The notes beneath the pieces are model-generated. The model worked only from the letters and a program-made list of their open reading frames with translations. It ran no database searches and was not told where the DNA came from. From Rhodocyclales bacterium (GTDB taxonomy: Bacteria > Pseudomonadota > Gammaproteobacteria > Burkholderiales > Rhodocyclaceae), in contig JACRLX010000024.1 in the NCBI GenBank assembly GCA_016235165.1, positions 1 to 64,000 of the forward strand: a stretch of 64,000 nucleotides of DNA, read 5' to 3'. The translations under genes and the position numbers were made by a program. Below, one piece after another: positions 1 to 64,000 of the stretch (positions are counted from its first letter, which is position 1; every line of letters starts with the position of its first letter).

Positions 1-56
1 CCATCGGAGGACACTTCCAAACGTGAGCCGCCAAGCACACGAGAGGGAGAGTCACG

Positions 57-488
57 ATGGACAAGTACGAAAGCCTAAATCACACCGCATGGGAGTGCAA
101 ATACCACGTCGTCTTCATACCGAAGTGTCGGCGACGAACGCTGTACTCGGAACTGCGGCAGTACCTCGGGGAAGTGTTCCGAGGATTGGCGCAGCAAAAG
201 GAGAGCCGGATCGAAGAAGGACACCTGATGCCGGATCACGTGCACATGATGATCGCCATCCCGCCGAAGTATGCGGTATCGCAGGTAGTGGGGTTCATCA
301 AGGGCAAGAGCGCGATTCATTTGGCACGGGTGTATGGAGAGCGAAAGCGGAACTTCGTCGGGCAGCATTTCTGGGCCAGAGGCTATTTCGTATCCACGGT
401 GGGACGGGACGAAGCCGTGATACGGGACTACATCCGACGCCAGGAAGTGGAAGACAAGCGATTGGACCAGATGAACCTGTGGCGCTGA
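57..488 (+). CDS. tnpA: IS200/IS605-family transposase (TnpA, Y1 HUH)
   Basis: A 143-residue Y1-type single-strand transposase, the usual length for the IS200 family. The HUH metal motif is His61-Val-His63 (in PDHVHMMI) and the catalytic tyrosine is most likely Tyr125 (VIRDYIRRQE). The N-terminal CKYHVVFIPKCR stretch is typical of the family. Such enzymes cut and rejoin single-stranded DNA at hairpin ends. No tnpB accompanies it, so it is IS200-like or a REP-associated (RAYT-like) TnpA. Hairpins directly downstream (491-592) look like the right end; the left end would lie at or before the window start. The gene appears intact. Confidence 0.92.
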   Translation: MDKYESLNHTAWECKYHVVFIPKCRRRTLYSELRQYLGEVFRGLAQQKESRIEEGHLMPDHVHMMIAIPPKYAVSQVVGFIKGKSAIHLARVYGERKRNFVGQHFWARGYFVSTVGRDEAVIRDYIRRQEVEDKRLDQMNLWR

Positions 489-1068
489 CTGGCCACCGAT
501 TCGGTGGCCCCAAGAATTCGGGGCCGCGTCAGCGACCCCGGATAGCCGCTTTGAGCGGCTCACAAACTAAAGCCCCCGGCTCTGCCGGGGGGATACTTAC
601 CAGGGGAGGGATTTGGCTTTCGGGCGGGGCGGGCCGGCGGCCCGTCCGCGTCGTCGGCCCAGGCTCGCCGGCCTGCGGCTGCCCTCGCGGCGGGGCCGCG
701 CCAGGCCGCTGGCTGAACTCGCCGATGCCGATGACCCCGGCATCCCCCAGGAGGACTTCCTTCGGGGCGTCGTCGTCGGACAACGCCAGCGGACATCCCC
801 TGGCACGACTCCTCGCTCGGCGGCTCACATGGGCCGCCGCCGCGGACGGGCCGCCTGCGCGGCGATGGCGCAGCGCTGGACGATGAATTGCCAATGGCGT
901 ATTCTGGACGGGAATCCCGGCGGGCAGGATGCAAGCGCGAGACTGATTGCCCAGCGAAAATCCGCGCCCGCAATCGTATTGTCTAGAAGGGGAGTTGCCG
1001 GGCGAGTACTTTTCCCTACCGGTATTTCCTGCTGTAGGGCATCGATCGGATTGCCGCAACGAGGAAAA
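489..1068. other. Non-coding, hairpin-rich stretch after tnpA
   Basis: No convincing gene. The first 100 bases hold four successive hairpins: arms 491-499/501-509, 506-511/520-525, 544-550/554-560 and 573-580/584-591. Further on, a perfect 15-bp inverted repeat (GGCGGCCCGTCCGCG, 636-650 and 841-855) brackets about 190 bases. Open frames here are GC-driven and lack start signals. The stretch probably holds the transposon right end plus decayed DNA. Confidence 0.5.
571..600 (+). repeat. IS200-end-like palindrome, copy 1
   Basis: Stem CCCCCGGC, loop TCT, stem GCCGGGGG, followed by GATACTTAC. The hairpin plus GATAnTTA tail recurs at 27221-27252 and, inverted and diverged, at 4227-4289 and 6505-6567. 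This copy sits next to the transposase and is the best candidate for its right-end recognition hairpin. Confidence 0.6.
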
Positions 1069-2412
1069 ATGCACGGAAGGAACCTTTGTATTCTTTGCGG
1101 TCACCAGGGGCGACGTAAGGTTCCGGTCATCGCCTTCTGCCTGATCTTGTTGTGGACGACGGCGTATTCGAGTATTGCGTTCGCAGAGCATCATCAACAT
1201 TCAGGATCGCTGATCCAGGTCAGAAGCCCAAGGCCTGACATTCGGCCGGATACGATTACCGCCGCCAGTTTTTCTTCCAGCCTCAGGTTTCTGGCGATTG
1301 GATCGGCCTGCGGAGAAGTACGCCTTTGGGACATCCAGTCTGGCAAGGAGTTGCATTCGTTCTGGCCGTGTGACCGCGCCCGGTTTCAGGTCGGCAGGCC
1401 GAGCCCGCAGGCCTTGACCTCACTTCAGTTCTCGCCGGACGAACAGGTCCTCTATGCGAGAAGCCACACTGCGTTGGGTGCATGGAAAACTCAGACTGGC
1501 GAAGCACTATTTCGCCATGACGTAAGGTTTTCTTGGACCACTAGCATTCGGCTGGCAGAAAGCGGGAAGTACCTAGTCACGATTGCGAATCATAGCCCTC
1601 CATTTCCGGGTGAATCCGAGACGGTCTTAAGTTACTACGATGCAGTGAATGGTCATATTGAGCGCGAGCTTCATTTGCCTACGGGAAAGGACAAGGCGAT
1701 CATGGGTCTCGAACTGTCACCTGCGAATGGTCCATTGGGGGCTGGTAACTATGGTGCGATTCGCTTCTGGAACTCCGTGACTGGCGACGAACTGGTGTCG
1801 ATCCCCGCCTCGGACTTTGTAGTCAAGGTGGCGTACTCGCAAGATGGGCGCCTGCTGGCTTCAATGACCAGTATCGGTGAGTATGACCTATGGGAGGTAG
1901 CGACCGGGCGCAAAGTCCGGCACTTGGGGAAGTTCGGTGCCGGTGGCAAGCATATGGCTTTTCTGGATGCAACTAAGCTCTTGGTTGGTTCAAGTGGCAG
2001 GTGGAAGCTGCTTGATATCAGGACTGGAGAAGAGCGCGAAGGCCATGGATCACCTATTGCGAATCCGGGTGGGAACCACGTGCTATTTGTTGCCAATCGG
2101 ACGCTGGAATTGTGGGACTTCGGATCGGGTGAAAGGAGGAAATTGCCGGAGGACAGCGAGCTTGCGGTCAATTGGGTGAATTGGTTTTCCGCAATGTCCG
2201 GCGACGGAAAGTGGCTGTGGAGGATTCGCACGGATCGAAGCAGTTGGATTCTGCCGGTGGAACTCTTGAGCACCGATACTGGCGAGCGGATCAGGCGAGT
2301 TCTGATACCCGGTTGGTGTGAGTTGCATGCGGAGCCGCAGGAAGTGACTGATTCATGCGGCTCCCGCCGTGAGGACCTCTACCGATTCTTCCCGGAGCAG
2401 TCATGGTATTAG
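1069..2412 (+). CDS. Secreted WD40-repeat (beta-propeller) protein
   Basis: 447 residues from ATG 1069, which follows GAGGA closely and gives a signal peptide (hydrophobic core about residues 18-35, probable AFA-EH cleavage). The frame stays open further upstream, but that part is GC-biased and has no signal sequence. At least six propeller blades end in WD-like motifs: VRLWDIQSGKE, AWKTQTGEA, RFWNSVTGDE, DLWEVATGRK, LLDIRTGEE, LELWDFGSGE. Probably a periplasmic or surface scaffold; partner unknown. G+C is visibly lower (near 53% in a sampled line) than in the core genes (above 70% in a sampled line), so transfer with the neighbouring element is likely. Confidence 0.75.
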   Translation: MHGRNLCILCGHQGRRKVPVIAFCLILLWTTAYSSIAFAEHHQHSGSLIQVRSPRPDIRPDTITAASFSSSLRFLAIGSACGEVRLWDIQSGKELHSFWPCDRARFQVGRPSPQALTSLQFSPDEQVLYARSHTALGAWKTQTGEALFRHDVRFSWTTSIRLAESGKYLVTIANHSPPFPGESETVLSYYDAVNGHIERELHLPTGKDKAIMGLELSPANGPLGAGNYGAIRFWNSVTGDELVSIPASDFVVKVAYSQDGRLLASMTSIGEYDLWEVATGRKVRHLGKFGAGGKHMAFLDATKLLVGSSGRWKLLDIRTGEEREGHGSPIANPGGNHVLFVANRTLELWDFGSGERRKLPEDSELAVNWVNWFSAMSGDGKWLWRIRTDRSSWILPVELLSTDTGERIRRVLIPGWCELHAEPQEVTDSCGSRREDLYRFFPEQSWY

Positions 2413-2472
2413 ACGCAGCAGCGTTCTCCAATTGTGCGCTTTCAGAGTGTGCGCTTTCAGAGATTTCGTGGC

Positions 2473-2501
2473 TTGACATACTGTAATCGAACGATTACGA
2501 T
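2473..2501 (+). promoter_or_regulatory. Promoter of the higBA-like operon with embedded operator
   Basis: TTGACA (2473-2478), 17-bp spacer, TACGAT (2496-2501). A perfect inverted repeat GTAATCG-AA-CGATTAC (2483-2498) lies between the -35 and -10 boxes, where a bound antitoxin would block polymerase. The toxin GTG lies only about 7 bases after the -10 box, so the message may be leaderless. Confidence 0.8.
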
Positions 2502-2507
2502 TTAGAT

Positions 2508-2804
2508 GTGTTATCGATCAAGCGCACCGACGAGTTCAATGCATGGCTGCTGGCGCTCAAAGACGGCATGACGCATCGCCGCTTGCTGGCACGCTTGCGC
2601 AAGGCGGCGCTGGGTAATCTGGGTGATGTGAAGCCGGTTGGTGCGGGCGTTTTCGAAATGCGCGAGCATTTCGGCCCGGGCTGGCGCATGTATTACGTGC
2701 AGCGCGGCACGGTGCTGATCGTGACGCTCGGGGGCGGCGACAAGTCAACGCAGGTCGCCGATATCGCCCGGGCCGTGAAACTGGCGGCTACCATCGAGGA
2801 GTGA
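2508..2804 (+). CDS. RelE/HigB-type toxin (putative addiction-module killer protein)
   Basis: 98 residues, within the family range. It contains the conserved core of the phage-derived Gp49-like/HigB group: FNAWLLALKD, a short LARLRKA helix, GDVKPVG, VFEMREHFGPGWRMYY and LGGGDKSTQ. Members are ribosome-dependent or RNA-cleaving mRNA interferases. GTG 2508 is the only start that keeps the conserved N-terminus, and it sits at the expected transcription start, leaving no room for a Shine-Dalgarno sequence. The antitoxin follows after 3 bases. The toxin-first gene order is typical of HigBA. Confidence 0.88.
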   Translation: MLSIKRTDEFNAWLLALKDGMTHRRLLARLRKAALGNLGDVKPVGAGVFEMREHFGPGWRMYYVQRGTVLIVTLGGGDKSTQVADIARAVKLAATIEE

Positions 2805-2807
2805 ACC

Positions 2808-3113
2808 ATGAGCAAGAAGATTCGCGCTGCCGATCTGCCTGAGTTCGATTTCTCCGAGCATCTCGACAGCGAACAGGCGGTCGCCGAATACCTGACCGTG
2901 ATCCTTGAAGAGAACGATCCGGCCCTGCTTGCCGCGGCATTGGGTGACATTGCGCGGGCGCGTGGCATGAGCGAGATCGCCAAGGCTTCCGGCATCACCC
3001 GCGAGGCGCTGTACAAGGCGCTGCGCCCGGATGCGCAGCCACGCTTCGACACCGTCAGCCGGGTGTGCACCGCGCTGGGCGTCAAGCTGGTCGCGCAGGC
3101 TGTTCATTCCTGA
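2808..3113 (+). CDS. HigA-like antitoxin, XRE-type helix-turn-helix
   Basis: 101 residues. The C-terminal half carries an HTH of the addiction-module antidote family (MSEIAKASGITREALYKAL, then a recognition region ending FDTVSRVCTALG). The N-terminal half (LPEFDFSEHLDSEQAVAEYL) resembles the toxin-binding part of these antidotes. It probably binds the palindrome at 2483-2498 and autoregulates the operon. A Shine-Dalgarno-like GAGGAG lies within the end of the toxin gene. Confidence 0.88.
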   Translation: MSKKIRAADLPEFDFSEHLDSEQAVAEYLTVILEENDPALLAAALGDIARARGMSEIAKASGITREALYKALRPDAQPRFDTVSRVCTALGVKLVAQAVHS

Positions 3114-3149
3114 GGCTCGCATTGCCGGTTCCTGTCAATCATCCAGCCC

Positions 3150-3518
3150 ATGCCCAAATCCACCACTACCTACTGGAACGCCCTGAGCCCCGCCAGCCGA
3201 TCGCGCTGGAACTGGGTCAAGGGGCTGGATGGGATGGTCGAGGAGTTGACGCTGAGCGTCGATTCGGCCACGGGTGAATACACGCGGCTGACGCGCTTTT
3301 TGCCGGGGGCGGATACCACGGCGTTTGGCGGGAAGTCGCATGCCTATCCGGAGGAGGTGTTCATCGTCAGCGGGCGGCTGCACGATGCGGCCTTCGACCT
3401 GTGGCTGGAGGCGGGGCATTACGCCAGCCGGCCGCCGGGCGAGGCGCATGGGCCGTTCCGCAGCGATGTCGGCTGCGTGGTGCTCGAAGTGTCCTTCCCC
3501 AATCGCCTCGGCGGTTGA
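3150..3518 (+). CDS. Cupin-domain protein (ChrR-like cupin)
   Basis: 122 residues with a single cupin fold. The two motif regions are visible as the AYPEEVFIVSGRL block and the HYASRPPGEAHGPF block, which supply Glu and His metal ligands. ChrR-type cupins bind metal and act as anti-sigma C-domains, sensors or small dioxygenases, but no sigma factor or zinc-finger partner is adjacent, so function is open. The start follows the antitoxin gene by 36 bases. Confidence 0.7.
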   Translation: MPKSTTTYWNALSPASRSRWNWVKGLDGMVEELTLSVDSATGEYTRLTRFLPGADTTAFGGKSHAYPEEVFIVSGRLHDAAFDLWLEAGHYASRPPGEAHGPFRSDVGCVVLEVSFPNRLGG

Positions 3519-3564
3519 GCCCGGCGATGCGAAGGCAGGCGGGCGCGGGGCGCGATGCGGACAA

Positions 3565-3587
3565 GAGTCGGCGCTGGCGACACGGCG
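3565..3587 (+). repeat. 23-bp dispersed repeat, copy a (intergenic)
   Basis: GAGTCGGCGCTGGCG followed by ACACGGCG, one or two bases off the consensus. It lies between the cupin gene and the flavodoxin-fold gene. Confidence 0.7.
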
Positions 3588-3627
3588 CGGCAGCGGTTGG
3601 CAGCCCGGCTTGGCGGGATTTCCGCGC

Positions 3628-4218
3628 ATGAAGTGCCTGGTCGTCATCGCCCACCCCCTGCACGACAGCCTGTGCCATGCCCTGGCCGAAAGGGCGATAG
3701 CGGCGCTGCGCGCGGCGGGGCATGAGGTGGTGGTGGAAGACCTGTGCGCCGGATTCGATCCCTGCCTGAGTGCGGCCGAGCGGGAGTGCTACTACGCGCC
3801 GCAGTACGATGCGGCGGCGGTGAGGGCGGAGGCGGCGCGGCTGCTGGCGGCGGAGGGGCTGGTGCTGTGCTTTCCGACCTGGTGGTTCGGCTTTCCCGCG
3901 GTGCTCAAGGGCTGGTTCGACCGCGTCTGGGCGCCGGGCATCGCCTATGACCATGCCTCCGACCTGGGGCCGATCCGGCCACGGCTCGCCGGCCTGCGGC
4001 GGACGCTGGCGGTGACGTCGCTGGGTTCGCCGTGGTGGGTGGACCGGCTGGTGCTGCGCCGGCCGCTGCGGCGCGTGTTGAAGACCGCGATCCTTGGCAC
4101 CTGCGCGCCGGCCTGCCGCTTCGAGATGCTGTCGCTGTACGGCGCCGAAAAGCTCGCGCCGACGCAAGTGGAAGCTTTCGGCCGTCGCATCGAGGCGGTG
4201 CTGGCCGGCTGGTCCTGA
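3628..4218 (+). CDS. Flavodoxin-fold NAD(P)H oxidoreductase (quinone reductase-like)
   Basis: 196 residues from ATG 3628, which begins the beta-strand MKCLVVIAHPL typical of the NQO/MdaB family; the frame upstream is not conserved-looking. FMN-contact motifs are visible: AHPLHDSL at the N-terminus, LCFPTWWFGFPAVLKGWFDRV in the middle and the later TSLGSPWW segment. Probably a cytosolic FAD/FMN-dependent quinone or flavin reductase. It stands alone, followed by a palindromic repeat (4227-4289). Confidence 0.8.
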   Translation: MKCLVVIAHPLHDSLCHALAERAIAALRAAGHEVVVEDLCAGFDPCLSAAERECYYAPQYDAAAVRAEAARLLAAEGLVLCFPTWWFGFPAVLKGWFDRVWAPGIAYDHASDLGPIRPRLAGLRRTLAVTSLGSPWWVDRLVLRRPLRRVLKTAILGTCAPACRFEMLSLYGAEKLAPTQVEAFGRRIEAVLAGWS

Positions 4219-4226
4219 AACCGGCA

Positions 4227-4289
4227 AGAGTTATGTCTCCGGCAAAGCCGGAGATGGTATCCCTTGCGGACGGCGCCGACGCCACGGCG
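4227..4289 (-). repeat. Composite palindromic repeat, copy 2 (63 bp)
   Basis: Contains the hairpin CTCCGGC-AAA-GCCGGAG flanked by AGTTATGT and GGTATCCCTTGCGG, and ends in a variant of the 23-bp repeat (CGGACGGCGCCGACG then CCACGGCG, 4267-4289). A near-identical 63-bp copy is at 6505-6567. Read on the minus strand, the hairpin is followed by ACATAACT, like the tails of copies 1 and 4. It may also act as a terminator or mRNA stabiliser for the gene before it. Confidence 0.75.
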
Positions 4290-4293
4290 TAAT

Positions 4294-5907
4294 ATGGTTT
4301 CCATGTCCGCCGACGCTTCGCCATCCGCGCCTTTTGTCGACCTGCTGGTGATCGGCGGCGGCATCAACGGCGCAGGTATAGCGCGCGACGCCGCGGGGCG
4401 CGGCTTTTCGGTGGCCTTGGTGGAGCGCGGCGATCTGGCCGGGGCGACCTCCTCGTGTTCCTCCAAGCTGGTGCATGGCGGGCTGCGCTACCTCGAACAG
4501 TTTGCCTTCCGCCTGGTGGCGGAATCCCTCGCCGAACGCGAGACCCTGCTGCGCATGGCGCCGCACCTGGTGTGGCCGGCGCGCTTCGTCATGCCCCATG
4601 TGCCCGCGCTGCGGCCGCGCTGGATGATCCGCGCCGGGCTGTTCCTCTATGACCATCTCGGCGGCCATCACGCCGACGCCTTGCTGCCGGAGTCCGGCGC
4701 GGTGCGGCTGGATCGTCCGCCCTATGACGCCGGCCTGCAGGCGCGCTACCGCCACGGCTTCATCTATTCCGATTGCCGCACCGATGACGCCCGGCTGGTG
4801 GTCGCCACCGCGCGCGATGCCGCGCGCCTGGGGGCCCGCATCCTGCCGCGCACCGAACTGCTCGCCGCGGAGCGCGCCGATGGCCTGTGGCGGGTACGCC
4901 TGGCTGGTGGCGAGACGCTTTGCGCGCGGGCCATCGCCAATGTCGCCGGGCCCTGGGTCAAGGAGGTGCTCAACCGGCGGCTCGGTGTGCCTTCCGCCGA
5001 CTCGGTGCGCCTGGTGCGCGGCAGCCATCTGGTGCTGCCGCGGCTCTATGCCGGCGAGCACGCCTTCATCCTGCAGAACGATGATCGACGCGTGGTGTTC
5101 ATGATTCCTTACGAAGGGCGCTTTACGCTGCTCGGCACCACCGACGTGGTCGAGACCGGTGATCCGCTGCACCCGCAGGCCACGGAGGCGGAGGCTGAGT
5201 ACCTGTGCGCCGCCGCCGGGCGTTATCTCAGGCAGGCGCCGCGGCCGCGGGATGCGGTGTGGCGCTACGCCGGGGTGCGTCCGCTCCATGACGACGGCTC
5301 GGGCGACCCGTCCGTCATCACCCGCGACTACACGCTGCGCCTGGACGGTCACGGTGACGCGCCGGTGCTCTCGGTGTTCGGCGGCAAGCTCACCACCTAC
5401 CGGCGTCTGGCCGAGCAGGTCGTCGATCGGCTGGCGGCGGCGCTGGGCGAACGGCGGCCGGCGTGGACCGCGACCTCGACCCTGCCGGGCGGCGCGCTGC
5501 CGACCGGCGGCCTCGATGCCTTCGTCCGCCGCGAAATCATGCCGCGCCATCCCTGGTTGGCGGCGACGCCATGCGATGCGCTGGCGCGCCGCCATGGCAG
5601 CGAGCTGCCCGAGCTGTTGGGCGACGCACGCGGGCCGGCCGACCTGGGCGAGGATTTCGGCGGCGGCCTGTACGAGCGCGAACTGGAATGGATGCTGGAT
5701 CGCGAGTGGGCGCGAACGGCCGAGGACGTGCTTTGGCGCCGCAGCAAGTGCGGCCTGCACATGACGCCGGCGCAGCGCGAGCGGGTGGCGCGGCGGCTGG
5801 GTGGCCAGGGTGCCGAAGTACAATGGCCAGCCTGGGCCGTTCGCCCGCCCTACATCGATGACAGGAGTGCCTGGTGTCCCTCGAAATCTGGCTGGCCTAT
5901 GTGCTGA
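4294..5907 (+). CDS. glpD: Aerobic glycerol-3-phosphate dehydrogenase
   Basis: 537 residues, close to the usual 500-540. An N-terminal Rossmann FAD motif (VIGGGINGAGIARDAAGRG) is followed by the SSCSSKLVHGGLRYLEQ block, the LLGTTDV stretch and FGGKLTTYRRLAE, all typical of GlpD; the C-terminal helical domain is also present. It oxidises sn-glycerol-3-phosphate to dihydroxyacetone phosphate at the inner membrane and reduces quinone. ATG 4294 or ATG 4303 may be used; neither has a good Shine-Dalgarno sequence, perhaps because the repeat at 4227-4289 was inserted just upstream. No glpK or glpR nearby. The end overlaps the next gene by 34 bases. Confidence 0.93.
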   Translation: MVSMSADASPSAPFVDLLVIGGGINGAGIARDAAGRGFSVALVERGDLAGATSSCSSKLVHGGLRYLEQFAFRLVAESLAERETLLRMAPHLVWPARFVMPHVPALRPRWMIRAGLFLYDHLGGHHADALLPESGAVRLDRPPYDAGLQARYRHGFIYSDCRTDDARLVVATARDAARLGARILPRTELLAAERADGLWRVRLAGGETLCARAIANVAGPWVKEVLNRRLGVPSADSVRLVRGSHLVLPRLYAGEHAFILQNDDRRVVFMIPYEGRFTLLGTTDVVETGDPLHPQATEAEAEYLCAAAGRYLRQAPRPRDAVWRYAGVRPLHDDGSGDPSVITRDYTLRLDGHGDAPVLSVFGGKLTTYRRLAEQVVDRLAAALGERRPAWTATSTLPGGALPTGGLDAFVRREIMPRHPWLAATPCDALARRHGSELPELLGDARGPADLGEDFGGGLYERELEWMLDREWARTAEDVLWRRSKCGLHMTPAQRERVARRLGGQGAEVQWPAWAVRPPYIDDRSAWCPSKSGWPMC

Positions 5908-6500
5908 CGGTGGCGGTGCTGCTGGTGATCCCGGGGCCGACCATCCTCACGGTGATCGGCTATTCGCTGGCCCACGGCCGGCGGGCCAACGTGGCGCTGG
6001 TGGCGGGCGTGGCGCTGGGCGATTCCACCGCGCTGGCGCTCTCGCTGCTCGGCCTGGGCGCGCTGCTGGCCGCCTCGGCCGGGTGGTTCACGGCGGTCAA
6101 GGCGGTGGGTGGGCTCTACCTGGTCTGGCTGGGCTGGCGCATGTTGCGCGCCGGGGTGGGGCCGGCCGAGGTGGCGCTGCCGGCGGCACCCGACTCACTG
6201 TGGCGCCTGTTCGCCAACACCTGGCTGGTAACGGCGCTCAATCCCAAGGGCATCGTCTTCTTCGTCGCCTTCCTGCCGCAGTTCATCACGCCGGGCAGCG
6301 CGGTGGCGCCGCAGATGTGGATCCTGGCGGTCACCTTCGTGGTCATGGCTATCATCAATGCCGCGCTGTATGCGCGCTTCGCGGCGGTGGCGCATCATTT
6401 CCTGGCGTCGGCGCGGGCGCGACGGGGTTTCAACATCGGCGGCGGTTCGCTGCTGGCCGGGGCGGGAGTCTGGGCGCTGCTGGCGCGGCGGCCGGGGTAG
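5874..6500 (+). CDS. LysE/RhtB-family amino-acid exporter
   Basis: 208 residues, the normal length, with about six hydrophobic segments. The family signature near the N-terminus (IPGPTILTVIGYSLAHG) and the TALNPKGIVFF motif in the second half are clear. It would export amino acids or derivatives such as homoserine lactone or threonine from the cytoplasm; the substrate cannot be read from sequence. The start is GTG 5874, preceded by AGGAG at good spacing and inside the end of glpD, so the two are probably translationally coupled. Confidence 0.9.
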   Translation: MSLEIWLAYVLTVAVLLVIPGPTILTVIGYSLAHGRRANVALVAGVALGDSTALALSLLGLGALLAASAGWFTAVKAVGGLYLVWLGWRMLRAGVGPAEVALPAAPDSLWRLFANTWLVTALNPKGIVFFVAFLPQFITPGSAVAPQMWILAVTFVVMAIINAALYARFAAVAHHFLASARARRGFNIGGGSLLAGAGVWALLARRPG

Positions 6501-6504
6501 TTTG

Positions 6505-6567
6505 AGAGTTATGTCTCCGGCAAAACCGGAGACGGTATCCCTTGCGGACGGCGCTGGCGGTACGGCG
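6505..6567 (-). repeat. Composite palindromic repeat, copy 3 (63 bp)
   Basis: Second copy of the 63-bp element at 4227-4289, with only a handful of differences. It has the hairpin CTCCGGC-AAAA-CCGGAG and the 23-bp repeat tail (CGGACGGCGCTGGCG then GTACGGCG, 6545-6567). It lies 4 bases after the exporter stop and just upstream of the Shine-Dalgarno sequence of the TfoX gene. Confidence 0.75.
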
Positions 6568-6586
6568 ATTCTGGCGGGAGGCGAAG

Positions 6587-6916
6587 ATGGCATACGACGA
6601 AGGCCTTGCAGAACGGATCCGTGACGCGCTGCGCGGGCGCCGTGGTACCAGCGAACGCAGGATGTTCGGCGGCATCGCCTTCATGCTCGACGGCAACATG
6701 GCCATCGGCATCGTCGGCGACACGCTGATGGCCCGCGTCGGGCCGGCGCGCTACGAGGACGCGCTGGCCCTGCCGTATGTGCGGCCGATGGATTTCACCG
6801 GCAAGCCGATGAAGGGCTATGTCTATGTCGATCCGCCTGGCATCGAAGAGGATGCCGCGCTGGAAAATTGGATCGCTGCCTGCTCCGCCTTCGTCTCGAC
6901 CTTGCCGCCGAAGTAA
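6587..6916 (+). CDS. TfoX N-terminal domain protein
   Basis: 109 residues from ATG 6587, preceded by GGGAGG. The TfoX/Sxy N-domain signature is clear: ERIRDALRGRRGTSERRMFGGIAFML, GDTLMARVGPARYEDAL and FTGKPMKGYVYV. There is no TfoX C-terminal domain, as is common in stand-alone members. The full protein regulates competence genes in gammaproteobacteria; the role of N-domain-only versions is unknown. Spaced 23 bases from the next gene. Confidence 0.85.
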   Translation: MAYDEGLAERIRDALRGRRGTSERRMFGGIAFMLDGNMAIGIVGDTLMARVGPARYEDALALPYVRPMDFTGKPMKGYVYVDPPGIEEDAALENWIAACSAFVSTLPPK

Positions 6917-6939
6917 TTCTTTGACCCGGAGGGGATGCC

Positions 6940-7476
6940 ATGCTCAAGCTCATGTTGGTCGTCGTTTTCGTGCTGCTCGCCGGTTTGATGATCTACGTCG
7001 CCACGCGGCCGGCGAGTTTTCGCATCCAGCGCTCGATACGCATCGCCGCGCCGCGCGAAAAGCTCTTCGCCTACCTAGCCGACCTGCACAACTTCGATGC
7101 CTGGTCGCCCTGGGCGCCGCTCGACCCGGCGATGCGCAAGACGCATTCCGGTCCGGCCGGCGGCGTTGGCGCCGGCTATGAATGGCAGGGCAACAACAAG
7201 GTCGGCCACGGCCGCATGGAGATCGTCGAGGCCGTGGCGCCGGAGCGCGTGCTGATCAAGCTGGATTTCCTCAAGCCCTTCGAGGCCCACAACATGGCCG
7301 AGTACCGACTGGCCGAGTGCGACGGCGAAACCGAATTCACCTGGGCCATGCACGGGCCGAACAATTTCCTGTCGAAAGTGATGGGCCTCTTCTTCAACAT
7401 GGACAGGATGGTCGGCGCGCAGTTCGAGCAGGGCCTGCTCGCCCTCAAGACGGTGGCGGAAAGGGGCGAGGCATGA
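6940..7476 (+). CDS. SRPBCC-family protein (polyketide cyclase/START-like)
   Basis: 178 residues. One N-terminal membrane segment (about residues 2-22) is followed by a SRPBCC fold: FRIQRSIRIAAPREKLFAYLADLHNFDAWSPW, then GAGYEWQGNNKVGHGRMEI and a C-terminal helix. Members bind hydrophobic ligands; substrate unknown. A GGAGG sequence precedes ATG 6940. The stop overlaps the next start (ATGA), so it is co-translated with the GFA gene. Confidence 0.8.
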   Translation: MLKLMLVVVFVLLAGLMIYVATRPASFRIQRSIRIAAPREKLFAYLADLHNFDAWSPWAPLDPAMRKTHSGPAGGVGAGYEWQGNNKVGHGRMEIVEAVAPERVLIKLDFLKPFEAHNMAEYRLAECDGETEFTWAMHGPNNFLSKVMGLFFNMDRMVGAQFEQGLLALKTVAERGEA

Positions 7477-7871
7477 TCGAGGGCGGCTGCCTGTGCGGGG
7501 GAATCCGTTACCGGTATGAGGGCGAGATCGAGCACATCTCGGTCTGCCACTGCTCGCATTGCCGCAAGGCCCAGGGCTCGGCCTTCGCCACGGTGGCGCC
7601 GGTGGCGAAGGAGCGCTTCCGCTTCCTTGCGGGCGCCGAGCTGATCAGCGAATACCGCTCCTCGCCGGACAAGGTACGCGCCTTCTGCAGGGTTTGCGGC
7701 AGCCCGATCTACAGTGCCAAGGACGATATCCCCGACGTGCTGCGCCTGCGCCTGGGCACGGTGGATACGCCCTTCGTGTGCGGCGACATCTTCCACATCT
7801 TCACGGATTCGAAGGCGCCCTGGTGGGAGATCGGCGACGGCCACCCGCGTTACGCCCAGCGCAAGCCGTGA
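7473..7871 (+). CDS. GFA / CENP-V domain zinc protein
   Basis: 132 residues. The zinc-binding cysteine pattern of the GFA family is complete: GGCLCGGIRY, then CHCSHCRKAQGSAF, then FCRVCGSPIYS. The family includes glutathione-dependent formaldehyde-activating (S-hydroxymethylglutathione synthase-like) enzymes, but most members have no proven reaction. ATG 7473 overlaps the previous stop (ATGA), and its own stop overlaps the next GTG (GTGA), giving a three-gene coupled run. Confidence 0.88.
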   Translation: MIEGGCLCGGIRYRYEGEIEHISVCHCSHCRKAQGSAFATVAPVAKERFRFLAGAELISEYRSSPDKVRAFCRVCGSPIYSAKDDIPDVLRLRLGTVDTPFVCGDIFHIFTDSKAPWWEIGDGHPRYAQRKP

Positions 7872-8350
7872 GCAAAGCGGCCGAACTGCTGCCGGGCACG
7901 CTGGAGGAGCTCGAGCGCGTGCGCAAGGCCTGCCGCAGCATGGTCAGGCGCCGCGCCGCGACTTCGGGCGGGCTGACCCTGGTGCCGCTGCCGGGGATCG
8001 ACATTGCCGGCGACGTGGCGATGCTCATGGAATTGATCCCGGCGATCAACCGCAAGTTCGGCCTGACGCCGGAACAGATCGAAGAGCTCGACACCCGGCA
8101 CAAGGTGATGGTCTATGCAATGCTGAAAAAGGTCGGCACCGACCTCGTTGGTCGCGTCGTCACGCGCCAATTGGTGTTGGCCGCGCTGAAGAAGGTCAGC
8201 GTACGGCTGGCGACCAGGCAGGTGCTGAAATACCTGCCCATTGCCGGGCAGGCCGCCGCCGTGGCCCTGAGCGTGACGGCGATGATCTACCTCGGCAACT
8301 CGCACATCGATGCCTGCTACGAGGTGGCAAAAGGGGCAATACGAAAGTGA
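7868..8350 (+). CDS. Uncharacterised protein, DUF697-like membrane-associated region
   Basis: 160 residues from GTG 7868, whose GTGA overlaps the upstream stop. The segment GGLTLVPLPGIDIAGDVAMLMELIPAINRKFGL resembles the VPxPGxD hairpin of DUF697/YcjF-type proteins that pair with membrane GTPases, followed by an amphipathic region and a hydrophobic stretch near the C-terminus. No GTPase is adjacent. I cannot assign a function. Confidence 0.6.
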   Translation: MSKAAELLPGTLEELERVRKACRSMVRRRAATSGGLTLVPLPGIDIAGDVAMLMELIPAINRKFGLTPEQIEELDTRHKVMVYAMLKKVGTDLVGRVVTRQLVLAALKKVSVRLATRQVLKYLPIAGQAAAVALSVTAMIYLGNSHIDACYEVAKGAIRK

Positions 8351-8373
8351 GCGCCGCCGCGAAGGAGGGGACG

Positions 8374-9147
8374 ATGAGGACAATTCACGTGATTGTTTTG
8401 CTGGCTGGTGTCGCCGCCGTTGCAGGTGTGGCGGCGGCCGATCTGCCAACCGGCAATTGCGCCGCGCCGACGACGGCGACCGACCTGTCGCACTGCGACT
8501 TCACGCGCCGGAAGCTGGCCGGCCGGGATTTGCGCGGCGTGAAGCTGAGCGGGGCGAAGCTCGAGAGCACCGATTTCAGAAAGTCCAACCTCGCCGGCGC
8601 CGACATGCGGCGAAGCAATGCCAAATGGGCCAACTTCACGGGCGCGAGGCTGAACGGCGCCGACCTGCGCGATGCCGACCTGTTCCATGCCACCTTCGAC
8701 GACGCCGACCTGGGCGGCGCCAGGCTGCAGGGCGCCTATCTGTTCGGCGCCAACCTGATTAATACCCGTGCGACGGGTGCCGACTTCACCGGGGCCTACC
8801 TCAAGGACATCCTGATGGAAGGCATCGATCTTTCGGGCGGCTCGATACGCAACTGCTATGCGTTTCGCGGCGTGTTTTCGGGGGCGCGCCTGAACGGTAC
8901 CGACCTTTCGGGAGCCGATCTCACGGGGGCGGCGATGGAGCAGGCCGATTTCACCGATGCCAGGCTCACGGGCACGCGGCTGGTCGGAGCCACGCTGCGC
9001 CAGGCGAGCTTTCGCGGTGCCGACATGGCTGGGGCGGACCTGGCCAATGCCGACGTCTGGAGCGCCAGCTTCGACAAGGCGCTGAATCGTGGAAGCTCGG
9101 TGCAGGAAGCCCTGGTCGAACCCTTCGTGGTTCGCGACAGGCGATGA
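8374..9147 (+). CDS. Secreted pentapeptide-repeat protein
   Basis: 257 residues from ATG 8374 with GGAGGGG upstream. A signal peptide (VIVLLAGVAAVAGVAAA) is followed by about 30 A(D/N)LxX-type pentapeptides such as LRGVK, LSGAK, LAGAD, LNGAD and LTGAA, predicting a right-handed quadrilateral beta-helix. Pentapeptide proteins act as scaffolds or DNA mimics, but an exported one suggests a periplasmic structural role. The stop overlaps the next start (ATGA at 9144). Confidence 0.85.
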   Translation: MRTIHVIVLLAGVAAVAGVAAADLPTGNCAAPTTATDLSHCDFTRRKLAGRDLRGVKLSGAKLESTDFRKSNLAGADMRRSNAKWANFTGARLNGADLRDADLFHATFDDADLGGARLQGAYLFGANLINTRATGADFTGAYLKDILMEGIDLSGGSIRNCYAFRGVFSGARLNGTDLSGADLTGAAMEQADFTDARLTGTRLVGATLRQASFRGADMAGADLANADVWSASFDKALNRGSSVQEALVEPFVVRDRR

Positions 9148-10001
9148 CCGTGGATGCCGCGACCAGCGACGACCTGCCTACCGCCGATGGACTGAGGCTG
9201 TACCCACACGCCTGGGTCGCGCCGTCGTCGATTGCGGTGATCGCCGTGGTACATGGCATCGCCGAGCATGGCGGGCGCTATGCCTGGTTGGCGGCGCGGG
9301 CCAATGCGCAGGGCATCGGCCTGCTGACGGTGGATCTGCGCGGCCATGGGCGATCGCCGGGCGAGCGCTCCTATGTCGAGCGCTTCGACGACTACCTGCT
9401 CGATGTCGATGCCCTGTGGGCCAGGGCGCAGGAACTGGCGGCGGGCCGGCCGCTGTTCCTCTTGGGTCACAGCATGGGCGGGGCGATCGCCCTGCGCTGG
9501 ATAGCGCAAAGGGGGCAGCCGATGGCCGGGCTGATCCTCTCCTCGGCGGCGCTGAAGATCGGTGGCGACGTGCCGCGACTGTTGATCGCGCTGGCGCCGC
9601 TGCTCTCGCGCTGGCTGCCGCAGCTGCGCGGCACGAAGCTCGATCCGGCGCTGATCAGCCGCGATCCGGCGCAGGTGGCGGCCTATGTAAGCGATCCGCT
9701 GGTCAGCCTGGCGGCGCCGCCGGCGCGTACCGGCGCCGAACTGCTGGCGGCGATGGACGCCAATCGCGTGGCGGCGGCGAGCCTTCACCTGCCCGTGTAT
9801 CTGTTCCACGGCGATGCCGATCGCCTCACCGATCCGCAAGGCAGCCGCGAAATCTTCCAGGCCTGGGGGGGCGCCGACAAGACGCTGCGGATCTGGCCGG
9901 GCAGCCGGCACGAAACCCTGAACGACCTGGAGCGCGAGGCCGTGGTCGGTGAGCTGCTGTCCTGGGTGAGGATGCAGTGTGGCAAACAGGCCGCAGAATG
10001 A
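9144..10001 (+). CDS. Alpha/beta hydrolase, monoacylglycerol-lipase-like
   Basis: 285 residues. Family motifs: VVHGIAEHGGRY (oxyanion region), DLRGHGRSPG, the nucleophile elbow GHSMGG, the acid in the FHGDADRLTDP segment and the catalytic His in GSRHETLND. This is the serine aquaproteinase/monoacylglycerol lipase group, which hydrolyses monoacylglycerols or lysophospholipids. No signal peptide, so probably cytosolic. It is translationally coupled to the pentapeptide gene. Confidence 0.88.
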   Translation: MTVDAATSDDLPTADGLRLYPHAWVAPSSIAVIAVVHGIAEHGGRYAWLAARANAQGIGLLTVDLRGHGRSPGERSYVERFDDYLLDVDALWARAQELAAGRPLFLLGHSMGGAIALRWIAQRGQPMAGLILSSAALKIGGDVPRLLIALAPLLSRWLPQLRGTKLDPALISRDPAQVAAYVSDPLVSLAAPPARTGAELLAAMDANRVAAASLHLPVYLFHGDADRLTDPQGSREIFQAWGGADKTLRIWPGSRHETLNDLEREAVVGELLSWVRMQCGKQAAE

Positions 10002-10335
10002 ACTTGGCGAATGCGGAAATCAAAAGAATCCATCAAGTCTGAAGGGTGTCGAGTCTTATAGTAGACCCGTCACACGCGTTCGGGTCGAAACCCTGGCCTG
10101 AACGTACGCCCGAGCTGGCACCAACGCGCCGGCTCCTCCTTGCAGGCGGGAGCAACTCCCGCCTGCGACGTGATCGAAACGACGGTGTCCGCCCTCAAGG
10201 CCGCAGCCGGCGTTTCCTGGATCGCTCGACCCCGACTGGATGGCGCTTGTGCGTTTGTGCATTCGCCTCCAAACGGGCTGCGGTGAAGACCATGTTCCTG
10301 CTGCGGGTTTGTTGAGGTCTAAACAAATTCGCGCA
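10002..10335. other. Intergenic region before the rnf/nifJ cluster
   Basis: No gene found. It holds a possible -10 box TATAGT (10057-10062) with a weak -35 and a perfect hairpin with 11-bp arms, GCAGGCGGGAG-CAA-CTCCCGCCTGC (10142-10166), which is not followed by a T run. Frames extending rnfB upstream here lack start signals. Confidence 0.5.
10142..10166. repeat. Perfect 11-bp-arm hairpin
   Basis: Arms 10142-10152 and 10156-10166 around CAA. Without a T run it is more likely a REP-type palindrome or a leader hairpin of the downstream operon than an intrinsic terminator. Confidence 0.6.
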
Positions 10336-11232
10336 ATGGAGGGAGTAGGCGGTTTGGAGTCGTTGACGAATCTCGCGGTGGCAGGTGGCTTCATGGCGGC
10401 GCTGGGCATCCTGCTCGCGCTGCTGCTGGCCATTGCCAACAAGAAACTTTACGTATTCGAAGACCCGCGCATCGGCCAGGTCGAGGATCTGCTGCCCAAG
10501 TCGAATTGCGGCGCCTGCGGTCAGGCCGGCTGCCGCGACTTCGCCGAGAAGGTGGTGGGCGGCGATGTGGTGCCGGCGAAATGCACCGTCAGCTCGCCGC
10601 AGCAGCGCCAGGGCATCGCCGACCTGCTCGGCGTCGCCGCCGGCAGCGTCGAAAAGCAGGTGGCCCGGCTGGCCTGCGGTGGCGGTCGCCACGTTGCCTT
10701 CCTGCGCGCGCGCTACGAAGGTCTCAAGACCTGCCGTGCGGCAGCCGTGGTTTCGGGTGGCGGCAAGGAGTGCGCCTGGGGTTGCCTGGGTCTCGCCGAC
10801 TGCGCCAATGTCTGCACCTTCGATGCCATCCACATGGACATGCACGGCCTGCCGGTGGTCGACAGCGAGAAATGCACGGCCTGCAATGATTGCGTCGAGG
10901 TTTGCCCCAAGGGCCTGTTCAGCCTGGAGTCGGTCAAGCATCGCCTGTGGGTGGCCTGCAAGAACCAGGCGGATGGCGATACCGCCGAGGCCTCCTGCGA
11001 GGTGGCCTGCACCGCCTGCGGCAAGTGCGTCGCCGATGCGCCGCAGAAGCTGATGCAACTCGCCGGCAATCTGGCCGTGGTCAATTACGACTGGAACGAC
11101 CAGGCCACGCGCGAACCGATCGAGCGCTGTCCCACCGGCGCCATTGTCTGGTTCGACACTCCCGACCGCGCCGTCAAGGGCGCCGCCGCCAAGAAGATCC
11201 TGCGCAACGAGCCGCTGCCGTTGCACACCTGA
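10336..11232 (+). CDS. rnfB: Rnf electron transport complex subunit B (ferredoxin-like)
   Basis: 298 residues, the longer RnfB type. An N-terminal membrane helix (about residues 15-35) is followed by the 4Fe-4S motif Cys58-x2-Cys61-x4-Cys66-x16-Cys83, then several CxxC-type clusters: ECAWGCLGLADCANVC, CTACNDCVEVCP and CTACGKC. It passes electrons between soluble ferredoxin and the membrane subunits. Unusually it is separated from rnfCDGEA by the pyruvate:ferredoxin oxidoreductase gene. ATG 10336 is chosen because the transmembrane helix starts just after it. Confidence 0.9.
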   Translation: MEGVGGLESLTNLAVAGGFMAALGILLALLLAIANKKLYVFEDPRIGQVEDLLPKSNCGACGQAGCRDFAEKVVGGDVVPAKCTVSSPQQRQGIADLLGVAAGSVEKQVARLACGGGRHVAFLRARYEGLKTCRAAAVVSGGGKECAWGCLGLADCANVCTFDAIHMDMHGLPVVDSEKCTACNDCVEVCPKGLFSLESVKHRLWVACKNQADGDTAEASCEVACTACGKCVADAPQKLMQLAGNLAVVNYDWNDQATREPIERCPTGAIVWFDTPDRAVKGAAAKKILRNEPLPLHT

Positions 11233-11255
11233 ATACGAAATCCAAGGAAGCTGCC

Positions 11256-14200
11256 ATGACATTCTCGACGATCAAGAAGATGTTCTCCAACGGCCTGCTG
11301 CCGCAAACCGGCGCCGGCGTCTCCGCGGGCAAGGTCAAGTATCCGGGCACGCGCGATGCCGTCGATGGCAACACCGCCGTGATCCATGTCGAGCGCGAAT
11401 CCTCCGACGCCGCCGGCGCCTACCCGATCACGCCCTCGACGCAGATGGGCGAATACTGGGCCGAGGAGGTGGCGAAGGGCCACCTCAACATTTCCGACAA
11501 GCCGCTGATTTTCATCGAGCCGGAATCGGAACACGCCGCTGCCGGCGTCACCGCCGGCATGGCGATGACGGGGCTACGCGCCAGCAACTTCTCCTCTGCG
11601 CAGGGTGTGGCCTTCATGCACGAGTCGCTTTACGCGGCGGTCGGCAAACGCCTGCCCTATGTGCTCAACATGGGCTGCCGGGCGATCACCAAGGCCTCGC
11701 TCAACGTCCATGCCGGCCACGACGACTACCACTGCGTCGATGACACCGGCTTCATCCAGATGATGGCGAAGAACGCCACCGAGGCGGCTGACCTCAACCT
11801 GATCGCGCGCAAGACCGCCGAGCTCTCGCTGACGCCGGCCATCGTCGGCCAGGACGGTTTCCTCACCAGCCACCTGATCGAATCCTGCCTGCTGCCCGAG
11901 CGCGAACTGGTGGCCGAGTACCTGGGCCGCCCCGACGACATGATCGATTCGCCAACCCCGGCGCAGCAGATGCTCTACGGCCCGAAGCGACGCCGCGTGC
12001 CGGCGATCTGGGACGTGGACCTGCCGCTCTTGTCGGGTTCGGTGCAGAACCAGGATGCCTACATGCAGGCCACCGCCGGCCAGCGCCCCTACTTCTTCGA
12101 CCATGTCGAAGCCCTGGCGGATGCCTGCATGGAGGAGTACGCGGGACTCACCGGGCGCGGCTACCAGCGCGTCTCCGGCTTCAAGACCGAAGATGCCGAT
12201 TACATCATCCTGGGCATGGGCAGCATGATCGTGCAGGCCGAGGCGGTCGCCGATTACCTGCGCGAGACGCGCAAGCTGAAGGTCGGCGTGGTGAATCTCA
12301 CCATGTTCCGCCCCTTCCCGGGCGACTTGCTGGGCGCACTGCTGCGCGGCAAGAAAGGTGTCGCGGTACTGGAGCGCACCGACCAGCCGCTGGCGGAAGA
12401 CCTGCCGCTGATGCGCGAAGTGCGTGCGACGCTGCTCAAATGCATATAGAATGGACAAGTCGGCGCTGGCGCTACGGCGGCTTATCCCGCTTACGCCAGC
12501 TACGGTGCCGGCGAGATGCCACGCCTCTACTCGGGATGTTACGGCCTCGGCAGCCGTGACCTGCAACCGGAGGCCCTGATCGGTGCCGTCGAGAACATGC
12601 TGCCCGAGTCTGCCAGCGTGGGCGGGCAGCGCAAGTTCTTTTATCTCTCGATCGACTTCGCGCGCGATCCGCTCAATCCCAAGGACGAGGTGCACCAGCA
12701 GGACCTCGCCGACAAGTACCCGCATATCCGTGCGCTCGGCCTGCGTGGCTCGGAAAACCCGAACCTCTTGCCCAAGGGCGCCATCACGGTGCGCATGCAT
12801 TCGGTGGGTGGCTGGGGCGCCATCACCACCGGCAAGAACCTGGCGATGACGCTGTTCGAGCTGCTCGGCTGGGACATCAAGGCCAACCCGAAATACGGCT
12901 CGGAAAAGAAGGGCCAGCCCACCACCTACTATCTCTCGGCGGCGCCGGAGCCGATCCGCATCAACTGCGAATACGTCTATGTCGATGTCGTGCTTTCGCC
13001 CGACCCGGCGGTGTTCGGCCACAGCAATCCGCTGTCGGGCCTCAAGAAGGGCGGCTTCTTCATCATCCAGTCCAACCTCGGTGCCGAGACCTGGGCCGGC
13101 TTCCCGCTCTGGGCGCAGAAGTTCATCGTGGACAACGAGATCCGTGTGTTCTACCTCGATGCCTTCCAGATTGCGCGTGAGGAAGCCGGCGCCGCCGAGC
13201 TGCAACTGCGCATGCAGGGCATTGCCTTCCAGGGCGCCTTCTTCGCTGCCAGCCCGACCATGAAGAACGCCGGCCTCACGGAGGACGCGTTGTTCACCGC
13301 AATCGAGGCCCAGCTCCAGGCCAAGTTCGGCGGCAAGGGCGCGCGCGTGGTGCAGGACAACCTGCGCGTGGTGCGCCGCGGCTTCACCGAACTGACCGAG
13401 ATCACCGAAAAGCAGGTCGGTGTCACGAGGAAGCAGTCGGCGAAGAAGGATGTCGGCCTGCCGGTGATGCTGCGCCAACTGCCGGTGCCTGGCGGTGCGC
13501 AGCAGGGCAAGGTCGGTGACATCCATCGTTTCTGGGAACAGACCGGCAACTTCTACCTGACCGGCAAGGGCAACGACAACCTGGTCGATCCCTTCATCGG
13601 CGCCTCGCTGGTGCCGGCGGCGACCGGCGTGTTCCGCGACATGACCGGCATCCGCTTCGAGCATCCGGAATGGATTGCGGAGAACTGCACGGCCTGCGGC
13701 AACTGCTATGTCGAATGTCCGGACTCAGCCATCCCCGGCCTGGTCAGCTCGGTCGGCGACGTGCTCAATACGGCGATCAACCGCATCGAGACTGGCGGCA
13801 CGCCGACCCGCTACCTGCGCCGCGCATCGCGCGCCATTGAGAAGAAGCTGCGTGCCCTGGTCGACAACGAAGGCGGTTTCGTGCGGCCGCTGATCGACCG
13901 CGCCATGGACGAGGTGCTGGCCGACACGCCGGAAGGCGAGCGCTCCGGGCTGGCCGCCGAATTCACGCAATTGCAGATCCATCTCGGCGGCTTCCAGTTC
14001 GCCGCGACCAAGCCCTACTGGGGCAACCGCGAGAAGAAACAGAAGGGCAGCGGCGGCCTGTTCTCGATCACCGTCAATCCCTACACCTGCAAGGGCTGCG
14101 CCCTGTGCGTCACGGTTTGCGAGGACAACGCGCTGAAAATGGTGACCCAGACCGAAGATTCGGTCGAGCGCTTGCGCCGCGACTGGAATACCTGGCTGGA

Positions 14201-16262
14201 ACTGCCGACCACGCCCAAGGACTACAGCCGCATCGACAGCCTCGACGAAAAGATCGGCGCGCTGGAAACCCTGCTGCTGGACAAGCGCAACTACGGCTCG
14301 ATGAACTGCGGTGACGGCGCCTGCCTGGGTTGTGGCGAGAAGACTGCGATCCACTTGTTCACCTCGACGGTGACGGCGCTGATGCAGCCGCGCGTGGCGG
14401 CCTTCATGGAACGGATCGACGAGCTGATCCAGCGCCTGGAACAACACATGCGCGTCAAACTGGCTTCGGCGGTGGACCTCACCGACACCGGCGCCGTGGT
14501 GCGCGCGGTGGATTCCACCGGCAAGCACGACCTGACCCTGTCCAACCTGGCGACCAAGCTCAATGCCGACAAGCCCTCGCAACTGCTCGATCCGGCCTGG
14601 GTGAAGAACACCGCGCAGTTGCTGGAGAAGCTGAAGGACCTCAAGTGGCGCTATGTCGAGGGGCCGAGCAAGCGTGGCCGCGCCGAGATGGGCATCGTCA
14701 ATTCCACGGGTTGTACCTCGGTCTGGGGCTCGACCTATCCCTTCCATCCCTATCCCTTCCCCTGGACTTCGCACCTGTTCCAGGATTCGCCCTCGGTGGC
14801 GATGGGCATCTTCGAGGGCCACATGGCGAAGATGGCCGACGGCTTCAAGGCCGTGCGCATGGCGGAGAAGGAACTCGCCGGCGACTACCTGCCGGATCGC
14901 GACGACGACTTCTTCCGCCGCTTCAACTGGCAGCAGTTCTCCGCCGACGAATGGCAGCTGTGCCCGCCGGTGGTATCGATGGGCGGCGACGGCGCGATGT
15001 ATGACATCGGTTTCCAGAACCTGTCGCGCGCGCTGATGTCGGGCATGCCGATCAAGATCCTGGTGGTTGATACCCAGGTGTATTCGAATACCGGCGGCCA
15101 GGCCTGCACCTCGGGCTTCATCAGCCAGGTCTCGGACATGGCGCCCTGGGGCGATGCCCAGCGTGGCAAGCAGGAGGTGCGCAAGGAGATCAGCCTGATC
15201 GGCATGGCGCATCGCACTTCTTACGTGATGTCGGGCACCATCGCCCACGTCAACCACCTGATCGAGAGCTACATCGACGGCATCAACAGCCGGCGCCCGG
15301 CGCTGTTCAACATCTATGCCGTGTGTCCGCCGGAACACGGTGTGGGCGACGACCGCAGCGTGGACCAGAGCAAGCTGGCGGTGGAGGGTCGCGCCTATCC
15401 GCTGTTCCGCTTCGACCCGGATGCCGGCACCACCTTCGCCGAGTGCGTCAGCCTGGAAGGCAATCCCTCGCCCGACACCGACTGGCCGACCTACACCCTG
15501 AAGTACATCGACGAGGCCGGTGCGCCGCAGACCATGGAACTGCCGATGACCTTCGCCGACTTTGCGGCGACCGAGGCGCGCTTCCTCAAGCATTTCCGCA
15601 AGGCGCCGGCCGAGACCTGGAACGAAAACATGCTGCCGGTGGCCGAGTTCCTCGAACTCGATGCCGACGAGCGCGAAGGCAAATTCCCCTACATCTGGGC
15701 GGTGGACAAGACGCAGCGCCTGATGCGTCTCCTGGTGACCAAGGAACTGATCAAGTCGGCCGAGGAGCGGCTTCACTTCTGGCGCCAGTTGCGCGGCCTG
15801 GTGCGCGCCGGCGCCGAGGCGGCCGATGTCGAGCAGGTCGAAAGCCGCGTCCGCGAAGACCTGCTGGCGAAGATCAGCGCGGCCTTGGGGCAGGGCGGCG
15901 CAGCGGCGTCGGCGGCGGGTGGCGCAGCAGGAGTCGGCGCCGGCGCGCTCTGCGTACCTGGGACGTCGCTTCGCGAGCAGGTAACGGCGATTTCAACTAC
16001 CGGCAGCGGCGACTACGAGCCGGTCTGGGTCGAATCGCCCGAATGCACGGCCTGCGACGAATGCACCACGCTGGCACCCAAGACCTTCGTCTACAACGAG
16101 CAGAAACTCGCTGTGGTGATCAACCCGAAGGGCTCGAAATTCGCCGACATCGTCAAGGCCGCAGAGAAATGCACGGCCGGCTGCATCCATCCCGGCACGC
16201 CCTGGAACATGAGCGAGCCGGGTGTGGAAAAGCTCATGGCAAGGGCCGCAAAATTTAACTAA
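11256..16262 (+). pseudogene. nifJ: Pyruvate:ferredoxin (flavodoxin) oxidoreductase, interrupted by one in-frame TAG
   Basis: One continuous frame of 1,669 codons except for TAG at 12447-12449. The first part (397 residues) carries the pyruvate-binding domains (VDGNTAVIHVERE, AYPITPSTQMGEYWAEE, LNVHAGHDDYHC). After the stop the frame resumes with PRLYSGCYGLGSRDLQPEAL; an independent start at ATG 12516 would give 1,248 residues. Later come two ferredoxin motifs (CTACGNCYVECP, CKGCALCVTVC), the thiamine-diphosphate region (GDGACLGCGEKTA, GGDGAMYDIG) and an extra C-terminal Cys-rich domain (CTACDECTTLAP). It would oxidise pyruvate to acetyl-CoA, CO2 and reduced ferredoxin. Usual NifJ is about 1,200 residues; this subfamily is longer. 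GAG-to-TAG would explain the stop; readthrough, a sequencing error or two separate polypeptides are alternatives. Confidence 0.8.
12457..12479 (+). repeat. 23-bp dispersed repeat, copy d (inside nifJ)
   Basis: AAGTCGGCGCTGGCG followed by CTACGGCG, the consensus form. It begins 8 bases after the amber codon and reads in frame as part of QVGAGATAA, in the linker between the first domains and the conserved SGCYGLGSRD segment. Confidence 0.85.
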
Positions 16263-16267
16263 GCGCG

Positions 16268-17638
16268 ATGAAGCTCGTTTCCTACTTCCGTGGCGAAGCC
16301 TTCCAGCGCGGCGTGCATCCGCCGAGCTGCAAGCTGACGGCGGAGCGCAAAATCCGCCGCCTGCCTTTCCCCGACCGGGTGACCGTGCCCTTGTCGCAGC
16401 ACATCGGCAAGACGCCGCGTCCCATCGTGCGCGTCGGCCAGGAGGTGGTGCGCGGCCAGCCCATCGCCAGGAGCGACGAATGGCTGTCAGTACCGCATCA
16501 CGCGCCGCTGTCGGGCGTGGTCGAATTCATCGGCCTGCGCCCCGGCATGCGCGGCACCTGGATCGAGGCTATCGTCATTCGCGCCCATCCGGGCGCGACG
16601 CAGGAAGACCTCTGGGGCCGGCCGCGCGACCTGTCGCAGGCCAGCGGCCAGGACATCCTGCAGGCGATCTGGGATACGGGCATGGTCGGCCTCGGCGGCG
16701 CGGCCTTTCCGACCCACGCCAAGCTCTCGGTGCCCAAGCAGGCCAAGGTGCATACCCTGGTGGTGAATGGCTGCGAGTGCGAGCCCTACCTCACCTGCGA
16801 CCATCGCGTCATGGTCGAGCATGCCACCGACCTGATCGCCGGCATTCGCTATGCCATGCGTGCAACGGGTGCCGTGCGCAGCATCATCGGCGTCGAGGAC
16901 AACAAGCCGGACGCGGTGCTGGTGCTGCGCCAGGCGATCGCCGACGCGGCGGTGGCAGGAGTGTCCGAGGAAATCCACGTCGAAGCCGTGCCGACCAAGT
17001 ATCCGCAAGGTGCGGAGAAAATGCTTATCACGGCGCTGTTCGGCGCCGAGATGCCGGCCGGCGGCCTGCCCATCGCACTCGGCATGGTGGTCAGCAATGT
17101 CGGCACGCTGGCGGCGCTGGGCAAACTGTTGCCGTTGGGGCAGGGCCTCACCGAACGCGTGGTGACCGTGACCGGGCCGGGCGTGGCCAAGCCCGGCGAT
17201 TACAGGGTGATTCTCGGTACGCCGCTCAAGTTCGTGCTCGACTACGCCGGCGCGTCGGCGGTGGATGCGATGGACGCGCGCCAGGTGATCCTCGGCGGGC
17301 CGATGATGGGCCAGGCCATCGCCTCGCTCGACGTGCCGATCACCAAGGGCGTGTCCGGTGTGCTGGTGTTCCGCGCCGAGGACATGGTCGAGCGCGAGGC
17401 GCGCCAGACCTATCCCTGCATCAAGTGCGGCGAGTGCGTCGAATCCTGCCCGATGGGCCTCAACCCCTCGACGCTGGGCATGCTCGCCGCGAAGCGCGAA
17501 TACGAGCTGATGGGCGAGAAGTATTTTCTCGGCGACTGCTTCGAATGCGGCTGTTGCACCTACGTCTGCCCCTCCAACATCCCGCTGGTGCAGCAGTTCC
17601 GCGTCGCCAAGCAGATATTGCGCGAGAAGGCGGCATGA
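16268..17638 (+). CDS. rnfC: Rnf electron transport complex subunit C
   Basis: 456 residues, slightly shorter than the gammaproteobacterial form. It has the NADH/FMN-binding SLBB-like core (GMVGLGGAAFPTHAKL, VVNGCECEPYLTCDHR) and two C-terminal 4Fe-4S motifs, CIKCGECVESCP and CFECGCCTYVCP. It is the peripheral NADH dehydrogenase subunit of the Rnf complex. It starts 5 bases after nifJ and its stop overlaps the rnfD start (ATGA), so nifJ and rnf genes almost certainly share a transcript. Confidence 0.93.
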   Translation: MKLVSYFRGEAFQRGVHPPSCKLTAERKIRRLPFPDRVTVPLSQHIGKTPRPIVRVGQEVVRGQPIARSDEWLSVPHHAPLSGVVEFIGLRPGMRGTWIEAIVIRAHPGATQEDLWGRPRDLSQASGQDILQAIWDTGMVGLGGAAFPTHAKLSVPKQAKVHTLVVNGCECEPYLTCDHRVMVEHATDLIAGIRYAMRATGAVRSIIGVEDNKPDAVLVLRQAIADAAVAGVSEEIHVEAVPTKYPQGAEKMLITALFGAEMPAGGLPIALGMVVSNVGTLAALGKLLPLGQGLTERVVTVTGPGVAKPGDYRVILGTPLKFVLDYAGASAVDAMDARQVILGGPMMGQAIASLDVPITKGVSGVLVFRAEDMVEREARQTYPCIKCGECVESCPMGLNPSTLGMLAAKREYELMGEKYFLGDCFECGCCTYVCPSNIPLVQQFRVAKQILREKAA

Positions 17639-18780
17639 GCGCGCCGATCGAAATCCGTTCCGCACCGCACGTGCAATCGGCGAAGACGGTCGAAACCATC
17701 ATGCGCCACGTGGTCTATTCGCTGTTGCCGATCTGCGCCTTCTACGTCTTCCAGTACGGCGTTTCGGCGCTGGCCTCGATCGTCGTCGTCACCGGCGCCT
17801 GCCTGCTTACCGAGCGCTTCTTCGTCGGCACCGGCACCCAGGCCGGGCGGCTCCCGGACTACTCCGCCGTCATCACAGGCCTGCTGCTGGCGCTGACCCT
17901 GCCGCCCGGCTTCCCGCTGTGGATGGGCGCGGTCGCCGGCATCGTCGCCATCGCCCTGGGCAAGGCCTTGTTCGGCGGCATCGGCTTCAATGTCTTCAAC
18001 CCGGCGCTGGTCGGCCGCGCCTTCGTCCAGGCGGCCTTCCCGACCGCGATCGCGACCTACACGCCGTCCTTTCTGCCGGGGCGTTTTGCCGAGTTCATTC
18101 CCTCCACGCACGCCGTGCCGCTGATGATCCCGGCCGATGCCGCGCTCTGGCTCAAGGCCAAGAGCCTCGACGCGCTGGCCGGGGCGACGCCGCTGGCGAA
18201 ATGGAAGTTCGACGGCGTATTGGCCAATGCCGACGAGCTGCTGACCTCGCTGTCGGGCCACATGGCGGTGGGGCCATCGCCCTTGCTGATCCTGCTCTGC
18301 GGGGCCTACCTCGCCTCGCGCCGCTTCATGGACTGGCGCATTCCGCTGGCCGTGCTGGGCAGCGCGGCGCTGACGGCCTGGCTGCTGTATGCCTTCGACG
18401 CCACGCGTTATCCGAACCCCTTCTTCATGCTGTTCTCGGGCGGTCTGATCCTCGGCGCGGTGTACATGGCGACCGACATGGCGACCTCGCCGGTGACGCC
18501 CAAGGGCATGTGGGTCTATGGTGCGCTGATCGGTCTCCTGACCGTGGTGATCCGCTACTACAGCGGCCTGCCCGAGGGCGTGATGTACGCAATCCTGATC
18601 GCCAATGCGGCCTCGCCGCTGATCGAGAAGATCACCCAGCCGGTGCCCTTCGGCCGTGGCGTGCTCGATCGGGTGAAAAAACGTGCCACCTATCCGCTGA
18701 ACCCCGGCTACATCTCGCGCGAAGAGGCGAATGCGGTGACGCCGAAGAAGCGCTTCCTGCCGAACAAGCCGAAGAAATGA
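17635..18780 (+). CDS. rnfD: Rnf electron transport complex subunit D
   Basis: 381 residues, with about nine to ten hydrophobic segments. It belongs to the NqrB/RnfD family (FGGIGFNVFNPALVGRAFVQ; GLILGAVYMATDMATSPVTPKG). The TDMATSPVT block is where a covalent FMN is attached to Thr in characterised homologues. ATG 17635 overlaps the rnfC stop and its own stop overlaps rnfG. The cytoplasmic C-terminus is rich in Lys and Arg. No apbE flavin transferase gene is in the window. Confidence 0.93.
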   Translation: MSAPIEIRSAPHVQSAKTVETIMRHVVYSLLPICAFYVFQYGVSALASIVVVTGACLLTERFFVGTGTQAGRLPDYSAVITGLLLALTLPPGFPLWMGAVAGIVAIALGKALFGGIGFNVFNPALVGRAFVQAAFPTAIATYTPSFLPGRFAEFIPSTHAVPLMIPADAALWLKAKSLDALAGATPLAKWKFDGVLANADELLTSLSGHMAVGPSPLLILLCGAYLASRRFMDWRIPLAVLGSAALTAWLLYAFDATRYPNPFFMLFSGGLILGAVYMATDMATSPVTPKGMWVYGALIGLLTVVIRYYSGLPEGVMYAILIANAASPLIEKITQPVPFGRGVLDRVKKRATYPLNPGYISREEANAVTPKKRFLPNKPKK

Positions 18781-19511
18781 ACGAGCCGTCATCCACTGAA
18801 AAGAAGCTGATCCCGATTTCGGTCGTCGCGCTGGACATCGCGTTGCCGGAATCGCCCACCGGGGCGATGATTCGCACCCTCGGCCTGGTCTCGGCGATCT
18901 GCGGCCTGATCATCGTCGGCGCCTACCAGGGCACCTACGACGCGGTGGCCGCCAACAAGCGCATCGCCGCCGAGCGCGCGGTGTTCAGGGTGCTGCCGAA
19001 GGCGAAGACGATTGCCGAGTTCTTCGCCCAGCCGGGCGGTGGCATTGCGAAAGTCGGCGCTGGTGACACGGCGATTCCACCCGGCGCGGTGAAGTTCTTC
19101 GCCGCCTACGACGATGCCGGCAAGCTCGCCGGCATTGCCGCCGAGGGCGTGGGCAAGGGATATGCCGACAACGTGCGCATCATGTTCGGCTACCAGCCCG
19201 ACTGCCAGTGCGTGGTCGGCATCGGCGTCGTCGCCATGCGCGAGACGCCGGGCATCGGCGACAAGATCATCACCGACAAAGACTTCCTCGCCAACTTCAC
19301 GGCGCTCGACCTCAGGCTCAAGGCCGACCTTTCGATGCTGGCCAACGAGGTCAAGGCGGTCAAGCACGGCAGCAAAACCGCCGCCTGGCAGATCGATGCC
19401 ATCGCCGGCGCCACCATCACTTCGCGCGCCGTCGGCAAGGCCATCAACGACTCGGCGCAGGCGCTGTTGCCGCGCCTGCTTCCCCACCTCGAAAAGCTCA
19501 AGACATCATGA
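18777..19511 (+). CDS. rnfG: Rnf electron transport complex subunit G (FMN-binding)
   Basis: 244 residues. One N-terminal membrane helix (about residues 30-50), then a periplasmic FMN-binding domain. The ApbE recognition motif is seen as Asp207-AIAGATIT-Ser216, with Thr215 the likely covalent FMN site. A copy of the 23-bp repeat encodes residues 92-99 (KVGAGDTA), probably in a surface loop, so the fold may tolerate it. It has four-base overlaps with rnfD and rnfE. Confidence 0.92.
   Translation: MNEPSSTEKKLIPISVVALDIALPESPTGAMIRTLGLVSAICGLIIVGAYQGTYDAVAANKRIAAERAVFRVLPKAKTIAEFFAQPGGGIAKVGAGDTAIPPGAVKFFAAYDDAGKLAGIAAEGVGKGYADNVRIMFGYQPDCQCVVGIGVVAMRETPGIGDKIITDKDFLANFTALDLRLKADLSMLANEVKAVKHGSKTAAWQIDAIAGATITSRAVGKAINDSAQALLPRLLPHLEKLKTS
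19051..19073 (+). repeat. 23-bp dispersed repeat, copy e (inside rnfG)
   Basis: AAGTCGGCGCTGGTG followed by ACACGGCG. It is read in frame as KVGAGDTA, the same frame as the nifJ copy. Confidence 0.75.
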
Positions 19512-20143
19512 GTACCGCCGACACCCCGCAGACCTGGGACGAGTTCATGGAAGGTGTCTGGCGCCAGAACCCGGTCTTCGTCATGGTGCTGGGCATGTGC
19601 CCGACCCTGGCCGTCACGGTCTCGGCGATCAACGCCATATCGATGGGCCTGGCGACGCTGTTCGTACTGGTCTGCTCCTGCGGCCTGGTATCGCTGATGC
19701 GCCGCTTCACGCCCAAGGAAGTGCGCATTGCGGTGTACATCGTGATCATCGCCACTTTCGTCACGGCAGTGGACTACGCCATCCAGGCCATCAGCCTGGC
19801 GCTCTACGAAGCGCTGGGCGCCTTCATCCAGCTGATCGTGGTGAATTGCATCATCCTCGGCCGCGCCGAGGCGCACGCGGCGAAGAATGCGCCCATGCCG
19901 GCGATGATCAATGCGGCTGGCATGGGCGTCGGCTTCACCATCGGACTGCTGGCGCTGGGCGTGGTGCGCGAAATCCTCGGCGCAGGCACGCTGTTCGGCG
20001 TCGCGCTGTTCGGCGCCGGCTTCCAGCCCTGGGTGATCATGGTGCTGCCGCCCGGCGGCTTCTTCGTGCTCGGCGCCTGGCTGCTGCTGTTCTCGTGGTG
20101 GGCCAGGCGGCGTCCCTTGAAGGAGGCTGCGCAAAATGTCTGA
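19508..20143 (+). CDS. rnfE: Rnf electron transport complex subunit E
   Basis: 211 residues, usual length, with about six membrane helices. Family motifs: FVMVLGMCPTLAVTVSA, YIVIIATFVTAVDY and QLIVVNCIILGRAEAHA, with the conserved cysteines (CP and NC) that hold the intramembrane iron centre in NqrD/RnfE proteins. Start ATG 19508 overlaps rnfG by 4 bases; the 3-prime end overlaps rnfA by 8. Confidence 0.93.
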   Translation: MSTADTPQTWDEFMEGVWRQNPVFVMVLGMCPTLAVTVSAINAISMGLATLFVLVCSCGLVSLMRRFTPKEVRIAVYIVIIATFVTAVDYAIQAISLALYEALGAFIQLIVVNCIILGRAEAHAAKNAPMPAMINAAGMGVGFTIGLLALGVVREILGAGTLFGVALFGAGFQPWVIMVLPPGGFFVLGAWLLLFSWWARRRPLKEAAQNV

Positions 20144-20714
20144 ATCCGCCTTCCAGATCTTCGTCAATGCGCTCTTGGCCAACAACTTCGTGCTGGCGAT
20201 GTTCCTCGGCCTGTGCCCCTTCCTCGGCGTCTCGGGCAAGCTCGACACGGCCTTCCCGATGGGCGTGGCGACCACCTTCGTGATGCTGGTGGCCTCGCTT
20301 TGCGCCTATGGCCTCAACCTGCTGCTGACCGCCTTCCACCTCGAATTCCTGCGCCTGATTTCCTACATCGTGATCATCGCCTCAGCGGTGCAACTGGTCG
20401 AGATGGTGCTGAAAAAATACAGCCCGGCGCTGTTCCGCGCCCTGGGTATCTATCTGCCGCTGATCACCACCAACTGCGCCGTGCTCGGTGTCGCCCTGTT
20501 CCAGACCGCGCGCGAATACGACTTCGTGCAGTCGGTGACCTTCAGCATCGGCGGCGGCGCCGGCTTTACCCTGGCCTTGGTGCTGATGGCCAGCGTGCGC
20601 GAGCGCCTGACGCTGTCCAACGTGCCCGACCTGGCCCAGGGCACGGCGCTGTCGCTGATGCTGGCCGGCATCCTTTCGCTGTCGTTCATGGGTTTTGCCG
20701 GGCTGGGGGGATGA
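20136..20714 (+). CDS. rnfA: Rnf electron transport complex subunit A
   Basis: 192 residues, six membrane helices. Homologous to RnfE with inverted topology: FVLAMFLGLCPFLGVSGKLDTAFPMG and YLPLITTNCAVLGVAL carry the paired cysteines. It completes the membrane core of the complex. A GAAGGAGG-like Shine-Dalgarno sequence lies inside rnfE. Confidence 0.94.
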   Translation: MSESAFQIFVNALLANNFVLAMFLGLCPFLGVSGKLDTAFPMGVATTFVMLVASLCAYGLNLLLTAFHLEFLRLISYIVIIASAVQLVEMVLKKYSPALFRALGIYLPLITTNCAVLGVALFQTAREYDFVQSVTFSIGGGAGFTLALVLMASVRERLTLSNVPDLAQGTALSLMLAGILSLSFMGFAGLGG

Positions 20715-20911
20715 TGGCTGCTTACCTGACTACTGTCGCCGTCGTTTTCGGCCTCGCGCTCGCCGGCATTCTGGTCGACCGCAGCTACCGTCGTTTCGCC
20801 GCGCGCCACCCGCAGCTCGGCCCCTTTCGCGATCCCGGCAAATGCAGCTGCTGCAAGGGCGGCGATGATTGCGCCACCACGTGTGCCGAACCAAAGTCGC
20901 CGATTCGCTGA
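20711..20911 (+). CDS. Small Rnf-linked membrane protein with Cys cluster
   Basis: 66 residues, coupled to rnfA by an ATGA overlap. One N-terminal membrane helix is followed by a short basic stretch and KCSCCKGGDDCATTC, five cysteines in 14 residues. The layout (single helix, then Cys motif) recalls NqrM, the small protein needed to mature the related Na+-NQR, but sequence similarity is not obvious. I infer a role in iron-centre assembly or in docking to Rnf. ATG 20714 is an alternative start. Confidence 0.65.
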   Translation: MMAAYLTTVAVVFGLALAGILVDRSYRRFAARHPQLGPFRDPGKCSCCKGGDDCATTCAEPKSPIR

Positions 20912-20929
20912 ATCTTCCGGAGAACCGCC

Positions 20930-21787
20930 ATGCAAGTCACTACCCCGCCCGTCGCGCCGCCGGCCCGAACCTATTCCGCCACCATCAAGGAGTCACGTCG
21001 CATCACTTCGCCCGCCTCGCGCGAGGAAGTGCGCCACCTGGTGCTGCGCAGCGGCGATCTCTCCTTCGATCCGGCGCTGGGCAACCTGATCCGCGTCATG
21101 GCGCCCGGCCAGTTCGGTGCCGGCAGCCATGCCCGCCTGTATTCCATCATGGACCTGGAGAAACGCCAGGACGCTACCGAGTTTGCCATCTGCGTGCGGC
21201 GCTGCTCCTACATCGACGAGTTCAACGGCGAGGAATACAAGGGTGTCGCCTCGAATTACCTGTGCGACCTGCGTCCGGACGATGCCATCGTGTTTGCCGG
21301 TCCGGTCGGCTATCCCTTCGTGATTCCCGAGGACAAGTCCGCCGACATCCTGATGCTGGGCATGGGCACCGGCATCGCGCCTTTCCGCACCCTGATCCGG
21401 CAAATCTACGAAAAGATCGGACGCTGGGAAGGCAGGGTGAGGCTGTTCTACGGCGCCCGCAGCCCGCTGGAAATGCTCTACATGAACGAGGAGAACAGCG
21501 ATCTCGCCAACTATTTCGACCAGCCGACCTTCAAGGCCTTCCAGGCCGTGAGTCCGCGCCCGTCGCTCGATGCACCGATTGCGCTCGGCGCGGCGCTGGA
21601 GCAGAACGCCGCCGAGGTCTGGAACATGCTGCAACGCGCCAACACGCGCGTATTCGTCGCCGGCACGGCCAAGCTGTTGCCGGCCATCGAGCAGGCCATG
21701 ATTGCGCTGGCCGGGTCGGGCGCCAACTGGCTGCGAGTCGAAAATGCATTGAAGGCGAGCGGGCGCTGGAGTGAAGTGCTCTATTGA
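20930..21787 (+). CDS. Plant-type ferredoxin-NADP(+) reductase family protein
   Basis: 285 residues with an N-terminal FAD-binding barrel (ARLYSIMD carries the RxYS FAD motif; YLCDLRPDD follows) and a C-terminal NADP domain (LGMGTGIAPFRTLIRQIY; RLFYGARSPLEMLY). The C-terminus ends in Tyr (SEVLY), as in plant-type FNRs where it stacks on FAD. It would exchange electrons between NADPH and ferredoxin. Lying 18 bases after the Rnf genes, it links the ferredoxin pool filled by nifJ/Rnf to NADPH. AGGAG-like sequence precedes ATG. Confidence 0.88.
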   Translation: MQVTTPPVAPPARTYSATIKESRRITSPASREEVRHLVLRSGDLSFDPALGNLIRVMAPGQFGAGSHARLYSIMDLEKRQDATEFAICVRRCSYIDEFNGEEYKGVASNYLCDLRPDDAIVFAGPVGYPFVIPEDKSADILMLGMGTGIAPFRTLIRQIYEKIGRWEGRVRLFYGARSPLEMLYMNEENSDLANYFDQPTFKAFQAVSPRPSLDAPIALGAALEQNAAEVWNMLQRANTRVFVAGTAKLLPAIEQAMIALAGSGANWLRVENALKASGRWSEVLY

Positions 21788-21926
21788 CGCGCCGCCGCAT
21801 AAAAAGCCCTGCTCTTCGCATTTCGCACTCTGATGCCGTTGTCCTCGCGAAGCCGGATAATTGAAAATGTCGGCCATGGCGCCGGCACCGTCTCAGGGCT
21901 ACGTGACATGGAAGGGGGATCCGATC

Positions 21927-22754
21927 ATGGGTATGCTGGACTGGTTCAAGGGCATCATCAAGGGTGACAAGACCGCGCCGGAACAGGCGCTGGCGACCGC
22001 CGCGGCAAGGAGCGGCGACGACATGGGGGCGGAACTGGCCGGCCTGAACTTCAAGACCGCGGTCGATGCCCACATGAAGTGGAAGGTAAGGCTGGAAAGT
22101 TACATCAGCGGCACCAGTACCGAGCAGCTCAAGGTCGAGGTGGTCTGTCGCGATGACCAATGTCCGCTGGGCAAATGGATCTACGACCAGGGCGGCGAGA
22201 AGTTCGGCTATTCCGAGACCTTTTTCGACATGAAGGTGCATCACGCGATGTTTCACCGTTGCGCCGGCAAGGTGCTGGAAACAGCGCAGGCGGGGGACAG
22301 GGAAACGGCGACGCGGCTGCTCAACTCCGGCGAATACGTGAAGGCCTCGGAGCGGGTCAAGATGCTGCTGGCGCGACTGTTCGTGATGGCCTCCGAAGGC
22401 AAGGAGGCGATCGACTCCCATGTCCGCTGGAAGGCGCGGCTGCGTGACTTCATCCAGGGCAAGAGCCAGGAGGAGTTGAAGGTCGAAGTGGTCGGGCGCG
22501 ACGACCACTGCACGCTGGGCAAATGGATTTATGGCATCGGTGGTGAGCGCTTCGGTGGCGATCCGGCGTTTGCCGTGCTCAAGTCGCGCCATGCGCAGTT
22601 TCATCGTTGTGCCGGCGAGGTGCTCGATGTCGCCCAGCGCGGCGACAGCAAGATCGCCCTGCACATGCTGGAGGAGGGGGCCTATCCGGATGCCTCCGAG
22701 CAGGTTGCGACGGCCATCGTCAAACTGTTCGAGCGGCCGCGTTCGGCTACATGA
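21927..22754 (+). CDS. Tandem CZB (chemoreceptor zinc-binding) domain protein
   Basis: 275 residues from ATG 21927, preceded by GAAGGGGG. Two CZB domains (about residues 45-150 and 165-270) each carry the zinc ligands: AVDAHMKWKVRL, CxxGKWIY (CPLGKWIYDQGG, CTLGKWIYGIGG) and the HxxFHRCAG helix. CZB domains sense zinc or hypochlorite, usually on chemoreceptors or diguanylate cyclases. Here there is no output domain, so it may act through partners such as the GGDEF proteins nearby. The 3-prime end overlaps the convergent gene by 73 bases. Confidence 0.85.
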   Translation: MGMLDWFKGIIKGDKTAPEQALATAAARSGDDMGAELAGLNFKTAVDAHMKWKVRLESYISGTSTEQLKVEVVCRDDQCPLGKWIYDQGGEKFGYSETFFDMKVHHAMFHRCAGKVLETAQAGDRETATRLLNSGEYVKASERVKMLLARLFVMASEGKEAIDSHVRWKARLRDFIQGKSQEELKVEVVGRDDHCTLGKWIYGIGGERFGGDPAFAVLKSRHAQFHRCAGEVLDVAQRGDSKIALHMLEEGAYPDASEQVATAIVKLFERPRSAT

Positions 22755-23233
22755 CGGCGAAGGTCATTACATGCCGGGGATCGGCCATCGCCGGTCCTCG
22801 GGTGGTCAGTGCGGATGGACGTTGACCACGCGGACACATCGCGCGGGCATAGCACCGAGCGGACCAGCTGTTGCGGGCGTCCCTCCTGCCAGGACCATTC
22901 GTAAGGGTAGGTGAAGATGCGGATGTTCCAGATCGAAATGGATTCGCGCACCAGTTCGATGTTGGCCTTGTACATGCGTTCGGCATCGGCGCCGGACTTG
23001 GCGTGCAGTTCCTTGTGCAGTTCCGTCAGAAAGTCGTCGAGGCGCTGATCGGCGAGCACCGGGTAGGGCAGGTCGCGATCCACCATGCAGCGGATGAAAT
23101 TGGTGTGCCGCGGCGGACCGTCCTGACCGACCCAGCAATCAAGGCCGACGACATTGCCCGACGAAGTGGTTTGGGCCAGCGCAAGTCCAGCCACAAGCAA
23201 CAGCAGGAAGATGGCGCGGCGCAAAAAACTCAT
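22682..23233 (-). CDS. Exported hypothetical protein
   Basis: 183 residues with a clear signal peptide (RRAIFLLLLVAGLALA, cleavage near ALA-QT). The mature part contains CWVGQDGPPRHTNFIRCMVDRDLPYP, with two cysteines that could form a disulfide, and a tyrosine/tryptophan-rich TYPYEWSWQEGRPQQLVRSVLC block. The last 50 residues are low-complexity and overlap the CZB gene, so the natural stop may have been lost and the tail may be aberrant. No function assigned. Confidence 0.6.
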   Translation of the reverse strand: MSFLRRAIFLLLLVAGLALAQTTSSGNVVGLDCWVGQDGPPRHTNFIRCMVDRDLPYPVLADQRLDDFLTELHKELHAKSGADAERMYKANIELVRESISIWNIRIFTYPYEWSWQEGRPQQLVRSVLCPRDVSAWSTSIRTDHPRTGDGRSPACNDLRRHVAERGRSNSLTMAVATCSEASG

Positions 23234-23414
23234 TCTGGAATATTAGCAGGAGGCGGAATTCCCCGCATCGGCATCGGAGTGGTGCGATGTTTGCATTCCC
23301 GTCACGATTGGGCTGATTTCCGCCGGATTTTCTCAGAAATGGGGAACGGAAATAGTCCGAACTGGAGCCCCGGCAATCCCGCCAAGGGCCGCCCAGACCG
23401 GAAATCCGAAGGCC

Positions 23415-26048
23415 ATGAATCCTGTACGCAGCATCAAGGGGCTGCTTCTCGCCGCCGGCGCGGTTTTCTCGATTGCGATATTCGGGGCAACGCTGTTCAT
23501 CGTTTCCGCGATCTACGACCGCTCGGTGCGCGACGACGCCGTGGAGGATGCGTCGGCCTTTGCCGAACTGACTTTCAACGCGATGTTCGAGCTGATGAGC
23601 ACGGGCTGGAGCCGGCAGCAACTGGAGGGCTACGTCCGGGCGATCCAGAAATCGGTTGATAACACGCAACGGCAGATCGACATCTATCGCGGGCCCAAGG
23701 TCAGCGCCTTGTTCGGCGAGATCGGTCAAAAAACGCCGGATGCGGAGATCCAGCGCGCGCTGAAGGAGGGCGAACGCCGCCATTTCGAGATTGGCGAACG
23801 GATTCGCGTCGTTTATCCATTGCGCGCGCAGGAAGTCTGCCTCAAGTGCCATGTCAATGTTGCCACCGGGGAGGTGCTTGGCGTGATCGACGTGACGCAG
23901 GACGTCACGGACAACATCGCATCGCACCGCGCCCGCTTCACCTGGGCTTTTGCCCCCATCGTGCCGGTAATGCTGGTCGTTACCCTGATCATGGTGCTCT
24001 ACATCCGGCGGCGACTGGAAGGCCCGATCGATGTCCTGGCACGCGATATCCGGGCGGTGAACCGGATTGCCGATCTGCGCTCGCTGGTTTCCGGCCAGAA
24101 GGACCTTGGCTTTTCGGAATTCAATTCCGTCGCCGACGAGATTCGCCAATTGACCGAGCGCATACGTTCCATCGCGGTCGACAAGGACATGCTCGAGTTC
24201 GAGATCCGCCTGTTGGAGAAGTTCATTCTTACTACCGAAGTGATCAAGGACTGGCGTGAATATGCAAGCCAGTTGATTCTCGACATCGATTCGGTGGTGC
24301 CGGCCTATACGATGTTTTCATTGTTCAAGGTCAGCGACGAGGCCTACGATCTTGAAATATTCTGGCGCGGACGGCCATCGGACAGCGTCAAGCGCTCGTT
24401 CGAGAGTTGCCTGCAGCGGATACTCCAGCGCTCTGAGGATTTCGACAACGGACTGGCGATACGAGTCAGGCACAACATTGCCGACGCCGGGCTTCGCATC
24501 GAGGTATTGCGCGAGGAGGACATCGAGGTACAGGTCAAGTCCCTGCTGGTCAATGTGCCCAAGATTGGTGGCATCGTCGGTATCGGCATGCAGCCTCAGC
24601 GGGAAACCGACCCGATGCGCTTGCTGGTGGTGGAGAGCATCCTCGCCACCCTGCTCAATGTGGTCGGCTCGGTCAAGGCCATCGACAAATACACCAAGGA
24701 CCTGGAGTATTACGCCACGCGCGATCCGCTGACCAATCTCTACAACCAGCGCGTGTTCTGGGAACTGATCGAAAGCGAGGTATTGCGCTCTTCGCGCCAC
24801 GGCGACAAGTTCAGCCTTTTGCTGATCGACGCCGACAATTTCAAGTCGGTGAATGACAGCTATGGCCATGGCGCGGGCGACGAGCTGTTGCAAATGGTGG
24901 TCGCCGCCATTCGCGGCGCGATCCGCGACGACGATTTGCTCTCGCGTTATGGCGGCGACGAGTTTGCCGCCATCCTGCCCGAGAGCGACATGGTCGCCGC
25001 GCAGGCGGTGGCGCGAAGGATTGTCGATTGCGTGGCAGCGGTCAGTATGACGGCCCCCGACGGTGCGGCGATCAGCAGTTCCGTCTCGATCGGCATCGCC
25101 ACCTATCCGGACCATGCCAAGGCAATGAAGGACTTGTTCCTGGTTGCCGACAACATGATGTATCGCGCCAAGGCAGAGGGAAAGAACCGGGCCGTGGTGC
25201 CTAGCGACGACGACGTGGTTGAGGTTTTCCGTACCCTCGGGGAGAAGAGCATGATGATCCTCAACGCCGTTGAAAAGCGCAGCGTGGTGCCCTTCTTCCA
25301 GCCGATCGTGAATGTCGCCAATGGGCAGGTCGAGGCGATCGAGGTGCTTTCACGCATTCGCGTGGAGGACGGCAGCCATGTGATCGCCGAGGAGTACGTG
25401 GCGATCGCGGAGAAAATGGGGGTCATGCACAAGCTCGACTTCATCCAGCTGGAAAAGACGCTGGAGGCCGTCACGCAGTCGGGCTACGGTGGCCTGCTGT
25501 TCGTCAACATGTCGCCGCGCGCGCTGGTGCTCAATGATTTCGTCATGCAGACCCGGCGCATCAGCGGCAAATACGGAATCGATCCCGGGCGTCTGGTGTT
25601 CGAGATCACCGAGCGCGAGACGATCAGGAACATGGCGTTGCTGGAGCGCTTCATCGCCACGCTGCGCGACGAGGGTTTCAAGCTGGCGATCGACGACTTC
25701 GGATCGGGTTTTTCATCCTTCCACTACGTCAAGCGCTTTCCGATCGACTTTCTGAAGATCGAGGGTGATTTCATCCTGGGGATGAAGAACAGCGAAAAAG
25801 ACCGGGCGCTGGTACGCAGCATCGTTGCCCTCAGCCGCGACCTGGGGATACGCACGGTGGCGGAGTATGTTGAGGACGAGGAGGTATTCGATCGCGTCGT
25901 CGAGCAGGGCATCGATCTGGCGCAGGGTTTTCACATCCACCGGCCGAATATTTCCCTCGGCGATGCCATGCGGGCCGGGACGGATCGACTGCGCAAGGTA
26001 AGCGGCCCTGGCGGTCAGCCAGCCGCTTCGGGATTGGCCGGAAGGTAG
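23415..26048 (+). CDS. Membrane GGDEF-EAL protein with a haem-c-type periplasmic sensor
   Basis: 877 residues. Two membrane helices (about 10-32 and 177-197) enclose a periplasmic domain with the haem-attachment motif CLKCH (Cys142-Cys145-His146), like Tll0287/DUF3365 sensors that bind haem or redox signals. A linker region with a GAF-like predicted fold (about 230-420) follows, then a GGDEF domain (GGDEF 513-517, with an RxxD inhibitory site five residues upstream) and an EAL domain (EVL at 643-645, DDFG at 760-763, plus the conserved ITERE and KIEGDF segments). Both c-di-GMP synthesis and breakdown look possible. It probably couples redox state or a haem ligand to lifestyle switching. Confidence 0.9.
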   Translation: MNPVRSIKGLLLAAGAVFSIAIFGATLFIVSAIYDRSVRDDAVEDASAFAELTFNAMFELMSTGWSRQQLEGYVRAIQKSVDNTQRQIDIYRGPKVSALFGEIGQKTPDAEIQRALKEGERRHFEIGERIRVVYPLRAQEVCLKCHVNVATGEVLGVIDVTQDVTDNIASHRARFTWAFAPIVPVMLVVTLIMVLYIRRRLEGPIDVLARDIRAVNRIADLRSLVSGQKDLGFSEFNSVADEIRQLTERIRSIAVDKDMLEFEIRLLEKFILTTEVIKDWREYASQLILDIDSVVPAYTMFSLFKVSDEAYDLEIFWRGRPSDSVKRSFESCLQRILQRSEDFDNGLAIRVRHNIADAGLRIEVLREEDIEVQVKSLLVNVPKIGGIVGIGMQPQRETDPMRLLVVESILATLLNVVGSVKAIDKYTKDLEYYATRDPLTNLYNQRVFWELIESEVLRSSRHGDKFSLLLIDADNFKSVNDSYGHGAGDELLQMVVAAIRGAIRDDDLLSRYGGDEFAAILPESDMVAAQAVARRIVDCVAAVSMTAPDGAAISSSVSIGIATYPDHAKAMKDLFLVADNMMYRAKAEGKNRAVVPSDDDVVEVFRTLGEKSMMILNAVEKRSVVPFFQPIVNVANGQVEAIEVLSRIRVEDGSHVIAEEYVAIAEKMGVMHKLDFIQLEKTLEAVTQSGYGGLLFVNMSPRALVLNDFVMQTRRISGKYGIDPGRLVFEITERETIRNMALLERFIATLRDEGFKLAIDDFGSGFSSFHYVKRFPIDFLKIEGDFILGMKNSEKDRALVRSIVALSRDLGIRTVAEYVEDEEVFDRVVEQGIDLAQGFHIHRPNISLGDAMRAGTDRLRKVSGPGGQPAASGLAGR

Positions 26049-26070
26049 GGCGGATCCAACCTGCCTGGCG

Positions 26071-27084
26071 TCAAGTTTCCGCTACCGTGACGCGGTTGCG
26101 CCCGCTGGTCTTCGAGGTGTAGAGCGCCGCATCGGCCCGGGCGATGAAATCGGTTGCGCGCTCCCCGGCGCGGAAGCTGGCGGCGCCGAGCGAAACCGTG
26201 ATGTTGGCCACGGCGCCCTGATCACTGCTGCGCTTGATGCGGCAGCGCTCGACGATGCCGCGGATCCGTTCGGCGAGCTGGCGCGCGCCTTCCAGTGGCG
26301 TATCCGGCAGCAGGACTACGAATTCCTCGCCGCCGTAGCGCGCCGCCGTGTCCTTTCCCTTGACATTGTCCTGGAGTATCTGCGCCACCGCGCGCAGCAC
26401 CTTGTCGCCAAACACATGGCCGTAGGTGTCATTGACCTGCTTGAAGTGGTCGATATCGGCCATCAGCAGGCTGGGACCGACGTCGTTCTCGCCGCGGGCA
26501 CCAAGGCAGGCATTGATCGCGATCTCGAAGCCGCGCCGATTCACCAGGCCGGTCAGCCCGTCGGCGAGGGCTTCGCTGCGCGCCTTGACCACTTCGCTGC
26601 GTAACTGTTCGATTTCGTTGCGGCTTTCGTCGAGGCGGCTCTTGAGCATGACGATCGAGCCCTGCATGTCGCGGGTCAGCGTCAGCACGGCGGTGACGCC
26701 TTCGTCGGCGCCAGCCGGTGCCAGATCGGCGCTGAGCTTGCCCAGCGCATTGCCGAACTCGCTTGCCTTGTCGCCGGCCTGCGCCGCCGAGAGGGACATG
26801 TCGGCCATCACCTTCTGGAAACCGGCGGCCAACTGGCGCGCGACATCTTCATTGATTTCGGCGACGTGCTTCTGGTACAGCTCATGGGTCGCCGCGTCGT
26901 CGAGGCTGCCGTCAGTCCTGAGGCGCTCGTCGACGCCGGCACGCAACGCGGCATTGGTACCCGACACGTACTCGTACCAGATGGCGTAGCTGATCGGATG
27001 CAAACCTGCACGCTGCCGCGACATCAGGGGCAGGGCGAGTCTGAGGAACTCCGCGCTTTGTTCGGCGCTGTCTTGATATCTCAT
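26071..27084 (-). CDS. Diguanylate cyclase with helical N-terminal domain
   Basis: 337 residues. The N-terminal 165 residues are mostly helical (YAIWYEYVSGTN block) and resemble the sensor region of a common betaproteobacterial GGDEF family; a coiled-coil linker (about 140-170) leads to the GGDEF domain with the active site Gly251-Gly-Glu-Glu-Phe255. The position of the RxxD inhibitory site reads KGKD, so product inhibition may be weak. Cytosolic, no membrane segment. It converges on the GGDEF-EAL gene (22 bases apart). Confidence 0.92.
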   Translation of the reverse strand: MRYQDSAEQSAEFLRLALPLMSRQRAGLHPISYAIWYEYVSGTNAALRAGVDERLRTDGSLDDAATHELYQKHVAEINEDVARQLAAGFQKVMADMSLSAAQAGDKASEFGNALGKLSADLAPAGADEGVTAVLTLTRDMQGSIVMLKSRLDESRNEIEQLRSEVVKARSEALADGLTGLVNRRGFEIAINACLGARGENDVGPSLLMADIDHFKQVNDTYGHVFGDKVLRAVAQILQDNVKGKDTAARYGGEEFVVLLPDTPLEGARQLAERIRGIVERCRIKRSSDQGAVANITVSLGAASFRAGERATDFIARADAALYTSKTSGRNRVTVAET

Positions 27085-27220
27085 GGTTTTCCACCGGCTG
27101 GAAACAGCTTACGGCCCGGCCACACGTGGCCCCTATCGCCGCGCATTGTATATCCGGGCGCGGCCAGGGATCCTGCCACGCAGAGCTGTGCGCCCGCGCC
27201 AGGCGCCGTGTCGACGGAAA

Positions 27221-27252
27221 TCACTCCCGGCTCCGCCGGGGGATAGTTATCC
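27221..27252 (+). repeat. IS200-end-like palindrome, copy 4
   Basis: TCACTCCCGGC-TCC-GCCGGG followed by GGATAGTTATCC, closely matching copy 1 (571-600). It overlaps the last codons and stop of the SUMT gene and could serve as its transcription terminator. Confidence 0.7.
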
Positions 27253-28014
27253 GCGGTCTTCCTCGAACCAGCGCAGCTTGTCGCGCAGGGTGACGACCTC
27301 GCCGACGATGATCAGGGTCGGCGCGCGTAAGTTGGCATGTTCCGCAAGCTTCGGCAAGCTGGCCAGGGTGCCCGTTACGGTGCGCTGGCTGGGTTGGGTG
27401 CCGTGCTGCACGATGGCGGCGGGCCACTCGGGCGGCAGGCCGTGTTCCATAAGCTTGGCACAGAGATGGGACAGGCCGGACAGTCCCATGTAGATCACCA
27501 CGGTCTGGCGCTTGCGGGCGAGGCCGGGCCAGTCCAGGTTCATGCTGCCATCCTTGAGGTGGCCGGTGACGAAGACGCAGGCCTGGGCGTAGTTGCGATG
27601 GGTCAGCGGAATGCCGGCATAGGAGCCGACGCCGGCCGCCGCCGTAATGCCGGGCACCACTTCGAAATGCACGCCGTCGGCTTGCAGGGTTTCGACTTCC
27701 TCGCCGCCGCGGCCGAAGATGTAAGGGTCGCCGCCTTTGAGCCTGACCACACGCTTGCCGGTTTTCGCCAGGCGTACCAGCAGCTGGTTGATCTGCTCCT
27801 GCGGCAATGAATGGTTGCCCCGCTCCTTGCCGGCATACATCAACTCGGCATCGGGTCGGGCCAGCCCCAGCACTGCCCTGGAAACGAGGTTGTCATAGAC
27901 CAGGACATCGGCTTCGCCGATCAGGCGCGCCGCCTTGATCGTCAGCAGTTCCGGATCGCCGGGGCCGGCGCCGACCAGATAGACCCAGCCGGGTTGTGCG
28001 GGAACGGGTTTCAT
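27247..28014 (-). CDS. cobA: Uroporphyrinogen-III C-methyltransferase (SUMT)
   Basis: 255 residues, the stand-alone SUMT length. SAM-dependent methyltransferase motifs: [34 protein letters not shown] and [10 protein letters not shown]. It methylates uroporphyrinogen III at C2 and C7 to precorrin-2, the first committed step to sirohaem. Placement right after dsrR supports a role in providing sirohaem to DsrAB. ATG 28014 gives the usual start [10 protein letters not shown]; an upstream ATG would add 11 residues. There is no CysG dehydrogenase/chelatase domain. Confidence 0.93.
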
Positions 28015-28053
28015 GGGCGAAATCCTAACGCAGCCGGGAAGCGCCAAACTTGA

Positions 28054-28392
28054 TCAGGAACAACCGCCGCCGCAACTTCCGCAGCCACCGGAGCGCTGGG
28101 GCGTGGTGCAGTTGGTCCGGAAGATGAACTGGAATTCGCCGGGCTGCACCTCGGCGAAGTCCAGCGTGGTGTTTTCCAGCAAGGGCTGGCTGCGCGGCGA
28201 GATCAGCACCGTGACGCCGGGGCCGTCGATAATCAGATCGTCCTCGCGCTCCTCGTCGAAGCCCATGCCGTAGACAAGTTCGCCGTCTTTTTCGTCCAGT
28301 TTTGCGGCGACGCGCAGCAGCGGTGGGCCTTCGCCCTGAGTGGTGGCGGCACGCGCAATTTGCTCGGCCGCCAGGGGGGTCAGAGTGAACAT
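28054..28392 (-). CDS. dsrR: DsrR, A-type (IscA-like) protein of the dsr operon
   Basis: 112 residues with a HesB/IscA fold (FTLTPLAAEQIARAA; VLISPRSQPLLENTTLDF). The first cluster-binding cysteine of IscA (near residue 35) is absent, as in known DsrR. The C-terminus is unusually Cys-rich: NCTTPQRSGGCGSCGGGCS, four cysteines instead of a plain CxC. In Allochromatium DsrR is needed for full dsr expression rather than cluster delivery. Its start overlaps dsrN by 13 bases. Confidence 0.85.
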   Translation of the reverse strand: MFTLTPLAAEQIARAATTQGEGPPLLRVAAKLDEKDGELVYGMGFDEEREDDLIIDGPGVTVLISPRSQPLLENTTLDFAEVQPGEFQFIFRTNCTTPQRSGGCGSCGGGCS

Positions 28393-29783
28393 GCCGGTAC
28401 TTTCGTGGAATCGGGATTCTTGCAGTGGCGCAGGTACTGGACGAATTTCGCCGGCCAGTCGCAGCCGGCGGTGGCGCGCAGGTGCGTGTAAGAGGCGAGC
28501 ATGCGGTGCAGGACGATGCCGTCATGGTGGCCGTCGATGCCATGGCCGCGACGGACATCGTAGGCGAAGCGCGTGTCCGCCGGCAGCCCGGCGATATCCG
28601 AATAGTGGAATTCGTGGGCGTGCAGCTCGGCGCCGCCGCCGCCGTCCCTGCCGCGCCAGGGGTGCATCGCGGTGCTTTCGAGGATGACGTAGCCACGGCC
28701 GACCGGTTTGGCATGCATGCGGACATCGCCGGGAATCGCGCCTACCATGTCGGCATACCGCCCCTTCCATTCGATGCCGCGTGCGAGGTACATCAGGCCG
28801 CCGCATTCGGCATAGGTCGGCAGGCCGCCTTCGATGGCGCGACGGATGTCGGTGCGCAAGGCACGGTTGGCCTCCAGTTCACCGAGGAAGCATTCGGGAA
28901 AGCCGCCGCCGATCAGCAGGCCGTCGCAGGCGGGCAGGGTGGCGTCCTTCAAGGTGTCGAAGAACACCGTTTCGGCACCGGCCGCGGCGAGCGCATCGAG
29001 GTCATCCGCGTAATAGAAGCCGAAGGCGGCATCGCGGGCGACGGCGATGCGCACCGGGTCGGTCCGGCTTGACGCACGCGGCGGCGGGGGCGCCAATGGA
29101 GTCGTCACGTGGCTGAGTGCCAGCAGTCGGTCGAGGTCGACCTGGGCGGCGATGCGTTCGCCGATGGCCGCGACATGGCGCGCGGCTTCGGCGCTTTCAT
29201 TCGCCGGCATCAGGCCGAGGTGGCGCTCGACCAGCGCGAGTTCGGGATCCTCCTGCACCGCGCCGATCACCGGCACCTCGGTGTAATGCTCTATCACCGC
29301 GCGCAGCTTGGATTCGTGGCGACGGCCGCCAAGGCGGTTGAGGATCACCCCGGCGATGCGGATGCCGGGGTCGAAGGCCTGGTAGCCGAGGATCAGCGGC
29401 GCGATGCCGCGCGTCATGCCGCGCGCATCGAGCACCAGCACCACGGGCAGGTCCAGCAGCCGCGCCAGCGCCGCATTGCTGTTCGAGCCTTCGAGGTCGA
29501 GCCCGTCGTAGAGGCCCTTGTTGCCTTCCACCAGGCAGACGTCGGCGTCGTGGCCATGGCGGGCGAACTGCTGGCGCAGCTCGGCGTCGGGCGAAAGGAA
29601 GAAGTCGAGGTTGTAGCAGGGGCGCCCGGCGGCTGTTCCCAGCCACAGCGGGTCGATGTAGTCGGGACCCTTCTTGTAGGGCTGCACGACCAGGCCGCGC
29701 GCATGCAACGCGGCGGCGAGGCCGATGCTGACCGTGGTCTTGCCCGAGGACTTGTGCGCGGCGGAGATCAGGAAGCGGTGCAT
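28380..29783 (-). CDS. dsrN: DsrN, sirohaem amidase (CbiA/CobB family)
   Basis: 467 residues from ATG 29783. An N-terminal P-loop ATPase domain (SAAHKSSGKTTVSIGLA) and a C-terminal class-I glutamine amidotransferase domain (LLIGGGFPECFL; nucleophile Cys in YAECGGLMYLARG) are present. CbiA relatives amidate cobyrinic acid; DsrN in the dsr locus is thought to convert sirohaem to the amidated form used by DsrAB. No cobalamin genes lie nearby, which supports DsrN over CobB. Confidence 0.9.
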   Translation of the reverse strand: MHRFLISAAHKSSGKTTVSIGLAAALHARGLVVQPYKKGPDYIDPLWLGTAAGRPCYNLDFFLSPDAELRQQFARHGHDADVCLVEGNKGLYDGLDLEGSNSNAALARLLDLPVVLVLDARGMTRGIAPLILGYQAFDPGIRIAGVILNRLGGRRHESKLRAVIEHYTEVPVIGAVQEDPELALVERHLGLMPANESAEAARHVAAIGERIAAQVDLDRLLALSHVTTPLAPPPPRASSRTDPVRIAVARDAAFGFYYADDLDALAAAGAETVFFDTLKDATLPACDGLLIGGGFPECFLGELEANRALRTDIRRAIEGGLPTYAECGGLMYLARGIEWKGRYADMVGAIPGDVRMHAKPVGRGYVILESTAMHPWRGRDGGGGAELHAHEFHYSDIAGLPADTRFAYDVRRGHGIDGHHDGIVLHRMLASYTHLRATAGCDWPAKFVQYLRHCKNPDSTKVPACSL

Positions 29784-29803
29784 GCCCTGCGCCCGACGCC
29801 GAC

Positions 29804-31003
29804 TCAGTCGGTTGCGCTGGCGGCTGCTTCCAGCTCGGCGAGGTCGTCCTGCGGAAGGAAATGCAGGATACGCACGCCGATGGTGGTCATGGTAAAGGCG
29901 ATGCCGAGGCCGCCAAGGGCCAGGATGATTTCCGGAAGGGAAGCCGAGTAGTGATCGACTGCCCCGTCCATGAAACTGCTCTTGACGTCGTAACCGGGGA
30001 AGATGTCGAGCGGGAAGGCCTGGCCGCCAATGATGAAGACGTAGAGCTGGTAGTAGGCGCCGACGAGGACGAGCAGGGCCGCGACATTGACCCAGAGCGA
30101 CTTCGCTGCGGTGGCGGGGTTCAACAGCAGCGCCAGCGGCAGCAGGGTGCCGATCAGGATCTGGCCGAGCCAGAACGCGCCGGCGAACTCGCTGTCGAAC
30201 AGGATGAAGTGTTCGAAGGCAATGTTCCTGGCGAAATAAGCGTTGACCAGGTGCAGCACGATGGTGAAGTAAAGCACCGCGGCGACGAAGGTGGCCAGCA
30301 GGTTCTTCATGCGCTGCAGGACCAGCGGCGGCAGCGTCAGCCCGTTCCAGGCGTACATGGTCGACTGCACCACGAGGAAGACCGCGAGGCCCCAGCAGAA
30401 GGACATGATGATGAACATCGGCGCCAGCAGCGCCGTGCCGTAGGCCTGGCGCGCGACGAGGAAGGCGAAGATGGAGCCGGTGCCAGTGGTCAGGATGATG
30501 CGCCAGATAAAGGTGGCGAAGCCCGCCACCTTCATCCAGGGATACATGCGTCGTTCCATCATGGTCCACAGATATACCGCGACGACGCCATAGAACACCG
30601 GATAGAGGATGACGTTCCAACCGAACACCGAGGTCGGATTGAAGTGGGTTGCGGCAACCATGATGCGGTCGGCGCGGCCGAGGTCGAGCATGATCACGGC
30701 CAGGCCGCCGCTGATCATGGCCAGCGCGAGCAGGCCGGAGAGCGGTGCGCGCGGCTTGTAGAGCTTGCGGCCGAAGACCGAGCCCATCGAGGCGACGTTG
30801 AGCACACCCGAGGCGGCGACGATCAGGAAAATGGCGACAACGTGGGGCAGGCCCCAGACGATCTGGTTGTTCATGCCGGTCACGACATGGCCAGAGTGTT
30901 CCATGTAGAGCGCCGCACCGACGCCTAGCGCAGAGACTAGGCCGCCGATCGCGGCCAGCAGGTAGAAGAGGCCTTCTTCGTGGCGGGGATTGAGTGTGGC
31001 CAT
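29804..31003 (-). CDS. dsrP: DsrP, NrfD-like membrane subunit of DsrMKJOP
   Basis: 399 residues with about ten membrane helices (for example GLLALAMISGGLAVIMLDLGRADR, MFIIMSFCWGLAVFLVV and the late LLVLVGAYYQLYVFIIGG). It belongs to the NrfD/PsrC family, which exchanges electrons with the quinone pool. It is predicted to pair with the ferredoxin-like DsrO and with DsrJ in the periplasm. It is separated from dsrO by 2 bases. Confidence 0.93.
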   Translation of the reverse strand: MATLNPRHEEGLFYLLAAIGGLVSALGVGAALYMEHSGHVVTGMNNQIVWGLPHVVAIFLIVAASGVLNVASMGSVFGRKLYKPRAPLSGLLALAMISGGLAVIMLDLGRADRIMVAATHFNPTSVFGWNVILYPVFYGVVAVYLWTMMERRMYPWMKVAGFATFIWRIILTTGTGSIFAFLVARQAYGTALLAPMFIIMSFCWGLAVFLVVQSTMYAWNGLTLPPLVLQRMKNLLATFVAAVLYFTIVLHLVNAYFARNIAFEHFILFDSEFAGAFWLGQILIGTLLPLALLLNPATAAKSLWVNVAALLVLVGAYYQLYVFIIGGQAFPLDIFPGYDVKSSFMDGAVDHYSASLPEIILALGGLGIAFTMTTIGVRILHFLPQDDLAELEAAASATD

Positions 31004-31005
31004 GA

Positions 31006-31764
31006 CTAGATACCTTGGTAGCGCACGGCTTGATTGAGGCGCAGGTCGCTGCGAACTTGCGTGGTCGGCACGCTGGCGATGCGTTTGGCGATGGCGCTGG
31101 ACGGGTCGTTGAGGTCACCGAAGATCATCGCGCCCTCCGGACAGGATTCGACGCAAGCCGGGATCTGGCCCTTGTCCACGCGATGCACGCAGAGCGTGCA
31201 GGATTCGACGCAGCCCTGGCCGCGTGGCACTTCCGGGTTCTGTTCGGTCAGAGGCACATGGACCAGGGAGCGCGCCTTGTAGGGGCAGGCCATCATGCAG
31301 TAGCGGCAGCCGATGCAGGTGTGGCGGTCGACCAGCACGATGCCGTCGGCCCGCTTCATCGAGGCGCCGGTGGGACAGACGTCGACGCAGGGCGGCTTGG
31401 CGCAGTGCTGGCACATCATCGGCAGCTCGGTCTTCTTGCCGTTGCGGCGGTCGACCAGCTCGATCTTGCGTATCCACTGCGAAGCCTGCCGTGCGTCGGG
31501 CAGCTTTTCGTTGACGCCATTTTCGGTGTGGCAGGCGTCGATGCACTTGGTGCAGCCGGGAGCGCATTTGGTCGCGTCGATCAAGAGGCCCCAGCGCACG
31601 GCTGGAGAAGCGGCGGTGCCGGCGGGGCGGGCGGCCGCATTTGCTTCACTCGCGACGGCCATCAGGTGCAGGCCGGGGGCGATGGCGGTGAAGCCGAGAC
31701 CGGCAACGCCGGCACCGGCGGCGGCGATGAAGGCGCGGCGGGGATTGCGGTCGGGCGCGTTCAT
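31006..31764 (-). CDS. dsrO: DsrO, periplasmic ferredoxin-like subunit
   Basis: 252 residues from ATG 31764. A Tat signal starts the protein (DRNPRRAFIAAAGAGVAGLG). Four 4Fe-4S clusters are indicated: CAPGCTKCIDACH, CQHCAKPPCVDVCPTGA, CIGCRYCMMACPYKA and CVESCTLCVHRVDKG with a late CVESCPEGA. It moves electrons between DsrJ and DsrP on the periplasmic face. Four-base overlap with dsrJ. Confidence 0.95.
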   Translation of the reverse strand: MNAPDRNPRRAFIAAAGAGVAGLGFTAIAPGLHLMAVASEANAAARPAGTAASPAVRWGLLIDATKCAPGCTKCIDACHTENGVNEKLPDARQASQWIRKIELVDRRNGKKTELPMMCQHCAKPPCVDVCPTGASMKRADGIVLVDRHTCIGCRYCMMACPYKARSLVHVPLTEQNPEVPRGQGCVESCTLCVHRVDKGQIPACVESCPEGAMIFGDLNDPSSAIAKRIASVPTTQVRSDLRLNQAVRYQGI

Positions 31765-32153
31765 GGTTTCAATCCTGCGGCCTTGAATTTGGCCTTGGGC
31801 TGGTGGCATTCGAAACAGTCGAGCTTGACCGCGACATAGCTGTGGCAGCTTTCGCAGAAGTTGTCCTTGCCGCCGAGCACGGAGCCGGTCCTCTTGCTGG
31901 CATGGCACTCGATGCAGGCATTGAGCGAAGCCGGCTCGCCACGTATGCCCTGGCGCAGCGTGCGGTCGCGCTGGTGCTTGAGCATTTCCATGTGGTTGCG
32001 GCGCATTTCTTCCGCCGGCGCCACGCATTTGCCCGGATTTTCGATGCTGACCACGGGCTTGGGCGTGCGCCCGCCCCCGCCGGCAAAAGTCGGCGCCGGC
32101 AACACGGCGACGGCCGCGAACAGCAAGGTGGCGACTAGGCGCAACAGCTTCAT
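31761..32153 (-). CDS. dsrJ: DsrJ, triheme cytochrome c
   Basis: 130 residues with an N-terminal signal/anchor (about 4-24) and three haem motifs: CIECH (80-84), CESCH (100-104) and CFECH (113-117). Cys43 corresponds to the cysteine that supplies a rare His/Cys haem ligand in Allochromatium DsrJ and may be involved in sulfur chemistry. A 23-bp repeat encodes LPAPTF at the end of the signal sequence. Confidence 0.94.
   Translation of the reverse strand: MKLLRLVATLLFAAVAVLPAPTFAGGGGRTPKPVVSIENPGKCVAPAEEMRRNHMEMLKHQRDRTLRQGIRGEPASLNACIECHASKRTGSVLGGKDNFCESCHSYVAVKLDCFECHQPKAKFKAAGLKP
32087..32109 (+). repeat. 23-bp dispersed repeat, copy f (inside dsrJ)
   Basis: AAGTCGGCGCCGGCA followed by ACACGGCG; antisense to dsrJ, where it is read as AVLPAPTF. 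Confidence 0.65.
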
Positions 32154-32160
32154 GGCGGAA

Positions 32161-34122
32161 TTACTCACCGAGTCCCATTTGGATGTAACCCGTCGGACAG
32201 ACATCGGAGCAGATGTGGCAGCCTATGCACTTGTCGTAGTCGGTGGCGACGTAGCGGCCGGTCATGGCCTCGGCCTTCTTGACCTTGTACACCGCCGTCT
32301 GCGGGCAATACACGACGCAGTTGTCGCATTCGAAGCACAGGCCGCAGCTCATGCAGCGCTTGGCTTCGCCGACCGCCTGCTGCTCGGAGAGGGCCTCCAG
32401 GCGCTCCTCGAAGTTGCCCAGCGCGGACTCCTTGTTGAGGTGGGTGATGTGGCGCTTGTTGCGTTCGGTGTACTGGAAGTGGCCGAGGAAAAGCTCGTCG
32501 TGGGCGATCACATAGCGCTCGGAGCGGTTGTCGAAGTTATGTACCGCGTTCTTCTCGCTGTCGGTGCCACGCACCGCATCCTTGATCGCGCCGAGCTTGA
32601 CGCCTTTCTCGACGTACTTGCGCATCAGGTCGAAACTATGCACGTCGATTTTCGGTCGACGGCCGGCTTCATGGCCGGCGAGAAACTGGTCGATGCCGTC
32701 GGCGGCGATGGCGCCGTGGCCGATGGCGGTGGTCAGCAGGTGGGGACGCAGCACGTCGCCGCCGGCAAACACGCCAGGCTTGCCGGCGACCTGGTAGTTC
32801 TTGTCAGCCGAGACAGCACCCTTGCCGTTGTTGAAGGCTTCGAGGCCGGTGAGGTCCACCGTCTGGCCAATGGCGGAGACGATCAGGTCGGCCGGCAGGT
32901 CCTTCTCGGTGCCTTCGATGGGCTTGATGTCGAGGCGCCCGCCAACCATCTTGGCTTCGCACTGCTTGACGCGCAGGCCGGTGGCGCGGCCGTCGGCGCC
33001 CTTGAGTACGGCGACGGGCATCCAGCCGCCCATGATGGCGATGCCTTCGGATTCGGCGTGCTCGATCTCCTGCTTGCTGGCCATCATATAAACGGTAGTG
33101 AGCGTGACCTCGGCGCCCTGCCGACGCGAAATGTCGGCGGCATCCTGGGCGAGTTGGCCGGCGATCGCGGCTTCCCAGTCGGTCGGCTTGGAGTGTTCGA
33201 TGTGGCCGAGGCGACGCGCTACGGTGGCGACGTCCATCGAGGTGTCGCCGCCGCCGACCACCACCACGCGCTTGCCGACGTGCTGCAGGCGGCCGTCGTT
33301 GAAGGCCTTGAGGAAGGCCGTGGCGGTGACGACATTGGGCACGTTGTCGGCGCCCTCGGCCGGCAGGGCGCGGCCGCCTTGGGCGCCGAGGCCGAGGAAT
33401 ACCGCGTCGAAGTCCTGGTTGATCTGCTCCATCGTGAGATCGACGCCGACCTTGGTCTTGAGCCTGACTTCGACGCCGAGGTTGAGGATGCGCTGGATTT
33501 CCGCGTCGAGGATGTCGCGCGGTGTGCGGTAGCCGGGGATGCCGTAGCGCATCATGCCACCGAGGTATTCGTGGTCGTCGAACACGGTGACCGAATGGCC
33601 CTTGAGCGCGAGCTGGTAGGCCACCGACAAACCGGCCGGGCCACCGCCGAGCACGGCGACCTTCTTGCCAGTCTGTGTCTCGGGCTTCTTGAACTGGAGG
33701 TTGTTCTTGATCGCGTACTCGCCGAGGAAATGCTCGACCGAGTTGATGCCGACGTGGTCCTCGACCTCATTGCGGTTGCAGCCCGTCTCGCAGGGCGCCG
33801 GGCAGACGCGGCCCATCACGGCGGGGAAGGGATTGGCTTCGGTCAGGCGGCGCCAGGCGTATTCCTGCCAGGGCATGACGGGCTTGCCGTCGGCACCGAC
33901 GGGAGGCTTTTCGATGCCGCGCACGATGTTGAGGTAGCCGCGGATGTCCTCGCCCGAGGGGCAGGAACCCTGGCAGGGCGGGGTGGACTGGATGTAGGTC
34001 GGGCACTTGTGCGACCAGCTGGCCTGGAAGATCTGTTCCTGCCAGCGCTTGACCTTGACGTCACCGTCCTTGTAACGGCGGAAGGTCAGTTTTTCGGTCT
34101 GGTTTTCAGTAGTGGCGGACAT
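32161..34122 (-). CDS. dsrL: DsrL, iron-sulfur flavoprotein NAD(P)H:acceptor oxidoreductase
   Basis: 653 residues. Related to GltD: an N-terminal Cys-rich helical domain (CQGSCPSGEDIRG, VCPAPCETGCNRNEVED), an FAD domain (VLGGGPAGLSVAY), an NAD(P) domain (VVVGGGDTSMDVATVARRLG) and C-terminal ferredoxin motifs (CMSCGLCFECDNCVVYCP, CIGCHICSDVCP). DsrL accepts electrons from DsrAB-catalysed sulfur oxidation and is essential in oxidisers, so its presence argues for the oxidative direction. It begins 18 bases after dsrK. Confidence 0.95.
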   Translation of the reverse strand: MSATTENQTEKLTFRRYKDGDVKVKRWQEQIFQASWSHKCPTYIQSTPPCQGSCPSGEDIRGYLNIVRGIEKPPVGADGKPVMPWQEYAWRRLTEANPFPAVMGRVCPAPCETGCNRNEVEDHVGINSVEHFLGEYAIKNNLQFKKPETQTGKKVAVLGGGPAGLSVAYQLALKGHSVTVFDDHEYLGGMMRYGIPGYRTPRDILDAEIQRILNLGVEVRLKTKVGVDLTMEQINQDFDAVFLGLGAQGGRALPAEGADNVPNVVTATAFLKAFNDGRLQHVGKRVVVVGGGDTSMDVATVARRLGHIEHSKPTDWEAAIAGQLAQDAADISRRQGAEVTLTTVYMMASKQEIEHAESEGIAIMGGWMPVAVLKGADGRATGLRVKQCEAKMVGGRLDIKPIEGTEKDLPADLIVSAIGQTVDLTGLEAFNNGKGAVSADKNYQVAGKPGVFAGGDVLRPHLLTTAIGHGAIAADGIDQFLAGHEAGRRPKIDVHSFDLMRKYVEKGVKLGAIKDAVRGTDSEKNAVHNFDNRSERYVIAHDELFLGHFQYTERNKRHITHLNKESALGNFEERLEALSEQQAVGEAKRCMSCGLCFECDNCVVYCPQTAVYKVKKAEAMTGRYVATDYDKCIGCHICSDVCPTGYIQMGLGE

Positions 34123-34140
34123 GCGGGTCTCCAGTGAAAA

Positions 34141-35760
34141 TCATTGTTCGTTATTGAGTACGATGGCCGTGCTGACCAGTTGGTGCACGCCGCCGACCAT
34201 GCTCATCTTGAAACCGTAGTAGGGCAGCACCTTGGTGAATTGCGCCTTGCAGATGGCGCAGATGGTGGCCATGAAGTTGACGCCATGCTGGTCGGCCACC
34301 TGCTTCAGCGCCTCCATGCGCGGCAGTGCGCCCTTGACGCGCAGATCGAGCAGCTCGTCGGTCAAGAGGCCGCCGCCACCGCCGCAGCAGAAGGTCTTTT
34401 CGCGCGTGGTGGCTTCCGACATGTCGACATAGTGGTTGGCCACGGCGCGGATGATGTTGCGCGGGATGTCGAACTGGCCGCCGGCGTAGTCGCCCATGCG
34501 CGAGCCGCGGGCGACGTTGCAGGAATCGTGGAAGGTGACGATGCGGTGGTCGTTGGCTGCCTTGTCGAACTTCAGGCGGCCGGCCTGGATCAGGTCCCAG
34601 GTCACTTCGCAGATGTGCGAGGGCTGCTTGTAGTTGGGGTCGAGCTGCTTCTGCAACTGGATCGCAAACGGGTCCGGTTTGCCAACCCCGGCGCCGGCGC
34701 CGATGCCGGTCAGGGTGTTCCAGAAGGCATAGGCGACGCGCCAGGCGTGGCCGCACTCGCCGACCACGATGCGCTTGACGCCGAGTTCCAGCGCGGCTTC
34801 GCGCACGCGCATGGCGATCTTCTGCATCTGCTCGTAGTTGCCGATGAACATGCCGAAGTTGCCGGCCTCCGAGGCCTTCGAGGACAGCGTCCAGGATATG
34901 CCGGCGGCGTGGAAGACCTTGCCGTAGCCGATCAGGCTGTCGACATGCGGTTCGGCGAAGAAGTCGGCTGAGGGCGTCACCAGCAGCACTTCGGCGCCCT
35001 GCATGTCGAGCGGATACTTGACGGCCGCGCCGGTGTCTTCCAGCACGTCCTCTTCCAGGCCTTCCAGCGTGTTTTCCAGCGCCGGGCCGGGCAGGCCGAG
35101 GTTGTTGCCGATCTTGTGCACCTTGCCGATGATCTCGTTCACATACTTGTGCCCGTGACCGACGGTATGCATGATCTCCTTGGCCGCCATGGTGACTTCG
35201 GCGGTGTCGATGCCGTAGGGGCAGAACACCGAACAGCGGCGACACTCGGAGCACTGGTTGTAATAGCGGAACCAGTCGTCGAGCACGTCCTTGGTCATGT
35301 CGCGGGCGCCGACCAGCTTGGGGAAGAGTTTGCCGGGCAGGGTGTAATAGCGGCGATACACCGAGCGCATCAGGTCTTGCCTCGCCACCGGCATGTTCTT
35401 CGGGTCGCCGGTGCCGATGAAATAGTGGCACTTGTCGGTGCAGGCGCCGCAATGCACGCAGGCGTCCATGTACACGCGCAGCGAGCGGTACTTGCCCAGC
35501 AGTTCGCCCATCTTGGCAACGGCCTTCTGTTCCCAGCCATCGAGCAGGGCGCCGGGAAAGCCGATCGCCTCGTTGTGGGCAGCGGCGGCGACGAAGGGGT
35601 TCGATCCCGTCATCGCGTCCGGTTGCAACGCGGGAATCGTGGGGAATTCGCGGTAGGCGGGCGCCTCGACCTTGGGCTTGGCCGGGGCAGCCGATTTGGC
35701 GACCGCTGGCGAAGAAGTCGGCGCTGGCGCTACGGCGACGGGTGTGGTTTCGTCGGCCAT
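34141..35760 (-). CDS. dsrK: DsrK, HdrD-like catalytic subunit
   Basis: 539 residues. Two 4Fe-4S motifs (CVHCGACTDKCHYFI, CSECRRCSVFCPYGI) and CCG-type segments (FHDSCNVARG, FCCGGGGGLL, CAICKAQF) that bind the noncubane cluster of heterodisulfide-reductase-like proteins. It likely handles the DsrC trisulfide or disulfide at the cytoplasmic side. The first 40 residues form a Pro/Ala-rich tail; a 23-bp repeat encodes VAVAPAPTS there. ATG 35760 is taken; TTG 35766 would add two residues. Confidence 0.95.
   Translation of the reverse strand: MADETTPVAVAPAPTSSPAVAKSAAPAKPKVEAPAYREFPTIPALQPDAMTGSNPFVAAAAHNEAIGFPGALLDGWEQKAVAKMGELLGKYRSLRVYMDACVHCGACTDKCHYFIGTGDPKNMPVARQDLMRSVYRRYYTLPGKLFPKLVGARDMTKDVLDDWFRYYNQCSECRRCSVFCPYGIDTAEVTMAAKEIMHTVGHGHKYVNEIIGKVHKIGNNLGLPGPALENTLEGLEEDVLEDTGAAVKYPLDMQGAEVLLVTPSADFFAEPHVDSLIGYGKVFHAAGISWTLSSKASEAGNFGMFIGNYEQMQKIAMRVREAALELGVKRIVVGECGHAWRVAYAFWNTLTGIGAGAGVGKPDPFAIQLQKQLDPNYKQPSHICEVTWDLIQAGRLKFDKAANDHRIVTFHDSCNVARGSRMGDYAGGQFDIPRNIIRAVANHYVDMSEATTREKTFCCGGGGGLLTDELLDLRVKGALPRMEALKQVADQHGVNFMATICAICKAQFTKVLPYYGFKMSMVGGVHQLVSTAIVLNNEQ
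35715..35737 (+). repeat. 23-bp dispersed repeat, copy g (inside dsrK)
   Basis: AAGTCGGCGCTGGCG followed by CTACGGCG, identical to the nifJ copy but antisense to the gene and translated as VAVAPAPTS at residues 8-15 of DsrK. Confidence 0.85.
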
Positions 35761-35762
35761 GG

Positions 35763-36488
35763 TCAATTCTTGCTATCGAGTTGCGCGGCCCAGGGCGCCA
35801 AGTGGCGCGTTTCGCGGGGGTTGTCGACCTGGTTGCGGGTCGGCGAGAAGAACACGCCGGGGGCGTGCAGCAGTTTGGACAGCGGGAACACGATCATCAG
35901 CAGCGCCACCATGCCAAGGTGCAGGTAGAGGCCGGGGTGGGCGGGCAGCGGATGGATCTCGAACACCATCAGGCCCAGGAAGAAGGTCTTCACGGCGACG
36001 ACGTCGGTATGCATCAGGAACTTCATTGCCAGGCCGGTGAAGGCGATGCCCAGCAGCAGTGCCAGCATCAGGTGGTCGGAGGGCGTCGAGATGTAGCGGA
36101 TGCGCTCGACCAGGAAGCGGCGTGCCCACAGTCCTGCAAGTCCGGCGGCCATGGCAAAGCCGGCATACATGCCAAAGGGCTGGATGAAAGCGATGATGAA
36201 ATTCACCGGCTCGGTGAAGTAGCGCACATGGCGCAGCAACACCAGGGCGAGGCCGACGTGGAACAGCCAGCCCAGCGCCCAGATCCACAGGTTGGACTTG
36301 AACAGGCTTTCGAAGAACAGCACTTCGCGGAACATGCGGAAGACGACGCCACCCGTGGTGGTCGGCGCCGGCGTGGTCGGGATCTTCAAGGGCGCGGGAA
36401 CGCGCGCGTACTCGTAGATCCGGTACGCCACGCCACCCACCAGGATCAGGGTGGCGGCATAGAACAGCAGGGCGAAGACGAGGTTCAT
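35763..36488 (-). CDS. dsrM: DsrM, NarI-like cytochrome b subunit
   Basis: 241 residues with five to six membrane helices. His residues in GWLFHVGLALVLLRHVRYF and HPGLYLHLGMVALLMIVF are candidate haem b ligands, as in the NarI family. It connects DsrK to the quinone pool. It is preceded by a 19-bp-arm hairpin after dsrC and followed by dsrK after 2 bases. Confidence 0.94.
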   Translation of the reverse strand: MNLVFALLFYAATLILVGGVAYRIYEYARVPAPLKIPTTPAPTTTGGVVFRMFREVLFFESLFKSNLWIWALGWLFHVGLALVLLRHVRYFTEPVNFIIAFIQPFGMYAGFAMAAGLAGLWARRFLVERIRYISTPSDHLMLALLLGIAFTGLAMKFLMHTDVVAVKTFFLGLMVFEIHPLPAHPGLYLHLGMVALLMIVFPLSKLLHAPGVFFSPTRNQVDNPRETRHLAPWAAQLDSKN

Positions 36489-36563
36489 GTCAGGTATCAG
36501 GGATCAGGTATCAGGTATCAGAGGCAGGGCGCTATCGCGGCGATCTGATTCCTGATCCCTGAC
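36489..36563 (-). repeat. Direct/inverted repeat between dsrC and dsrM
   Basis: Three tandem-like CAGGTATCAG units (36491-36521) and an inverted copy (36545-36563). The arms 36496-36514 and 36545-36563 pair over 19 bases with 2 mismatches around a 30-base loop. In the transcript this would protect the 3-prime end of dsrC or dampen readthrough into dsrM. Confidence 0.75.
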
Positions 36564-36568
36564 CTCTG

Positions 36569-36904
36569 TCAAACGCAGCCGGTCGGCTTGGGCAGGCCGG
36601 CGATCTTGCAGGCCTGCTTGGCGGGACCGTAGGGGAAGAGGTCGTACAGGTACTGACTGGTGCCCTTCTCCGGGCCGAGCTTCTTGCCGATGGCCTTGGT
36701 CAGCACACGTACGGCCGGGGCGATCTGAAACTCGTTGTAGTAGTCACGCAGGAAGTTGATGACTTCCCAGTGCTGGTCGGTCATTTCGACCGACTCGGTG
36801 GTGGCGAGGTAGGCGCCGACTTCTTCGTTCCAGTCGCCGAGATTGACCAGATAGCCTTCTTCGTCGGTTTCGTAGCTCTTGCCGCTAACTTCGATGGTGC
36901 CCAT
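36569..36904 (-). CDS. dsrC: DsrC, sulfur carrier protein
   Basis: 111 residues. The C-terminal arm carries both redox cysteines, Cys99 and Cys110 (QACKIAGLPKPTGCV), ten residues apart, as needed to bind sulfur and form the disulfide or trisulfide with DsrAB. Conserved core: DEEGYLVNLGDWNEEV and DQHWEVINFLRDYY. It receives persulfide sulfur from DsrEFH and is the substrate of DsrAB. Strong Shine-Dalgarno (AAGGAG) upstream. Confidence 0.97.
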   Translation of the reverse strand: MGTIEVSGKSYETDEEGYLVNLGDWNEEVGAYLATTESVEMTDQHWEVINFLRDYYNEFQIAPAVRVLTKAIGKKLGPEKGTSQYLYDLFPYGPAKQACKIAGLPKPTGCV

Positions 36905-36943
36905 GTGTGTCTCCTTGGAGTGAGGCGGGTAAATGGAAAAGGA

Positions 36944-37240
36944 TTAAAGCCAGGACTGGTTGGTCGGATACTCGGCGACGAGATCGACAAAGCCGCCGTA
37001 GTCGACCGAGGTCACGCCTTCAAGCAGGCGATCCGTCATGCCGCGGGCATCGAGATCGGGGCCGAGCACATAGACCTTGATGCCGGCCATGGCGGCGGTG
37101 ATCTTGTCGGCGGCGGCGTTGCCGCGCGTCGCTGCGTATACCGCGTCTTCGGTCAGCAGCAGGGCGCCGCCCTGGGCCACGCGCAGGCAGGCGTCCAGCG
37201 CGTTGCGTTCGAGGGGGGATTTGTTGACGATGTGCAGCAT
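36944..37240 (-). CDS. dsrH: DsrH, TusB-like sulfur relay subunit
   Basis: 98 residues from ATG 37240 (MLHIVNKSPLERNALDACL). Cys18 matches the conserved cysteine of DsrH, which is close to the DsrC-docking surface. Together with DsrE and DsrF it forms the heterohexamer that hands sulfur to DsrC. It is unusual in being 176 bases from dsrF; a GC hairpin lies in that gap. Confidence 0.93.
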   Translation of the reverse strand: MLHIVNKSPLERNALDACLRVAQGGALLLTEDAVYAATRGNAAADKITAAMAGIKVYVLGPDLDARGMTDRLLEGVTSVDYGGFVDLVAEYPTNQSWL

Positions 37241-37310
37241 TTGAATTCCCTTAACGTGAAGCAACAGAAGGGGTCGCTGGTGATATCGGGCGCAGCGAGC
37301 CGTTCAGGAA

Positions 37311-37326
37311 CCCCCCGCGAGGGGGG
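37311..37326. repeat. GC hairpin in the dsrF-dsrH gap
   Basis: Perfect stem CCCCCC-GCGA-GGGGGG with a GNRA-like tetraloop, followed by a second G-run (GGGGGGCGGG). It has no T run and may be a REP-type element or mRNA processing site. The rest of 37241-37416 shows no gene. Confidence 0.6.
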
Positions 37327-37416
37327 CGAAGGGGGGCGGGCCGAGTTTGCCCGCTCATGGCAGCGCGAGTGTGCAGGCGTTTCATGATTTATGGCTGGTG
37401 ATCGGAGTCATGGGCG

Positions 37417-37788
37417 TCAGAAGCTGAGGACGACGTCCATGGTTTCCATCAGCTTGCCCATCTCCGCCTTCGACATCACCGTGACATCGACCAGCAGGTC
37501 GTCCTCGGTGAGGCCGCGGGCGGCCAGCGATTCCTGCTCGACGTAGAGCTTCTCGATGTCGTAGCCATCCAGCGCGCGGTAGGTGGGCGAGAAGTTCTTG
37601 TTCTCGATGCCCTTGGTCTGCTGGCCCTTCTTCAACTGGAACACGCCGTCGTCCATGAAGACGAGGCTGACGTCCTGGTCGAAGGCGGCGGAGATCAGCA
37701 CCACTTCCAGCGACTCCAGCGCGTAGATGGTGCCGTAGGGCGCCTTGCGGTTGACGAACATGAATTTCTTGACGGTGCCTTCACTCAT
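37417..37788 (-). CDS. dsrF: DsrF, TusC-like sulfur relay subunit
   Basis: 123 residues of the DsrE/F-like fold (FMFVNRKAPYGTIYALESLEVVLISAAFDQDVSLVFMDDGVFQ). No conserved cysteine, as expected: DsrF is structural within the DsrE2F2H2 hexamer. Next to dsrE with one base between them. Confidence 0.93.
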   Translation of the reverse strand: MSEGTVKKFMFVNRKAPYGTIYALESLEVVLISAAFDQDVSLVFMDDGVFQLKKGQQTKGIENKNFSPTYRALDGYDIEKLYVEQESLAARGLTEDDLLVDVTVMSKAEMGKLMETMDVVLSF

Positions 37789-37789
37789 G

Positions 37790-38149
37790 TCAGTCTCCGA
37801 AAGTCACCAGGCGGTCGGCCTCGATGCCGGCTTCGACCAGTTGTCCAAGTCCGGAGATGCGGAATCCCGGCGCCAGGTTTTCGTCCTTGATGCCGCGACG
37901 CAGTGCGGCGGCAACGCAGACCACGAGGTCCAGCTTGTGCTCGTCGGCCAGCTTCGACCAGCGCTGGACGATGTTGCGGTCGTCCTGCGGCGGCTCGGTC
38001 AGCGAGGAGGAGTTGTTCACGCCGTCGTGATAGAAGAACACGCGGCGGATCTCGTGGCCCTTGGCCAGCGCGGCCTTGCAGAACAGGAAGGCCGTGTCGG
38101 TCGCCTGGTGCTGGTAGGGCCCTTCGTTGATCAGGATGGCGATTTTCAT
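37790..38149 (-). CDS. dsrE: DsrE, sulfur-transfer subunit with active cysteine
   Basis: 119 residues from ATG 38149. Cys78 (LDLVVCVAAALRRG) aligns with the sulfur-binding Cys78 of Allochromatium DsrE. DsrEFH occurs only in sulfur oxidisers, so this gene, with DsrL, argues strongly for reverse operation of the pathway. It is 13 bases from dsrB. Confidence 0.95.
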   Translation of the reverse strand: MKIAILINEGPYQHQATDTAFLFCKAALAKGHEIRRVFFYHDGVNNSSSLTEPPQDDRNIVQRWSKLADEHKLDLVVCVAAALRRGIKDENLAPGFRISGLGQLVEAGIEADRLVTFGD

Positions 38150-38162
38150 CGTCAGGCTTTCC

Positions 38163-39242
38163 TCAGAAGCGAACGTGGTTCGACGCGTTGAGGTTGGCCC
38201 GCGAGCCACGCCAATCGTCGATCAGGTACTTGGTGAAGGGCAGGCCGGTCTTTTCGAAGAAACGCGGCCAGCCGATGCGGTCGATCCAGTCGGCCATGCG
38301 CTCCCAGGGGCGGGCGTCGGCCTTGTAGGTGCGCAGGATGCGGCCCACCACTTCGTTGACCTCGGGCCAGCGCGGGGCATTGTTGGGCAGGCCGGAGGCG
38401 ACCATCTTCATGAAGGTGGGCTTGCCGCGCGCGTTGGAGTTCTTGCCGCCGACCCAGATCGCCAGCTTGGAGTGCTCGGGGTCGTTGATCTGCATGGGCG
38501 GGCAGGGGGGGTAGCAGGCGCCGCAGCAGATGCACTTCTTTTCATCGACTTCCAGCGAGGGCTTGCCATTGACCAGGGCCGGACGGATCGCGGCGACCGG
38601 GCAGCGGGCAACCACGGCGGGGCGTTCGCAGACGTTGGCGACGAGGTCGTGGTTGATTTTCGGCGGCTTGGTGTGCTGCACGATCACGGCGAGGTCGGCT
38701 TGGCCGCCGCAATTGATTTCGCAGCAGGAGGTCGAGAGGTGCACGCGGTTGGGCATCTGCTCGTTCTTGAACTCGTCATAGAGCTGGTCCATCATCGACT
38801 TGACCACGCCAGAGGCGTCGGTGCCGGGGATGTCGCAGTGCAGCCAGCCCTGGGTGTGGGCGACCATGGTCACCGAGTTGCCGGTGCCGCCGACGGGGAA
38901 GCCTTCGCCTTCCAGCTTGGCGATCAGCGGATCGACCTTCTTCTGGTCGGCGACGATGTATTCGATGTTGGAACGGATGGTGAAGCGCACGAAGCCTTCG
39001 GCGTACTGCTCGGCGATGTCGCACAGCTTGCGGATGGTATGGGTGTCCATCTGGCGCTGGGTGCCGGCACGCACCGACCAGACCTGGTCGCCGGAATGCG
39101 CGACGTGGTGCAGGACGCCGGGACGGGGGCGATCGTGATACTTCCAGTTGCCCCGGTTCTTCAGCAGCGTCGGGTGCATGTACTTGTCGTTGTCGGGTAC
39201 GCCGCACTCGACCGCCTTGCGCAGTGCTTGGGCTTCAGCCAT
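38163..39242 (-). CDS. dsrB: Dissimilatory sulfite reductase beta subunit (oxidative type)
   Basis: 359 residues. Cluster and sirohaem region: LSTSCCEINCGGQADLAV; ferredoxin insertion: KKCICCGACYPPCPPMQI. With DsrA it forms the alpha2beta2 enzyme that, in the oxidative direction, turns DsrC-bound sulfane sulfur into sulfite. ATG 39242 has an AGGAGA-like sequence upstream (GGAGACAACC). Confidence 0.97.
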   Translation of the reverse strand: MAEAQALRKAVECGVPDNDKYMHPTLLKNRGNWKYHDRPRPGVLHHVAHSGDQVWSVRAGTQRQMDTHTIRKLCDIAEQYAEGFVRFTIRSNIEYIVADQKKVDPLIAKLEGEGFPVGGTGNSVTMVAHTQGWLHCDIPGTDASGVVKSMMDQLYDEFKNEQMPNRVHLSTSCCEINCGGQADLAVIVQHTKPPKINHDLVANVCERPAVVARCPVAAIRPALVNGKPSLEVDEKKCICCGACYPPCPPMQINDPEHSKLAIWVGGKNSNARGKPTFMKMVASGLPNNAPRWPEVNEVVGRILRTYKADARPWERMADWIDRIGWPRFFEKTGLPFTKYLIDDWRGSRANLNASNHVRF

Positions 39243-39292
39243 GGTTGTCTCCGGAAAAGTCGATATAACGAGTAGGGTTTTGAACGCGTCCG

Positions 39293-39321
39293 GGCTCCCG
39301 CCGGGTCTGCCGGAGGGAGCC
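39293..39321 (-). repeat. Hairpin between dsrA and dsrB
   Basis: Arms GGCTCCC (39293-39299) and GGGAGCC (39315-39321) around a partly paired GC loop, 50 bases ahead of dsrB. It could set the dsrA:dsrB message ratio or be a processing site; there is no T run. Confidence 0.6.
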
Positions 39322-39332
39322 TGTCGCGATGC

Positions 39333-40631
39333 TTAGGCCGCGGCCTTCTTCTTGGCTTCGATCTTCGCCACTTCCTCATCCCAGCCGTCGGTGCGGACGT
39401 AGGGATTGGTGCGCGGCGTATTGATCATGTGCGGATCGACGTCGAGGCCGATGCCTTCGAGGAAGTTCACCAGGCCGATGCGCTCGATCATTTCGCCGGT
39501 GCGCTCGTGCTCCAGCGCGTTTTCGGCGAAGAAGTCGATGATCGACTGGGCCAGTTCGACCAGCTTCTCGCGGTCTTCCTCGGTATCCAGCTTCATGAAG
39601 GGAACCACCAGCGTGCCCATCAGGCCGCCGATCTTGAGGTGGCTCTTGCCGCCGACCAGGATCGAGGCGCCCTTGTCCTTGCCCGGAGCCAGGGCGCCGG
39701 TCATGACGTTGATGCAGTGCATGCAGCGCACGCAGTCCTTGTTGTCGATTTCCAGGCACTGCTTGCCATCCAGCGCCACGGCGGAGATGTGTCCATCCTT
39801 GCGCACCGCGCCGGCATCCTTGATCTGCAGCGCCTTGGTCGGGCAGCGCGAGACCACGTCGTTGATCAGCTCGTTCATGCCGTGCTTGGCGAACCACTTC
39901 TGGCCCAGCTCGTCGTCGGTGCGGATGTTGTCGCGCCAGGTGCCGATCACGGCCATGTCGGAACGCTGGATGGCGTTCATGCAGTCGTTGCCGCAGCCGG
40001 AGAACTTGAACTTGAACTTGTAGGGCAGGGCGGGACGATGGATGTCGTCGAGGAAGCTGTTGATCACCGCCTTGTGCGCCTTGGCTTCGTCGTAGCAGGA
40101 CTGCTCGCAGCGCGCCGCGCCGACGCAGGACATCGAGGTGCGCACGGCCGGGCCGGCGCCGCCGAGGTCGAAGCCCATTTCATTGATCTCGTCCCAGGCC
40201 TTCTGCACGTTTTCGGTGGTGCAGCCCTGCATCATGATGTCGCCCGACTGGCCGTGCAGCGCGATCAGGCCGGAACCGTACTTGTCCCAGATGTCGCAAA
40301 GCTGGCGCAGGGTAGCGGTGTCGTAGTGCATGCCCGGAGGCGGCATGACACGGATGGTGTGGAACTCGGCGGCGTCCTTGAACACGGCCTGGCCGTTGGC
40401 GTCCTTGATCTCGGTGAAGCGGGGGATGACGCCGCCGCCGTAGCCGCGCACGCCGACCGTGCCGCCCTTCCAGTAGCCCTTGCGGGTCTGGTAGGACTGC
40501 TCGAGGTGACCGAGGACATCGACCACGTAGTCCTTGTCCTTGGCCAGGCGCTTCAGGCCGGTGACAAAACTGGGCCAGGGCCCGGTTTCCAGTTGATCCA
40601 GGTTCGGGGTGGGGTGCATGGGCTTGGCCAT
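39333..40631 (-). CDS. dsrA: Dissimilatory sulfite reductase alpha subunit (oxidative type)
   Basis: 432 residues from ATG 40631, with GAGGAGA upstream. Sirohaem-[4Fe-4S] ligands: Cys-x5-Cys in SCVGAARCEQSC and Cys-x3-Cys in SGCGNDCMN. The ferredoxin insertion has CVRCMHCINVM and an upstream RCPTKAL segment. Gene order dsrABEFHCMKLJOPNR is the same as in purple and chemotrophic sulfur oxidisers; no dsrD, the reductive-type marker, is seen. Upstream DNA (40632-40812) is shared with the divergent cassette. Confidence 0.97.
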   Translation of the reverse strand: MAKPMHPTPNLDQLETGPWPSFVTGLKRLAKDKDYVVDVLGHLEQSYQTRKGYWKGGTVGVRGYGGGVIPRFTEIKDANGQAVFKDAAEFHTIRVMPPPGMHYDTATLRQLCDIWDKYGSGLIALHGQSGDIMMQGCTTENVQKAWDEINEMGFDLGGAGPAVRTSMSCVGAARCEQSCYDEAKAHKAVINSFLDDIHRPALPYKFKFKFSGCGNDCMNAIQRSDMAVIGTWRDNIRTDDELGQKWFAKHGMNELINDVVSRCPTKALQIKDAGAVRKDGHISAVALDGKQCLEIDNKDCVRCMHCINVMTGALAPGKDKGASILVGGKSHLKIGGLMGTLVVPFMKLDTEEDREKLVELAQSIIDFFAENALEHERTGEMIERIGLVNFLEGIGLDVDPHMINTPRTNPYVRTDGWDEEVAKIEAKKKAAA

Positions 40632-40812
40632 GGTCAGTCTCTCCTCGTTGTCGGGGTGGTACGCGATTGTCGAATCATAGGGTTGGGTGCGGTGCACAAG
40701 CCATACTCCCGGCAGGTAAACGGACCTACCCGAAAGGGTTATATGCTTCCACTACCTTGCGGGAATGGCCCTGCTACCCGCCGAATGCCATAGTCCCGAC
40801 CCGAGGAAATCC

Positions 40813-41049
40813 GTGGATAACGTCAAGACACTTGCCAAGTTTCGTGTGCCGATCGGCAACCAGGCGATCGAACTCCAGGAGTTCGTCTATGAAGCCGGCG
40901 GCATGCCCATGCTGCGCACGCGCATCCGCGAAGGCAGCCGCTTCACCATCTTCGACATCGATCCGCTGACCGCCGCCCAATGGGGCAAGGTGCTCAGCGA
41001 CTGGGCCGCGGCGCAGCCGGGTGCCGCTACCCCGGGAGGCGAAGCGTGA
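40813..41049 (+). CDS. Small conserved-looking protein of the dsr-flanking cassette
   Basis: 78 residues from GTG 40813, preceded by GAGGA. Sequence includes LAKFRVPIGNQAIELQEFVYE and a REGSRFTIFDIDPLTAAQWGKVL segment. No cysteine and no family I recognise; mostly mixed alpha/beta. It is the first gene of a tight run that diverges from dsrA, and its stop overlaps the next start (GTGA). Confidence 0.65.
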   Translation: MDNVKTLAKFRVPIGNQAIELQEFVYEAGGMPMLRTRIREGSRFTIFDIDPLTAAQWGKVLSDWAAAQPGAATPGGEA

Positions 41050-41672
41050 GGGACTGGCCCGAGGAGGCTTCCGCGAACATGGTCGATGTCGTCTTCGAGC
41101 TCGACGCCGGGACGCTTGCCACCGATCACGCCGAAGCCCTCTCGGTGGCTTTGCGCGCCGCCTTGCCCTGGCTCGACGAGGAGCCGCGCGCCGGCATCCT
41201 GCCCCTTTCCGGTCTGGGGCGTGGCGATGGCGGGCATTTTGTCGGTCGCCGCAGCCGCCTGACGCTGCGCGTGCCCAATCACCGTGGCGCCAGCGCCGAC
41301 TCCTTGAGCGGCCGCCGGCTGGATGTGGCCGGGCAGCCGCTGGGCATCGGCCGCGCCAGCCGGCGCCCCTTGCTGCCGGTGACCGAGGTCGTGTATTCGC
41401 ACTTCGTCAGCTACGAAACGGCGGACGAGATCGCTTTCCTGGCCGCCTGTCGTGCCGAGCTTGCCGAACGCGGCCTCGGCGCGCAGCCGGTCACCGGCCG
41501 TGCCCGTCGCCTGCGCTGCGGCGGAACCGAAGTGCATGGTTTCGCCCTGATGCTGCACGGCCTCAAGCGGGCGGAGTCCGTCGCCATCCAGGAAGCCGGC
41601 CTGGGCCGCCACCATCTGCTGGGCTGCGGCCTGTTCGTGCCGCACAAATCCATCGCCGCCGTTGGCGAATAG
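41046..41672 (+). CDS. Cas6/Cmx6-like protein in the dsr-flanking cassette
   Basis: 208 residues from GTG 41046 (ATG 41079 is an alternative with a cleaner N-terminus, MVDVVFELD). The protein resembles the Cas6/Cmx6 family of type I-MYXAN CRISPR systems, with a ferredoxin-like N-half (LPWLDEEPRAGILPL) and at 185-195 the G-rich loop GLGRHHLLGCG, matching GhGxxxxxGhG, then LFVPHKSI. Cas6 enzymes cut RNA at hairpins. No CRISPR array or other cas gene lies here; it sits between sulfur genes, so a non-CRISPR role is likely. Catalytic residues cannot be judged by eye. Confidence 0.7.
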   Translation: MRDWPEEASANMVDVVFELDAGTLATDHAEALSVALRAALPWLDEEPRAGILPLSGLGRGDGGHFVGRRSRLTLRVPNHRGASADSLSGRRLDVAGQPLGIGRASRRPLLPVTEVVYSHFVSYETADEIAFLAACRAELAERGLGAQPVTGRARRLRCGGTEVHGFALMLHGLKRAESVAIQEAGLGRHHLLGCGLFVPHKSIAAVGE

Positions 41673-41696
41673 CAAGTTCAAAGGGAGAAGACACAC

Positions 41697-42179
41697 ATGA
41701 CAGACATTGCCACCGTCACGCTGGATACCAGCGGGCTACCCTGCCCGGCACCGCTGCTGGGCGCCAAGAAAATCGTCGACGACCTGCAGCCGGGCCAGAC
41801 GCTGAGGCTGATATCGGATTGCCCCGGCACCGCCGATGACCTCTTCGCCTGGGCGAAATTCACCGGCAACCAGGTGCTCGAATCGAAGAAGCAGGCCGAC
41901 GGCAAGACCGCCTACCTGATCCAGCGCGCCGGCAGCGCGGCGGCGACGCCGATCCCGCATGTCACCTTGGACATGCGCGGTGTCTCCTGTCCCGGCCCCA
42001 TCCTCGAAGCGAAAAAACTGCTCGACGGCATGAAGGCCGGCGAGGTATTGCAACTGGTCAGTGATTGCCCCGGTTCGGCCGACGATATCGCTTCCTGGGC
42101 CAAGGCCGGTGCGGCGGAACTGCTGTTCAGCCACGAAACGGGCAAGGGAATTCACGAGTTTTTCTTGAGGAGACGCTAA
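41697..42179 (+). CDS. Tandem TusA-domain sulfurtransferase
   Basis: 160 residues made of two complete TusA domains (about 1-80 and 85-160), each with the CPxP active site: Cys16-PAP and Cys98-PGP. Ordinary TusA is a single 75-80-residue domain. TusA accepts persulfide sulfur from rhodaneses or IscS and passes it to DsrEFH, so this protein could feed the divergent operon. Its TAA overlaps the next ATG by one base. Confidence 0.9.
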   Translation: MTDIATVTLDTSGLPCPAPLLGAKKIVDDLQPGQTLRLISDCPGTADDLFAWAKFTGNQVLESKKQADGKTAYLIQRAGSAAATPIPHVTLDMRGVSCPGPILEAKKLLDGMKAGEVLQLVSDCPGSADDIASWAKAGAAELLFSHETGKGIHEFFLRRR

Positions 42180-42517
42180 TGGGCTACACCATCAACGGAG
42201 TGGAAAAGGAAACCGACGACGACGGCTACCTGCTGGAAGCCGACTTCAGCGCGGAAGCCGTGGAAGCCATCGCCGCCGAGCAGGGCGTCGCGCTGACCGA
42301 TGACCATCGCGCGATCATTGACTTCCTGCGCCGCAAGTACCAGGAAGACGGCCACACGCCCAACCTGCGCAACATGATGAAGATGCTGGAAGATGAACAG
42401 GTCATTGCCGACGTTTCCAGCGCGCGCATGTTCGAACTTTTCCCCGACGGCGGTGCCGCCAAGCAGGGGGTCAAGATCGCCGGCCTGACCAAGCCGTTCG
42501 GCAAAGGCGGCTACTGA
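42179..42517 (+). CDS. DsrC/TusE-family protein without cysteines
   Basis: 112 residues aligned to DsrC along its length (DDDGYLLEADFS; DDHRAIIDFLRRKYQEDG; AARMFELFPDGGAAKQGVKIAGLTKPFGKGGY). Both redox cysteines are missing (Val98 at the Cys99 position, no C-terminal Cys), and the protein has no Cys at all. Such RspA-type homologues cannot carry sulfur and are thought to be regulatory. It is coupled to the tandem TusA gene. Confidence 0.85.
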   Translation: MGYTINGVEKETDDDGYLLEADFSAEAVEAIAAEQGVALTDDHRAIIDFLRRKYQEDGHTPNLRNMMKMLEDEQVIADVSSARMFELFPDGGAAKQGVKIAGLTKPFGKGGY

Positions 42518-42523
42518 TCCCTC

Positions 42524-43129
42524 ATGGCGCTGCGCATCCGCAACAGCTTCCACTCCGGCCGGCCGCGCGCCATGGCCGAGCATGCCAGCGTGATCGCCAT
42601 GCTGGCCTGGAAGCTGGGGCAGGAATCCATCACCCGCATGCGTCAGGCCGACTATGACATCGAGGTCGGGCGCGGCTGGTTCGATTTCGTCTGCGAATAC
42701 CTGTGCTTTCTTGCGCTGTCGGCCGATCGTATCGCCCACGATGACCTGGAACCGGAAACGCGCGCCGAGTTCACGGTGGCACTGGTGAAGCGCCTGGCCG
42801 GGATGGTCGAGGAGGCGCGCGAGGCCCTGCTGCCCGATTTCGCGCCCGGCGCGGCCGGTCGCAACTTCCTCGAACTCTACAACCGGCGCAGCGACGAGTA
42901 CGCCGAGTTCGGCTTCGATGCCGCCGGCCCGGATTTCGGTTTCCGCCGCTGCTTTGCCGCCTGTATCAAGGACACGCTGCCGGAGAAGGATCGCCTGTGG
43001 GCCGTCGATCAGGTCATGGAAATCGAATCGCCCGAGGCGATCAGGACCCTGCAAAAGACCCTGGGTGGATTGTTCCACCCCGAGACCGTGAAAAGTCGGC
43101 GCTCGCGGGACGGCGTTTCCGGTGAGTAA
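42524..43129 (+). CDS. Uncharacterised helical protein of the dsr-flanking cassette
   Basis: 201 residues, predicted mostly helical, with the conserved-looking blocks ASVIAMLAWKLGQESITRM, GWFDFVCEYLCFLALSADR and FGFRRCFAACIKDTLPEKDR. No family recognised and no membrane segment. Its start is 6 bases after the DsrC-like gene and its end overlaps the dioxygenase by 8 bases. The last residues are encoded by a 23-bp repeat copy (43093-43115). Confidence 0.75.
   Translation: MALRIRNSFHSGRPRAMAEHASVIAMLAWKLGQESITRMRQADYDIEVGRGWFDFVCEYLCFLALSADRIAHDDLEPETRAEFTVALVKRLAGMVEEAREALLPDFAPGAAGRNFLELYNRRSDEYAEFGFDAAGPDFGFRRCFAACIKDTLPEKDRLWAVDQVMEIESPEAIRTLQKTLGGLFHPETVKSRRSRDGVSGE
43093..43115 (+). repeat. 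23-bp dispersed repeat, copy h (end of the 201-aa gene)
   Basis: AAGTCGGCGCTCGCG followed by GGACGGCG. It encodes the C-terminal tail in another reading frame than the nifJ and rnfG copies and lies directly upstream of the dioxygenase start. Confidence 0.6.
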
Positions 43130-44024
43130 TCCCTTCGACCTGGCAGACCAGGCAGCCTATGCCGCCTGGCGCGAGAGGAAGCTCGATACCGCGCCGCGTC
43201 GCATCGAGGACATCCTGGTCGCGCTCGACGATCCGCGGCGACTCGCGCCGGCCGAGCGCGCCGCGCTGCTGGAACGCTGCGCCACGGCCAACATGGCGAT
43301 CTACGGCAGCAACACGGTGGGCGACCCCGACAAGGAAATCCCGCGCCAGCTCGGCCGCCAGCTCGGCCTCAAGCGGCTCGACAGCCACTGGCTGACCGAC
43401 GAGGACGCGATTTCGCCGATCTCGGTGCGCGGCGCGGAGGAGCGCAGCGAGCGGCGCGAGTTCATTCCCTATACCGACAAGCCGATCCGCTGGCATACCG
43501 ACGGCTACTACAACACGCCCGAACGCACGGTGCGCGGCCTGATCCTGCACTGCGTGCAAAGCGCCGCCAGCGGCGGCGAAAACCAGTTGCTGGACCACGA
43601 GCTCGCCTACATCCTGCTGCGCGACGAGAATCCCGACCATATCCGGGCGCTGTCGCGCGACGACGTCATGACCATCCCCGCGCGCATGGACGACAACGGC
43701 GTGGCGCGCGCGGCCCAGCCCGGCCCTGTATTTTCCGTCGATTCCGCGGGCTTCCTGCATATGCGCTACACGGCGCGCACGGTCAGCATCGAATGGCGCG
43801 GCGATGGCGCCACGCGCGCGGCGGTGGCGGCACTCGTCCGCATCCTCGCCGCGCCCACGCCGTGGACCCTGCATGGCCGACTGGAGCCCGGCATGGGCCT
43901 GGTCTGCAACAACGTGCTGCACGATCGTGCCGGATTCTCCGAGACGCCGGAGCGTCGCCGCCTGCTGTATCGCGCACGCTACCACGAGCGGGTTGCGGAA
44001 ACTACGGTAATCGCCGCCGGCTGA
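43122..44024 (+). CDS. TauD/TfdA-family Fe(II)/2-oxoglutarate dioxygenase
   Basis: 300 residues from GTG 43122. The facial triad is visible: His-x-Asp in IRWHTDGYYN and the distal His in NNVLHDRAGFS, followed by RRRLLYRARYHE for 2-oxoglutarate. TauD proteins hydroxylate sulfonates such as taurine to release sulfite, which would fit a sulfur locus, but relatives act on many substrates. The 8-base overlap with the previous gene places it in the same operon. Confidence 0.82.
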   Translation: MSNPFDLADQAAYAAWRERKLDTAPRRIEDILVALDDPRRLAPAERAALLERCATANMAIYGSNTVGDPDKEIPRQLGRQLGLKRLDSHWLTDEDAISPISVRGAEERSERREFIPYTDKPIRWHTDGYYNTPERTVRGLILHCVQSAASGGENQLLDHELAYILLRDENPDHIRALSRDDVMTIPARMDDNGVARAAQPGPVFSVDSAGFLHMRYTARTVSIEWRGDGATRAAVAALVRILAAPTPWTLHGRLEPGMGLVCNNVLHDRAGFSETPERRRLLYRARYHERVAETTVIAAG

Positions 44025-44062
44025 GCACCCCTATAATCGGCGGCATTTCCGAGGCCGTCGAA

Positions 44063-44926
44063 TTGAGCGAACTGACTCCCGAACTGGAGCACAAGCTGGG
44101 CCAGGCAGTCGAGCGCATGCCGGCTTTCCCGCGCAGTGTGCAGCGCGTGCTGGAATTGACGCGCAACATCAATTGCCCCGCCAAGGAAATCGTCGCCGTC
44201 ATCGAAAAAGACCCGGTGATGACCATGAAGATTTTCAAGGTCATCAACTCCGCCTACTACAGCCTGCCCAACAAGATCACTTCGGTGGGGCAGTCGGTGG
44301 TCTATCTCGGCATCAACACCGTAAAAAACCTGGCGCTGGGCTTCGCCGCCGTCGGCGTTTTGCCGCGTACCACGGCGGCAGGATTCGATGTCCAGCGCTA
44401 CCTGTTGCATTCGCTGGTGGTGGCCGGCGTTGCCCGCCAGCTGGGGCTGGCTTTCGCGTCCGGGGAACTTGAGCCCGGTGACTGCTACGTGGCCGGCCTG
44501 CTGCATGACTTTGGCAAAATCGTGCTGGCGCAATTCCTGCCGGCGGAATTCAGCGAGGCAATGCGGTATGCGGCAGCGCAAGGCATACCCTTGCACGAGG
44601 CGGAAACCAGGATCATCGGCATCGACCATGGCGTGGTCGGCGCCATGCTGGCCCATCGCTGGACCTTTCCGGTCGAATTGGCGGGCTGCATCCGGGATCA
44701 TCACGATCCGCGTGCCGGCTCGGCGCTGCTTGATTGCCTGCGCACTGCCGACCAGATCGTGCGCCTGCGTGGGATAGGCGACAGCGGCAATCCCTGGCGC
44801 GCCGACGAGGCACCGCCAGCGCCGCTGCGGTTCGGCGATGACCTCAATGCCGTGATCGACCGCCTGGGCGAGCTGGACAAGATCGTCGCTGAGGCCATGG
44901 CTTTTGCCCAAGTGGCGCACGAATGA
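44063..44926 (+). CDS. HDOD-domain signalling protein
   Basis: 287 residues from TTG 44063, preceded by GAGG. One HDOD domain: MPAFPRSVQRVLELTRN, INSAYYSLPNKITSVGQSVVYLG, then a partial HD-like motif LLHDFGKIVLAQ. HDOD proteins act in stress and c-di-GMP signalling but usually lack catalytic activity. No other domain is fused. It starts 38 bases after the dioxygenase and the MBL gene follows after 10 bases. Confidence 0.88.
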   Translation: MSELTPELEHKLGQAVERMPAFPRSVQRVLELTRNINCPAKEIVAVIEKDPVMTMKIFKVINSAYYSLPNKITSVGQSVVYLGINTVKNLALGFAAVGVLPRTTAAGFDVQRYLLHSLVVAGVARQLGLAFASGELEPGDCYVAGLLHDFGKIVLAQFLPAEFSEAMRYAAAQGIPLHEAETRIIGIDHGVVGAMLAHRWTFPVELAGCIRDHHDPRAGSALLDCLRTADQIVRLRGIGDSGNPWRADEAPPAPLRFGDDLNAVIDRLGELDKIVAEAMAFAQVAHE

Positions 44927-44936
44927 GGTTACGGCG

Positions 44937-45830
44937 ATGAAAGTCCGCTTCTGGGGGGTGCGTGGTTCGATCGCCTCGCCTGGCCAGCATACCTTGCGCT
45001 ACGGTGGCAATACCACCTGCATCGAAGCAAGGAGCGACGAGGGCCATCTGATCATCCTCGATGCCGGCACCGGCATCTTCCCGCTGGCCCAGCAGTTATT
45101 GAAGTCCCTGCCGGTTCAGGCCAACATATTCATGACCCACAGCCATTGGGACCATATCCAGGGTCTGCCCTTCTTCACCCCGCTTTATATCCCGGGCAAC
45201 AAGGTCCGCATCCATGGCGCCTACGACATCGTGTCGCAGCGTGGCATCGAGCAGATCATGGAGGTGCAGCTTCAGTACAGCTTTTTCCCGGTGCGTGAGG
45301 CCGAGATGAAGGCCAACATCGACTACCGCTGCGTGAATGTCGGCGAGGCGGTGACCATCGGCGACGCCACGGTGTTGCCGCTGTTGCTGAATCATCCGGT
45401 GGTCAATTATGGCTATCGCATCGACTGTAACGGCAAGTCGGTGTTTTTTACCGGCGACCACGAGCCCTGGCTCAATATTTATGCCCCGGAAGACGAGGGC
45501 TACGCCGAGTTCCAGCAGATCATCGATCAGCGGCAGACGCAGCTCGACGCCGCACTGGCCGGGCTCGACATCATGATCGCCGACAGTTCCTACACCGCGG
45601 CCGAATATCAGGGCAAGCTCGGCTGGGGACATGGCACGCTCGAAGGCAGCATTGCCTGGGGGCGGCGCCTGGGGGTGAAAACGCTGGTGTGCACCCATCA
45701 CGAGCCGGAACGTAGCGACGATGCGCTCGAAACCGCCTTTGGTGCGGCGCTGGCGGCCAATGGCGTTACGGCAACCGGCGGCGAGACGACTTACCTCCTG
45801 TCGCGCGAAGGCATGGAACTGCTGCTGTAG
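44937..45830 (+). CDS. Metallo-beta-lactamase-fold hydrolase
   Basis: 297 residues. MBL motifs: THSHWDHIQG (HxHxDH), DHEPW at the later metal position and THHEPERSD near the C-terminus. The start MKVRFWGVRGS is typical of a large bacterial family often fused to or neighbouring signalling domains; cyclic-nucleotide phosphodiesterase-like or tRNase Z-like folds are the nearest. Substrate unknown. Probably co-expressed with the HDOD gene. Confidence 0.88.
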   Translation: MKVRFWGVRGSIASPGQHTLRYGGNTTCIEARSDEGHLIILDAGTGIFPLAQQLLKSLPVQANIFMTHSHWDHIQGLPFFTPLYIPGNKVRIHGAYDIVSQRGIEQIMEVQLQYSFFPVREAEMKANIDYRCVNVGEAVTIGDATVLPLLLNHPVVNYGYRIDCNGKSVFFTGDHEPWLNIYAPEDEGYAEFQQIIDQRQTQLDAALAGLDIMIADSSYTAAEYQGKLGWGHGTLEGSIAWGRRLGVKTLVCTHHEPERSDDALETAFGAALAANGVTATGGETTYLLSREGMELLL

Positions 45831-45871
45831 CCAGTCGTCCCGGTAATCGCGCCGGCTGGCGACCGCTTGCC

Positions 45872-46009
45872 TCAGAGCACGCGCTCCAGCTTGACGCCTA
45901 TCTCATAGGCCTTCGAAGCAGAACCCCAATGCTCCGCCAGGTAGGCGTAGGCCAGCTCCAGTCGGCCGATGAACTTCTGCATGCCCTTGTAGTTGACTCT
46001 GAACATCAT
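45872..46009 (-). CDS. 45-residue small protein
   Basis: An open frame of 45 codons plus TGA, too short for ordinary gene calling. It starts with ATGATG preceded by AAGGGAG at good spacing and encodes MMFRVNYKGMQKFIGRLELA followed by YAYLAEHWGSASKAYEIGV and KLERVL. It is mostly amphipathic helix. Codon positions show the GC3 pattern of the flanking genes. Function unknown. Confidence 0.55.
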   Translation of the reverse strand: MMFRVNYKGMQKFIGRLELAYAYLAEHWGSASKAYEIGVKLERVL

Positions 46010-46113
46010 GCTGTCGGACTCCCTTCGGATCACAACCGCATTTACGGACATTCGTGACGAAACCTGAGTCTGGAGCCAAGATCTGCAATTCGCGCCGGTA
46101 CTTTAGATTTCAA

Positions 46114-46169
46114 TTGACACGGTTGAAGTGATACACTATAGTTAATAAAAATTATTTAAACTGTATCAC
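46114..46169 (+). promoter_or_regulatory. paa operon promoter with inverted-repeat operator
   Basis: TTGACA (46114-46119), 17-bp spacer, TATAGT (46137-46142). Perfect 8-bp inverted repeats GTGATACA (46128-46135) and TGTATCAC (46162-46169) bracket the -10 box and start region, in unusually AT-rich DNA. A repressor released by phenylacetyl-CoA (PaaR- or PaaX-type) is the natural candidate; none is encoded in the window. Confidence 0.8.
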
Positions 46170-46230
46170 GTTGGCGCGGCCCGGCAGGGCCGTACCGACG
46201 CCCCGCAACAGCAGAGCCGAAGGACGCAGC

Positions 46231-47232
46231 ATGTATACCCAAGCCATGGACACCCTGCGCGAGGAGGGCGGTCAGCCTGTCCTGCGCACGGCCGAAGAGG
46301 CCGCGCTCCAGCAACGCTTCGACCAGCGCATCGACGCCGGCGACTTCATCGAAGCCAAGGACTGGATGCCGGAGAACTACCGCAAGACCCTGCTGCGCCA
46401 GATCAGCCAGCATGCGCATTCGGAGATCGTCGGCATGCTGCCGGAGGGCAACTGGATCACCCGCGCGCCGACCCTGAAGCGCAAGGCCATTCTGCTGGCC
46501 AAGGTGCAGGACGAGGGCGGCCACGGCCTTTACCTCTATGCCGCGGCCGAGACTCTCGGCACCAGCCGCGACCAGATGCTCGACGCGCTGCATACGGGCA
46601 AGGCCAAGTACAGCTCGATCTTCAATTACCCGACGCTGACCTGGGCTGATGTCGGCGCCATCGGCTGGCTGGTGGATGGCGCGGCGATCATGAACCAGGT
46701 GCCGATCTGCCGCTGCTCCTACGCCCCCTATGCGCGCGCCATGGTGCGCATCTGCCGCGAGGAAAGCTTCCACCAACGCCAGGGCTACGACAGCCTGCTG
46801 GTGATGATGAAGAATGGCACCGAGGCGCAAAAGGCCATGGTGCAGGATGCGGTGAATCGCTGGTGGTGGCCCTGCCTGATGATGTTCGGCCCGCCCGACG
46901 ACCAGAGCCCGAATTCGGCGCAGGGCATGCGCTGGGGCATCAAGCGTGTCAGCAATGACACCCTGCGGCAGAAGTTCGTCGACGCCGCCGCGCAGCAGGC
47001 GGCGGTGCTGGGCGTCACATTCCCCGATCCGGATCTGCGCTGGAACGAGGAAAGCCAGCACTGGGATTACGGCGCCATCGACTGGTCCGAGTTCTGGCGC
47101 GTGGTCGGCGGCGACGGCCCCTGCAACCGCGAGCGGCTTGCCGACCGGGTCCAGGCCTGGGAGGAGGGCGAGTGGGTGCGCGAAGCGGCGTTGGCACATG
47201 CGAGGAAATCGGAATTGAAGGAGGCAGCATGA
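46231..47232 (+). CDS. paaA: 1,2-phenylacetyl-CoA epoxidase subunit A (catalytic)
   Basis: 333 residues from ATG 46231 with AAGGACG upstream. Diiron ligands lie in [19 protein letters not shown] and [18 protein letters not shown]; the [13 protein letters not shown] block is a PaaA hallmark. It epoxidises the ring of phenylacetyl-CoA using O2 and electrons from PaaE. The 3-prime end overlaps paaB by 4 bases. Confidence 0.96.
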
Positions 47233-47522
47233 GCGATACGAATAGCGAATGGCCGCTGTGGGAAGTCTTTGTCCGCAGCAAGGCCGGACTCGACCACAAG
47301 CACTGCGGCAGCCTGCACGCCGCCGACGCCAGGATGGCGGTGCAGATGGCGCGCGACGTCTACACGCGGCGCCAGGAAGGCAGCAGTGTCTGGGTGGTGC
47401 GCTCGGACCAGATCATCGCCAGCGATCCGGGCGACAAGGACATGTATTTCGATCCCGCCGAAGACAAGGTGTATCGCCATCCCACCTTCTACAAGCTGCC
47501 GGATTCCGTCGACCACATGTAA
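47229..47522 (+). CDS. paaB: Phenylacetyl-CoA epoxidase subunit B
   Basis: 97 residues, usual length. Conserved: [31 protein letters not shown] and [13 protein letters not shown] small structural subunit that bridges PaaAC heterodimers. GGAGG lies upstream within paaA. Confidence 0.95.
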
Positions 47523-47532
47523 GGGCCGTGCC

Positions 47533-48318
47533 ATGCAAGCATCGATCAAGATTCCCGCCGCCCCCGAACTGGCCTACCTGTTGCGCCTGGCCGATACCTG
47601 TTTGATTTCGGGCCAGCGCCTCGGCGAGTGGTGTGGCCACGGGCCCATCCTCGAAGAAGACATCGCGCTGTCGAACATGGCGCTCGACCTGATCGGCCAG
47701 GCGCGCGCGCTGCTGACCCTGGCCGGACAACGCAGCGGCCAATGCGGTGGGCAAGGCTACGACGAAGACCAGCTCGCCTTCCTGCGCGACGAGGGCGACT
47801 ACCGCAATCCGACCCTGGCCGAACTGCCGCGCGGCGACTTCGCCTTCACCATACTGCGCAACCTGATGCTGTCCACCTGGCTCAAGCTGATGTGGCAGCG
47901 TCTGGGCGAATCGAGCGATGCCGAGCTCGCCGCGATCGCCGGCAAGGCGCTGAAGGAAGCGCGCTACCACCAGCAGCACGCCGCCGACTGGGCGGTGCGC
48001 CTGGGCGACGGCAGCGACGAGTCGCGCCGCCGCTGCGTGGTGGCGCTGGACCGGCTCTGGCCCTATACCCCGGAACTGTTCGAGGACGACGCGGTGGATG
48101 CGGCCGCCGTGGCTGCGGACCTCGGCCCGGCCTGGGCGCAATTGCGCGAACCCTGGCTGGCCGAAATCGGCGAGGTGCTGGGCGAGGCCAAACTCGCCGT
48201 GCCGCCGGCGCCGACTTTCCGTAGCAGCGGCAAGTCCGGCCGCCACAGCGAACACATGGGCTATCTGCTGGCCGAGATGCAATACCTGCAACGCGCCTAT
48301 CCCGGGGGCGCCTGGTGA
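47533..48318 (+). CDS. paaC: Phenylacetyl-CoA epoxidase subunit C (structural)
   Basis: 261 residues, a helical ferritin-like fold (LISGQRLGEWCGHGPILEEDIALSNMALDLIGQAR; KEARYHQQHAADWAVRLGDG). It pairs with PaaA and lacks a full diiron site. A 23-bp repeat encodes AVPPAPTF at about residues 221-228, in the loop before the last helix. Confidence 0.95.
   Translation: MQASIKIPAAPELAYLLRLADTCLISGQRLGEWCGHGPILEEDIALSNMALDLIGQARALLTLAGQRSGQCGGQGYDEDQLAFLRDEGDYRNPTLAELPRGDFAFTILRNLMLSTWLKLMWQRLGESSDAELAAIAGKALKEARYHQQHAADWAVRLGDGSDESRRRCVVALDRLWPYTPELFEDDAVDAAAVAADLGPAWAQLREPWLAEIGEVLGEAKLAVPPAPTFRSSGKSGRHSEHMGYLLAEMQYLQRAYPGGAW
48195..48217 (-). repeat. 23-bp dispersed repeat, copy k (inside paaC)
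   Basis: On the minus strand AAGTCGGCGCCGGCG followed by GCACGGCG. Antisense to paaC, translated as AVPPAPTF, the same frame as the dsrJ and dsrK copies. Confidence 0.65.
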
Positions 48319-48827
48319 CAGCCATCCTGCGGTCTCGCAGCGAGGTGGCCTGGGCCGCCCTGAACGCGGTGCTCGACCCCGAAGTGCCGGCGCTGTCGGT
48401 GGTCGACCTGGGCCTGGTGCGCGAAGTCATCGAACATGACGACGGACTTGAGATCGTGCTGACCCCGACCTACAGCGGTTGCCCCGCCACCGAAGTCATT
48501 AACAGCAGCGTGATCGAAGCCATCGATGCGGCCGGCCTCGGTCCGGCGCGCGTGACCATGTGCCGCGCTCCCGCCTGGAGCAGCGACTGGATCAGCGCCG
48601 AGGGCAAGCGCAAGCTGCTGGAATACGGCATCGCGCCGCCCGGTCCGGTGCTCGCCGACGGCGCCGTGGCTATCCGCATCGTCGGTCGCCGCCAGGTCGC
48701 CGTGCCCTGCCCGCGCTGCGCCAGCGGCCACACCGAGCGCCTGTCCGCCTTCGGCTCGACGGCCTGCAAATCGCTGCATCGCTGCCTTGATTGCCGCGAA
48801 CCCTTCGAACATTTCAAGCCGATATGA
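48315..48827 (+). CDS. paaD: PaaD, epoxidase maturation protein
   Basis: 170 residues from GTG 48315, overlapping paaC by 4 bases. A MIP18/SufT-like domain (LDPEVPALSVVDLGLVREV; YSGCPATEVI) and a C-terminal zinc-ribbon-like part with CPRCASGHTERLSAFGSTACK and CLDC. PaaD is needed for iron-sulfur assembly in PaaE. Confidence 0.95.
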   Translation: MTAILRSRSEVAWAALNAVLDPEVPALSVVDLGLVREVIEHDDGLEIVLTPTYSGCPATEVINSSVIEAIDAAGLGPARVTMCRAPAWSSDWISAEGKRKLLEYGIAPPGPVLADGAVAIRIVGRRQVAVPCPRCASGHTERLSAFGSTACKSLHRCLDCREPFEHFKPI

Positions 48828-48895
48828 GCGCCCCGTACGGCCGTCCGAAGGGGCGCAGTCCTTACACGGAGCCGCAAAGCGGCGAACACCTGTCA

Positions 48896-48916
48896 CCCCC
48901 TTCCGCGGGAAGGGGG
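48896..48916. repeat. GC hairpin in the paaD-paaE gap
   Basis: CCCCCTTCC-GCG-GGAAGGGGG, a 9-bp perfect stem just before the paaE Shine-Dalgarno region (GGGGGGAAGG). It is a common type of betaproteobacterial intergenic palindrome and may tune paaE translation. Confidence 0.65.
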
Positions 48917-48936
48917 AATGGGGGGAAGGCAATTTC

Positions 48937-50034
48937 ATGAGCACTCTTTTCCACGACCTGCGGGTGAAATCGATCGAGCCCGATACCGCCGAGGCCAGCA
49001 TTCTGACCTTCGAGGTACCGCCGGAACTGCGCGAAACCTTCGGCTTCACCCAGGGCCAGTACCTGACTCTGCGCGCCAGCATCGACGGTCAGGACTTGCG
49101 CCGCTCCTACTCGATCTGTGCCGGCGTCGATGACGGCGAGTTGCGCGTCGGCGTGCGCCGCGTCAAGGGCGGCGTGTTCTCCAACTGGATCAACGAGCAG
49201 GTCAGGCCGGGCGACCGCATCAACGTCATGGCGCCGCAGGGCCGCTTCTTCGTCCCGATCGACCCGAAGGCGAAACGTCACCATGTCGGCATCGCCGGCG
49301 GCAGCGGCATCACGCCGATACTCTCGATCATGAAGACGGTGCTGGCACGGGAGCCGATGAGCCGCTTCACGCTGATCTACGGCAACCGTATGCTGCGCTC
49401 GACCATGTTCAAGGAGGAACTGGAAGACCTGAAGAATCGCTACATGACGCGGCTCGCGCTACAGCACGTGTTCTCCGACGAGCCGACCGATGTGCCGATC
49501 AGTTCCGGCGTGATGAACCGCGCCAAGATCGGCGAGTTCCTCGCCACCGTGGTACCAGCGCCGACTATCGACCACGCCTACGTTTGCGGCCCCTTCCAGA
49601 TGAACGACGAGGCCGAGGCCGCGCTGCTGGCGGCCGGCGTGCCTGCCGAGCGCATTCACATCGAACGCTTTGGCGTCATTGCACCCAAAGGCGAGCCGAC
49701 AGGGGCGCCGGTGGGCGCCGTGCTGCACGAGGCGCAACCTGGCGATGCCGAGAACGCAAAAGTGGTGATCGTGCGCGACGGCATGCGGCGCGAGATCGAC
49801 TTCAGCCGTGACCAGCCGAGCATCCTCGACGCCGCCTCGGCGGCCGGGCTGGAAGTGCCGTTCTCCTGCACCTCGGGCGTCTGCGGCACCTGCCGCTGCA
49901 AGCTGGTCGAGGGTCAGGTCCGCATGGAACGCAACTTTGCGCTGGACCAGGCCGAGGTCGCCAACGGCTTCGTCCTCGCCTGTCAGGCCCATCCACTGAC
50001 CGAACGCGTGGTGCTGTCCTTCGACGAGCGCTGA
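48937..50034 (+). CDS. paaE: Phenylacetyl-CoA epoxidase reductase subunit E
   Basis: 365 residues. FAD domain with RRSYSICAG, NAD(P) domain with IAGGSGITPILSIMK, and a C-terminal plant-type 2Fe-2S ferredoxin (CTSGVCGTCRCKLVEG plus a late ACQAHP Cys). It feeds electrons from NADPH to PaaA. ATG 48937 is chosen since upstream frame is GC-hairpin DNA. Confidence 0.96.
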   Translation: MSTLFHDLRVKSIEPDTAEASILTFEVPPELRETFGFTQGQYLTLRASIDGQDLRRSYSICAGVDDGELRVGVRRVKGGVFSNWINEQVRPGDRINVMAPQGRFFVPIDPKAKRHHVGIAGGSGITPILSIMKTVLAREPMSRFTLIYGNRMLRSTMFKEELEDLKNRYMTRLALQHVFSDEPTDVPISSGVMNRAKIGEFLATVVPAPTIDHAYVCGPFQMNDEAEAALLAAGVPAERIHIERFGVIAPKGEPTGAPVGAVLHEAQPGDAENAKVVIVRDGMRREIDFSRDQPSILDAASAAGLEVPFSCTSGVCGTCRCKLVEGQVRMERNFALDQAEVANGFVLACQAHPLTERVVLSFDER

Positions 50035-50118
50035 GGCGCGCCGGGGTGGGTCCGCCGCTGCCGGCTATACTGCCAGACCGGCACGTGCCTGCCGATCCTC
50101 AATTCACTGGAGTTACCG

Positions 50119-50502
50119 ATGAAAGCCGTTTCGCTACTTTTCGCCGCCCTTGTCGCCACCCTGGGCATGGCCTCTTTCAGTGCCGGTGCCGCCGATGCTG
50201 CGCTGCAAACCGTCGCCAACCTGAACCAGAACAAGGCCGGACTCGGCGGCAAGACCATCAGCGCCCAGGGCAAGGTGGTCAAGGTCAATAACGGCATCAT
50301 GGGCCGCAACTTCGTGCATGTGCAGGATGGCACGGGCGATGCCGCCAAGGGTACCAATAATCTGGTCGTCACCAGCAAGCAGACCGCCGCCGTGGGCGAT
50401 CAGGTCACCATTTCGGGCGTCGTGGTGCTGAACCGCGATTTCGGCATGGGCTATTCCTATCCGCTGCTGATCGAAGAAGCCACGATCACGCCGAAGAAGT
50501 AA
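50119..50502 (+). CDS. Periplasmic OB-fold protein (NrfJ-like)
   Basis: 127 residues. A signal peptide (VSLLFAALVATLGMASFSAGAA) precedes an OB-fold core: KTISAQGKVVKVNNGIMGRNFVHVQDGTG and GDQVTISGVVVLNRDFGMGYSYPLLIEEA. This family includes NrfJ-related and DNA-binding-like OB proteins; binding partner unknown. TGGAG upstream. Confidence 0.8.
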   Translation: MKAVSLLFAALVATLGMASFSAGAADAALQTVANLNQNKAGLGGKTISAQGKVVKVNNGIMGRNFVHVQDGTGDAAKGTNNLVVTSKQTAAVGDQVTISGVVVLNRDFGMGYSYPLLIEEATITPKK

Positions 50503-50512
50503 TTGCCGGGCC

Positions 50513-51379
50513 TCAGGCCTCTTGTGCCAGTTCGCCGATCTCGCGGATCAGGTCGTCGAACCTGGTTCGCGCATGCTCCCGTTGCGCCGGCGTGGTGAGT
50601 GCCTGAATCGCCGCCGCCAGTTCGCTTGAGGCCTGGCGCAAGGCGAGGGCAACGACCCGCCGTGACGGGTCCGCGGGAATGTCGAAGCGATCCGCATAGT
50701 CGCGCAGCAAGGCCACGACACGCTCGCGCGAGGGTTTTTCGGCCTGTACCCTGCGCGCCAGCTCCAGCAGTTCGTTCTGGCGCCGCAGCCGCTCCTCGTA
50801 CCAGAACTGTGCGCCGCTGGGTTGAGCCTCAACCAGTTGCCGAATGGCGGCTTCCTGATCGTCGCTGAATGCGCCATACCAATACTCGGCACGTTCCAAT
50901 AGCCGCATGAATCGGGCCTTGCGCCGGCCGGCTTCTCCTTCCGCCAGGCGGGCTTCCTTGGCGTAGCTCAGGTTCTTTTCGGCCTGCCGGACCGCCATGC
51001 GCTCGATTTGTGCCGGAGTCAGCGTCAGCAGCAGATCGGCGGCATCGGGGATGGCCTGGTCGGCGAATCGGCGCACGCGCCGAATGATCGCTTCAGTCAG
51101 CAGCAGCCCGTCGGCTGCCGTCGCCTTGCCGGTCGCCAGGCTTCGCGCCTGGCCGAGAACGCTTGCGTAGTCGGGCAGTTGCGATTTGCGGTGCCAGGCC
51201 ATCAGGCGGGTCAGGCGTTCGCGCGCCAGGGCATCCTGTTCCGCCGACAGATCGAGATATTGATCGATCCACCAGCGCGCGAGGCTATCGGCATTGCCAT
51301 AGCCAAGCCGGACGGCGCTGCAAGCCGGCAGCAGCAATGCGGCGGAAATCAGCAGCAGGGGCAGCAAGGCACGGCGCAT
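50513..51379 (-). CDS. Lipoprotein of the DUF6279 type
   Basis: 288 residues from ATG 51379. A lipoprotein signal peptide ends in the lipobox LLPACSA. The mature part begins RLGYGNADSLARWWIDQYLDLSAEQ and continues as long helices (LTPAQIERMAVRQAEKNL; FDDLIREIGELAQEA). Proteins like this are common in proteobacteria and have no established role. It converges on the OB-fold gene. Confidence 0.8.
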   Translation of the reverse strand: MRRALLPLLLISAALLLPACSAVRLGYGNADSLARWWIDQYLDLSAEQDALARERLTRLMAWHRKSQLPDYASVLGQARSLATGKATAADGLLLTEAIIRRVRRFADQAIPDAADLLLTLTPAQIERMAVRQAEKNLSYAKEARLAEGEAGRRKARFMRLLERAEYWYGAFSDDQEAAIRQLVEAQPSGAQFWYEERLRRQNELLELARRVQAEKPSRERVVALLRDYADRFDIPADPSRRVVALALRQASSELAAAIQALTTPAQREHARTRFDDLIREIGELAQEA

Positions 51380-51466
51380 GAGGTGAGCTGCGGTGGATCT
51401 GGTCGAATTGGCAAAGGGCAAGTATGGCGGCCCGGCCGGCACGGCGTCAATCGACCGTGCGGATGA

Positions 51467-51489
51467 AAGTCGGCGCTGGCGCCACGGCG
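51467..51489 (+). repeat. 23-bp dispersed repeat, copy i (upstream of the rhodanese gene)
   Basis: AAGTCGGCGCTGGCG followed by CCACGGCG, the consensus form, about 35 bases before the rhodanese start codon. Confidence 0.8.
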
Positions 51490-51525
51490 CTACACTTCGC
51501 TTTTGGCCAGCGGGAGGATCGTTCC

Positions 51526-52179
51526 GTGCGTCGCATTTATTTTCTCGCCGGCTGCTGCGGACTGTTGTTTGCCCCGCTCGCCGATGCGGATCAGCCGGTC
51601 GGGATCACCGCGCAGCAACCCTGGCTGGACGTGATGCATGAGGGCCGCCGGGTGCGCATCGAGCGCGACGCGGACAACCTGAACCAGATCGATCCGGACT
51701 TTGCGCTGACCTCGCGGCCCTGTCCGCCCTATTGCATCCAGCCCATGCACCTGGCGCCTGGAGTCGAGACCATCGGCGAGCTGGAACTGATGGAATACCT
51801 GCGACGCATCAGCCCGCCTGACACCGGCGTGCTGGTGATCGATTCGCGCGATGCAGAGTGGTTGCAGCGCTCCGGCCTGATCCCGGGGGCCATCCACATT
51901 CCCTGGACAAGGCTGCATCCGGCGCGGGCGGATGCCGATTCGATCGCCGAGACGCTTACCCTGCAATTCGGCGCCAGTCGCACCGGACCGCTGTGGAACT
52001 TCGAAAACGCAAAAACCCTGGTGTTCTATTGCAACGGGTCGTGGTGCGGCCAGTCGCCGACCAACATCAGGCAACTGCTGGCCCTGGGCTATCCGGCGCA
52101 CAAACTGAAATGGTATCGCGGTGGCATGCAGGCCTGGAAGAGCCTCGGCCTGACCACCGTGCCTTTGGCCAAGCGCTGA
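51526..52179 (+). CDS. Exported rhodanese-like protein (CNGxWCG type)
   Basis: 217 residues from GTG 51526, preceded by GGGAGGA and followed by a signal peptide (RRIYFLAGCCGLLFAPLADA). A rhodanese domain fills the C-half: VLVIDSRDAEWLQRSGLIPGAIHIPW and LVFYCNGSWCGQSPTNIRQLL with the active-site Cys. Also CPPYCIQPMHLAPGVETIGELEL, typical of the PQQ/c-type-linked periplasmic subgroup. It could move sulfane sulfur in the periplasm. Confidence 0.82.
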   Translation: MRRIYFLAGCCGLLFAPLADADQPVGITAQQPWLDVMHEGRRVRIERDADNLNQIDPDFALTSRPCPPYCIQPMHLAPGVETIGELELMEYLRRISPPDTGVLVIDSRDAEWLQRSGLIPGAIHIPWTRLHPARADADSIAETLTLQFGASRTGPLWNFENAKTLVFYCNGSWCGQSPTNIRQLLALGYPAHKLKWYRGGMQAWKSLGLTTVPLAKR

Positions 52180-52184
52180 TCGCC

Positions 52185-52370
52185 TCAGCCAGGCTGTGCG
52201 CGCGACGATGTGGTCCCGGTGCGATAGAAGTCAGTCTGCACGAAGGCGCCGCGCAGGGGACAGGAGTTGTTCAGGCCGCAGTTTTTTCGTTTGGCACACT
52301 CGGCCTGCGCTTGAACCAGTACTACGTAGTCCCCACATACCGGGCAACGGTCCATCGGCGGTTCGAACAT
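52185..52370 (-). CDS. Small Cys-rich zinc-ribbon-like protein
   Basis: 61 residues with GAGGAGA before ATG 52370. Cys9-x2-Cys12 (RCPVCGD) and later cysteines at 25, 31 and 37 (ECAKRKNCGLNNSC) suggest a metal site. Function unknown. It sits convergent with the rhodanese gene. Confidence 0.6.
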   Translation of the reverse strand: MFEPPMDRCPVCGDYVVLVQAQAECAKRKNCGLNNSCPLRGAFVQTDFYRTGTTSSRAQPG

Positions 52371-52543
52371 GATTGTCTCCTCGACGGTGGCTTGGTGTTA
52401 TTGCCGGCATGGGAGCGCCACCTTGGGGCCAAGTTTGAACTGTCGCTTCGCCTCCGGCAATGCGTAGTTTCCGAAGCGCACTGGGTAGTTCCACTCTCGG
52501 ATAGACTTCCCGATCCCAATTTTTTCAGACCAAAGGAATCGAA

Positions 52544-52933
52544 ATGAGCGGCATCAACTTCAAGCGCGAGATCGCGGAAAGCATGGACCAGGCCATCGAT
52601 CGCGCCACCAAGGCCCTGGCGGCCGAGGGTTTCGGCATCCTCACCCGGATCGACATGCATTCCAAGATCAAGGAGAAAACCGGCAAGGACATCGTGCCTA
52701 CGGTGATTCTTGGCGCCTGCAATCCCAACCTGGCCTACGAGGCCTACACCGCCAATACCGACGTTGCGAGCCTGTTGCCCTGCAATGCCGTGGTGCGCGA
52801 ACTGGCTCCCGGAAAGATTTCGCTGGAGTTCGCCGCACCGTCGGGGATGATGCGGATTCTGGGCGACCAGCAGCTCACCGAATTGGCCAGGGAAGCCGAT
52901 GCACGCATCCAGCGCGCGCTGAATGCGGCCTGA
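52544..52933 (+). CDS. DUF302-domain protein
   Basis: 129 residues. The DUF302 core is clear: SMDQAIDRATKALAAEGFGILTRIDM, PTVILGACNPNLAYEAYT and NAVVREL. Structures of this family are dimeric alpha/beta folds that may bind ligands; no proven function. Preceded by AAGGAA. Confidence 0.85.
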   Translation: MSGINFKREIAESMDQAIDRATKALAAEGFGILTRIDMHSKIKEKTGKDIVPTVILGACNPNLAYEAYTANTDVASLLPCNAVVRELAPGKISLEFAAPSGMMRILGDQQLTELAREADARIQRALNAA

Positions 52934-52944
52934 TTGATGAAAAA

Positions 52945-53244
52945 TTATCTCGGCCAGCGTTTGTGGCCGAGAAACTCTTCCCAGCCCAGGCTGCCGTCCT
53001 TGTCGCTGTCGAGTTTGTCGAAGTTGTCGGCCAGGTAGGCCGACTTGCCGGCGACTTCGTCGCGTGACAGTTTTCCGTCCTTATTGCTGTCCATGGCGTC
53101 AAAGCGTGCCTCGGCTTTCTGCTTTTCGGCGCGCGCCATCTCGCCACGAATGCCGGGCGCGTCGAGATCGGGAATCAGGGATTGGGAAAATGCAGCGGCG
53201 ACACAGACGGACAGCGCGAACATCAATGCAAATTGGTTACGCAT
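52945..53244 (-). CDS. Exported EF-hand protein
   Basis: 99 residues from ATG 53244. A signal peptide (ALMFALSVCVAAAFS) is followed by two EF-hand loops, DSNKDGKLSRDE and DSDKDGSLGWEE, both with the full set of calcium-ligand positions. A periplasmic calcium-binding protein of unknown partner. Confidence 0.85.
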   Translation of the reverse strand: MRNQFALMFALSVCVAAAFSQSLIPDLDAPGIRGEMARAEKQKAEARFDAMDSNKDGKLSRDEVAGKSAYLADNFDKLDSDKDGSLGWEEFLGHKRWPR

Positions 53245-53348
53245 GGCGCAAACTTCACTGGTAAGCCGTCGGAACCGGTTCCCTCCGTTCCGATGCCTGA
53301 ACAATGCGCCTGTCCGGCAAGAAAGTGAATCCGACGAAGGTAATAAAT

Positions 53349-53366
53349 CCCCGGCTATTTGCGGGG
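53349..53366 (-). terminator. Possible terminator after the IclR gene
   Basis: On the minus strand CCCCG, 8-base loop, CGGGG, then ATTTATT. Weak stem and short T run; placed 64 bases after the IclR stop. Confidence 0.4.
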
Positions 53367-53369
53367 TGG

Positions 53370-53383
53370 TTGACCTTGGTCAA
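53370..53383. promoter_or_regulatory. Palindrome TTGACC-TT-GGTCAA
   Basis: Perfect inverted repeat in the gap between the IclR gene and the EF-hand gene. It may be an operator; the regulator is not known. Confidence 0.35.
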
Positions 53384-53429
53384 AATTCTGCGGCCCCGTT
53401 GGCAATCCGAGGCCCTTGCACGGGGACCA

Positions 53430-54236
53430 TCAGGAATGTTTCCCGGTCCAGCCCAGGCGGCGGGAAATGGTCTGCGCGGCCGATGCAACGGCGCGGGGAA
53501 TCGGTCCGTTCCAGGCCGAGGGAAACAGGCTGGCCGGCCCCAGCGCCGTGATTGCCACCGCCATCTTGCCTTCGTGATCGAAGATCGGAGCACAGAAGGC
53601 ATTGACGCCGGGCAGGACCGACCCTACCGCGCGCGACATGGCGTGCTGACGCGCCTCGGCGACCAGGGCGTCGAGGTCCAACCGGCTCGTGGGGCCGCGC
53701 CCCTCGCTTGCCGTGGAATTGATCCCGAGTTCCGCCTCGACCCTTGCGGTCACCTGCGGTGAGTCGGAGAAGCTGACGAAACACAGGCCGATCGCCGAGT
53801 TCAACAGCGGCATCACCGAGCCGGTGCGCAGGTTCACGTTGATCGGGCGACGCGACTCGACCCAGCGCACGATAGTCGGTCCCATGTTGCCCCACACCGC
53901 CAGCGCCACGGTTTCGCCGATCTCCTCGCTTAGTGCATCGAGCACGGGTGTGGCGGCGCGTACCGCATCGAGGCGGGCAAGGCTGGCCAGTCCCAGTTCG
54001 AGCGCGAAATGTCCGAGGTCGTAACGGCCGGATTGGGCGTCCTGAACCACCAGGCCGGTACGCACGAAGCTGACCAGGTAGCGATGGGCCTTGGCCGCCG
54101 GCATGCCGGTCTTGAGCGCCAGGTCACGCAACATCATGGGCGCGCCGTGGTCGGCCAGTGCCTGCAACAGGGGCACGCCGACCTCGATCGACTGTACGCC
54201 CTGACGGCTGTCCTCGTCTTTTTCCGCATCCGGCAT
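53430..54236 (-). CDS. IclR-family transcriptional regulator
   Basis: 268 residues, the usual size. An N-terminal winged helix (GVPLLQALADHGAPMMLRDLALKTGMPAAKAHRYLVSFVRTGLV) and a C-terminal effector domain (GETVALAVWGNMGPTIVRWVE; VNAFCAPIFDHEGKMAVAITALGP). IclR regulators often control aromatic-acid catabolism, so the paa or beta-oxidation genes are possible targets, but no target site is proven. It is divergent from the exonuclease gene. Confidence 0.9.
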   Translation of the reverse strand: MPDAEKDEDSRQGVQSIEVGVPLLQALADHGAPMMLRDLALKTGMPAAKAHRYLVSFVRTGLVVQDAQSGRYDLGHFALELGLASLARLDAVRAATPVLDALSEEIGETVALAVWGNMGPTIVRWVESRRPINVNLRTGSVMPLLNSAIGLCFVSFSDSPQVTARVEAELGINSTASEGRGPTSRLDLDALVAEARQHAMSRAVGSVLPGVNAFCAPIFDHEGKMAVAITALGPASLFPSAWNGPIPRAVASAAQTISRRLGWTGKHS

Positions 54237-54254
54237 GGCGGAGGATTATAGAAT

Positions 54255-54277
54255 CGCCGCATCGCCAGCGCCGACTT
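54255..54277 (-). repeat. 23-bp dispersed repeat, copy j (IclR-exonuclease intergenic)
   Basis: On the minus strand AAGTCGGCGCTGGCG followed by ATGCGGCG. It lies between divergent start codons, so it may overlap promoter elements. Confidence 0.7.
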
Positions 54278-54308
54278 TCGGCCTTTCCCTGACCGCCGCC
54301 ATTTCGCC

Positions 54309-55103
54309 ATGACACCCTTGCTGGTTTTCGACATCGAGAGCATTCCGGATATCGCCGGCCTGCGCACGCTGCATGAACTGCCTGCGGAGTTGGCGGATGC
54401 CGAGGTGGCCGAGTTTGCCTTCCAGCGCCAGCGGGCCAAGAATGGCAGCGATTTCCTGCCCCTGCACTTGCAGCGCGTGGTGGTGATTTCCTGTGCCCTG
54501 CGCAACGATGAGGGTTTTCGTGTCTGGTCGCTGGCGGAACCGAAGTCGGGCGAGGGCGAGATCATCCAGCGCTTCTTCGACGGCGTCGAGAAATTCACGC
54601 CGCAACTCGTGTCCTGGAACGGTGGCGGTTTCGATCTGCCGGTGCTGCACTATCGCGGCCTGATCCACGGCGTGACGGCGCCGCGCTACTGGGACATGGG
54701 CGAGGGCGATTACCGCGACTCACGCGACTTCAAGTGGAACAACTACATTAGCCGCTACCACATGCGGCATCTCGACCTGATGGACCTGCTGGCGATGTAC
54801 CAGCCACGCGGCAGCGCGCCCCTCGATCAACTGGCGCGACTGATGGGGCTGCCGGGCAAGCTGGGCATGGACGGTTCCGCCGTCTGGGGTGCCTGGCAGG
54901 AAGGCCGCATAGCCGAGATCCGCGATTATTGCGAAACGGACGTGGTGAATACATTTCTCGTCTTCCTGCGCTTCCAGTTGATGCGTGGCCTGTTGAGCAA
55001 GGCCGAGCACGAGGCCGAACTCGCGCTGGTCAAGTCGTCGCTCACCGCCACCGGCCTGCCGCACTGGAAGGAGTTCATCGTCGCCTGGGAGGAATCATGC
55101 TGA
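54309..55103 (+). CDS. DEDDy 3'-5' exonuclease (PolB exonuclease-like)
   Basis: 264 residues. The DEDDy motifs are FDIES (Exo I), SWNGGGFDLPVL (Exo II) and YCETDVVNTFLVF (Exo III, Tyr). This matches the predicted PolB exonuclease-like 2 family found in many bacteria; it probably trims or proofreads DNA or RNA 3' ends. Length normal. Confidence 0.9.
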   Translation: MTPLLVFDIESIPDIAGLRTLHELPAELADAEVAEFAFQRQRAKNGSDFLPLHLQRVVVISCALRNDEGFRVWSLAEPKSGEGEIIQRFFDGVEKFTPQLVSWNGGGFDLPVLHYRGLIHGVTAPRYWDMGEGDYRDSRDFKWNNYISRYHMRHLDLMDLLAMYQPRGSAPLDQLARLMGLPGKLGMDGSAVWGAWQEGRIAEIRDYCETDVVNTFLVFLRFQLMRGLLSKAEHEAELALVKSSLTATGLPHWKEFIVAWEESC

Positions 55104-55639
55104 TCGATGCCGCGCAATCCGCGCTGCTGGTGGTGGATGTCCAGGGCCGCCTAGTGCCGGCGATTTCCGGTTGGCAGGCCTTGCTCGACCAGGTGGTGTG
55201 GCTGATTCGCGTGGCCCGGCGCATGGGCATTCCGGTGCTGGCCTGCGAACAGTATCCGCAGGGCCTGGGACCGACCCATCCGACAGTAGCGGCGGAACTG
55301 CCGCCGGACTGCATCGCCGGCAAGCTGCATTTTTCCGCCGTGGCCGGCGGTTGCCATGGCTTGACCGCCGCCGGTAGCCATCCGCAACTGGTGGTCTGCG
55401 GCATGGAAAGCCATGTCTGCGTGATGCAGACCGTGCTCGAACTCCTTCAGGCCGGGCGCCAGGTTTTTGTCGTCGAGGAAGCCGTCGGTTCGCGCCGCGA
55501 GTCAGACAAGGCACTGGCCCTGGCAAGGATGCGCCAGGCCGGCGCCGCGATCGTCAGCCGCGAGATGGTAGCCTTTGAGTGGCTGCGCAAGGCCGATTCC
55601 GATCTGTTCCGCGAGATCAGCCGCAACTTCCTTCGCTGA
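55097..55639 (+). CDS. Isochorismatase-family hydrolase
   Basis: 180 residues, overlapping the exonuclease by 7 bases. Motifs: ALLVVDVQGRLV (Asp), GKLHFSAVAG (Lys) and VVCGMESHVCVMQTVLELL (nucleophile Cys). Similar to the YcaC/nicotinamidase group; reaction not assigned. Confidence 0.9.
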   Translation: MLIDAAQSALLVVDVQGRLVPAISGWQALLDQVVWLIRVARRMGIPVLACEQYPQGLGPTHPTVAAELPPDCIAGKLHFSAVAGGCHGLTAAGSHPQLVVCGMESHVCVMQTVLELLQAGRQVFVVEEAVGSRRESDKALALARMRQAGAAIVSREMVAFEWLRKADSDLFREISRNFLR

Positions 55640-55702
55640 TTTAGAGTCGTGCAACTACTCTGTGGGCCCAAATTGCGCTAGTATTAAAACGTTTGTTTGA
55701 AA

Positions 55703-55720
55703 CGACCGTTCAAACGGTCG
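55703..55720. promoter_or_regulatory. Palindromic operator upstream of the acyl-CoA dehydrogenase gene
   Basis: Perfect CGACCGTT-CA-AACGGTCG, preceded by CGTTTGTTTGAAACG, so two overlapping dyads sit just upstream of the beta-oxidation operon. TetR-type fatty-acid regulators use such sites. Confidence 0.7.
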
Positions 55721-55748
55721 CCGGGACCCAAGACCACAGGAGGACACC

Positions 55749-57539
55749 ATGGGCCACTACGCCGCCCCGCTGCGCGACATGCAATTCGTGCTGCATGAAC
55801 TACTCGACGTGACCAGCGAACTGAAGACCATGCCGTCTCATGCCGAGGTTGATGCGGACACCATCAATCAGATCCTGGAAGAAGGCGGCAAGTTCACCGC
55901 CGAAGTCTTGTTTCCCCTCAATCATGTCGGCGACCACGAAGGCTGCCGGCTGGATCGGGCGACACATGAGGTCACGACACCCAGGGGTTTCAAGGAGGCC
56001 TACCAACAGTTCGTCGACGGCGGCTGGCCGTCCCTGACCTGCGATCCGGAGTTCGGCGGCCAGGGCCTGCCGATCGTGGTCTACAACTCCCTGTCGGAGA
56101 TGCTCAATTCCTCCAACCAGGCCTGGTACATGTACCCCGGCCTGTCGCACGGGGCCTACGAGTGCCTGCATGAGCACGGCACGCCGGAGTTGAAGGCGCT
56201 CTACCTGCCCAAGCTCGTCTCCGGCCAATGGACCGGCACCATGTGCCTGACCGAACCCCACTGCGGCACCGACCTCGGCCTCTTGCGCTCGAAGGCCGAG
56301 CCGCAGGCGAACGGCAGCTACAAGATCACGGGCGGCAAGATCTTCATTTCCGCCGGCGAGCATGACATGGCGGAGAACATCCTCCACCTGGTGCTGGCCC
56401 GCCTGCCCGACGCGCCTGTGGGAACCAAGGGGATTTCGCTGTTCCTGGTGCCGAAGTTCATCCCCAATGCGGACGGCAGCCTGGGCGCCCGCAACGCGAT
56501 CACCTGCGGCGCGCTCGAGGAGAAGATGGGCATCCACGGCAACGCCACCTGTCAGATGAACCTGGACGAGGCCACGGGCTGGCTCATCGGCCAGCCGCAC
56601 AAGGGCCTCAATGCCATGTTCGTGATGATGAATGCGGCGCGCCTGGGCGTCGGCATGCAGTCGCTGGGCCTCACCGAAGTGGCCTACCAGCAGGCCGCCG
56701 CCTACGCCAGGGAACGTCTGCAGATGCGCAGCCTGTCGGGGCCCAAGGCACCGGACAAGCCGGCCGACCCGATCATCGTCCATCCCGACGTGCGGCGCAT
56801 GCTGCTTACCGCCCGCGCCTATGCCGAAGGCGGGCGCGCCTTTTCTTCCTTCGTCGCCCTGCTGATCGACCGCGAGCTGAGCCACCCCGACGAAGCCGTG
56901 CGCAAGGAATCGGCGGAGCTGGTCGCCCTGCTGACGCCGATCATCAAGGCCTTCATGACCGACAACGGCTGGATCGCGACATCGGAGGCGATGCAGGTCC
57001 ATGGCGGCTCCGGTTTCATCACCGGCACCGGCGTCGAGCAGTACGTGCGCGATGCCCGCATCAACATGATCTACGAGGGTACCAATACCGTGCAGTCGCT
57101 CGACCTGCTGGGGCGCAAGGTGCTGATGGACAACGGCGCCAGGCTGAAGAAGTTCGGTGCCCTGGTGCAGGCCTTCGTCGAGGAAAACGGCACCGACGAG
57201 GCGATGAACGAGTTCGTCACGCCGCTGGCCGACCTTGGCGACAAGCTCTCCAAGCTGACCATGGAAATCGGCATGAAGGCCTTCCAGAACCAGGACGAGG
57301 TCGGCGCCGCCGCCGTGCCCTACCTGCGGGTGGTCGGCCACCTGGTCTATGCGTATTTCTTCGCCCGCATGGCCAGGATCGCGCTGGCGAAACTGGATTC
57401 GGGCGACAGCTTCTACAAGGCCAAGCTGGCGACGGCGCGCTTCTACTTTGCCCGCCTGCTGCCCGAGACCGCGATGCTGATCCGCCAGGCGAGGTCCGGC
57501 GCCAAGTCGCTGCTCGAGCTCGAAGCCGAACTTTTCTAA
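55749..57539 (+). CDS. Acyl-CoA dehydrogenase with C-terminal extension
   Basis: 596 residues, the long FadE-like form with the acyl-CoA dehydrogenase C-terminal domain. FAD/substrate motifs: MCLTEPHCGTDLGLLRSKAE, KIFISAGEHDM, MNAARLGVGMQSLG and the catalytic-Glu region VRDARINMIYEGTN. It passes electrons to ETF (etfBA at the window end). AGGAGG precedes ATG 55749. Confidence 0.95.
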   Translation: MGHYAAPLRDMQFVLHELLDVTSELKTMPSHAEVDADTINQILEEGGKFTAEVLFPLNHVGDHEGCRLDRATHEVTTPRGFKEAYQQFVDGGWPSLTCDPEFGGQGLPIVVYNSLSEMLNSSNQAWYMYPGLSHGAYECLHEHGTPELKALYLPKLVSGQWTGTMCLTEPHCGTDLGLLRSKAEPQANGSYKITGGKIFISAGEHDMAENILHLVLARLPDAPVGTKGISLFLVPKFIPNADGSLGARNAITCGALEEKMGIHGNATCQMNLDEATGWLIGQPHKGLNAMFVMMNAARLGVGMQSLGLTEVAYQQAAAYARERLQMRSLSGPKAPDKPADPIIVHPDVRRMLLTARAYAEGGRAFSSFVALLIDRELSHPDEAVRKESAELVALLTPIIKAFMTDNGWIATSEAMQVHGGSGFITGTGVEQYVRDARINMIYEGTNTVQSLDLLGRKVLMDNGARLKKFGALVQAFVEENGTDEAMNEFVTPLADLGDKLSKLTMEIGMKAFQNQDEVGAAAVPYLRVVGHLVYAYFFARMARIALAKLDSGDSFYKAKLATARFYFARLLPETAMLIRQARSGAKSLLELEAELF

Positions 57540-57551
57540 GGGGGAATCCGC

Positions 57552-59951
<2,400 letters not shown>

Positions 59952-59972
59952 GGCGGAACCAAGGAGACTGAA

Positions 59973-61169
59973 ATGAGCAAACAACTGCAAGATGCCTACA
60001 TCGTTGCCGCCACCCGTACGCCGATCGGCAAGGCGCCGCGTGGCATGTTCCGCAACGTGCGTCCCGACGACCTGCTGGTCCGCGCCATCCAGTCCGCCAT
60101 GGCCCAGGTGCCGGGCCTCGACCCGAAGCTGGTGGAGGATGCGATCATCGGCTGCTCCTTCCCCGAGGGCGAGTCCGGGCTCAACATGGCGCGCAACGCC
60201 GTGCTGCTGGCCGGCCTGCCGAATACCGTGGGCGGGGTCACCGTGAACCGTTTCTGTGCCTCGGGCATCACCGCCGTGGCCATGGCCGCCGACCGCATCC
60301 GCGTCGGCCAGGCCGATGTCATGATCGCCGGCGGTGCCGAATCGATGTCCATGGTGCCGATGGGCGGCTTCCATCCCTCGATCAACATGGGCGCCTTCCG
60401 TGACGAGAACGTCGGCATGGCCTACGGCATGGGCCTGACCGCCGAGAAGGTGGCGACGCAGTGGAAGGTGACGCGCGAAATGCAGGACGAATTCGCGCTG
60501 GCCTCGCACCAGAAGGCGATCGCCGGCCAGCAGGCCGGGGAGTTCAAGGACGAGACCACGCCGGTCGAGGTGGTCGAGCGCGTACCCAACCTGGCCAGCG
60601 GCGAGGTGGAACTCAGGACGCGCACGGTCGATCGCGACGAGGGCGCGCGCGCCGACTCGAATCTTGCGGCCCTGGCCAGGCTCAAGCCCGTGTTCGCCGC
60701 CAAGGGCTCGGTGACCGCCGGCAACAGTTCGCAAACCTCGGATGGCGCAGGTGCCTTGATCCTGGTCAGCGAGAAGATCCTCAAACAGTTCAACCTGATG
60801 CCGCTGGCGCGCTTCGTGTCATTCGCGGCGCGTGGCGTGCCGCCCGAGATCATGGGCATCGGCCCCAAGGAGGCGATCCCGGTGGCCTGCAAGGCCGCCG
60901 GCATCACCCAGGATCAGCTCGACTGGATCGAGCTCAACGAGGCCTTCGCGGCGCAGGCGCTGGCCGTGATCGGCGATCTTGGTCTCGACCCGGCCAAGGT
61001 CAATCCGCTGGGCGGCGCCATTGCGCTGGGCCATCCGCTGGGCGCTACCGGCGCCATCCGCGCCGCGACCACGGTGCATGCCCTGCGTCGGCGCAAGCTG
61101 AAATACGGCATGGTGACCATGTGCGTCGGCACCGGCATGGGTGCGGCGGGGATTTTCGAGCGGATGTAA
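59973..61169 (+). CDS. Acetyl-CoA C-acyltransferase (thiolase)
   Basis: 398 residues. Thiolase signatures: NRFCASGITAVAMAADRI (nucleophile Cys), NEAFAAQALAVIGDLGL and GGAIALGHPLGATGAIR, and CVGTGMGAAGIFE near the end. It cleaves 3-ketoacyl-CoA with CoA. AAGGAGA before ATG; third gene of the operon. Confidence 0.95.
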   Translation: MSKQLQDAYIVAATRTPIGKAPRGMFRNVRPDDLLVRAIQSAMAQVPGLDPKLVEDAIIGCSFPEGESGLNMARNAVLLAGLPNTVGGVTVNRFCASGITAVAMAADRIRVGQADVMIAGGAESMSMVPMGGFHPSINMGAFRDENVGMAYGMGLTAEKVATQWKVTREMQDEFALASHQKAIAGQQAGEFKDETTPVEVVERVPNLASGEVELRTRTVDRDEGARADSNLAALARLKPVFAAKGSVTAGNSSQTSDGAGALILVSEKILKQFNLMPLARFVSFAARGVPPEIMGIGPKEAIPVACKAAGITQDQLDWIELNEAFAAQALAVIGDLGLDPAKVNPLGGAIALGHPLGATGAIRAATTVHALRRRKLKYGMVTMCVGTGMGAAGIFERM

Positions 61170-61192
61170 TACTACGGGAACCGGGGCGAGGC

Positions 61193-62449
61193 TCAATTCG
61201 CCTCGGTTCCCAACTGCTGCACCCAGAGTACCGATTCCGCGAGAAGTTCGCCCATCATCGCCACGGATGCCTTGTCGCCAAAGGAGGCAAGCCGGTCTTT
61301 CACCCCGGCAACGTCGTTCTGGTCATAGCATTCCAGCAATGCCAGCATGTTGCCCAGGATCCCTTGGCGATGGGACAGCGCGACGCGAACCTCCTGGTCG
61401 AGCGCGATGTGCGCCAGCATGTCGGTCATCGAGATATGCAGCGCAGCCGGTACCACCGACATCAGCCCGGTGAGGAAAGCCGGCTCGCGTAGCCGTTTGA
61501 TTTCCGGCTGGAGCCGTTCGGCGAGAAGCTCCATGAAGCGTCCGCGCAATGCTGCCAGCTGCAGCAAGGGATTGCGCGCGAAATCGAGTTTGTCGCCCTG
61601 GGCAAAAATCAACAGATGCAGCCAGCGCTGCAATTGCCTGGTGCCCACGGCCGTGATGGCGTTGCGGATCGAGGTTACCCGCTTGCGCATGCCGCTGCCC
61701 ACCGAGTTCGCCAGACGCAGAAGATTGATCACCAGCGCCGGTTCCGCGCGGAATGCTTCGTCCAGGCTGACCAGATCGGCCTCCTCGGCGAGGAGCCGGG
61801 AAATGCGTAGCAAGCCATGAATCGACGCATCCAGCTTGCGGCCTTCGATCACCACCGGCTCCGCAAAATAAAAGCCCTGGAACAGGTCGAAGCCAAGCAG
61901 GGTGCAGATTTCCTTTTGCGCCTGGGTGGCGATTCCGGTGGCGATCAATTGGCGCCGGGTTGTCGCCATGGTTCGGGTCACGGCCTGGAGGTTTGCTGGC
62001 GGTACCGTCGCCAGATCAACCTTGATCCATTCCGCCAGTTCTACCATGGGCCATACCCCCTCGCCGATTTCGCCTATGCCTTGCAGGCAGAAGCGATAGC
62101 CATGCTCACGCAGCCGGCGGCAGCGTTCGAGTGTGCCTTCGCCTCTCAACGCTTTGCCATCCACCTCCAGCACGACGGTTTTGGCCGGCAAAAATTCGAC
62201 GAAATCCGCGCTCAGGAAATCGCCGTCGACGCGAATGAAGGTCAAGGCCTGGCCAAAAGCGTCCGCCAGCCCGAGTTCGGCAAAGGCCTTGCAGACCATG
62301 TCGGCCGTAGCGATGGCATGATCGATCGGCGCCACCGCGGTATCGTGAAACTGGAGCTCATAACCTGTCAGGGATTGGCTGCCGTCAAGTATGGGCTGGC
62401 GCCCGATGAACACTTCCCTGAGTTGATCCCGATCGGTGTCTGGCTTCAT
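61193..62449 (-). CDS. EAL-HDOD protein (YuxH-like)
   Basis: 418 residues. A degenerate EAL domain (FIGRQPILDGSQSLTGYELQFHD; ELQ at the EAL position and FCLQGIGEIG where DDFG should be) followed by an HDOD domain (SRLLAEEADLVSLDEAFRAEPALVINLLRLANSVGSGMRK). Likely non-catalytic and a c-di-GMP or stress effector. Convergent with the thiolase gene. Confidence 0.9.
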   Translation of the reverse strand: MKPDTDRDQLREVFIGRQPILDGSQSLTGYELQFHDTAVAPIDHAIATADMVCKAFAELGLADAFGQALTFIRVDGDFLSADFVEFLPAKTVVLEVDGKALRGEGTLERCRRLREHGYRFCLQGIGEIGEGVWPMVELAEWIKVDLATVPPANLQAVTRTMATTRRQLIATGIATQAQKEICTLLGFDLFQGFYFAEPVVIEGRKLDASIHGLLRISRLLAEEADLVSLDEAFRAEPALVINLLRLANSVGSGMRKRVTSIRNAITAVGTRQLQRWLHLLIFAQGDKLDFARNPLLQLAALRGRFMELLAERLQPEIKRLREPAFLTGLMSVVPAALHISMTDMLAHIALDQEVRVALSHRQGILGNMLALLECYDQNDVAGVKDRLASFGDKASVAMMGELLAESVLWVQQLGTEAN

Positions 62450-62506
62450 GGTCTGGCAATCGACAGGTATTGGACTTGAGACCGGAGGATACCGGATGCT
62501 GTGGGC

Positions 62507-63082
62507 TCAGCGCGCGATATGGGTCGCAATCCAGGCGCGCAGTGACGCGAGATCGCCGGCGAAATTGCCTGGCCGCATCAGGCTGACGCCAAACACATAG
62601 GCGTAAAGCAGCAGGCTGCGCGCCTGTGCTTCCTCGTTGGGGAGTCCGCAGGCAAGGAATAGCCGGAAAGCGCAACGCAGGCGTTCAGCATCGACTTCCT
62701 CGACCACCGCCACGGCTTGCGGGTCGCGCCGAGCCCAGTCCCGCACGGCGGCCTCGATGGCGATCCCCTTGCGGTTGCGTGCCGAAGAATAGACTTCGAT
62801 GGTGTGGAGCAGGGCTTCGGCCTCGGCTCCCGGTGCGGCCTGAGTCTGCTTGCGGATGTCGCGGATGCGGCCGTCCTTCCAGAACTCGAGCACGGCACTC
62901 TGTAGATCGCGCCTGTCCTTGAAATGCCAGTAAAAGCTGCCCTTGGTGACGCCCAGGCGCTTGGCCAGACCCTCGACCCGCAAGCGCTCCGCACCATGTT
63001 CGGCCAGGATGGCGATCGCGCCCCTGATCCAGGCATCGCGATCGAGCATGACGCGACTGACTTTGGCGGGTTTGTTTTCCAT
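62507..63082 (-). CDS. TetR-family transcriptional regulator
   Basis: 191 residues from ATG 63082. The HTH lies in GAERLRVEGLAKRLGVTKGSFYWHFKDR; the rest is the ligand domain. An operator-like CCATAC-N6-GTAT overlaps its own start (63079-63094) and a perfect-armed version lies at 63131-63148, so it probably controls itself and etfBA. It probably senses an acyl-CoA, by analogy with FadR/PsrA-type regulators. Confidence 0.88.
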   Translation of the reverse strand: MENKPAKVSRVMLDRDAWIRGAIAILAEHGAERLRVEGLAKRLGVTKGSFYWHFKDRRDLQSAVLEFWKDGRIRDIRKQTQAAPGAEAEALLHTIEVYSSARNRKGIAIEAAVRDWARRDPQAVAVVEEVDAERLRCAFRLFLACGLPNEEAQARSLLLYAYVFGVSLMRPGNFAGDLASLRAWIATHIAR

Positions 63083-63148
63083 ACGGTTGGGTATTGAATT
63101 TTGTATTGCAATGCGGTAGTATCGCACAGTCCATACCGTAGCGTATGG
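63079..63148. promoter_or_regulatory. etfBA promoter and paired TetR operators
   Basis: For etfB: TTGAAT (63094-63099), 17-bp spacer, TAGTAT (63117-63122). Operators: CCATAC-GGTTGG-GTAT (63079-63094, over the tetR start) and CCATAC-CGTAGC-GTATGG (63131-63148, just after the expected start). A dimer at each could repress both divergent genes. Confidence 0.7.
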
Positions 63149-63212
63149 AAAGGTGGCCGTGGAATAGTGGCTACAATGCTTTTTTCGATCAGACAAAACT
63201 AAGGAGACCCGC

Positions 63213-63965
63213 TTGAAAATCCTCGTTCCGGTCAAGCGCGTGATTGACTACAACGTCAAGGTTCGCGTCAAGGCAGACGGCACTGGTGTCGATCTGGCGA
63301 ATGTGAAGATGTCGATGAATCCGTTCGACGAAATTGCCGTCGAGGAGGCCATGCGGCTCAAGGAAGGGGGCAAGGCAAGCGAAGTCGTCGCCGTCTCCTG
63401 CGGCCTCACCGCCTGCCAGGAAACCCTGCGTACCGCGATGGCGATCGGCGCCGACCGGTCCATCCTGGTCGAAACAGACGTCGAACTGCAGCCGCTGGCG
63501 GTGGCCAAGCTGCTGGCCGCCGTGGCGAAGAAGGAAGGCCCACAACTGATCATCCTCGGCAAGCAGGCGATCGACGACGACTCCAACCAGACCGGCCAGA
63601 TGCTGGCCGCCCTGCTCGGCTGGTCGCAGGCCACCTTCGCCTCGAAGGTGGTGATCGGCGAGGGCAAGGCCACGGTCACCCGCGAGATCGACGGCGGCCT
63701 CGAAACCCTGGAAATCAGCCTGCCGGCCATCGTCACCACCGACCTGCGCCTCAACGAGCCGCGCTACGCCACGCTGCCCAACATCATGAAGGCCAAGAAG
63801 AAGCCGTTGGAAGTGGTGAAGCCGGCCGACCTCGGCGTCGATGTCGCACCGCGTCTTGCCACGGTAAGCGTCGCCGAGCCGCCCAAGCGCAGTGCCGGTA
63901 TCAAGGTGGCCGATGTCGCCGCCCTGGTCGATAAACTCAAGAACGAAGCCAAGGTGATCGCATGA
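63213..63965 (+). CDS. etfB: Electron transfer flavoprotein beta subunit
   Basis: 250 residues from TTG 63213, with AAGGAGA upstream. The N-terminus [20 protein letters not shown], the AMP-site region [21 protein letters not shown] and the [29 protein letters not shown] signature are clear. It shuttles electrons from acyl-CoA dehydrogenases to ETF-quinone oxidoreductase. The stop overlaps etfA by 4 bases. Confidence 0.96.
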
Positions 63966-64000
63966 GCCTCCTCGTCATTGCAGAACACGATAACGCCAGC
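63962..64000 (+). CDS. etfA: Electron transfer flavoprotein alpha subunit (5' end only)
   Basis: Thirteen codons ([13 protein letters not shown]) before the window ends, the usual N-terminus of EtfA. ATGA overlap with etfB. Confidence 0.85.

Follow-up and report, generated by a model that had tools for sequence, protein, structure and literature searches.

A Cas6-family protein linked to the reverse-Dsr gene cluster and its possible role as an RNA factor of sulfur oxidation

A gene next to dsrA in a 64-kb stretch of DNA (hereafter referred to as the window) encodes a true Cas6-family protein with a Cas6 fold predicted by structural modeling. Together with its dsr-linked relatives, it formed a clade that was separate from eight CRISPR references and had near-invariant residues of its own, and the gene had no tie to cas1 or arrays. 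It was linked to dsrA, in a fixed orientation and with nearly one-to-one co-occurrence, inside the class to which the beta- and gammaproteobacterial sulfur oxidizers belong (the class name was deduced from named relatives). We regard it as an evenly balanced prospect that this Cas6 branch acts outside CRISPR as a factor of reverse-Dsr sulfur oxidation that binds, and possibly cuts, RNA.

In the window, the dsr operon starts with dsrA (39333-40637, minus strand; TIGR02064, 517 bits, cut-off 392.85) and dsrB (38163-39242, minus strand; TIGR02066, 506 bits, cut-off 341.5). DsrA, DsrB, DsrE, DsrF, DsrH, DsrC, and DsrK scored above an NCBIfam cut-off, and DsrM matched its own NCBIfam model, but below the cut-off. 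The six genes that the first-pass annotation had described as divergent from dsrA were all found at the stated coordinates on the plus strand, and the gaps between them were -4, 24, -1, 6, and -8 bases, in agreement with the claimed spacing of at most 24 bases. The first gene encodes a DUF6967 small protein of 78 amino acid residues (40813-41049; Pfam E 1.6e-29), and its stop overlaps the GTG start codon of the Cas6-like gene (41046-41672; 208 residues). These are followed by genes for a tandem TusA (41697-42179; 160 residues; PF01206, E 3.2e-37), a DsrC-like protein (42179-42517; Pfam DsrC, E 5.4e-27), a 201-residue protein with no Pfam match (42524-43129), and a TauD/TfdA-family dioxygenase (43122-44024; 300 residues; Pfam TauD, E 1.3e-15), all on the plus strand. 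No Rfam match at the gathering score and no tRNA were found in the 64-kb window.

The Cas6-like protein matched PF09559 with 161.8 bits (cut-off 26.7, E 2.4e-47) and TIGR02807 with 133.3 bits (cut-off 98.85). Its AlphaFold model (pLDDT 92.7, pTM 0.89), a predicted and not a solved structure, showed the tandem ferredoxin-like (RRM) Cas6 fold, and structure comparison of the product of 41046-41672 bore out the assignment proposed in the first-pass annotation: the best PDB match was 8fcu chain B, the Cas6 of a type I-B CAST, with a TM of 0.84, and the next matches were other Cas6 proteins. The protein resembles Cas6/Cmx6 of type I-MYXAN (I-B) systems and type I-B CAST Cas6 (PDB 8fcj/8fcu chain B) in its TIGR02807 membership and full-length fold, and it shares with them the loop GxGxxRxxGCGxFVP and a DH motif after strand 1. 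Unlike them, the window's branch comes without a cas operon, an array, or a tie to cas1, and it has lost a histidine at the D44 column while having R69, E128, G151, H200, and K201 of its own. The loop GIGPAKSMGCGL of Cas6e/CasE (type I-E) aligned with the window's loop, and PDB fold matches to Cas6e/CasE scored lower. In Cas6e/CasE, a catalytic histidine lies near the start of helix 1. Alignment with CasE was also tried as a way of placing the catalytic histidine and was rejected, because the profile comparison aligned the loop only.

In the phylogenetic tree, the dsr-linked branch split from the eight CRISPR references with support of 100/99. Residues were counted over 104 branch rows, after removal of the short rows L068, L071, L077, and L100 and of L001/L079, which duplicate the window; neither the branch nor the reference group included L150 (Gloeobacter), and the pairs L027/L114, L053/L134, and L052/L132 are identical (the same gene in two collections), so that the distinct rows number slightly fewer than 104. 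The glycine-rich loop noted at first pass was confirmed as GLGRHHLLGCG at residues 185-195. Among the 73 rows of alignment A1, G185, G193, and G195 were invariant and G187 was conserved in at least 90%, and the loop glycines were kept in 101 to 103 of the 104 branch rows. According to the available portion of PMC3945376, mutation of loop glycines abolished cleavage by Pyrococcus furiosus Cas6, and Haloferax Cas6 cannot do without its Gly-256 and Gly-258. Near-invariant residues of the branch were R69 (104/104), G151 (103/104), K201 (103/104), E128 (102/104), and H200 (99/104), none of which was general in the eight references. The fold of the model and the loop suggest that the protein binds RNA.

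Histidine residues gave a less uniform picture. H28, just after strand 1, was histidine in 92 of the 104 rows (Y in 10, T in 1, and a gap in 1) and in six of the eight references. The D44 column held histidine in six of the eight references and in only one branch row. At column 52, the branch had a histidine of its own in 93 rows, replaced by leucine in the window's clade, and three rows had no histidine at column 28, 44, or 52. Active Cas6 proteins vary in their residues, as far as the source passages available describe them. Nuclease activity may have been retained, judging from the mostly kept histidine after strand 1, though the second histidine is lost. Against an RNA role, conservation of the Cas6 fold could be due to a protein partner. 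The protein would then be a structural or regulatory one that has lost its RNA work and, for example, binds a cassette partner or uses the loop cysteine C194, and the missing D44-column histidine, the near-invariant H200 and K201, and the presence of C194 in 103 of the 104 rows agree with this. However, the loop and the basic residues were nearly invariant, and C194 says little about sulfur because it is equally kept in CRISPR Cas6 (seven of the eight references); we consider this explanation improbable.

The absence of a CRISPR array from the window, as originally claimed, was reproduced by an exact-20-mer test, a simple test that did detect both arrays elsewhere in the host genome. No cas effector gene stood beside the Cas6-like gene, its neighbors being sulfur-oxidation genes, and its homologues were likewise not confined to the surroundings of CRISPR arrays. 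In the fetched stretches of 77 related loci, the same test gave an array-like match only in L010, where the repeat units were about 100-109 bp, and this match was therefore rejected as CRISPR. The seven plasmid references had a different setting, in which cas6 adjoins cas8 or cmx8, a cas7-type gene (annotated as Cas8 in L149), and cas5; cas3 was also present in six of the seven, L145 being without it. In the class sample of 369 genomes, the Cas6-like gene and cas1 occurred together in 51 genomes, the Cas6-like gene alone in 67, cas1 alone in 85, and neither in 166 (phi 0.09, p 0.084), and dsrA itself gave phi 0.11 and p 0.038 against cas1, both p values being from Fisher tests that ignore kinship among genomes.

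The accessible parts of PMC12669027 present Cas6 as a nuclease devoted to crRNA processing and as able to serve type III systems in trans, and the protein might by the same token process pre-crRNA for arrays elsewhere in the genome. The host genome carries type I-C and Cas9 systems elsewhere, with two Cas1 genes, both on other contigs, and the Cas6-like gene was its only PF09559 match. As far as the sources are available, type I-C uses Cas5 instead of Cas6 (PMC3945376), and processing in the Cas9 system is performed by RNase III (PMC6452270). No Cas10 above the cut-off was found in the host genome; a Csm1 match was rejected, with 20.6 bits against a cut-off of 170 and coverage of model positions 2-80 only. 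The protein is not a CRISPR part, because the window has no array and the host's I-C and Cas9 systems do not, by what is known of their mechanisms, require a Cas6. With 67 of the 118 carriers in the class sample lacking cas1 in addition, we judge processing in trans to be highly improbable.

Co-occurrence with dsr was, on the other hand, pronounced across beta- and gammaproteobacterial lineages; support for a true Cas6-family protein tied to dsr and not to CRISPR went beyond what the first reading of the locus had claimed. Carriers with a strain name include Parasulfuritortus cantonensis LSR1, Rubrivivax albus ICH-3, and Ideonella aquatica 4Y11. With dsrA called at E < 1e-30, a threshold set after a gap had been seen between 6.1e-33 and 8e-19 (the curated cut-off made 112 of the 369 genomes positive), the class sample contained 111 genomes with both genes, 7 with the Cas6-like gene only, 8 with dsrA only, and 243 with neither (phi 0.907). 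Thus, dsrA was present in 111 of the 118 carriers, and the Cas6-like gene in 111 of the 119 dsrA genomes. The corresponding numbers in the order sample of 205 genomes were 37, 0, 4, and 164 (phi 0.94), that is, dsrA in 37 of 37 carriers and the Cas6-like gene in 37 of 41 dsrA genomes. Within each of the families f4, f35, and f136, the two genes varied together. Copies within 5 kb of dsrA were divergent from it in 82 of 82 cases in the class sample and 37 of 37 in the order sample, the window genome being in both samples. The exceptions included G127, which had the Cas6-like gene without dsrA and in which the cassette runs into a contig end, and, among the eight class dsrA genomes without the Cas6-like gene, G110, G123, and G207, which were 94 to 99% complete. 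The Cas6-like gene is presumably co-regulated with dsr.

Tight linkage in most genomes and near-confinement to one class would also fit a passenger gene that is linked to dsr and has no role in sulfur oxidation. However, its residues were nearly invariant over many families, and where the gene was visibly more than 10 kb from dsrA, dsrA was still there in 11 of 11 class-sample genomes, as judged by eye. A mere passenger is accordingly a very unlikely explanation. In the phylum sample outside the class, the Cas6-like gene was absent from all 45 dsrA genomes over the dsrA cut-off. Because these genomes manage without it, the protein is not intrinsic to Dsr.

The first-pass annotation had suggested that the protein processes dsr mRNA at intergenic hairpins. 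As a special case of an RNA factor of sulfur oxidation, it would cut the polycistronic mRNA there and set subunit ratios. The strong hairpins on which this was based were recovered in the window, at dsrA-dsrB (-30.3 kcal/mol), dsrF-dsrH (-47.5 kcal/mol, 157 nt), and dsrC-dsrM (-36.9 kcal/mol), with the Cas6-like gene divergent from dsrA. When the gaps of related loci were folded (gaps of at least 30 nt, 30 shuffles), z scores below -2 were obtained in 8 of 29 dsrA-dsrB, 8 of 12 dsrB-dsrE, 1 of 13 dsrE-dsrF, 0 of 2 dsrF-dsrH, 1 of 24 dsrH-dsrC, and 13 of 40 dsrC-dsrM gaps. Among the 40 loci in which all six gaps were measured, 32 had at least one gap below -15 kcal/mol and 8 had none. The dsrF-dsrH hairpin is not general, because the two genes mostly overlap in relatives (median gap -13, 41 loci). 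Only 4 of 77 loci had a recurring hairpin, with GGGACAGA...TCTGTCC as its type (in L022 in part); L025 had it four times (dsrA-dsrB, dsrB-dsrE, and twice upstream of dsrA), and one of these copies showed a compensating base change. The place and sequence of the hairpins, however, varied between lineages, so that they are frequent yet neither constant nor one element, and they were rejected as a constant substrate. Moreover, GC-rich gaps fold readily, and the same picture would be expected of terminators or mobile repeats. The gene is also kept when unlinked from dsr, although a target in dsr mRNA is still compatible with this. The frequency of hairpins thus held up and their uniformity did not, which leaves cutting of dsr mRNA weakly supported and, in our estimation, rather unlikely, even if the count of loci with a gap below -15 kcal/mol and the recurring hairpin raised its likelihood slightly. 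Neither a constant hairpin in the dsr gaps nor an Rfam match in the window emerged as a candidate RNA target.

The cassette partners were examined in the related loci. In 42 of 107 loci, the window's copy counted, a DUF6967 relative stood ahead of the Cas6-like gene. A 62-residue gammaproteobacterial protein at the same place resembled the betaproteobacterial DUF6967 protein by eye (FxxxDxxP...W), but homology was not accepted, the hhalign probability being 3.8%. The tandem TusA has a CPxP motif in both halves (CPAP and CPGP), as read from its sequence, and a same-strand TusA was found near the Cas6-like gene in only 13 of 76 loci. A same-strand DsrC-like gene was found in 53 of the 76, relatives of the 201-residue protein in 50, and a same-strand gene for the TauD-like dioxygenase in 49. 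A PKHD-type oxygenase was observed in L065, with relatives in 11 of the 76 loci. The 201-residue protein gave a good model with a predicted six-helix fold and had no PDB fold match at E <= 0.001 (best E 0.25). The DsrC homologue of the window contains no cysteine, as originally noted, hence not the penultimate one of DsrC/TusE sulfur carriers either, and ends in GKGGY, whereas the DsrC of the dsr operon ends in TGCV. Among dsr-operon DsrC proteins, 42 of 47 had a cysteine within the last three residues, compared with 2 of 78 cassette DsrC-like matches (75 loci, the window being counted twice); 20 of the 78 carried a cysteine somewhere.

TusA and DsrC-like proteins are reminiscent of the Tus relay, which serves the thiolation of tRNA. 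The Cas6-like protein could accordingly guide or hold a stable RNA, such as tRNA or rRNA, while it is modified by the cassette, in which TusA, DsrC-family, and TauD genes lie in one run and in which TauD and other 2-oxoglutarate oxygenases, such as the PKHD-type relatives, could hydroxylate; some relocated copies of the Cas6-like gene adjoin genes for RNase III, a SpoU methylase, and a putative dusA. However, the rarity of both the C-terminal cysteine and a same-strand TusA speaks against this role, and the neighboring RNA genes are few cases without a chance estimate. We hold the modification of a stable RNA to be an improbable role.

For the RNA factor of sulfur oxidation favored here, the following course is conceivable. 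The Cas6-like protein would usually be made from the cassette divergent from dsrA, together with the small protein, the DsrC paralogue without C-terminal cysteine, the TauD-type dioxygenase, and the helical protein. Binding to one specific cellular RNA would probably involve basic residues as well as the glycine-rich loop, which is conserved, and the protein would in this way adjust the processing, stability, or translation of RNA during sulfur oxidation. A broader scenario, which we put forward tentatively and with the balance against it, is that the dsr cluster of this class acquired a Cas6-family protein a single time, or that the protein was never CRISPR-derived, and that it is now a near-fixed RNA factor of reverse-Dsr energy metabolism. 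In this role, it would recognize a dedicated cellular RNA and, together with 2-oxoglutarate oxygenases and a DsrC lacking the carrier cysteine, couple the processing or modification of RNA to the oxidation of sulfur.

The cassette shares its gene region with the reverse-Dsr accessory proteins TusA, DsrEFH, and DsrC and has a TusA and a DsrC paralogue, the latter, unlike the accessory DsrC, without the C-terminal cysteine. Exapted CRISPR parts, as reviewed in the available portions of PMC8730458 and PMC6452270, likewise have CRISPR-type proteins working outside immunity; the examples there comprise Cascade-like or effector modules, many of which reside on mobile elements, whereas here a lone Cas6 lies in a metabolic cluster. 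The word "sulfur" has no occurrence in these two papers, and the accessible parts of the literature searched contained no description of a Cas6-type protein in a dsr setting. Across one bacterial class, this Cas6 branch tracks a core energy pathway nearly one to one and shows no tie to CRISPR. This suggests that an RNA protein of the CRISPR type has taken on a second role in central energy metabolism, and it hints at a so far unrecognized RNA step of sulfur oxidation. In addition, "cas6" annotations in sulfur oxidizers can mislead CRISPR surveys, as NCBI's own model fires here.

Relocated copies of the Cas6-like gene adjoined RNase III in L154, L155, and L159, which belong to one family (f111), and an RlmB-type SpoU methylase gene in L027; the copy in L157 adjoined a putative dusA, according to our reading of an ORF. 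The palindrome ACCCGAAAGGGT (40728-40739, no strand assigned) lies between dsrA and the cassette, which diverge from there, and is a possible shared operator of the two. Palindromes of this type were present in 22 of 53 loci, compared with an expectation of 3.7 under mononucleotide shuffling; the pattern was chosen after the sequences had been viewed, and the 53 loci are related.

The product of the Cas6-like gene (41046-41672, + strand) was assigned to the Cas6 family from its score of 161.8 bits against PF09559 (cut-off, 26.7). The same gene scored 133.3 against the NCBI model TIGR02807, "type I-MYXAN Cas6/Cmx6" (cut-off, 98.85), and the PADLOC Cas6 models concurred. Its structure, predicted from a 73-row alignment (A1), had a pLDDT of 92.7 and a pTM of 0.89. 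The closest folds that a Foldseek search of the PDB returned for this model were 8fcu_B and 8fcj_B (TM, 0.84), which represent Cas6 in a type I-B CRISPR transposon complex; further Cas6 proteins ranked next. The Cas6 identity proposed in the first-pass annotation was thus borne out by both profiles and by the predicted fold, and the six-gene run (40813-44024) matched its description there. The operon adjoining this cassette was dsr: DsrA, B, E, F, H, C, and K exceeded an NCBIfam cut-off, and DsrM was below the cut-off. Full-text search, with subscription papers mostly outside its reach, found no description of Cas6 in dsr clusters.

The Cas6-like gene is not a CRISPR part. A simple repeat test that recovered both arrays elsewhere in the genome found no array-like repeat in the window, upholding the earlier reading that no array is present there. 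The host genome contained one PF09559 gene, that of the window, and two Cas1 genes, both on other contigs, and no Cas10 score above the cut-off was obtained in it. A type I-C set (cas3, cas5c, cas8c, cas7c, cas4, cas1, cas2, and an array) was located on contig 35 (locus L082), and a Cas9 set with an array on contig 22 (locus L083). As described in the literature, type I-C systems have no Cas6 and use Cas5d instead (PMC3945376), and processing in type II is done by RNase III (PMC6452270).

Co-occurrence was examined in class (n = 369), order (n = 205), and phylum (n = 239) samples of genomes, the window's own genome being common to the first two. Searching the class sample with A1 yielded matches in 118 genomes, one gene each except in G264 (split into two pieces); the best matches were all below E 1e-35, with no weaker genome match up to 1e-3. 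dsrA (TIGR02064, E < 1e-30) was detected in 119 genomes. Both genes were present in 111 genomes, the Cas6-like gene only in 7, dsrA only in 8, and neither in 243 (phi, 0.907; Fisher p, 7e-75, ignoring the kinship of genomes). The corresponding counts for the Cas6-like gene and Cas1 were 51, 67, 85, and 166 (phi, 0.09; p, 0.084), and dsrA and Cas1 gave a phi of 0.11 (p, 0.038). In the order sample, 37 genomes had both the Cas6-like gene and dsrA, none the Cas6-like gene only, 4 dsrA only, and 164 neither (phi, 0.94). Three families had members with both genes and members with neither (f4, G001 and G159 vs G270; f35, G032 and G177 vs G284; f136, G247 and G343 vs G134). Of the seven class-sample carriers without dsrA, five (G093, G186, G299, G317, and G318) have same-family genomes possessing both genes, which makes assembly gaps likely; in another, G127, the cassette reaches the contig end.

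Among the 47 phylum-sample genomes above the dsrA cut-off, two, both of the window's order, had the Cas6-like gene, and it was absent from the other 45, all outside the class. The gene is no universal need of dsrA carriers. The loci that bear names, including three identical to sampled ones, lead us to infer that beta- and gammaproteobacteria both fall within the class. An alphaproteobacterial record, a Defluviicoccus (Rhodospirillaceae) MAG (L062, 8001-8603), was a named exception to the class limits; its copy grouped near gammaproteobacterial copies (L034, L039, and L063) in the tree, and may reflect transfer or mis-binning.

The position of the gene relative to dsrA was also conserved. In the class sample, 82 of 118 copies were less than 4.5 kb from dsrA on the contig, all 82 divergent (median, 1.7 kb), and the other 36 had no dsrA within 20 kb on the same contig; in the order sample, all 37 were divergent and within 5 kb (median, 600 bases). 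Eleven class-sample genomes (G009, G042, G057, G097, G109, G180, G194, G226, G240, G305, and G325) carried the gene visibly more than 10 kb from dsrA, a count made with the contig end not known for most minus-strand copies. Since dsrA was found elsewhere, by eye, in all eleven, the tie is not explained by linkage alone. Three small genomes belonging to a single family (L154, 6666-8044; L155, 6779-8174; L159, 6638-8037) had the gene directly divergent from rnc (RNase III), which was followed by a gene reading like era. A relocated copy in L027 was separated by 73 bp from a preceding RlmB-type SpoU methylase gene, and the L157 copy adjoined a likely dusA; Pfam was applied only to the neighbors in L154 and L027, and such RNA-gene neighbors were seen in a few relocated copies and may be due to chance.

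In the unrooted tree, 104 relatives were set apart, with support of 100/99, from a Gloeobacter Cas6 and eight CRISPR references. These references were 8fcj_B and seven Cas6 genes on cyanobacterial plasmids, where cas5, cas8/cmx8, and a cas7-type gene lie beside them. Fifteen copies whose fetched stretches (4.5 to 16.7 kb) contained no dsr gene fell on the side of the relatives. R69, G151, E128, H200, and K201 (window numbering) were present in 104, 103, 102, 99, and 103 of the 104 rows, respectively, but none was general in the references, whereas R75 and the loop were common to both groups. At H28, just after strand 1, 92 of the 104 rows had H and 10 had Y; six of the eight references had H. 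The D44 column was H in six references but in only one branch row, and column 52 was H in 93 branch rows and L in the window's clade. The catalytic histidine has been located after the first strand, with its conservation contested by a reviewer printed with the paper (PMC3150331), and catalytic residues are described as varying among Cas6 proteins, one having no histidine (PMC3945376). On these residues, the protein may or may not be an active nuclease. The Gloeobacter gene (L150, 5971-6762; G. morelensis plasmid pGMOR1), annotated Cas6/Cmx6 without annotated cas neighbors and lying near a PAPS-reductase-family gene and a cupin gene, is perhaps another non-CRISPR Cas6.

The first-pass annotation had proposed that the protein processes dsr mRNA, pointing to hairpins between dsr genes. 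Such hairpins were present in the window (dsrA-dsrB, -30.3 kcal/mol; dsrC-dsrM, -36.9 kcal/mol), and the dsrC-dsrM spacer (36489-36568) is built from repeats of GATCAGG/CCTGATC, which form a long hairpin. Among gaps of 30 nt or longer in the relatives, delimited by approximate gene ends and compared with 30 shuffles, those reaching z < -2 numbered 8/29 for dsrA-B, 8/12 for dsrB-E, 1/13 for dsrE-F, 0/2 for dsrF-H, 1/24 for dsrH-C, and 13/40 for dsrC-M. All six gaps were measured in 40 loci; 32 of these had at least one gap below -15 kcal/mol, which favors dsr mRNA as the substrate, but the other eight had none, and hairpin sequence and place varied between lineages, different large hairpins occupying the dsrC-dsrM place. 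One hairpin, GGGACAGA...TCTGTCC followed by CAACTGAYTAG, recurred in 4 of 77 loci (L022, partial; L025, 7454-7530 (+), 6146 (-), and 5005 (-); L031, 6270 (-); L037, 5211 (-)), lying both upstream of dsrA and within dsr gaps. L025 had four copies, and one copy had a compensating change, which also speaks for dsr mRNA; the hairpin may serve as a target or as a terminator, or may be a mobile repeat. The gap survey and this hairpin raised our estimate for dsr mRNA slightly, and it is still an unlikely substrate. Because the hairpins differ in sequence and place and eight loci have none that strong, we prefer the reading that the protein would act on an RNA left unnamed here, and we keep dsr mRNA as the first alternative to it.

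Of the 77 loci in the genome collection, 76 matched the Cas6 profile, and within 6 kb of the gene these contained dsrA in at least 55, the DsrC-like gene in 60 (same strand, 53), a relative of the 201-aa protein in 50, TauD in 49, and TusA in 18 (same strand, 13), all lower bounds because many contigs are short. The gene immediately upstream encoded DUF6967 in 42 of 107 loci, including the window, a 62-aa acidic protein in 28 (gamma), and, in the remainder, in some cases a 120-aa protein or TauD. Palindrome ACCCGAAAGGGT (40728-40739) lies between the divergent dsr operon and cassette, and it or a variant occurred in 22 of 53 loci vs 3.7 expected; because the pattern was chosen after inspecting the sequences, a shared operator is no more than a lead. 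A Cys in the last three residues was found in 2 of 78 matches to the cassette DsrC paralogue vs 42 of 47 dsr-operon DsrC proteins, and any Cys in 20 of the 78. Most of the 40 paralogue rows displayed ended in KGGY. The window's paralogue (42179-42517) has a GKGGY tail where DsrC has its cysteine arm, and, speculatively, this GG might recall sulfur-carrier tails. The 201-aa protein (42524-43129) gave a confident predicted six-helix model with no match in the PDB, and E58, D68, R69, R80, N120, and W159 were invariant in 49 aligned sequences.
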